Shown in pieces: positions 1 through 24,307 of a stretch of DNA of 24,307 bases. How positions within the stretch are numbered: position 1 is the stretch's first letter; each line of letters begins with the position of its first letter. The position numbers were made by a program, and so were the translations under genes. Below the pieces are notes generated by a model, which saw only the letters and a list, made by a program, of their open reading frames with translations, searched no databases and was not told the DNA's origin. Source of the DNA: a virus; the IMG/VR virus record IMGVR_UViG_3300021579_000040, positions 1 to 24,307 of that record. One strand, 5' to 3'.

Positions 1-222
1 ATGTCTCTATCGGCTGGTGATGTCGTAGAAATTCGTACTGTCCGAGGTGACAAATTCGTAGCTAATACCCGTGAGGATGTTAAATATTCCGTTCTCTACG
101 CTATGTCTCCGCAGAGTAACTGGATAGAATTCTCTCGGGGTGATAACACGTTCCGAGTCTATGCTACAGGTGCCGCACTTTCCTACACGGTGTCCTACTT
201 TAATAGGTACGGAGGCCTATAA
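1..222 (+). CDS. Distal tail protein, C-terminal part (partial)
   Basis: The 73 visible residues look like the C-terminal domain of a siphovirus distal tail (Dit-like) or phage tail family protein. They contain a GDVVEI start, an 'SNWIEFSRGDNTFRV' strand pair and the terminal 'SYFNRYGGL', a common ending in this family. Dit proteins are normally about 250-300 residues, so the gene almost certainly begins upstream of the window and the ATG at base 1 is probably an internal Met. Dit forms the ring that joins tail tube and tip. The stop overlaps the start of the next tail gene by one base (TAATGG), consistent with one tail operon. The family call rests on recalled consensus, not a search. Confidence 0.65.
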   Translation: MSLSAGDVVEIRTVRGDKFVANTREDVKYSVLYAMSPQSNWIEFSRGDNTFRVYATGAALSYTVSYFNRYGGL

Positions 223-1397
223 TGGAGGTGTACGTCCTTGACAGTCTCTACCGTCGAATCGCGGTTGTCGATGACTATGTGTCTTTGATCTGGACCGAAA
301 GGTTCTACAAGATCGGAGATTTTGAACTAAAGGTTCTTTCGAATCTAGCCAACAAGAATTTGTTGACCATCGGCACACGACTCTCTACAAATGAGAGTTA
401 CCGCGTTATGGTGATAGAGTCTGTCGAGGACTCCACCGATTCTGACGGTAACAAAATAATAACTATAAAAGGACCTTCACTAGAAAGCATATTCAAACAT
501 CGTCTCGCTGCGGGTTCTTTGGACGATTCAACAAGTAGTCCTAAATGGATCTTGACAGGGCTACCCAAAGCGATAGCAGAAAAGATTTTCCACGATATTT
601 GTGTAACGGGTGTCGTCCACACAGGGGATATAATTCCCTACATAGTTGAAGACACGATATTCACCTTGGATACAATCGCCGAGCCTCCTACGTCTATTAC
701 GTACGAGATAGTTCTCGGTGCTACTATGAGCGACGCGTTGATAAAACTCTGCGAAGTTTATGGTATGGGTAATCGAATTGTTCGAGAACCAACTACGAAT
801 GTTCTATATTTCGATATCTATATGGGTAGTGACAGAACTACCCAACAAAGTCTGTTGGCTCCTGTAGTGTTCAGCGAGGGTTTGGAAAACCTCAGTAACT
901 CAAGGGAACTGAAGACTAGCGCCTCATATAAAAACGTGGCTTATGTAATTAGTCCTGTAGGTTTCGAAGTAGTCTTGGCTGACAATGTAGATCCGTCAGT
1001 AAGTGGGTTTGACCGTCAGGTTCTAATAGTCAAGGCTGATGATATTACAGACACGGTTCCAGCTACTGCCACTGCAAAAATGATTCAACGTGGTAAAGAG
1101 GAACTAGCTAAGAACCGGCAACTACAGGCTTTTGATGGTGAAGTAACTAAGAATAGCAATTACGTATACGAATTTGATTATCGTCTTGGGGATCTCGTAG
1201 AACTTCGAGACGATAGTGGAGCTTGCAGCACGATGCAAGTTACAGAACACATATTTGTATCAGACAAAGAGGGTGAGCGAAGTTATCCGACTCTAGCTAT
1301 TAACACGTTCATCACTCCAGGATCTTGGTTGGCTTGGGACTACAGTCAGGTTTGGTCGGATCTTTCCGATACTGAGTACTGGGCAGACCAACCATAA
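222..1397 (+). CDS. Siphovirus ReqiPepy6 Gp37-like tail protein
   Basis: This 391-residue protein has the hallmarks of the ReqiPepy6 Gp37-like family (PF14594), which takes the place of the tail hub/tail-associated protein after Dit in many Gram-positive phages. The N-terminus 'EVYVLDSLYRRIAVVDDYVSLIWTERF' segment (residues 2-28) and the 'IITIKGPSLESIF' segment near residue 80 are typical. The C-terminal half (about residues 280-391) carries 'DYRLGDLVELRDD' and ends Trp-rich, like a baseplate-hub strand domain. It is expected to sit at the tail tip and link the tube to receptor-binding proteins. The start at 222 overlaps the preceding stop by one base, and the RBS 'ACGGAGGCC' lies just upstream. 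Confidence 0.85.
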   Translation: MEVYVLDSLYRRIAVVDDYVSLIWTERFYKIGDFELKVLSNLANKNLLTIGTRLSTNESYRVMVIESVEDSTDSDGNKIITIKGPSLESIFKHRLAAGSLDDSTSSPKWILTGLPKAIAEKIFHDICVTGVVHTGDIIPYIVEDTIFTLDTIAEPPTSITYEIVLGATMSDALIKLCEVYGMGNRIVREPTTNVLYFDIYMGSDRTTQQSLLAPVVFSEGLENLSNSRELKTSASYKNVAYVISPVGFEVVLADNVDPSVSGFDRQVLIVKADDITDTVPATATAKMIQRGKEELAKNRQLQAFDGEVTKNSNYVYEFDYRLGDLVELRDDSGACSTMQVTEHIFVSDKEGERSYPTLAINTFITPGSWLAWDYSQVWSDLSDTEYWADQP

Positions 1398-1412
1398 TTA
1401 TAAGGATGAATC

Positions 1413-1652
1413 ATGGCTATTGGTGATGCGGCAACTGCTGCTGGTTTTCCTTTGGTGCCTGATACTGGTGAAGAAGGACGTGTTCGTTATGGGGCACGGG
1501 AGATCAACCGTACTCGAGATGAAGTAGCTGGAGTACTGGGTCTCATTCCCTCTGGAAAGGCCGCGTATCGTACCGCGGCTGGAATTACGTCAGGCACAGC
1601 TGATCCATCTGGTGGATCTGATGGAGACATCTACTTTAAGATTCTGTCTTAG
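1413..1652 (+). CDS. Small tail-module protein, unknown role
   Basis: This 79-residue protein lies between two tail-tip genes, with the RBS 'ATAAGGATGAATC' before its ATG. Its C-terminus 'GTADPSGGSDGDIYFKIL' resembles a short motif seen in many phage minor tail proteins of Gram-positive phages. There are no membrane segments and no enzyme motifs. From context it is probably a minor structural or assembly protein of the tail tip. The function is not known. Confidence 0.7.
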   Translation: MAIGDAATAAGFPLVPDTGEEGRVRYGAREINRTRDEVAGVLGLIPSGKAAYRTAAGITSGTADPSGGSDGDIYFKILS

Positions 1653-1666
1653 TCAAAGGATATATT

Positions 1667-2461
1667 ATGGCTACCTCAGGATCAGTGAATGGTAATAACG
1701 TAGATGGATCCGATGGATCATATTTGGATTGGCAACTCTACGATCAGAATATAGACCAGAATTACACACGAGTTTCATGGCAAGCTGGTTGGCGCTTTGG
1801 TTCTTCTAGTTGTCGAGGTCTTAGGAATGGGACCGCGGTAATTAACGGCACTACAGTATACTATGACCATGATTCTGGTGATGGTGTACACGGCTATGTC
1901 TATGGACACGACCACCGTCCCAAACTACAGTGCGCCTCGGGTATTACTCTCATATGGCATGCTAACGATGGCACAGCAAGTGTAGGTATGTGGGTAGAGA
2001 TGACTGGGTATTCCGGTCTGTACTCTGCCGGATCTGCGTGGTTTAACATGCCACAAATACCTCGCATGCCAGCCGCACCCGGGGCGCCGACCTTATCTGT
2101 AATTAGACATACAACTGTGAATGTTTCGTTTACAGATGGATATAGTGCACTAACGATAGATTCCCGGCAAATCGGTTGGGGAACTGATTCTGGATCCCCA
2201 CAATATACGATGAGTTCTGATGGTTCGGATACAGTAACTGGCCTTACGCCCGGCCGGCAATATTATTTTTGGGCAAGAACTCATAACTCTTCTGGTTGGA
2301 GCCCTTGGTCGGCTTCAAGTACTGTACGAACTATCGGGGGCGTACTAGTCAAGGTTGGAACTCAAAATAGTATAGCAGTACCATATATTAAAAGTGGTGG
2401 TGTGTGGGTTCCAGTACAACCTTGGGTTAAATCTGCTGGGGTCTGGAAGGAGACAACTTAA
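1667..2461 (+). CDS. Minor tail / tail-tip protein with fibronectin-III domain
   Basis: A 264-residue protein with an N-terminal Gly/Ser/Asp-rich beta region (about 1-130) that looks like a binding domain. A fibronectin type III domain follows (about residues 138-225), opening with 'APGAPTLSVI' and ending 'TGLTPGRQYYFWARTHNSSGWSPWS'. The tail contains two short Trp-Val repeats, 'GGVWVPVQPWVKSAGVWKE', which resemble those at the C-termini of actinophage minor tail proteins. A receptor- or surface-binding role is likely from position and composition. The RBS is 'CAAAGGATATATT'. The stop is one base before the next start. Confidence 0.75.
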   Translation: MATSGSVNGNNVDGSDGSYLDWQLYDQNIDQNYTRVSWQAGWRFGSSSCRGLRNGTAVINGTTVYYDHDSGDGVHGYVYGHDHRPKLQCASGITLIWHANDGTASVGMWVEMTGYSGLYSAGSAWFNMPQIPRMPAAPGAPTLSVIRHTTVNVSFTDGYSALTIDSRQIGWGTDSGSPQYTMSSDGSDTVTGLTPGRQYYFWARTHNSSGWSPWSASSTVRTIGGVLVKVGTQNSIAVPYIKSGGVWVPVQPWVKSAGVWKETT

Positions 2462-2462
2462 A

Positions 2463-2735
2463 ATGCTAGAGGGTATTGCAATAGGCGAACTAACTCCTTC
2501 TGTACTTCTAGGTATATGCGTACTATTGATATTCCTAGGGAAGTTGGTACCTCGATCAGCATTGCAGGACAAGATAGACGAGGCAGAGAAATGGCGCCTC
2601 GCGTATGAAACAGAACGGGACGCACATGGTATTGCTGACGAACAAACGAATAGGCTACTTGAGCTCGCTAATCTCTCGCATGACCTCATCGCTAGAATGG
2701 CTGGGACTTCAAATGGGGTTTCGTCGTCACCTTAA
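2463..2735 (+). CDS. Holin-like protein with one TM segment and coiled tail
   Basis: 90 residues from the ATG at 2463, chosen because the upstream gene ends with 'GGAAGGAGACAACTTAA', which supplies AAGGAG. Residues 10-28 ('LTPSVLLGICVLLIFLGKL') form one TM segment. A 'VPRSAL' turn and a long charged helix (about residues 35-85) follow. This matches a family common downstream of tail genes in actinophages, usually annotated as a membrane protein or holin candidate. It may act with the downstream r1t-type holin in lysis, or anchor in the host membrane. A reading from 2394 would overlap the tail gene heavily and is less likely. Confidence 0.75.
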   Translation: MLEGIAIGELTPSVLLGICVLLIFLGKLVPRSALQDKIDEAEKWRLAYETERDAHGIADEQTNRLLELANLSHDLIARMAGTSNGVSSSP

Positions 2736-2901
2736 CAATTCGGATGCCGACCGTGCCCTAAGTTCTGCGAGAGAAAAACTAGATCGAGTTGCGGAAAGGG
2801 GTCCTGCTGTAGAGCATGTTGTTCTGGCTTTGCAGCAGTGGCGTAACGAGTACATCGATAACTTGCTTGACATACCCAATGAAGATACGCATACCACGTA
2901 A
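2713..2901 (+). CDS. Small helical protein of the lysis module, unknown function
   Basis: 62 residues from the ATG at 2713, overlapping the previous gene by 23 bases in another frame. The sequence 'SSAREKLDRVAERGPAVEHV' and the following 'ALQQWRNEYIDN' predict two amphipathic helices. I recall similar short proteins between tail and holin genes in actinophages. No catalytic motif is visible. An upstream ATG at 2605 is in frame, but the extra residues do not resemble the family and lie fully inside the previous gene. Confidence 0.65.
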   Translation: MGFRRHLNNSDADRALSSAREKLDRVAERGPAVEHVVLALQQWRNEYIDNLLDIPNEDTHTT

Positions 2902-2914
2902 AGGTAAGAGTGCC

Positions 2915-3244
2915 ATGTATCTAAATAATAAGGTATATGATTTTCTAAAGAAACTAGTACAAGTTATTCTTCCAGCGTCAGCAACATTGTATTTTAGTAT
3001 TGCGCAGATTTGGGGTCTTCCAAACGCCGAGAATGTTATAGGTACCATCACTGCCGTAACGACATTCTTGGGTCTAGTTCTTGGTATTTCTAGTACGGTA
3101 TACAATAAGAGTGAGTCTAAGTATGATGGGGTCATCAACGTTGTCGACACCGATAACAAAAAGACTTTCTCTCTGGTGCTGAATACAGATCCCGAATCTC
3201 TTGGCGATCAGTCATCAGCAACGTTCAAAATCAATGCTTCATAG
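2915..3244 (+). CDS. Phage holin, r1t-like
   Basis: 109 residues from the ATG at 2915, with the RBS 'AAGGTAAGAGTGCC'. Two hydrophobic segments (about residues 10-30 and 40-60) flank 'AQIWGLPNAENVIGTITA', the diagnostic block of the Lactococcus phage r1t holin family (PF16945). Holins form lesions in the cytoplasmic membrane that release or activate endolysin. The C-terminal 50 residues form a polar extension ('KYDGVINVVDTDNKKTF...') that many r1t-type holins share. No endolysin gene is adjacent. Earlier in-frame ATGs at 2816 and 2879 lack a good RBS. Confidence 0.85.
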   Translation: MYLNNKVYDFLKKLVQVILPASATLYFSIAQIWGLPNAENVIGTITAVTTFLGLVLGISSTVYNKSESKYDGVINVVDTDNKKTFSLVLNTDPESLGDQSSATFKINAS

Positions 3245-3245
3245 C

Positions 3246-3285
3246 AGGCTCGCGGTAAAAACAGCGTGTATAATGAGACCCCTAT
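3246..3285 (+). promoter_or_regulatory. Promoter P1: TCGCG-N14-TATAATGAGACCCCTAT
   Basis: TCGCG at 3250-3254 and TATAAT at 3269-3274 are 14 bases apart, followed by GAGACCCCTAT. The same arrangement occurs at P2 (3668) and P3 (6530). The -10 is a consensus hexamer. The position where a sigma-70 -35 box would lie (3246-3251) has no TTGACA-like sequence. The start of transcription is expected near 3281, giving a short leader before the ATG at 3299. Confidence 0.75.
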
Positions 3286-3298
3286 GAAAGGACACGTT

Positions 3299-3574
3299 AT
3301 GTTCAAGAAGAGCCAGAAAGCTATTGCCCTTGACGCTGCTATTGCTAACGTTCTTTCGTGGATGGAGAATGCTGATCCTACCACCCCTGAGTATGCACAG
3401 ACCATTTCCAAATTGGAGAAACTATGCGCCCTTCGCGGAACGAAGAAGAGCGTTAGTCCCGACACTTTGGCAATTGTACTGGGCAACTTGGCCGGTATAA
3501 TCATGATTCTTAACCACGAAAGGGCCCACGTAGTAGTATCGAAGGCACTAGGCTTTGTGATGAAGCTGAAGTAA
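3299..3574 (+). CDS. Conserved phage protein, possibly membrane-associated (cassette 1)
   Basis: 91 residues from the ATG at 3299, chosen because 'GAAAGGACACGTT' gives a good RBS. The in-frame ATG at 3284 lies almost at the expected transcription start. It is rich in helix: 'SQKAIALDAAIANVLSWM', a 'YAQTISKLEKL' helix, then a hydrophobic stretch 'TLAIVLGNLAGIIMIL' (about residues 55-70) and 'SKALGFVMKLK'. I recall this layout from phages with similar membrane clusters, where its function is unknown. The gene is the only one between promoter P1 and a strong hairpin, so it forms a single-gene transcription unit. Confidence 0.75.
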   Translation: MFKKSQKAIALDAAIANVLSWMENADPTTPEYAQTISKLEKLCALRGTKKSVSPDTLAIVLGNLAGIIMILNHERAHVVVSKALGFVMKLK

Positions 3575-3591
3575 CCAACTGAATAGATATC

Positions 3592-3639
3592 AAACGTAGA
3601 AGACTTGTGAGTTAACCACTTACTTGTCTTCTACGTTTT
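3592..3639 (+). terminator. Intrinsic terminator T1
   Basis: A perfect 13-bp stem (AAACGTAGAAGAC with its complement GTCTTCTACGTTT) encloses a smaller stem (GTGAGT / ACTTAC), followed by T-rich sequence. It closes the P1 unit and separates it from P2. Confidence 0.8.
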
Positions 3640-3663
3640 GGTTATCTTCTTTACAAAAACGTT

Positions 3664-3703
3664 TTCCTCGCGAAAAAAACAAGGACTATAATGAGACCCC
3701 TAT
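3664..3703 (+). promoter_or_regulatory. Promoter P2: TCGCG-N14-TATAATGAGACCCCTAT
   Basis: TCGCG at 3668-3672 and TATAAT at 3687-3692 have the same 14-base spacing as P1. The 17 bases TATAATGAGACCCCTAT are identical to P1. It lies between terminator T1 and the gene at 3718. Confidence 0.75.
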
Positions 3704-3717
3704 CAAGGAGAGCTAAA

Positions 3718-3897
3718 ATGGAAAACAAAACTATCGCTACCGTTGCAGCCGCTACTGTTGGAGTTGTCGTTACCGAGATCGTTACCGTTCTTGTTATCGC
3801 CAAATTCAGCATGTATCGGAAGAACCGTCGTAGCGCTAAAGCTGCCGCCCAGGAACAAGCCGACTATGAAGCAGGATTCTACAACACCGCTGAGTAA
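3718..3897 (+). CDS. Small single-TM protein (cassette 2)
   Basis: 59 residues from the ATG at 3718, with the RBS 'CAAGGAGAGCTAAA'. One TM segment (about residues 5-28, 'IATVAAATVGVVVTEIVTVL') is followed by a basic stretch 'MYRKNRRSAK' and an acidic C-terminus. By the positive-inside rule the C-terminal part should be cytoplasmic. No named family is recognised. The gene stands alone between P2 and terminator T2. Confidence 0.75.
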   Translation: MENKTIATVAAATVGVVVTEIVTVLVIAKFSMYRKNRRSAKAAAQEQADYEAGFYNTAE

Positions 3898-3904
3898 TAC
3901 ACTC

Positions 3905-3944
3905 AACTATAATACCCTAACACGGTATTATAGTTTTTCTTTTT
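3905..3944 (+). terminator. Intrinsic terminator T2
   Basis: A perfect 12-bp stem (AACTATAATACC / GGTATTATAGTT, 3905-3916 and 3924-3935) with a 7-base loop is followed by TTTCTTTTT. It closes the P2 unit. The TATAAT inside the left arm is part of the stem and is not treated as a promoter. Confidence 0.85.
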
Positions 3945-3955
3945 AGGAGAATTCG

Positions 3956-4147
3956 ATGCTATATTGGATTCAGGTTGCCTTGGTGTCTACCTTTCTATTT
4001 GGTTCTATCGTCCTTATTCACCATAAACTCCCTGAATTCAAGCAGCGTCGACGTGATAAGCGTATTATGAAGTTGGCGGAGGAATATCGGAATGGACTTT
4101 CGCAGTATTACACAAAAGTTCCAGCATCTCGTCATAGAAAACTCTAA
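3956..4147 (+). CDS. Small membrane-anchored basic protein
   Basis: 63 residues, with the RBS 'TTAGGAGAATTCG' directly after terminator T2. An N-terminal TM segment (residues 2-22) is followed by a strongly basic helix 'FKQRRRDKRIMKLAEEYRNG'. Its last 56 bases overlap the next gene in another frame, which suggests translational coupling. No known family is recognised. A small phage membrane protein with a cytoplasmic basic tail is the best description. Confidence 0.65.
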   Translation: MLYWIQVALVSTFLFGSIVLIHHKLPEFKQRRRDKRIMKLAEEYRNGLSQYYTKVPASRHRKL

Positions 4148-4832
4148 TACTACGCTGACTGCTATTGGCGTAGCTGGTGTGGTAGTCACTAGTTTCCTAA
4201 CTGCGAAAGGGACTTTCAAAGCTGCGGCTAAATTGCAGGAAGAAAACCTCGATGAACTAACTACTAAGGAAGTGGTCGAACTTGTTTGGACGGATTATGT
4301 ACCAGCCGTTTCCGCAGGTCTTGTCACTTGTGCTGCTATCATATTTGCTGATCGGATTGGTAGCAGAAGGGCTGCAGCACTTGCGGCAGCGTACACGATA
4401 ACTGATCGTGCATTTGTAGATTATCGCGAAAAGATCATATCTAAGATAGGTCCGAAGCAAGAAGAAGTGATTCGCTCTGAAATCGCACGAGATCGGATCG
4501 AGAGATCTAAAACAGAAGTTGTCATCTCTTCCGGAGGAGATGTTCTCTGTTATGACTCTTTCACTGGTCGAACTTTCATGAGCGATATGGAGACCCTACG
4601 TAAGGCTGAGAACCGAATTAATCACGATCTTCTCACCGATATGTACGCCTCTTTGTCTGACTTCTATGATTTGGTAGGACTTCCCCATACGTCATATTCT
4701 GACGAAGTGGGATGGAATGCTGATAGACTCCTTGAACTAAGATTCTCCGCAGTACTCTGCGATGGGGATCGACCTTGCATTAATATCGAATTCAACGTAA
4801 CCCCTGTTAAACATTTCAATCATCTCGGTTAA
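4092..4832 (+). CDS. DUF6353-like membrane protein, copy A
   Basis: 246 residues. The start at 4092 has GGAGGAATATCGG upstream. Two TM segments are visible (about residues 19-39 'TTLTAIGVAGVVVTSFLTA' and 70-90 'YVPAVSAGLVTCAAIIFAD'). A helical region 'AAYTITDRAFVDYREKI' and a C-terminal domain with 'LSDFYDLVGL' and 'VGWN' follow. The pattern fits the phage family DUF6353. A second member lies at 7709-8596 and shares the order TM, TM, 'AAYA..D..F..YR..', then 'L.(E/D).YDL.G' and 'VGW'. The function of the family is unknown. Membrane anchoring with a cytoplasmic domain is inferred. Confidence 0.75.
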   Translation: MDFRSITQKFQHLVIENSNTTLTAIGVAGVVVTSFLTAKGTFKAAAKLQEENLDELTTKEVVELVWTDYVPAVSAGLVTCAAIIFADRIGSRRAAALAAAYTITDRAFVDYREKIISKIGPKQEEVIRSEIARDRIERSKTEVVISSGGDVLCYDSFTGRTFMSDMETLRKAENRINHDLLTDMYASLSDFYDLVGLPHTSYSDEVGWNADRLLELRFSAVLCDGDRPCINIEFNVTPVKHFNHLG

Positions 4833-4854
4833 ATAACCAGAAAAGAGAATTATC

Positions 4855-5067
4855 ATGGCTACCAAGACCTCTGCCATCGAGACTGTTGTTGAAGCTACTG
4901 CCGACGCCACCGAAGAGATCGTTGCGACTACCGGACCGGTCAACCTGAAGTTGGCTGCTGGAATCACCGCGGGTATTCTGGTGCTGGGTGCGGCCTCGTT
5001 CGCCATCTACAAGATCCGTAAGAACAAGCGCAATGCAGCAGTTGTGGAGGAAACCGTTGAAGCTTAA
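4855..5067 (+). CDS. Small single-TM protein with acidic ends
   Basis: 70 residues, with the RBS 'AAAAGAGAATTATC'. The N-terminal 30 residues are acidic and Ala/Thr-rich, then one TM segment (about residues 32-52, 'LAAGITAGILVLGAASFAIYK') leads into 'IRKNKRN' and an acidic tail. It belongs to the membrane-protein cluster that follows DUF6353 copy A. The function is unknown. Confidence 0.7.
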   Translation: MATKTSAIETVVEATADATEEIVATTGPVNLKLAAGITAGILVLGAASFAIYKIRKNKRNAAVVEETVEA

Positions 5068-5251
5068 GTGCACTGATCACCACAGACGAGTTATTAGTGG
5101 AGCAGGGCATTTCATTCATCGTACCGGAGATGGTACTGTCTGTAACTCTGACTTCGCTTCAATCGGAGATTCGGTTTACACATTTGTTCGTGACAAGACC
5201 GGATATACTCTCGGTCTGATCAAGCGAGGCGGTTTTTACGTTGTTGAGTAA
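5057..5251 (+). CDS. Small hypothetical protein, TTG start
   Basis: 64 residues if started at the TTG at 5057, which has GGAGG at 5046-5050 with ideal six-base spacing. This overlaps the preceding gene by 11 bases. The ORF extends further upstream to an ATG at 4988, but that part lies inside the previous gene and is Arg/Ser-rich out-of-frame sequence. The protein is beta-rich ('SGAGHFIHRTGDGTVC', 'GYTLGLIKRGGFYVV') and has no recognised family. Confidence 0.6.
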   Translation: MKLKCTDHHRRVISGAGHFIHRTGDGTVCNSDFASIGDSVYTFVRDKTGYTLGLIKRGGFYVVE

Positions 5252-5783
5252 AGAAATCACATACGAGGATCTCGAGGGTAACCCTGTTACTGAGACCTTC
5301 TATTTTCACCTTAGCAAGGCTGAGATTGCCGAACTGGAACTCGAACATGAGGGTGGACTTCACGACTATCTTCAGGCTATCGTGAGTGCCTCGAATACCA
5401 AGGCTATCCTTGTTGTCTTTAAGGAGATCATTTCTCGCTGCGTGGGACGTCGGAGTGTTGACGGAAAACGTTTTCTTAAGGACGAAACTCACACACAAGA
5501 GTTCATGAGTTCTGAAGCATATTCGGAACTCTTTGTCGAATTCCTGACAAAGCCAGAACTCTTCGTAGCATTCATCAACGGCATCATCCCCAAGGGACTT
5601 CGGGATAAGATTTCTGAAACTCCGGCGCCTGTCGTCGAGATTGAGACTTCCCCAAAACCCCTTAAGGCTATTCCTTCTTGGATGGCTGAAGGCCGTGAAC
5701 CAACTAGGCAGGAACTTGAGGATACTCCTCAGGAAATGCTTATGGCACATCTGCGTGGAATGAGCGCAGTTTCTAACAAGTAA
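5241..5783 (+). CDS. Tail assembly chaperone-like protein
   Basis: 180 residues from the TTG at 5241. The TTG at 5244 is an equally possible start. The pattern 'YEDLEGNPVTETFYFHLSKAE', an 'EHEGGLHDYLQAI' helix, 'ILVVFKEIISRCVG..S.DGKRF' and 'AFINGIIP' matches tail assembly chaperones that I recall from gut-type siphoviruses. These guide tape-measure protein folding during tail assembly and normally sit between the major tail protein and the tape measure. Here the gene lies in the membrane-protein cluster, downstream of the holin, with no tape measure nearby. The C-terminal 50 residues are Pro/Glu-rich. A hairpin terminator follows. Confidence 0.6.
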   Translation: MLSKEITYEDLEGNPVTETFYFHLSKAEIAELELEHEGGLHDYLQAIVSASNTKAILVVFKEIISRCVGRRSVDGKRFLKDETHTQEFMSSEAYSELFVEFLTKPELFVAFINGIIPKGLRDKISETPAPVVEIETSPKPLKAIPSWMAEGREPTRQELEDTPQEMLMAHLRGMSAVSNK

Positions 5784-5813
5784 GCTTTATTCCGATATTG
5801 AGGGGATTGCGAG

Positions 5814-5856
5814 TTCGAGGGATAGGCGAGGGGTCTCCTATCTCTTGGACTTTTCC
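5814..5856 (+). terminator. Terminator-like hairpin after 5783
   Basis: TTCGAGGGATAGG (5814-5826) pairs with CCTATCTCTTGGA (5837-5849) over 13 positions, including three wobble pairs, with a 10-base loop CGAGGGGTCT. CTTTTCC follows. It lies in the 154-base gap 5784-5937. The rest of the gap shows no ORF, tRNA or clear promoter, apart from AT-rich sequence before the next RBS. Confidence 0.6.
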
Positions 5857-5937
5857 GGACGCTAATCTTAAACGACAGCCGCAGGGTCCCGAGCCAACAT
5901 GCGCCCTTAATATCATATATACCTAAGGAGTTTTATA

Positions 5938-6126
5938 ATGGGCAGATCTGATCTACTAATTAAAAAGAGTAATAACAGTCAAGTCACTAGTGGTAGTCCA
6001 TTTGTGATTATTACTTATATTAAAATTCATATCAACCAATCGGATTATTCAAAGTACGAAGTTATTTCTGGTAACGACACGGTCAGTATTAGCAACTATA
6101 TAAAGAAGCATAAGAGTCTCTGGTAA
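5938..6126 (+). CDS. Small hypothetical protein
   Basis: 62 residues, with a strong RBS (TAAGGAGTTTTATA). It is lysine- and serine-rich with predicted beta strands ('PFVIITYIKIHI') and a short C-terminal helix 'SNYIKKHKSLW'. It is the first of three consecutive small genes (5938, 6167, 6355) whose products all end in a short Tyr-Leu/Lys helix and may be distantly related. No function can be assigned. Confidence 0.55.
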   Translation: MGRSDLLIKKSNNSQVTSGSPFVIITYIKIHINQSDYSKYEVISGNDTVSISNYIKKHKSLW

Positions 6127-6166
6127 GTAGTGTTATCTTATATTCTAATGATGAAAGAAGTAGGAA

Positions 6167-6352
6167 ATGTATCTGGATGCTGTTCTTAATGGAGAAAACT
6201 ACTCGGTAATTTTTAATGGTCGTCGCGAAGCCACGATAGCCTTTATCAAGGCGCGTATGGATGACGAAGAAATCATGAAAGCTATTGTTTGTATTGGCGA
6301 GAACATGCGGCTCTTCACTATCGAAGAATATCTGAACATTTACGCGAGGTAA
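6167..6352 (+). CDS. Small hypothetical protein
   Basis: 61 residues, with the RBS 'AAGTAGGAA'. It is an alpha/beta protein: 'VLNGENYSVIFNGRREATIAF', then 'IKARMDDEEIMKAIV' and 'FTIEEYLNIYAR'. The layout (a strand hairpin, then a helix, then a short helix) resembles the next gene product. No cysteine cluster or catalytic motif is seen. The function is unknown. Confidence 0.6.
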   Translation: MYLDAVLNGENYSVIFNGRREATIAFIKARMDDEEIMKAIVCIGENMRLFTIEEYLNIYAR

Positions 6353-6354
6353 AA

Positions 6355-6528
6355 ATGAAAGATAGAGTTCTTGATTCTAATCGTAAACGTCTCTATATCG
6401 GTGAACGATCAGATGTAAAGAAATGGTTGAAAGAGAACCAAGATCGACCGGATTTCGACAACTTTGATGTTCTTCTTGGCGACAGGTTGATCACAGTTCG
6501 AGTCGCGGTATATTTGACGAAATACTAA
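6355..6528 (+). CDS. Small hypothetical protein
   Basis: 57 residues from the ATG at 6355, three bases after the previous stop, with GCGAGG just upstream. The product is charged: 'RLYIGERSDVKKWLKENQDR', then 'DNFDVLLGDRLITVRVAVYL'. An in-frame ATG at 6289 lies inside the previous gene and is rejected. It is possibly related to the gene at 6167. The function is unknown. Confidence 0.6.
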   Translation: MKDRVLDSNRKRLYIGERSDVKKWLKENQDRPDFDNFDVLLGDRLITVRVAVYLTKY

Positions 6529-6563
6529 ATCGCACGATTAACATGTGTTATAATGAGACCTCT
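6526..6563 (+). promoter_or_regulatory. Promoter P3: TCGCA-N14-TATAATGAGACCTCT
   Basis: TCGCA at 6530-6534 and TATAAT at 6549-6554 are spaced by 14 bases, as in P1 and P2. GAGACC(T)CT differs from the other two copies by one base. It precedes the single gene at 6576. Confidence 0.75.
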
Positions 6564-6575
6564 GAAAGGACTAAA

Positions 6576-6872
6576 ATGAAACTTCCTAAATTCGACCTCA
6601 GTAATATCGACAAGAAAGCAGTCACCAAGGCTGCTATCGGTATCGTTGTTAGTGCAGGAGTAAGCAAGATCATCACGGGAATCATTGAGACCAATGTTGA
6701 CTCAGTAAACGCGAAAGACCGACTCGCGGTTGCTGCAGCCAAAATTGCAATCACTGGTATCCTCGTGGTGGCATGCAAGAAATACACCGACAATCTTGTC
6801 GATAGCGCCATCGAAGGCTATCAGACTATTGCTGCTGGGATTGAAGAAGCTACCACCCTCGAAGACATCTAA
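6576..6872 (+). CDS. Small two-TM protein (cassette 3)
   Basis: 98 residues from the ATG at 6576, with the RBS 'GAAAGGACTAAA'. Two hydrophobic segments (about residues 17-35 'AAIGIVVSAGVSKIITGII' and 50-67 'LAVAAAKIAITGILVVACKK') are followed by an acidic C-terminus. It is the sole gene between P3 and terminator T3, repeating the promoter-gene-terminator layout of cassettes 1 and 2. No named family is recognised. Confidence 0.75.
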   Translation: MKLPKFDLSNIDKKAVTKAAIGIVVSAGVSKIITGIIETNVDSVNAKDRLAVAAAKIAITGILVVACKKYTDNLVDSAIEGYQTIAAGIEEATTLEDI

Positions 6873-6874
6873 AT

Positions 6875-6907
6875 AAAACTATTAGGCCAACACGGCCTTT
6901 TAGTTTT
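6875..6907 (+). terminator. Intrinsic terminator T3
   Basis: AAAACTA pairs with TAGTTTT and AGGCC with GGCCT, separated by a two-base internal mismatch, with a five-base loop (AACAC) and the right arm ending in TTTT. It closes the P3 unit. Confidence 0.8.
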
Positions 6908-6926
6908 GCGAAAATAGGGGAAGCTG

Positions 6927-7562
6927 ATGGATGATTTCCCAGGAAATTCTCACGAACGTCGTCAAGCAGTACGTTCCGAATCAGAGGATACCACGACAAA
7001 GAAAGTAGAACGAGTCACAAAGGGCGTAGCTAAAAAAGCTCGCAAAAGTCTAGGTAAGAAATTCCTAGAAGTATTTGTTGGTGGGGACGCCAAGGGTGTT
7101 ATCGAATATATTCTTGTGGATGTACTCATTCCAGCATTGAAAGATGCGCTTGTAGACGCTGCGACCCAGGGTATCGAGCGTACTTTGTTTGGAGACTCTC
7201 GACAAAATCGTAGACCTTCGAATTCTTATCGACAGCCAACTAACTATAGTAGTTATAGTCGATCCTATAACCAACCGCAACCAAGACGAGAAGATCCTAG
7301 GCGTAACGCTAGACCACCGTCATCTTCATACACAGATCTCGTACTTCCATCTCGGGCAGATGCCGACGAAGTACTTGAGAGGATGTATGACCTGATCGAC
7401 AAGTATGGCAAGGCTACTGTTGCTGACTTGTATGAATTGACCGGGATCAGTTCACAATTCACAGATCAAAAGTGGGGTTGGGATATCCTAGACGGTAACC
7501 AAATTCGCCGCGTACCAGAAGGTTATCTTCTCGACCTACCCAGACCAGAAGCTCTAAACTAG
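6927..7562 (+). CDS. Conserved phage protein with C-terminal winged-helix-like domain
   Basis: 211 residues, with RBS 'ATAGGGGAAGCTG'. A basic N-terminal region (about 20-50, 'KKVERVTKGVAKKARKSLGK') leads into a hydrophobic helix 'VIEYILVDVLIPALKDALVD'. A disordered Tyr/Arg/Pro/Ser-rich linker (about 93-135) follows, then a C-terminal domain 'RADADEVLERMYDLIDKYGK'. This domain continues 'VADLYELTGI' and 'GWDILDGNQIRRVPEGYLLDLPRP', which looks like a winged-helix fold. I recall homologues in phages with similar membrane clusters. A membrane- or nucleoid-associated adaptor is possible, but no function is known. Confidence 0.75.
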   Translation: MDDFPGNSHERRQAVRSESEDTTTKKVERVTKGVAKKARKSLGKKFLEVFVGGDAKGVIEYILVDVLIPALKDALVDAATQGIERTLFGDSRQNRRPSNSYRQPTNYSSYSRSYNQPQPRREDPRRNARPPSSSYTDLVLPSRADADEVLERMYDLIDKYGKATVADLYELTGISSQFTDQKWGWDILDGNQIRRVPEGYLLDLPRPEALN

Positions 7563-7566
7563 AGTC

Positions 7567-7746
7567 ATGAACAACAGAGAACTTCTCAAAAATTATTATC
7601 GAGGCGTTAAATGGGCTCGTCAAGTAGACCGTATGTCTGACGCGCAAGTATACGCCGTTCTATGTAGACTGAGAAGTGCTACTAAACCCAATCGGGAGTT
7701 GAAAACAAATGAGTCTTGTAAATCTCAAGAATGCAGTAACAAGTAA
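7567..7746 (+). CDS. Small helical protein overlapping copy B
   Basis: 59 residues. The ATG at 7567 follows the previous stop by four bases, and the last 38 bases overlap the next gene. The segment 'NYYRGVKWARQVDRMSDAQV' with 'YAVLCRLRSA' resembles small phage proteins that carry a 'MSDAQ..A...RL' helix. No convincing RBS is present, so expression may depend on coupling to the upstream gene. The function is unknown. Confidence 0.55.
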   Translation: MNNRELLKNYYRGVKWARQVDRMSDAQVYAVLCRLRSATKPNRELKTNESCKSQECSNK

Positions 7747-8596
7747 GTTCGCACTGAATCTACTTAAGGTTCGGAAAGCCAGTCCGACGCTGATGTTTGT
7801 TGGTGGTGTAGTTGGCATTGGTGCTACCGTTTATCTGGCTTGCCGCGCTACTCTTCGGGTCGAAGAAACTATCGAGGAAGCCCGGACCGAGATCGAATTC
7901 GTCAAGACCACAGATTACGACGAAGATATCGATCGCACCAAGGATCTCTACTATGTCTATGGAAAGTCGTTCGCTTCTTTCGCCAAGTTGTTTGGGCCTC
8001 CGGTAATTCTTGGCGTTACTTCTATTGCAATGCTGACCGGTTCGCATATCATCCTGCACCGTCGTAATCTGGCTGTTACCGCAGCTTATGCGGCTCTCGA
8101 CAAGGGATTCAAGCAGTACCGTTCTCGGGTTTCTGAGAAGTATGGCGCTGTTGAGGACCAGACTCTTCGCCATGGTCTCGTGGATAAGACTATCGTTGAG
8201 GAAACTGAGACTGGACCTGTAACTCGGACCGTTAAGGTTCCCGGTAAGGATGCTCCGTCGATCTATGCTAAGATCTTCGACGAGAACAACCGAAACTGGA
8301 ATCGTCACCCGTCATACAACCAGATCTTCATTCAGTGCCAACAGAATTATGCTAACGACCTTCTTCGTGCCCGCGGGCATGTTACTCTGAATGAGGTATA
8401 TGATCTCCTTGGCATGGATCGTACCAAGGAAGGATTCGTTGTTGGGTGGGTTAATAATTCAATCGAGGGAGACGGCTACATCGACTTTGGCGTGTTCTCT
8501 GGCGATACTTTCATGGGTCAGCAGTTCGCTAATGGTGACGAGAAGTCAGTATGGTTGGACTTCAATGTTGACGGCGTTATCTACGACAAGATCTGA
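7709..8596 (+). CDS. DUF6353-like membrane protein, copy B
   Basis: 295 residues. Two TM segments (about residues 26-46 'PTLMFVGGVVGIGATVYLAC' and 93-115 'GPPVILGVTSIAMLTGSHII') flank an acidic segment 'VEETIEEARTEIEFV'. Then come 'AAYAALDKGFKQYR', a region 'NNRNWNRHPSYNQIFIQCQQ' and the C-terminal 'LNEVYDLLGMD...VGWV' block shared with copy A (4092-4832). Copy B is about 50 residues longer. The codon choice here is noticeably more GC-ending than in the upstream small genes. The function is unknown, but two paralogues kept in one genome argue for non-redundant membrane roles. Confidence 0.75.
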   Translation: MSLVNLKNAVTSKFALNLLKVRKASPTLMFVGGVVGIGATVYLACRATLRVEETIEEARTEIEFVKTTDYDEDIDRTKDLYYVYGKSFASFAKLFGPPVILGVTSIAMLTGSHIILHRRNLAVTAAYAALDKGFKQYRSRVSEKYGAVEDQTLRHGLVDKTIVEETETGPVTRTVKVPGKDAPSIYAKIFDENNRNWNRHPSYNQIFIQCQQNYANDLLRARGHVTLNEVYDLLGMDRTKEGFVVGWVNNSIEGDGYIDFGVFSGDTFMGQQFANGDEKSVWLDFNVDGVIYDKI

Positions 8597-8605
8597 GGAA
8601 TCAAG

Positions 8606-9268
8606 ATGCCGAAATTCACAACTGTTCTAGGAGTTTCGGCTCTGGTTCTTACTAGTTTCGTTGCAGGATTCATCCTTTCGAAGCGGTATGAGGATGACTT
8701 CGAATCCTTCGATGAGACGAGTGAGCCAGAGACGGACGTACGGAATATCACTGTTACTCCGGAAGATATCAACCCGCCTTACGTTTCGAAGTATTACAGT
8801 TCTCCAGAGGAAATGGCTGCCAAGGTTATTCCTGGATACAACGGATCGGTCAAGCCTCGTGAGGACAGGCAGTACAAGAAGGTTGTTTATCAATACCAAC
8901 AGCCGGTAACACCCCCGGAACACCGAGACCTGTATAAAGAACTTCTCAGTGAAAGATCTCTCGATCCGGATTTCTCACAAGACGCTGTACATGACCCCCG
9001 TGTAATTAGCGTCAAAGAGTATTTCGACGACAAATCAAGTTACGAGAAAGTAACCGTAACTTGGTATGAAGGGGATTCTGTTCTGACGGATCAGGATGAC
9101 GCCGTCGTAGAGGAATTCGTTGTTGCTATCGGGGAGGGAAACCTCTTGTTCGGTAACGACAGTGAAGACCCTAATGTTGTGTATGTCAGGAACGATCGTC
9201 TATCGACTGACTATGAGATTGTTCGCAGCGAGGGTAGTTATCGAGTCGATGTTCTAGGACTTGATTAA
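8606..9268 (+). CDS. N-terminally membrane-anchored acidic protein
   Basis: 220 residues, with the RBS 'TGAGGAATCAAG'. One N-terminal TM segment (residues 5-24, 'TTVLGVSALVLTSFVAGFIL') is followed by a long acidic linker rich in Pro/Glu/Asp. A C-terminal domain 'SYEKVTVTWYEGDSVLTDQD' to 'SDYEIVRSEGSY'-like strands follows (the sequence reads 'STDYEIVRSEGSYRVDVLG'). I recall this partner next to DUF6353 genes in other phages. The positively charged residues after the TM suggest a cytoplasmic C-terminus. The function is unknown. Confidence 0.7.
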   Translation: MPKFTTVLGVSALVLTSFVAGFILSKRYEDDFESFDETSEPETDVRNITVTPEDINPPYVSKYYSSPEEMAAKVIPGYNGSVKPREDRQYKKVVYQYQQPVTPPEHRDLYKELLSERSLDPDFSQDAVHDPRVISVKEYFDDKSSYEKVTVTWYEGDSVLTDQDDAVVEEFVVAIGEGNLLFGNDSEDPNVVYVRNDRLSTDYEIVRSEGSYRVDVLGLD

Positions 9269-9270
9269 CT

Positions 9271-9813
9271 ATGCCTCCTAAGCCCCCGCTCGATGAAGAA
9301 TACTTCGTTTGGCTTCTTGATAAAGTGGGCGGCCCAAATGGCAACGTGGATAACAAATATAACCGGTTACTCAGACTGCTATTCCAAAAGGAATTCGTCT
9401 GGATAATTCCTAATGATGATAATCGTGCTGAAGACGGAAAAGATCTCCGCTGCGCATTCATCAATCATAAGGAACTAGATGTTGAAGATATCGATCCATA
9501 TTGGCTAGAACTCGGCTGCTCTGTTTTCGAAATGCTTATTGCACTCGCTAAGCGTCTCTCGTTTGAAACCGACGGGTTTCCTTCACAAAGAGACACTAGC
9601 GGATGGTTCTGGAGTTTGATTGAAAACCTAGGTCTTTCGAACCCCAGAATGACTTCTAAAAAGATAGAAGAAATCTTAAACCGACTCATCTGGAGGACTT
9701 ACGGACCTGACGGTAGAGGTGGTCTATTCCCTCTACAAAACCCTAATGGGGACCAAAGGAAAACTGAAATCTGGTACCAAATGTGCGAATATGTGATTGA
9801 ACTTGGTATATAG
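9271..9813 (+). CDS. Conserved phage protein of unknown function
   Basis: 180 residues. The gene begins two bases after the previous stop. Conserved-looking blocks are 'FVWIIPNDDNRAEDGKDLR', 'GCSVFEMLIALAKRLSFE', 'WFWSLIENLGL', 'ILNRLIWRTYGPDGRGGLFP' and 'DQRKTEIWYQM'. I recall this family from many Gram-positive phages and mobile elements, always without an assigned function. It contains several invariant-looking Asp/Arg/Trp residues but no motif I can tie to a reaction. It directly precedes the replicase gene, which suggests a replication-linked role. Confidence 0.8.
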   Translation: MPPKPPLDEEYFVWLLDKVGGPNGNVDNKYNRLLRLLFQKEFVWIIPNDDNRAEDGKDLRCAFINHKELDVEDIDPYWLELGCSVFEMLIALAKRLSFETDGFPSQRDTSGWFWSLIENLGLSNPRMTSKKIEEILNRLIWRTYGPDGRGGLFPLQNPNGDQRKTEIWYQMCEYVIELGI

Positions 9814-9827
9814 GAAGGGGTAGACTT

Positions 9828-12800
9828 ATGGATTTCTTTCGTGTTGCGATGAGAGAAATCGAAAAAGGACCTCATAAGGGGTCGTTTGAAGTTTACCCCG
9901 ATTTCGTAGTTCGGCGATCAAAAGACCTAATGGTTCGTGGGAAAGCATTCCACGCTATCTGGGATGAAGAACAAGGCCTCTGGTCCACAGATGAATACGA
10001 CGTCGTTCGTCTTGTGGATGAAGCTCTAGATAAGTTTGCTGCTGAACAAAAAGCTATCGGGGTTACTTGTAGGGTGAAACATCTGTCTTCCTTTAAGACA
10101 AATGGTTGGACGCAGTTCCGAAATTATGTAGGACGAGTATCAGATAATGGTTGTGAACTGGATGCATCTCTAACGTTTCAGAATTCAGTCATAACTAAGA
10201 ATGACCACGCCAGTCGTCGACTCCCGTATAAATTGGAGTCGGGGAGTTATGAAGCTTGGAATGAGCTTGTCAGTACTCTATATATCCCTGAAGAACGTGC
10301 AAAGATCGAATGGTGTATAGGTTCTATTGTTGCCGGAGACTCCAAGAGTATACAGAAGTTTGCTGTGTTTTATGGAAAACCGGGAACTGGTAAGTCTACC
10401 ATATTTGACATTATCTTTAAATTGTTTGATGGATACTGTGTTACTTTCGATGCGAAAGCTCTTGTTGGTACCAATAATAGTTTTGCTACAGAAGCCTTCC
10501 GGGGTAACCCCTTGGTTGCTATCGAGCATGATAGTGACTTGTCTAAGATCGAAGATAACAGTAAACTAAACTCAATCGTCTCCCACGAAGAGATGACGTT
10601 TAATGAGAAGTACAAACCCGCGTATACTTCTCGAAGTCGTGCTATGTTGTTCATTGGTACCAATAAACCCGTTAAGATCACGGATGCCAAAGCGGGAATC
10701 ATTAGACGTCTGCTGGATATTAATCCTAGTGGAAATATTATTCCTGCTAATCATTACTTTGAACTGATCTCTAGAATTAATTTCGAATTGGGTGCAATTG
10801 CGCAGCATTGTCTTGATGTGTATAGGACGATGGGCAAGAATTATTATAATGCGTATCGCCCACTCGAGATGATGTATCGCACTGACGTCTTCTTTAATTT
10901 TATAGAAGCTTATTACGATGTCTTTAAATCTCAGAATGGTGCTACACTTCAACAAGCGTATGACTTGTATAGGGAGTACTGCAAGGAATCTGGGATAGAT
11001 TGGGTTCTTCCGAAATACAAATTCCGGGATGAATTCAAGAACTACTTTACTTCGTTTGACGAACGTTGTACTATTGACGGTGAAGCTCGGCGAAACTACT
11101 ACAGTGGATTTTCTGCCGAACCTTATCGAAGAAAAGAAAAAGTCGAAGAAGTTGTTCCACCAGCATTTGAGATAGATCAAACGGTCTCTTTGCTAGATGC
11201 ATATTTGGCTGACTGCCCGGCTCAGTATGCTAAGGATGATGGTATACCAAAACAACGATGGTCTCAGGTCACAACTACTTTGGCTGACCTAGATACGACA
11301 AAACTGCACTATGTGAAAGTACCAGAAAACCATATCGTAATTGACTTCGATTTGAAGGAAGACGATGGAATTACAAAATCTCTTGCGAGAAATATCGAGG
11401 CGGCTGGTCTTTGGCCTACCACTTACGGAGAACGTAGTAAAAGCGGTTCGGGAATCCATCTCCATTACAATTACACCGGAGATGATGCCGGAGAACTCGC
11501 TTCGAATTACGCTCCAGGAATTGAAGTCAAAACATTTCGTGGAGGTGCTAGTCTCCGTCGACGAGTTAACGGAAGCAATAAAGTTCCAGTCGCCGCAATA
11601 ACTAGTGGCCTCCCGCTAAAGGAGAGCAAACCAGTGATCGAAGATGCGGTCATTAAATCGGAAAAGGGTCTTCGCGATCTTATAGATCGAAATCTTAGAA
11701 AAGAGATACACCCAGGTACCAAACCAAGTGTCGACTTTATTGCGAAGATCCTAGATGATGTATACGCCTCGGGTCTTGCCTATGACGTCACCGATCTTCG
11801 TTCCAAATTGATTGTGTTCGCAAATAACAGCACCAACCAATCTATGGCTGCGCTCAAAATTGTGCAGCACATGAAATTCAAATCTGAAGAAGCACCGACC
11901 AAGGAACCAGAAGTTGTAGAAGATCGTCTGGTGTTCTTTGACGTTGAGGTGTTCCCAAATCTATTTGTGATTTGTTGGAAGTACGAGGGTTCTTCAACGG
12001 TAATTCGTATGATCAACCCTACGGCCCAACAGGTCGAGGCGCTATTCAAATTTAAACTCGTAGGATTCAACAACCGTAGATACGATAACCATATTCTATG
12101 GGGAGCATATCTTGGTTACACTAACCTTATGCTTTACAAGCTCTCGAAACGGATCATCGACAACGATCCAGGGGCATTGTTCGGCAAAGCGTATGATTTG
12201 TCTTATACTGATATCTACGATTTTTCTAGCAAGAAGCAGAGCCTCAAGAAGTTCGAAATAGAACTTGGTATCGCGCATGTTGAACTCAACTTCCCTTGGG
12301 ATCAACCAGTCCCAGAGGAGAGTTGGGTTGAAGTAGCCGACTACTGTGCGAATGATGTTGTGGCTACAGATGCTGTATTTATGGCTCGTAAGGGCGACTG
12401 GGATGCTAGAAAGATCCTTGCTGAACTGAGCGGACTTTCTCCCAACGATACTACTCAGAAACACACTGCACAGATCATATTCGGTGACGATCGAAATCCC
12501 CAAAGATCATTCATATATACCGACTTGTCTAAGGAATTTGATGGGTACAATTATTCTCGTGGTACTTCTAACTATCGCGATGAGACCGTTGGCGAAGGGG
12601 GTTATGTCTATGCTGAACCCGGCATCTACTCGGACGTTGCCCTATTGGACGTTGCGAGCATGCATCCTACCTCCATCAAAGAGCTCAACGTATTTGGCGA
12701 ATATACAGATCGATTCTGGGAACTCGTCGAAGGCCGGTTGGCTGTTAAGCATAAGAAGTACGAGGAAGCCCGGACGTTACTTGGTGGTAAACTGTCGAAG

Positions 12801-13607
12801 TTTCTGGACCCTTCTAATCCAGACTTGGATGCGGTTGCCGGAGCTTTGGCGTATGCTCTCAAAATTGTCGTCAACATCGTCTACGGACTTACATCGGCTC
12901 GCTTCGACAATCCCTTCAGAGATCCTCGAAATAAAGACAATATCGTCGCCAAACGAGGTGCCCTCTTCATGATCGATCTGAAGCACGCTGTCCAAGAGCG
13001 GGGCTTCACGGTTGCTCATATTAAGACCGATTCTATCAAGATCCCGACTGCAACTCCCGAGATCATCCAGTTTGTGATGGATTTCGGAAAGCAGTATGGG
13101 TATACATTCGAACATGAGGCTACCTACTCTAAGTTCTGTCTCGTGAACGACGCTGTCTACATCGCGAATGATGGTACAGACTGGCATGCTGTAGGGGCAC
13201 AATTCCAGCATCCATACGTGTTCAAGACTCTTTTCAATGACGCTGATATAGAGTTCTCGGATCTTTGTGAGCCTCGCAGTGTTAAGGAAGGAGCTATGTA
13301 TCTGGACTTCGACAATATCCCTAAGGCGGATATCAATGAAGAAACCATTGGTCGCTGGAAGTTTGTGGGACGCACTGGCTTGTTCACTCCAGTCAAGTCG
13401 GGTTGCGGTGGAGGAACTCTCTATCGTGTTAAGGGCGACAAGACGTACGCGGTAACTGGAACCAAGGGTTATCTCTGGGCCGAATCACTGAATGTTAAAC
13501 ACGATGGTCTCGACTCGATTGATATGGATTACTTCGAGACGATGGCAGAAGAAGCCATAGCCACTATCGAAAAGTTTGGTTCATTTAAGGAATTTGTATA
13601 TGGATAA
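9828..13607 (+). CDS. Fused replicase: SF3 helicase, AEP primase, exonuclease and PolB
   Basis: 1259 residues, with the RBS 'GGAAGGGGTAGACTT'. Domains in order: (1) D5-like SF3 helicase, about 150-430, with Walker A GKPGTGKST at 183-191, Walker B-type 'VAIEHDSD' at 230-237 and a sensor 'FIGTNKP' at 275-281. (2) AEP-type primase-polymerase, about 450-600, with IDFDL (D506, D508), SGSGIHLHY (H544) and GIEV (E566). (3) DnaQ-like 3'-5' exonuclease, about 700-870, with DVE (D705, E707), 'GFNNRRYDNH' and 'YCANDV' (D843). (4) Family-B polymerase, about 920-1259, with motif A 'DVASMHPTSI' (D941), motif B K1012...N1016..YG and motif C 'KTDS' (D1068). The second, metal-binding Asp of the usual DTDS is kept, while the first is Lys. 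It would unwind, prime and copy phage DNA. Confidence 0.9.
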   Translation: MDFFRVAMREIEKGPHKGSFEVYPDFVVRRSKDLMVRGKAFHAIWDEEQGLWSTDEYDVVRLVDEALDKFAAEQKAIGVTCRVKHLSSFKTNGWTQFRNYVGRVSDNGCELDASLTFQNSVITKNDHASRRLPYKLESGSYEAWNELVSTLYIPEERAKIEWCIGSIVAGDSKSIQKFAVFYGKPGTGKSTIFDIIFKLFDGYCVTFDAKALVGTNNSFATEAFRGNPLVAIEHDSDLSKIEDNSKLNSIVSHEEMTFNEKYKPAYTSRSRAMLFIGTNKPVKITDAKAGIIRRLLDINPSGNIIPANHYFELISRINFELGAIAQHCLDVYRTMGKNYYNAYRPLEMMYRTDVFFNFIEAYYDVFKSQNGATLQQAYDLYREYCKESGIDWVLPKYKFRDEFKNYFTSFDERCTIDGEARRNYYSGFSAEPYRRKEKVEEVVPPAFEIDQTVSLLDAYLADCPAQYAKDDGIPKQRWSQVTTTLADLDTTKLHYVKVPENHIVIDFDLKEDDGITKSLARNIEAAGLWPTTYGERSKSGSGIHLHYNYTGDDAGELASNYAPGIEVKTFRGGASLRRRVNGSNKVPVAAITSGLPLKESKPVIEDAVIKSEKGLRDLIDRNLRKEIHPGTKPSVDFIAKILDDVYASGLAYDVTDLRSKLIVFANNSTNQSMAALKIVQHMKFKSEEAPTKEPEVVEDRLVFFDVEVFPNLFVICWKYEGSSTVIRMINPTAQQVEALFKFKLVGFNNRRYDNHILWGAYLGYTNLMLYKLSKRIIDNDPGALFGKAYDLSYTDIYDFSSKKQSLKKFEIELGIAHVELNFPWDQPVPEESWVEVADYCANDVVATDAVFMARKGDWDARKILAELSGLSPNDTTQKHTAQIIFGDDRNPQRSFIYTDLSKEFDGYNYSRGTSNYRDETVGEGGYVYAEPGIYSDVALLDVASMHPTSIKELNVFGEYTDRFWELVEGRLAVKHKKYEEARTLLGGKLSKFLDPSNPDLDAVAGALAYALKIVVNIVYGLTSARFDNPFRDPRNKDNIVAKRGALFMIDLKHAVQERGFTVAHIKTDSIKIPTATPEIIQFVMDFGKQYGYTFEHEATYSKFCLVNDAVYIANDGTDWHAVGAQFQHPYVFKTLFNDADIEFSDLCEPRSVKEGAMYLDFDNIPKADINEETIGRWKFVGRTGLFTPVKSGCGGGTLYRVKGDKTYAVTGTKGYLWAESLNVKHDGLDSIDMDYFETMAEEAIATIEKFGSFKEFVYG

Positions 13608-13692
13608 GAATTCTAAAGACGCAGTTGGATCCGTTCTCCTGGTGATAATGGTTATTGCTATATTGGTGCTTGTCGGCACCTTCTGTGATTAG
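13600..13692 (+). CDS. 30-residue single-TM peptide
   Basis: The ATG at 13600 overlaps the last eight bases of the replicase gene. The product 'MDKNSKDAVGSVLLVIMVIA' continues as a hydrophobic stretch and ends 'GTFCD'. A charged N-terminus and one clean TM helix make it look like a real microprotein rather than random reading. The nearest purine-rich stretch is TTTAAGGAA at 13585-13593, with acceptable spacing. The next gene starts 13 bases later. No family is assigned. Confidence 0.55.
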   Translation: MDKNSKDAVGSVLLVIMVIAILVLVGTFCD

Positions 13693-13705
13693 AAAGGTTT
13701 TACCT

Positions 13706-13993
13706 ATGAGTGTTCGTACCTATCGCCCCAAGGGTACCTCGGCTAAGGCTATCCAATTCACCAAGGATGAAGCTGAAGAAGCCCGCGATTGGTGCAATGG
13801 GCGACTGGTGGAGGTCGAAGGTAACTGGACTCTGCTAGTAGCTACCTTTGACGGTGTACTCGAGGTCAAGGAAGGCGACTACCTTTACTTCGTCAAGAAC
13901 GAAGGATTCGCTTCCCTATCCCAGAAGGAATTCGAGGCGCGTTTCGAGCCAATCCGCGTTACTCGAAGTGAAGTGGCTTCTTCGATTGGCTAG
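13706..13993 (+). CDS. Small conserved phage protein, 'GDY/GDW' family copy 1
   Basis: 95 residues from the ATG at 13706 (RBS 'AGAAAGGTTTTACCT'). The pattern is 'AKAIQFTKDEAEEARDWCNG', later 'VKEGDYLYFVKNEGF' and 'SQKEFEARFEPI'. It matches a widespread small phage protein that couples an N-terminal 'A.Q.T' strand with a 'V..GDW(I/L)' strand. A paralogue lies at 14838-15119. The family is common in actinophages and has no proven function. Confidence 0.75.
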   Translation: MSVRTYRPKGTSAKAIQFTKDEAEEARDWCNGRLVEVEGNWTLLVATFDGVLEVKEGDYLYFVKNEGFASLSQKEFEARFEPIRVTRSEVASSIG

Positions 13994-14051
13994 TTTTATT
14001 GGAGCTGGGCTTCTAAGGAGGTCCAGCCCTCTAATGATGAAAGGTATTATC

Positions 14052-14195
14052 ATGGCTGCTCCTAGTTGGGTACATAGTTCCCACAACATGAAGAAACTCG
14101 CTGGCGGATCTAATCACTATTACTGCACGAAGTGCAAGGCCACCACTAGCGAGAAGTCCGCGGCAACCACTTTGAAGACGAGATGTCTGAGGTAA
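14052..14195 (+). CDS. Small CxxC protein
   Basis: 47 residues from the ATG at 14052 (RBS AAAGG at 14040-14044, spacing 7). Alternative in-frame starts at 14034 and 14037 lie 11-14 bases after a perfect AAGGAGGT (14015-14022) and would add six residues, so the start is uncertain. The centre has 'NHYYCTKCKATTSE' and the C-terminus 'TRCLR', giving three cysteines that could form part of a zinc site. The gene overlaps the upstream region of the next gene. The function is unknown. Confidence 0.6.
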   Translation: MAAPSWVHSSHNMKKLAGGSNHYYCTKCKATTSEKSAATTLKTRCLR

Positions 14196-14197
14196 TT

Positions 14198-14695
14198 ATG
14201 AGCCAGCCTGAACCATTTACTCTCGAAAACGCTCGTATCATTTTCCGGAACTTTGCAGGGAAGGAGGGTGCGTATAACCGGGAAGGAGATCGTAACTTCT
14301 GTGTGATTCTCGAGCCTGATATGGCCGAACGCCTTGAACTCGAAGGCTGGAATATCAAGATGCTTCGAGGTCGGGAAGAAGACGAACCGGACGTTCCGTA
14401 TTTGTCTGTCTCGGTAGGTTATAAGAGTCGTCCTCCGACAATTGTTATGATTGGCTCTCGAGGACGTACTTCGTTGGGTGCGGACGATATCGAACTTCTG
14501 GACTGGGTCGACATCAAGACCTGCGATATTGTCATTCGTCCTTATGTCTGGACTATTGGACTTAAGACTGGTGTGAAGGCCTATGTAAAGGCTCTGTATG
14601 CCATTCTGGAGGAAGATGATCTGGCTATCAAGTATGCGGTTATCCCCGAAGTTCCGATGTCTGAGAATCCTTCTAAACCCCCTTGGCGAGACTGA
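14198..14695 (+). CDS. Probable single-stranded DNA-binding protein
   Basis: 165 residues from the ATG at 14198 (RBS 'TGAGGTAATT'). The in-frame ATG at 14183 has a poorer RBS. The opening 'ENARIIFRNFAGKEGAYNRE' with 'GDRNFCVILEPDMAERLELE' and the central 'VSVGYKSRPPTIVMI' are followed by 'DIELLDWVDIKTCDIVIRPY' and 'GVKAYVKALYAILEEDDL'. They match a phage family with a predicted OB-like beta barrel that is annotated as ssDNA-binding in related phages. Its place after the replicase supports a role in coating replication intermediates. The family call is from recalled consensus. Confidence 0.65.
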   Translation: MSQPEPFTLENARIIFRNFAGKEGAYNREGDRNFCVILEPDMAERLELEGWNIKMLRGREEDEPDVPYLSVSVGYKSRPPTIVMIGSRGRTSLGADDIELLDWVDIKTCDIVIRPYVWTIGLKTGVKAYVKALYAILEEDDLAIKYAVIPEVPMSENPSKPPWRD

Positions 14696-14829
14696 TGGGG
14701 AATGAAGAAAGTAATAATTGTCTAGTTTGCGGAAAACCAGACGAAGAGAAAGCAATGTGTTTCAAGGGTGAAAACTGGTGTTGTGAAAACCACCGGAAAG
14801 TCCTTGTAGCCAACGAAGAGAAAGTATAA
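14695..14829 (+). CDS. 44-residue zinc-ribbon-like protein
   Basis: The ATG at 14695 shares one base with the TGA of the previous gene. The product reads 'NNCLVCGKPDEEKAMCFKGE' followed by 'NWCCENHRKVLVANEEKV'. The CxxC, then C..., CC and H are spaced like a small zinc ribbon. Such peptides in phages may bind DNA or host proteins. No RBS better than GCGAGACTG is present, so translational coupling is likely. Confidence 0.6.
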   Translation: MGNEESNNCLVCGKPDEEKAMCFKGENWCCENHRKVLVANEEKV

Positions 14830-14837
14830 AATACTCA

Positions 14838-15119
14838 ATGATCACCTCTCACACTTATGTTCGAAAGCCATTTCTAGTAGATGCGATTCAGGTAACTGAG
14901 GAGAACTTCGACGACGTATGCCTCTGGTGCCAGGGATCTGCTCGTAACGATGATGGAAAGTACATTAAGGTTCGAGTTCTTCGAGCTTTGGGTGAGAACC
15001 AGACCAAGGCTCGAGTTGGCGACTGGATTCTGTACGCAGGAAAAGGTTACAAGGTGTACACTAACGCGGCGTTCCACGCTGCTTTCGAACTTCTGTCCCT
15101 CCGATCAATAGATGCGTAA
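14838..15119 (+). CDS. Small conserved phage protein, 'GDY/GDW' family copy 2
   Basis: 93 residues. 'TYVRKPFLVDAIQVTEENFD' leads to 'VCLWCQG', then 'ARVGDWILYAGKGYKVYTNA' and 'FHAAFELL'. This is the same layout as the product of 13706-13993 (AIQ.T, a WC.G helix end, V..GDW, and a final 'F.A.FE'). The two are likely paralogues. No function is known for the family. Confidence 0.75.
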   Translation: MITSHTYVRKPFLVDAIQVTEENFDDVCLWCQGSARNDDGKYIKVRVLRALGENQTKARVGDWILYAGKGYKVYTNAAFHAAFELLSLRSIDA

Positions 15120-15141
15120 ATACTTCTAACAGGAGTACTAA

Positions 15142-15552
15142 ATGTTTCTTGGTAGATTCTTTAAGATGGACCCCCACACTGATGACCTGTTGTTCGACGG
15201 TTCGTTTCTTCGCAATGGTATGAAGGTTACCGTCGGTGATTCCAGCCTGCGGTTCGAAGTCACCGATGCGATGGATCCTTACCAGTTGGATCAGGCTGAG
15301 ATTCTCAATCAGTGGTACACCATCTCATATGCTACTATCATCAACGGCGGAAAGTATGTCGCCTTTATCGCGACTTATGAGGACGGTCGAAAGAGGAAAC
15401 TAACATTCCCAATTGGCCAACCATGGCTTGTAAAGCTTGACACCATGCCGAATAAGATCGACGCCGAAACCGTTGTGAATCCTGAGACTTTGCTCCTTCC
15501 AGTCATTACTCGAGAGGATCTTAACCGAGTTAATTCTCGACACGGAGTCTAG
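15142..15552 (+). CDS. Hypothetical protein
   Basis: 136 residues with a good RBS (AACAGGAGTACTAA). The sequence is beta-rich: 'DPHTDDLLFDGSFLRNGMKV', 'WYTISYATIINGGKYVAFIA' and 'KRKLTFPIGQPW'. The C-terminus is Asp/Glu/Asn-rich. There are no TM segments and no recognised catalytic motif. It is not assigned to a family. The following 78-base gap holds overlapping potential hairpins. Confidence 0.65.
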   Translation: MFLGRFFKMDPHTDDLLFDGSFLRNGMKVTVGDSSLRFEVTDAMDPYQLDQAEILNQWYTISYATIINGGKYVAFIATYEDGRKRKLTFPIGQPWLVKLDTMPNKIDAETVVNPETLLLPVITREDLNRVNSRHGV

Positions 15553-15630
15553 TGTTTGTGGGTCTGGGTGGACCTAATACGTTCACCCTTTCCCAGAGAC
15601 ACTAAGTCTCTACTTCAAATAGGAGGAATC

Positions 15631-16041
15631 ATGCGGTTTGTCGTGAACAGTAAGGCTTGGATGACGTTTGTCCTTGTACTCGTCATTGGTGTGACCGTCG
15701 GCTTCTTTGCCTACACTCCTCGCGAGAATGGCGCAGACTCGGGAATCAAGGGATGCCAGGGAATCGCTGCTAATGCAGCTTCTCCAAAGGCTTCCGGAAG
15801 TAAGAAGAACACCCCTATGACTGAGTCTGACTATCGGAAGAATCGAAAGATCTATGAAGATTCCAAGTATGCGGATCTTAAGGCCGCGGGAACTTCTGTG
15901 ATTGACACTGTGTACGATATGTCCCAGGACACGGGTCAGGACTACTCGGGAAGTATGGCTGACCTGTACACCCTTCGTGATCATTGGGCTTCTTTGAAGC
16001 GTGCATGCGCGAACCATGGCGTTACTATTCCTTCTTTGTAA
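15631..16041 (+). CDS. Membrane-anchored or secreted small protein
   Basis: 136 residues from the ATG at 15631, with the very strong RBS AGGAGGAATC. The N-terminus 'MRFVVNSKAWMTFVLVLVIG' continues as one TM or uncleaved signal segment (about residues 8-30). A polar domain then has 'GIKGCQGIAANAAS' and a second Cys in 'RACANHGV', which could form a disulfide if exported. An outward-facing domain is inferred, as would suit superinfection exclusion or a lysis accessory role, but there is no family evidence for either. Confidence 0.65.
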   Translation: MRFVVNSKAWMTFVLVLVIGVTVGFFAYTPRENGADSGIKGCQGIAANAASPKASGSKKNTPMTESDYRKNRKIYEDSKYADLKAAGTSVIDTVYDMSQDTGQDYSGSMADLYTLRDHWASLKRACANHGVTIPSL

Positions 16042-16052
16042 AGAGGCGTATT

Positions 16053-16256
16053 ATGACTCATGCATATATCGATGATTTCAATTCCGATTACGAAGCAGGA
16101 CAACCTCGTTTTTCTTTGAAGCTTGAATTTTCAGACGAGTTTATGAAGTCATATCGCGAGTTTTTCAATTCAAAAACTTTGGGTTTGGGGACTAAAGAAA
16201 ACCCAATGATCACACTTGCTGACGAGGAAAGCACTAATGGCTTTTCGAATCATTAA
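16053..16256 (+). CDS. Small hypothetical protein
   Basis: 67 residues from the ATG at 16053 (RBS 'AGAGGCGTATT'). The chain is acidic in its first half and has 'SLKLEFSDEFMKSYREFF' as its most helical part. It overlaps the next gene by 20 bases. No family is recognised. Confidence 0.6.
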   Translation: MTHAYIDDFNSDYEAGQPRFSLKLEFSDEFMKSYREFFNSKTLGLGTKENPMITLADEESTNGFSNH

Positions 16257-16635
16257 CATGATTGAAGACGATCTTCCGGATAGAACTGCTTTCAGTTTCA
16301 ATCAACTCGAAGAGACTGGACTCTTGTGGTATATCAACCGTGCTTTGTTGAACCCGAGAGGTTTCGCTATGGCTCTGAACTACGCTGACGGCGAAAAAGA
16401 ACCACGAGGTTGGTCTATCGTTTCCTCAGATGGGCCCATCACGATTGTTGTGAATAGAGAACATGTCGGTTGGAAAGTTCCAACATACGACGACCCTATC
16501 ACAGTGACTATCGATGATGATTTCGAGCGACTGAAATTCAACATGCTTGAGAAATTGCTCATGCATACTCGTATTGCGGGACGTTGTCCATTGGAGGATA
16601 TAAATGACGCGCCTCTTGAAGGATATGGATGCTAA
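16237..16635 (+). CDS. Small conserved phage protein
   Basis: 132 residues from the ATG at 16237 (RBS 'GAGGAAAGCACTA'). The block 'ETGLLWYINRALLNPRGFAM' followed by 'GWSIVSSDGPITIVV' resembles a recurrent small actinophage protein with 'GLLW.INR...HPRGFAL' and a 'GW...G.DG' end. The C-terminus extends with 'DDDFERLKFNMLEKLLMHTR'. The function is unknown. Overlap on both sides shows tight packing. Confidence 0.65.
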   Translation: MAFRIINMIEDDLPDRTAFSFNQLEETGLLWYINRALLNPRGFAMALNYADGEKEPRGWSIVSSDGPITIVVNREHVGWKVPTYDDPITVTIDDDFERLKFNMLEKLLMHTRIAGRCPLEDINDAPLEGYGC

Positions 16636-16889
16636 TGCTGAGTCCTAATGATATTGCACAAAGGTTCGGACAGCATATTCCGACTCCTGAGGCTGCAAAA
16701 CAACATTACGATTTGCGTGAAAATTTCGTCCTCTTTGCTGGGATTCTGGCTACCACTCTTCCTGAGGGTCGCGAGAAGGACGAAGCACTTCTTCGGCTTG
16801 AAGATGCGTCGATGTGGGCACACAAGGCTGTCGCAATGCCTAACCCTCTAGTTCCGATGGGGGTTCAACGTCGCCGTGCGAAAAGCTAA
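16629..16889 (+). CDS. Acb2/Tad1-hairpin-like protein (candidate nucleotide sponge)
   Basis: 86 residues from the ATG at 16629. An ATG at 16635 gives 'MLSPNDIAQRF' and is also plausible. The pattern is 'SPNDIAQRFGQHIPTPEAAK', then a first helix ending 'ILATTLPEGREKDEAL', then 'LRLEDASMWAHKAVAMPN'. Small phage proteins with 'N.I..RF..H.....', 'LP.GREK..AL..LE.AM.WAN.A.A' belong to the family I recall as the Acb2/Tad1 hairpin domain. Acb2 binds cyclic nucleotides and blocks CBASS, and Tad1 does so for Thoeris. Only the hairpin is present here, so sponge activity is a hypothesis. It overlaps the previous gene by seven bases. Confidence 0.6.
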   Translation: MLMLSPNDIAQRFGQHIPTPEAAKQHYDLRENFVLFAGILATTLPEGREKDEALLRLEDASMWAHKAVAMPNPLVPMGVQRRRAKS

Positions 16890-16947
16890 ACTGTTTCTAG
16901 CAATCTTTATGTTCGTGATGTTTGTAGGATTCATTCCTTACAGCTGA
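16876..16947 (+). CDS. Possible 23-residue hydrophobic peptide
   Basis: A GTG at 16876 opens 'MRKAKLFLAIFMFVMFVGFI' and ends PYS, a basic start followed by one TM-length stretch. It overlaps the previous gene by 14 bases and is closed by a hairpin. There is no good RBS, so it may be chance reading. Confidence 0.35.
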   Translation: MRKAKLFLAIFMFVMFVGFIPYS

Positions 16948-16948
16948 C

Positions 16949-16999
16949 GTTGTGGGGTCTCTAACCTGAGGCCCTGCAACAAAAACATGGTATTACTTT
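16949..16999 (+). terminator. Terminator-like hairpin
   Basis: GTTGTGGGGTCTC (16949-16961) pairs fully with GAGGCCCTGCAAC (16968-16980), allowing three G-T pairs, across a six-base loop. A run of T lies a little downstream at 16996-17002. It ends the run of small genes from 13706 onward. Confidence 0.65.
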
Positions 17000-17018
17000 T
17001 TTATCTAAATGAGGAACT

Positions 17019-17213
17019 ATGGACTGGTATAGAATTCTGGAAGAAAGATTTACTCACCGACAAATCATGATATATATGAAGGTTGCTTACAACGCTTCAT
17101 ACCCTAGTGTGACCGCTTTCATTAAACACTATAATTCTCTGAACACTAATCAGCAACGTTCTCTTCTACGCGAAACCTCCAGATGGTACAAAACATATGG
17201 GATTTCGAAATGA
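17019..17213 (+). CDS. Small helical protein
   Basis: 64 residues (RBS 'AAATGAGGAACT'). It is almost all helix with many aromatic and basic residues: 'DWYRILEERFTHRQIMIYMK' and 'RSLLRETSRWYKTYG'. It is the first gene after the hairpin at 16949-16980 and starts a short chain (17019, 17210, 17428) linked by ATGA-type overlaps. The function is unknown. Confidence 0.65.
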   Translation: MDWYRILEERFTHRQIMIYMKVAYNASYPSVTAFIKHYNSLNTNQQRSLLRETSRWYKTYGISK

Positions 17214-17431
17214 AGAAAATCGATGGCGTTATTGTCAAGACAGAAGCTGAAGTAACTCTTGGCGAAGTTAGAGAATGGTTGGAAACTGTTCATAAAGAGT
17301 TTCATTTCGATATTTCTACTTTCGCCGCTCACTTCGATACTTGGTCTGCACCACGACAAGATATTGTGATTAAACTTACCCGAGCGTGGTTGATCGACAA
17401 AGCGATTAAAGCCGAACAGGAGAAGTTATGA
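17210..17431 (+). CDS. Small hypothetical protein
   Basis: 73 residues from the ATG at 17210, overlapping the previous stop by four bases (ATGA). 'TLGEVREWLETVHKEFHFDI', 'FAAHFDTWSAPRQDIVIKLT' and 'RAWLIDKAIKAEQEKL' predict three helices. No family is recognised. The overlap implies coupled translation. Confidence 0.6.
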   Translation: MKKIDGVIVKTEAEVTLGEVREWLETVHKEFHFDISTFAAHFDTWSAPRQDIVIKLTRAWLIDKAIKAEQEKL

Positions 17432-17661
17432 AAATCGAAATTGAAGTCGAAGACATCGAAGAGTCGGATCTGCTTTCCGCTTTTATTTTGGCGAGACAAG
17501 CTATTGCCCTTATGCTTTATTCAGCGCCAGAGGAACGAGACTGGTATTGTCACGTGATGCGTACACTTGGCGATAAATATTTGGAGAGTCTCAGAAACAA
17601 ATGTCCGTATGCGCATACAGTAGTTCCAAAAGAACTCCTAGAAGACTACAAGCCCATTTAA
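17428..17661 (+). CDS. Small hypothetical protein
   Basis: 77 residues, again with an ATGA overlap, and an AGGAGAAGTT RBS. The N-terminus is acidic ('KIEIEVEDIEESDLLSAFIL') and the rest helical with 'EERDWYCHVMRTLGDKYLES'. No family is recognised. Confidence 0.6.
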   Translation: MKIEIEVEDIEESDLLSAFILARQAIALMLYSAPEERDWYCHVMRTLGDKYLESLRNKCPYAHTVVPKELLEDYKPI

Positions 17662-17696
17662 GGCCCCTGAGAGCCACGTAGACGGGTTTTTATGAA

Positions 17697-18866
17697 ATGT
17701 CGGTAGACCTATATCCCCATCAGAAAAAAGCCGTCAGTGATCTTAAGAACGGGTCTATATTATGGGGAGGTGTTGGAAGTGGGAAATCCCTTACTGCAGT
17801 GGCTTATTACATGGCTAACGAATCTCCTCGGAATATTCTTGTAATTACTACTGCGAAGAAACGCGATAGCCTTGACTGGGATGGGGAATTCGCAAAATTT
17901 GGAGTTGGTAAGTATGAGGGCGCCACTCTAGCGGGCTTGTTAAAAGTTGATTCATGGAACAACATCAGTAAGCATGTTGGGCTGAAGGACTACTTCATAA
18001 TCTTTGACGAGCAGCGACTTGTAGGATCCGGCGGCTGGGTTAAGGCCTTTCTTAAGATGACCAAACACAATCGTTGGATCCTACTATCAGCTACTCCTGG
18101 AGATTGTTGGCTTGACTACATACCAGTGTTCGTAGCAAATGGTTTTTACAAGAATAGAACCGAGTTTAAGCGAGATCATGTAATTTATGCCCCGTATACT
18201 AAATTCCCAAAAGTAACAGGGTATAAGAATGAACGTAAGCTAGCGCACCTCAGATCGAAGCTCCTCGTAGAAATGCCGTACATGAGGACTACTATCCGAG
18301 AAGTGTACAAAGTCCCTGTATCGCATGATAAAGACCTTTTAAACATGGTGGTGAAGCGTTGGCATCCGTACGAGGAACGCCCCCTAAGAGATGCGGGGGA
18401 AATGTTCATGATGATGCGAAGAGTCGTGAATGGCGACACATCTCGTTTGTCAGCCCTGTTGGAGTTGATGGAGAGCCACAAGAAGATAGTGCTCTTCTAC
18501 AACTTCGACTACGAACTAGTGCTTTTGAGGAGCCTCGCGAATCTAGAAGGCATAGGGTACGCTGAATGGAATGGGCACAAACACGAGAACATTCCAAAAA
18601 CTGATAGATGGATTTATATAGTTCAGTATTCAGCAGGAGCTGAAGGTTGGAACTGTACGGATACTGATACTGTTGTATTCTATTCTTTGAATTATTCGTA
18701 CAAGCTATGGGAGCAGGCTCAAGGTAGAATCGACAGATTAAACACCCTGTTCCAAGTGTTGAAGTACTATGTTCTTGTAAGTGATACCTCTATTGACATG
18801 GCTATTTTAGAAGCCCTCGAGTCGAAACGAGACTTTAATGAGCAAGCCTTCAACAGTAACAACTAA
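17697..18866 (+). CDS. SF2 helicase, SNF2-like
   Basis: 389 residues. The two RecA-like halves are visible: motif Q/I 'LYPHQKKAV' with Walker A GGVGSGKS (24-31), motif II DEQR (104-107), motif III SAT (131-133), and motif [10 protein letters not shown] (340-347) preceded by '[17 protein letters not shown]' (motif V). It is shorter than chromatin remodellers and typical of phage SNF2-like helicases, which act in replication or recombination. There is no strong RBS at 17697. The region 17662-17696 has 'GACGGGTTTTTATGAA' before the ATG. Confidence 0.85.
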
Positions 18867-19059
18867 CACTGACGGAACACTTACTTCTATTTGTGATTTT
18901 ACAGTAAAGGGTGTAAAGAAGCGGTCTACTACGGTGACTCATACGACCACGATAACCTTGCCTTGTATTGAGCATGACAAAACCACAGGTGGAACAGTTG
19001 TAGATTTTATTGAAACGCCTTGTGTTGAGATCTTGTCGTATACAGTTGTTGATATTTAG
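18838..19059 (+). CDS. Small Thr-rich hypothetical protein
   Basis: 73 residues. The ATG at 18838 overlaps the helicase by 29 bases. It is rich in Thr and Val with an all-beta look: '[20 protein letters not shown]', '[17 protein letters not shown]' and '[20 protein letters not shown]'. It contains three cysteines. No family is assigned. The overlap and even codon use suggest it is real. Confidence 0.6.
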
Positions 19060-19067
19060 GAAGCGCC

Positions 19068-19343
19068 ATGTCTGCTGACAATGTTAATAACCCATCCCAC
19101 TATCAAATGTACTATGGCCTTGAGGTTATTGATCTAACTGAACAGATGAACTTTAATCGTGGTAATGCCGTTAAGTATATCTGTCGGGCTGGTTTTAAAT
19201 CTGGCGGTAACGAGAAGGAAGATTTGCGGAAAGCTATTTGGTATTTGCGTAGGGAACTCGATAGGATTGAACGAACTAGGAATCTTATTGAGCCTATGAA
19301 GTTTATGGATACGGATCTCGGCGAGGAGATTATGGGTAGTTAA
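19068..19343 (+). CDS. DUF3310 family protein
   Basis: 91 residues (RBS 'TAGGAAGCGCC'). The consensus 'NPSHYQMYYGLEVIDLTEQM', 'FNRGNAVKYICRAGFKSGG' and 'KEDLRKAIWYLRRELDR' identifies DUF3310 (PF11753), often labelled 'SaV-like nucleotide kinase'. The kinase label is weakly founded because no Walker motif is present. The family is common in phage replication regions, and here it borders the repeat-rich noncoding segment. Confidence 0.9.
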   Translation: MSADNVNNPSHYQMYYGLEVIDLTEQMNFNRGNAVKYICRAGFKSGGNEKEDLRKAIWYLRRELDRIERTRNLIEPMKFMDTDLGEEIMGS

Positions 19344-19732
19344 AAGTATATAAAACATATCAATTTAGGACAATTTGTATCCCTTTGGGAGGAGTTGGGA
19401 CGGAAGGGATAAATCGGACATATCCCCTGTCGTTCTGTCGGACTTTTTTCTAAACCGCTTGAGCATTGTATAAATGGATATCATGTTTTCCTGTCGTTCT
19501 GTCACTTTACTCTATACCCCCTTACGCGCGAGAAAAATAGTATATAGGTATACAAAGTATGACAAATCGGACATATTTATAACCCAAAGTAATATGTTTA
19601 AAAACATGATATCGCATTGATAAAATATAGAGAAAAGTTGAAAAAAGTCCGACAGAACGACAACCCAATATATACCAATGGTCTATATTGTTCCAAATAA
19701 TTCCAAAATGTCCGAATTTATAAGGAGGATTA
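19344..19732 (+). other. AT-rich repeat region, candidate origin or control region
   Basis: This 389-base gap has no credible gene. It holds a perfect 23-bp inverted repeat (19428-19450 against 19640-19662). A shorter unit TGTCGTTCTGTC occurs at 19428 and 19492, and inverted at 19651. TCGGACAT occurs at 19414 and 19567, and inverted at 19708. GATATCATGTTTT at 19477-19489 is the inverse of AAAACATGATATC at 19601. The segment is very AT-rich between repeats and lies beside helicase, DUF3310 and nuclease genes. Origin function is inferred; regulatory function is an alternative. Confidence 0.5.
19428..19662. repeat. Perfect 23-bp inverted repeat flanking 189 bases
   Basis: The left arm (19428-19450) begins TGTCGTTCTGTCGGAC and ends in six T and a C. 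The right arm (19640-19662) is its exact reverse complement. A partial third copy (12 bases) lies inside at 19492-19503. Confidence 0.85.
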
Positions 19733-19942
19733 ATGCCGGGTAAAACTGGTATCCCAATAGTTAACATCACGACAGGTCAAAGATTTGAATCCACCAAAGA
19801 GGCAGCCGCTACTCTAGGTGTTCTGTCTTCAACCGTAACTAACCATCTACGAAGGCGCACTAAGACTTTGCTTGGCTGCAAGTATGAATACGAATACATG
19901 CTAACTGAGTCAGACACAGAAACCGATCCCCCACAAAGTTAG
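19733..19942 (+). CDS. NUMOD1-like DNA-binding protein
   Basis: 69 residues, with the RBS 'TATAAGGAGGATTA'. 'IPIVNITTGQRFESTKEAAA' with 'TLGVLSSTVTNHLRRRT' is a helix-turn-helix of the NUMOD1 type. In homing endonucleases this accompanies an HNH or GIY-YIG nuclease domain. Only the DNA-binding module is present here. It could be a remnant of a larger endonuclease, or a stand-alone regulator acting on the neighbouring repeats. Confidence 0.65.
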   Translation: MPGKTGIPIVNITTGQRFESTKEAAATLGVLSSTVTNHLRRRTKTLLGCKYEYEYMLTESDTETDPPQS

Positions 19943-19949
19943 AGGGTCG

Positions 19950-20447
19950 ATGAGTGAATTATGGAAAGTCGTAGAAGAATTTCCGAATTATGAAGTAAGT
20001 AATTTAGGTGGTGTTCGAAATGCAAAGTATGATCGCCCTAACAAGACTAGTATCAATAATCGTGGTATATTGATAACAGCCTTCTACAAAGGCGGTAAAT
20101 TATATCGCCGTGCTTTATCAAACGTCGTAGCTAGGTTGTTCTTACCCCCACCAGAAAGAGAAGATTTTAACTCAGTCATAAATCTTAACGGTGACAGATT
20201 CAATTGCCGATCAGATAACCTAGCTTGGCGTCCTTATCATTTCGCAGTAAAGTATTTCCGCGAGAGAGCCCTTGAACCGTTCCCCAGATGGAACAAACCT
20301 TTCGTGATGGTAGAAACAGGAGAAGTATTCCAGTCGCCTAATGAGTGTGCTACCCGTTATGGGCTCTTGGAGACTGGTATCTATCTATCCCTAGTCAAAG
20401 GCAATACTGTCTTTCCAGGAGACTATACGTTTACTTTTAAAACATGA
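19950..20447 (+). CDS. NUMOD4/HNH-related protein, probably nuclease-dead
   Basis: 165 residues. The N-terminal 'WKVVEEFPNYEVSNLGGVRN' is a NUMOD4 motif. Next is an HNH-like block 'VINLNGDRFNCRSDNLAWRP', where the usual catalytic His of 'V(N/D)H.(N/D)GD' is Asn. The Asp/Asn and Asn-Leu scaffold are kept. The C-terminal 'PFVMVETGEVFQSPNECATR' block followed by 'YGLLETGIY' repeats the NUMOD1 pattern. DNA binding without cleavage is inferred. A start at ATG 19950 is chosen; 'GAGGGTCG' precedes it. Confidence 0.65.
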   Translation: MSELWKVVEEFPNYEVSNLGGVRNAKYDRPNKTSINNRGILITAFYKGGKLYRRALSNVVARLFLPPPEREDFNSVINLNGDRFNCRSDNLAWRPYHFAVKYFRERALEPFPRWNKPFVMVETGEVFQSPNECATRYGLLETGIYLSLVKGNTVFPGDYTFTFKT

Positions 20448-20449
20448 TA

Positions 20450-20479
20450 TCGCAACGTGTGTAAAACTTGCGATATAAT
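20450..20479 (+). promoter_or_regulatory. Possible promoter P4 before the nuclease gene
   Basis: A consensus TATAAT (20474-20479) in 'CTTGCGATATAATAGAAGG' lies just after the second copy of the 16-bp repeat. A TCGCA is present at 20450, but with 19 rather than 14 bases of spacing, so P4 differs from P1-P3. No clear -35 box is visible. Confidence 0.4.
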
Positions 20480-20528
20480 AGAAGGAGTAGAAACAAGCCT
20501 TTTTGCTTTGTAGAAGGGAGAGCCGTTC

Positions 20529-20852
20529 ATGAAACTTGAAAGTAAATTTCAATCTGAACTAATTAAAGAACTTCATAGGCGGCTCCCCGGCTGCTTTGTA
20601 ATTAAGAACGATTCTAGTCACACACAAGGTATTCTAGATCTTTCGATTCTGTATGGACCTTGGTGGGCTATGCTCGAAGTAAAACGAAGTGCTAAGGCAA
20701 ATGTGCAGCCGAATCAACCATACTATGTTGATAAATTTAGTGGGATGGGTTTCGCAGCATTCATCTATCCCGAAAACATGACGGAGACCCTAGATGAACT
20801 TCAAACCTACTTCGGTGAACTTGAAAGGAACACACGCTTTCCTGACTCCTAG
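20529..20852 (+). CDS. VRR-NUC domain nuclease
   Basis: 107 residues, with RBS 'GAAGGGAGAGCCGTTC'. 'ESKFQSELIKELHRRLPGCF', then 'IKNDSSHTQGILDLSILY' and 'WAMLEVKRS..A....QPNQPYYVD' carry the PD-(D/E)XK pattern: GI.D (D40), ExK (E55, K57) and a final Q. This is the VRR-NUC type (PF08774), stand-alone in phages, with endonuclease or branched-DNA resolution activity. It overlaps the next gene by 59 bases in another frame. Confidence 0.8.
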   Translation: MKLESKFQSELIKELHRRLPGCFVIKNDSSHTQGILDLSILYGPWWAMLEVKRSAKANVQPNQPYYVDKFSGMGFAAFIYPENMTETLDELQTYFGELERNTRFPDS

Positions 20853-21354
20853 TTCTCCTGCATGGGTGAACTATACTGATGATAAGTTGGATCGTGTTTG
20901 GTACACTACCATGGCTTCGAAGCGTGGTACTGAACTACATGATTTTGCAAGTCAGGCTATTCGTCTCGGCGTACTCCTTCCCGATACAACCAAGACACTA
21001 AACGCCTATGTTAACGATTCCATTCGATTTGGTTTGACCCCCGAACAGCTACTGTTCTATTCACCAAATTGTTATGGACATGCTGACAGCATTGGTTTTA
21101 AACGAAACAAACTTAGAGTACATGATCTAAAGACTGGTGTGGCTGAAGCTTCACCAACTCAACTTGAAATCTACGCTGCTATTTTCTGTTTGGAATACAG
21201 ATTCCGTCCTATTGATATTGAGATAGAGCTTCGCATCTACCAGAATGATAGTGTTAAAGTTTTCGATCCAGGTCCTGACGCAATCTTTCATATTATGGAC
21301 CGAATCGTGTCATTTGACAAAAGGATCGAGAGTCTGAAAGCGGAGGTAGCATGA
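20794..21354 (+). CDS. RecB/Cas4-like PD-(D/E)XK nuclease
   Basis: 186 residues. Key residues fit the RecB-family nuclease core: H49 in 'GTELHDFA', D98 in 'GHADSIGF', D111 and K113 in 'VHDLKTG', and Q123...Y127 in 'QLEIYAA'. Such phage enzymes act in recombination, DNA end processing or host DNA degradation. There are no Cys clusters, so the Cas4-type iron-sulfur site is missing. The start at 20794 has an RBS 'ACGGAGACCCTAG'. The stop overlaps the RNA polymerase-like gene start (ATGA). Confidence 0.75.
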   Translation: MNFKPTSVNLKGTHAFLTPSSPAWVNYTDDKLDRVWYTTMASKRGTELHDFASQAIRLGVLLPDTTKTLNAYVNDSIRFGLTPEQLLFYSPNCYGHADSIGFKRNKLRVHDLKTGVAEASPTQLEIYAAIFCLEYRFRPIDIEIELRIYQNDSVKVFDPGPDAIFHIMDRIVSFDKRIESLKAEVA

Positions 21355-23999
21355 TCATCGAAGAAGAAAACTATCTGATGCATTATGGAATCCTCCGCCG
21401 TTCGGGTAGATACCCTTGGGGTTCTGGAGGAACTCAAGAAGAAAGAAACCGTACTTTTCTAGGCATGGTGGAAGACCTTCGCTCTAAAGGTATGAGCGAA
21501 ACTGAGATCGCTCGAGGTTTTGGAATCACAACTACCGAACTTCGTGCAGCACGATCTATGGCTGTCACAGCAAAACGCCAAAGTGATATTGCTATGGCGC
21601 AAAGGCTTAAAGATAAAGGATACTCTAACGTTGCCATTGGCGAACGTATGAGTATTAACGAGTCGTCGGTTCGTGCTCTTCTGGCTCCTGGGCAGGCAGC
21701 TAAGGCTGATGTGCTGGGCGCGGTTACTGGTATGCTCAAAGACCAAGTAGCCTCTAAGGGTATGATCGATATCGGAACTGGCGTTGAACGTCATGTCGGC
21801 GTCAGTTCCACTAAATTGGCAACTGCTGTAGCAATGCTTAAAGAAGAGGGCTATACTGTCCACTATCTTAAAGTAGAACAACTAGGTACAGGTCAGCAAA
21901 CTACAATTAAAGTTCTCGCGGGACCTAATGTTAAATATGGAGAAGTGTATCGAGGTCGCGATAATATTAGACAGATTACAGAATTCTCCAATGATGGGGG
22001 TCGTACATTCCTTGGGATTGATAGCCCTCTGTCAGTCAATTCTAAGCGGGTCGGAGTACGATACGCAGAAGACGGTGGTACCTCCGCCGATGGAGTAATT
22101 TATGTTCGCCCAGGCGTTAAAGATCTGTCTTTAGGAAATGCAAGATATGCGCAGGTTCGTATTGCTGTAGATGATTCGCATTATTTGAAAGGTATGGCCG
22201 TCTACAAAGATGACCTACCTCCAGGTGTGGATCTAGTATTCAATACTAATAAATCTGATACAGGTAATAAACTTGACGCATTCAAGAAAATGAAAGATGA
22301 TCCTGATAACCCGTTTGGCGCAGTTGTCAGGCAGATTTACAGCATTGATTCTAAAACGGGAAAGAAGAAACTTGCTTCAGCCTGCAATATTGTAAACGAA
22401 GAAGGCGATTGGGAAAAGTGGAGTAAGACACTCTCATCACAGATGTTGTCTAAACAAGCTCCTACTCTTGCTAGAGAGCAATTGGCAATAACGCTCGAGC
22501 GTAAAAAGCGTGAGCTAGATGAGATTATGAGTCTGTCTAATCCATCTGTTCGTAAGAAGTTGCTTGAGTCATATTCGGATGATGTTGATTCAGCAGCTGT
22601 ACATCTTAAAGCAGCCGCTCTTCCAAGACAAGGTTCTCATGTTATCCTTCCTGTCAATAGTATGAAGGAAACTGAGATCTATGCGCCTAACTATCGTGAT
22701 GGAGAAAGAGTAGCTCTTATCAGGTATCCTCATGGCGGTATCTTCGAGATCCCTGAATTGACTGTTAATAATCGTCAACCTGAAGCTAAGAAACTTCTGG
22801 GTAGAGCTAGAGATGCTGTTGGCATAAATAGTAAAGTGGCAGAACGCTTGTCTGGCGCAGACTTTGATGGCGATACCGTGCTTGTTATTCCAAACAACCA
22901 TGGAAAAGTAAAGACCGAACCTGCTTTGCAAGGGCTGATTAACTTCGATCCTAAATCTGCTTATCCTGGCTATGCTGGGATGAAAAAGATGAGTGCAAGA
23001 ACTAAAGCTTTTGAGATGGGTGATGTTAGCAATCTAATTACTGACATGACTATTAGAGGCGCTACTCAAACAGAAATTGCTAGAGCTGTGCGTCATTCAA
23101 TGGTTGTTATCGATGCTGAAAAACATGGTCTAAACTGGAAACAGTCGGCGATCGATAATGGTATCCCACAGTTGAAAGCCAAGTATCAAGGCAGTGCTAA
23201 AGCAGGAGCAAGCACGCTAATTTCTAGGGCTTCATCACGTAAAGATGTAAATGAAAGAAAGGCTAGGTCGGCACAAGAAGGCGGACCTATCGATTTAAAG
23301 ACAGGCGCAAAAGTTTATACCCCTACTGGTAATAGTTGGGTAGATGCCAAGGGCAAGACTGTATTTAAGACTCAGCGTAGTACTAAACTAGCAGAAGCAT
23401 CTGACGCACATAGTTTGTCATCAGGTACACCAATTGAACGTATTTATGCTGATCATTCTAACAGTCTTAAAGCATTGGCAAACAAAGCGCGACTTGCTAT
23501 GGTTAGAACAAATTTAACCCCCTACTCTCCAACAGCAAGAACTGTCTATGCAAAACAAGTCGCCTCTCTAAATGCAAAACTTAATATCGCCCTTAGAAAC
23601 GCGCCTCTTGAAAGACAAGCGCAGATCCTGGCTAATTCTATAGTCACCCAGAAAAGGGCAGCCAATCCTGATCTAGAACCTTCTGAAATCAAGAAACTAA
23701 AAGCACAAGCTCTTAAAGAAGCCCGTTTAAGAACAGGCGCCCACAAAGAACGAGTCGATATATCAAACGATGAGTGGGCTGCTATACAAGCAGGTGCTAT
23801 TAGTTCTTCTAAATTGCAGTCTATTCTAGCTAATGCTGATATAGATCAAATAAAGAAGTTGGCTACACCTAAACAAGAACTACTAATGACTAGTCTTATG
23901 CGCCAACGTGCTACTAACATGGCAACTAATGGTTATACTCAATCTGAAATAGCAGATGCTTTAGGTGTATCCGTATCTACATTAAAGACTGCTCTATAA
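21351..23999 (+). CDS. Putative single-subunit DFDGD RNA polymerase with HTH modules
   Basis: 882 residues (RBS 'GCGGAGGTAGC'). N-terminal 'MHYGILRRSGRYPWGSG' (10-26) is a recurrent phage motif. Two helix-turn-helix units follow (about 40-69 and 83-112). The core holds 'ALIRYP' (R458, P460), then 'GADFDGDTVLVIP' with DFDGD at 504-508, the triple-Asp catalytic signature of the beta-prime double-psi barrel. 'EMGDVSNLITD' (555-565) and 'HSMVVIDAEKHG' (582-593) resemble the helical block after the DbDGD motif in YonO/QDE-1-type two-barrel polymerases. The C-terminus ends in another HTH (860-880). RNA synthesis from DNA is inferred. A structural or DNA-binding role cannot be excluded. Confidence 0.7.
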   Translation: MIIEEENYLMHYGILRRSGRYPWGSGGTQEERNRTFLGMVEDLRSKGMSETEIARGFGITTTELRAARSMAVTAKRQSDIAMAQRLKDKGYSNVAIGERMSINESSVRALLAPGQAAKADVLGAVTGMLKDQVASKGMIDIGTGVERHVGVSSTKLATAVAMLKEEGYTVHYLKVEQLGTGQQTTIKVLAGPNVKYGEVYRGRDNIRQITEFSNDGGRTFLGIDSPLSVNSKRVGVRYAEDGGTSADGVIYVRPGVKDLSLGNARYAQVRIAVDDSHYLKGMAVYKDDLPPGVDLVFNTNKSDTGNKLDAFKKMKDDPDNPFGAVVRQIYSIDSKTGKKKLASACNIVNEEGDWEKWSKTLSSQMLSKQAPTLAREQLAITLERKKRELDEIMSLSNPSVRKKLLESYSDDVDSAAVHLKAAALPRQGSHVILPVNSMKETEIYAPNYRDGERVALIRYPHGGIFEIPELTVNNRQPEAKKLLGRARDAVGINSKVAERLSGADFDGDTVLVIPNNHGKVKTEPALQGLINFDPKSAYPGYAGMKKMSARTKAFEMGDVSNLITDMTIRGATQTEIARAVRHSMVVIDAEKHGLNWKQSAIDNGIPQLKAKYQGSAKAGASTLISRASSRKDVNERKARSAQEGGPIDLKTGAKVYTPTGNSWVDAKGKTVFKTQRSTKLAEASDAHSLSSGTPIERIYADHSNSLKALANKARLAMVRTNLTPYSPTARTVYAKQVASLNAKLNIALRNAPLERQAQILANSIVTQKRAANPDLEPSEIKKLKAQALKEARLRTGAHKERVDISNDEWAAIQAGAISSSKLQSILANADIDQIKKLATPKQELLMTSLMRQRATNMATNGYTQSEIADALGVSVSTLKTAL

Positions 24000-24011
24000 T
24001 AAGGAGGCCTA

Positions 24012-24257
24012 ATGATTGAGTACATGCTTACTACAGTAGACAATCCTTACAGTCCTTTTGAGCAGTTTGATGATTGGTTTGCATATGATACAACAAAAGG
24101 ATACCACTCCCTACCCTACCTAGCTAGGGTATGCAAGCAATCAAATGAATTAAGTGAAATGGATCAAATAATTGAAAATAATCGTGCAATTTTAGAAATT
24201 GTGCAATTCAATCTTTTAGGTATTTATAAAAAGGTTGAGCAAGAAGTTAGTTTATAA
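24012..24257 (+). CDS. Small conserved phage protein
   Basis: 81 residues, with RBS 'AAGGAGGCCTA'. 'EYMLTTVDNPYSPFEQFDDW' with 'YDTTKGYHSLPYLARV' and 'IVQFNLLGIYKKV' matches a family I recall between the RNA polymerase-like gene and the terminase genes in related phages. The function is unknown. Its position suggests the genome continues into the packaging module after this window. Confidence 0.75.
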   Translation: MIEYMLTTVDNPYSPFEQFDDWFAYDTTKGYHSLPYLARVCKQSNELSEMDQIIENNRAILEIVQFNLLGIYKKVEQEVSL

Positions 24258-24269
24258 TTTAATAGGTCT

Positions 24270-24303
24270 AGGGGGAGGGTCTCGAATAATGAGACCCCCT
24301 CCT
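24270..24303 (+). terminator. Terminator-like hairpin at window end
   Basis: GGGTCTC (24277-24283) pairs with GAGACCC (24291-24297) around a 7-base loop GAATAAT, and the stem extends outward by about five more pairs after one mismatch. No T-run is visible before the window ends, so termination is likely but unproven. Confidence 0.5.
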
Positions 24304-24307
24304 GTAT

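Follow-up and report, generated by a model that had tools for sequence, protein, structure and literature searches.

Organization of the polymerase locus

The record analysed was a virus fragment of 24,307 bases, hereafter called the window. The genes and parts of genes assigned at its right end, all on the plus strand, were as follows:

20529..20852 (+), VRR-Nuc-like endonuclease, first gene of the polymerase operon
20794..21354 (+), RecB/Cas4-like exonuclease (PHROG 3953), overlapping the polymerase start
21351..23999 (+), predicted single-chain two-barrel RNA polymerase, 882 aa (PHROG 4291); homology, model, conservation
21381..21428 (+), N-terminal tag HYGILRRSGRYPWGSG, residues 11–26; conservation, model
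21435..21755 (+), N-terminal helical region with HTH-like units, residues 29–135; PHROG matches, model
22068..22385 (+), putative first (beta-like) barrel region, residues 240–345, with invariant R270, K280, K301 and K312
22632..22910 (+), putative second (beta'-like) barrel region, residues 428–520, with R458-x-P460-H461
22860..22874 (+), DFDGD, residues 504–508, invariant putative metal-binding Asp triad
22995..23126 (+), two helices after the barrel, residues 549–592 (MGDVSN..HSMVVIDAEKH), likely bridge-helix region
23892..23993 (+), C-terminal HTH, residues 848–881; Pfam matches
24012..24257 (+), 81-aa partner protein (PHROG 4303, function label unknown); adjacency, homology

In complete relatives, the polymerase and partner genes were found to close the linear genome, preceded by a helicase gene and by the usually adjacent VRR-Nuc and exonuclease genes, with the terminase region at the left end. 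The window stops 50 bases past the partner gene, and its end is probably near the genome end. These phages encode their own DNA polymerase/primase fusion (PHROG 4210 together with primase-type helicase domains).

The polymerase ORF contains no internal stops. A first-pass annotation had claimed a phage-encoded RNA polymerase of the YonO/QDE-1-like class at this position, and the ORF and the motifs on which this was based were shown to be real: DFDGD was confirmed at residues 504–508, and the conserved block downstream of it as MGDVSN (556–561) and HSMVVIDAEK (582–591). The Arg motif described upstream of DFDGD was present, but it has the form R-x-P and not R..P (R458-Y-P460-H461, 46 residues before D504), the literal R..P match falling elsewhere, at 749. 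HTH units that had been proposed to flank the core were found at both ends of the protein; N-terminal helices span residues 29–136, with PHROG HTH matches at 31–111, and residues 848–881 matched the Pfam families HTH_23 (2e-7) and sigma-70 region 4 (2e-6).

An alignment of 50 members with identity down to 45% showed D504, D506, D508, R458, P460 and H461 to be invariant, and likewise K280, K301, K312, D588 and K591. The DxDxD site formed by D504/D506/D508 was kept in 50/50 members, and K280 and K301 are two invariant Lys of the first barrel region. The top-conserved 16-mer of the whole protein sits in residues 549–592.

Polymerase family and predicted fold

The protein matched the PHROG 4291 profile over its full length (residues 3–881 against profile positions 6–904 of 909; 1373 bits, E = 0). 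Homologues were present in 250 of 50,697 phage records and in 135 further stretches from bacterial and archaeal genome assemblies. Most of the homologues in phage records are annotated as 'helix-turn-helix DNA binding', and those in RefSeq as 'RNA-dependent RNA polymerase'. At the protein level, the polymerase is thus a further member of a known and already labelled kind; the PHROG 4291/RefSeq 'RNA-dependent RNA polymerase' proteins of Arthrobacter, Gordonia, Streptomyces and Lactococcus phages belong to the same family over the full length.

A search of solved structures by sequence, including profiles, returned no polymerase, and one was found by fold comparison alone. An AlphaFold model built from 45 relatives (mean pLDDT 77.7, pTM 0.57) had QDE-1 as its top structure match (E 1e-9), followed by Thermus phage RNA polymerases and plant RDR2. 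Residues 226–723 of the model, which include both putative barrels (their limits being set from the QDE-1 alignment range and conservation), aligned with QDE-1 681–1198 with Z 15.8 over 378 residues at an rmsd of 4.7, so that the two-barrel fold predicted in the first-pass annotation was borne out, as far as model alignment can show, in the comparison with QDE-1 that it had proposed. Comparison with plant RDR2 by VIA-align gave Z 15.9 over 427 residues at an rmsd of 5.2, and the Thermus phage enzymes P74-26 gp62 and P23-45 gp64 gave Z 13.1 and 12.6, respectively. The DFDGD half alone aligned with the largest subunits of cellular RNA polymerases with Z of about 10.6. QDE-1 and the eukaryotic RNA-silencing polymerases (PF05183) represent the closest solved fold (340–430 aligned residues, Z 14–16); they show about 12–15% identity to the phage polymerase and differ from it in the N-terminal half and in their biology. 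The score of the polymerase against the Pfam RdRP family PF05183 itself was 13.0 bits, which is below the curated cut-off of 23.8; the family was detected in 34 of the 50 members (best E 7e-5).

The proposed class assignment was supported for the two-barrel fold; by sequence the polymerase is distant from YonO, the match being at profile level only. In tblastn searches, no pairwise similarity between the polymerase and YonO was found and the two families shared no matches, the YonO query leading to 36 other records. Alignment by hhalign against a profile of six YonO members covered residues 436–569 (127 columns, E 2e-4, probability 46%), including R-x-P-H, DFDGD and GxxSN; this six-member profile was required, as hhalign against a single YonO or a single gp64 sequence was uninformative. 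Like the polymerase, YonO of Bacillus phage SPbeta is a phage-encoded single chain of similar length (839 aa), and its family alignment has the motifs in the order seen here, R-x-P-H, G-x-D-F-D-G-D, GxxSN and IDxAK. Unlike at the polymerase loci, neither the HYG tag nor a PHROG 4303 neighbour was seen at the YonO locus. The protein is thus assigned to the two-barrel polymerases, with membership of the YonO family proper unproven.

Two single-chain two-barrel RNA polymerases are also described for Thermus phage P23-45, the non-virion gp64 and the virion gp96, likewise with promoter motifs of their own at early genes (PMC10770324). These motifs differ from the one described below, gp64 has only 616 aa, and gp96 forms a fusion with the tape measure protein; a constant small partner is not described in the accessible part of that source (PMC10770324).

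Partner protein and N-terminal tag

At each of the 157 loci whose sequence runs on for more than 83 bases past the polymerase gene, the partner gene was the next one; in the four loci without it, the sequence stops at most 83 bases downstream of the polymerase. Both proteins matched 250 phage records, with identical genus counts among the matches listed, a co-occurrence that was judged by counts and not record by record. The partner was modelled with confidence (pLDDT 95.8) as a strand, three helices and a strand, and comparison of this model with the PDB gave no match (best Foldseek E 0.86, best Z 3.7). We infer that the partner may be a dedicated subunit, a specificity factor or a chaperone.

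The N-terminal tag is the third best conserved 16-mer of the polymerase (mean identity 0.90), lies between poorly conserved flanks and falls in a region predicted to be unstructured in the AlphaFold model. A related tag, H[YH]G[VI]xG[MQ][KR]WG, was detected in other ORFs in 54 of the 59 loci that extend 6 kb or more downstream; these ORFs invariably share the strand of the polymerase, and most lie close to the terminase. By PHROG match, one tagged protein is a virion structural protein and another an acetyltransferase. The 'structural protein' orf7 of phage 1706 contains two divergent tags. With the N-terminal 33 residues of the polymerase as query, nothing convincing was found beyond the polymerase. 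The resemblance to the tags of these late-region proteins suggests that the polymerase may be packaged in the virion, which we consider possible but somewhat doubtful; packaging would explain how early promoters could be read at a time when the polymerase gene has yet to be expressed. The residues common to the tags are few, namely H-Y-G and W-G. The phage 1706 polymerase itself has no structural annotation.

Promoter-like motif

A motif of the form TCGCR-N6-ACA-N5-TATAAT, first seen as a repeated element in intergenic gaps of three Streptomyces phages, was found to precede early genes and the polymerase operon in phages across host phyla. The copies in the window were:

3250..3284 (+), promoter-like motif, TCGCGGTAAAAACAGCGTG-TATAAT-GAGACCCCTA (element at 3269)
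3668..3702 (+), promoter-like motif, TCGCGAAAAAAACAAGGAC-TATAAT-GAGACCCCTA (element at 3687)
6530..6564 (+), promoter-like motif, TCGCACGATTAACATGTGT-TATAAT-GAGACCTCTG (element at 6549)
20455..20490 (+), weaker motif copy, TATAAT-AGAAGGAG, score 19.3 of 24

The weak copy lies at the position that the candidate promoter of this operon takes in relatives. The sequence TATAATGAGACCCCTA was present in more than 119 IMG/VR stretches with up to 10 copies each, compared to 3 for a shuffled 16-mer. In 216 non-redundant sites with unselected flanks, TCGC was conserved at −19 to −16 (1.7–1.96 bits) and ACA at −8 to −6 (1.4–1.9 bits), whereas positions −23 to −20, the start of a would-be sigma-70 −35 box, carried about 0.1 bit or less. 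The start codon lay about 30 bases downstream of the motif, and no contig of this set had the motif on both strands. A sigma-70 scan did not call the motif sites.

The polymerase was present on 31 of the 40 long motif contigs. The other nine also lacked the neighbouring exonuclease, as would be expected of fragments. A thirty-second polymerase match on these contigs was discounted (E 4e-5, 66 residues). As a 36-mer, the motif matched 187 of the 50,697 phage records in 1005 places, and the counts for Gordonia (55), Streptomyces (54) and Rhodococcus (4) were identical to those of the polymerase. A single Staphylococcus match of the 36-mer (E 5) looks like chance. The core was also found in six copies in Arthrobacter phage Mudcat and, as TATAGT-AGAAAG, in 11 copies on the plus strand and none on the minus strand of Lactococcus phage 1706. 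The −10 hexamer is TATAGT, a poor fit to sigma-A, in each of the 11 phage 1706 copies, and a perfect TATAAT in those of the actinophages. Both Mudcat and phage 1706 keep the core mostly without GAGACCCC, which was rejected as a promoter part and is an element separate from the promoter core.

The motif weights were derived from the same phages that were later scanned, and the test consisted in the minus-strand and shifted-spacing controls and not in the scores. Among the polymerase loci of bacterial genomes, 53 high-scoring sites were found on the polymerase strand and one on the opposite strand. Exact spacing gave 75 sites, compared to 2–15 with TCGCR shifted and 12 on the minus strand; shifting ACA discriminated less (7–32 sites). 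A site was located 0.6–1.4 kb upstream of the polymerase, i.e., before the operon, in 108 of 147 loci, where shifted spacing gave 8–46 and the minus strand 11. In 42 of the 62 operon sites of bacterial-genome loci found by the upstream elements alone, the −10 hexamer was TTTTAT or TGTTAT; these elements are weak by themselves, 58 of 152 loci matching on the minus strand by chance, and weight was placed on spacing together with the hexamer. Host sigma-A requires an A at position 2 of the −10 hexamer. Since TTTTAT and TGTTAT do not have it, a phage factor is likely to act at the motif, with the polymerase as the obvious candidate.

The motif is likely to be a promoter read by the polymerase. That the two occur together is partly due to the shared ancestry of these phages. 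In the three Streptomyces phages, no motif family preceded the terminase genes, and a YonO-like role in late transcription was not supported; the evidence points to early genes and the polymerase's own operon.

Proposed mechanism and alternative explanations

The 882-aa protein is almost certainly an RNA polymerase, and it very likely carries out DNA-templated transcription of phage genes. We consider it likely that the best explanation is a phage transcription module in which a two-barrel polymerase and its partner read promoters of their own. The polymerase would be a single-chain, DNA-dependent enzyme of YonO/QDE-1-like fold, extended by HTH units at either end and acting together with the 81-aa partner. 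It would initiate at a dedicated promoter family (TCGCR, N6, ACA, N5 and a −10-like hexamer, followed by a purine-rich or GAGACCCC start region) located upstream of early genes and of the nuclease-exonuclease-polymerase-partner operon. We infer that promoters are read by the polymerase, with the partner or with its own HTHs, and that RNA is synthesized on DNA. The polymerase would thereby drive early genes and amplify itself, making transcription partly independent of the host. If production of the polymerase depends on its own promoter, another source has to provide the first molecules, which could be leaky host transcription or the virion. The window's own operon copy of the motif is weak, which counts against this explanation.

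The main competing explanation, which is unlikely but still deserves serious weight, is that the motif is a host sigma-A promoter switched on by a phage activator bound to TCGC/ACA near −30 to −20, similar to T4 MotA, and that the polymerase serves other, e.g., late, genes from unseen promoters. This would agree with the actinophage TATAAT, which is the sigma-A −10 consensus, with the location of the polymerase gene where early and late regions meet once the genome is circularised, and with YonO, which serves the late genes of SPbeta and whose promoter sequence is not known (PMC5467207). However, most operon sites in bacterial-genome loci lack the position-2 A, the phage 1706 copies are uniformly TATAGT, and the architecture is kept across host phyla in phages that have the polymerase. 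A role in copying RNA or in priming phage DNA replication instead of making mRNA is very improbable. The closest folds, QDE-1 and RDR2, the database name 'RNA-dependent RNA polymerase' and the operon shared with recombination nucleases would fit such a role, but a DNA polymerase/primase fusion is already encoded by these phages, the polymerase has DNA-binding HTH units at both ends and is linked to a promoter-like DNA motif, and YonO and P23-45 gp64, which have the same fold, are DNA-dependent (PMC5467207, PMC10770324). Least probable, and hardly credible, is that the protein acts solely as a DNA-binding HTH regulator, the annotation given in most SEA-PHAGES records, and that its polymerase core is dead: the catalytic residues are all invariant in the 50 sequences, and the HTHs make up about 15% of the protein.

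Returning to the transcription module, the constant partner and a start signal that is common to phages of very different bacteria and should be poorly read by host enzymes make it probable that these phages transcribe some of their genes with machinery of their own, which may be carried in the particle. If so, a large group of phages of Arthrobacter, Gordonia, Streptomyces, Lactococcus and gut Clostridia would transcribe early genes partly without the host RNA polymerase, which the prevailing label 'HTH DNA-binding protein' masks. Among known relatives of cellular RNA polymerase, the YonO-like enzymes are some of the simplest; how YonO finds promoters was stated as an open question (PMC5467207). 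A common family (250 sequenced phage records, many of them from phages with laboratory hosts) with a constant partner and a clear candidate promoter makes promoter recognition by a minimal two-barrel polymerase directly testable. In the open-access literature, nothing was found on the motif, the tag, the promoters of the polymerase, the partner link or the RNA element described below. The partner linkage, the promoter family, the tag relation and the RNA element are thus new here, PHROG 4291 being known as a label only.

Structured RNA element

One further conserved feature was found in the window:

5803..5905 (+), conserved structured RNA element, with a loop AGGGGTCTC complementary to the GAGACCCCT leader

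The element (CCGGA...TTAAACGACAGCC) was detected in 38 non-redundant sequences, among which the 3′ stem took 27 different forms, and no Rfam match was found anywhere in the window. RNAalifold on a MAFFT alignment gave a weak consensus and was replaced by an alignment-free test of stem pairing, in which the 3′ stems paired with their own 5′ arm at 6.71 of 7 positions, compared to at most 6.08 for shuffled partners in 500 trials. The hairpin region contains GGGGTCTC, which is complementary to the leader that follows the −10 hexamer, in 26 of the 38 sequences, and GAGACCCC in none; at minimum energy, GGGGTCTC was mostly unpaired in only 8 of the 26. Antisense control and a 6S-like template are offered as ideas only. 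An autonomous system that would combine a virion-carried polymerase (HYG...WGSG tag), the 81-aa subunit, cross-phyla promoters and such an antisense or 6S-like RNA regulator is, taken as a whole, unlikely. The polymerase was found on 14 of the 15 checked contigs with the RNA element, and on 1 of 12 contigs that had the 14-mer but were outside the RNA-element list.

Other features noted in the window and in related phages

Features of the window
4092-4832 and 7709-8596, a pair of paralogues in the early region (DUF6353/PHROG 2152, function unknown)
5803-5905, conserved hairpin RNA element with a covarying stem and the loop AGGGGTCTC
9828-13607, 1259-aa fusion protein (PHROG 4210) combining a DNA polymerase with a primase-type helicase region (DUF5906/D5-like)
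19343-19740, AT-rich gap of 400 bases containing direct and inverted copies of TGTCGTTCTGTC
24271-24302, inverted repeat GGGGGAGGGTCTC-GAATAAT-GAGACCCCCTCC at the right end, immediately 3' of the partner gene that follows the RNA polymerase gene

The loop of the hairpin RNA element is the complement of GAGACCCCT, the leader behind the early promoters. Nothing in Rfam matched this element, which is possibly an antisense RNA or a 6S-like RNA. The leader element was also found in reverse complement (GTGGGGTCTC, 16945-16965), within a gap from which the promoter core was absent.

The 1259-aa fusion was common to the related phages with the RNA polymerase. The AT-rich gap is a candidate replication origin, and Streptomyces phages showed a comparable AT-rich gap at the same position. 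The inverted repeat may represent a linear genome end or a terminator.

In the related phages, diverse late-region proteins encoded close to terminase carried the tag H[YH]G[VI]xG[MQ][KR]WG, N-terminally or, in some proteins, internally and repeated. Examples among these are L104:14833-15390, L162:2224-2601, L172:2269-3171, L298:2820-3827, and L299:2501-3889 (locus:coordinates). The tag, perhaps a virion cargo signal, was carried by, among others, an acetyltransferase fusion and a protein annotated as structural.
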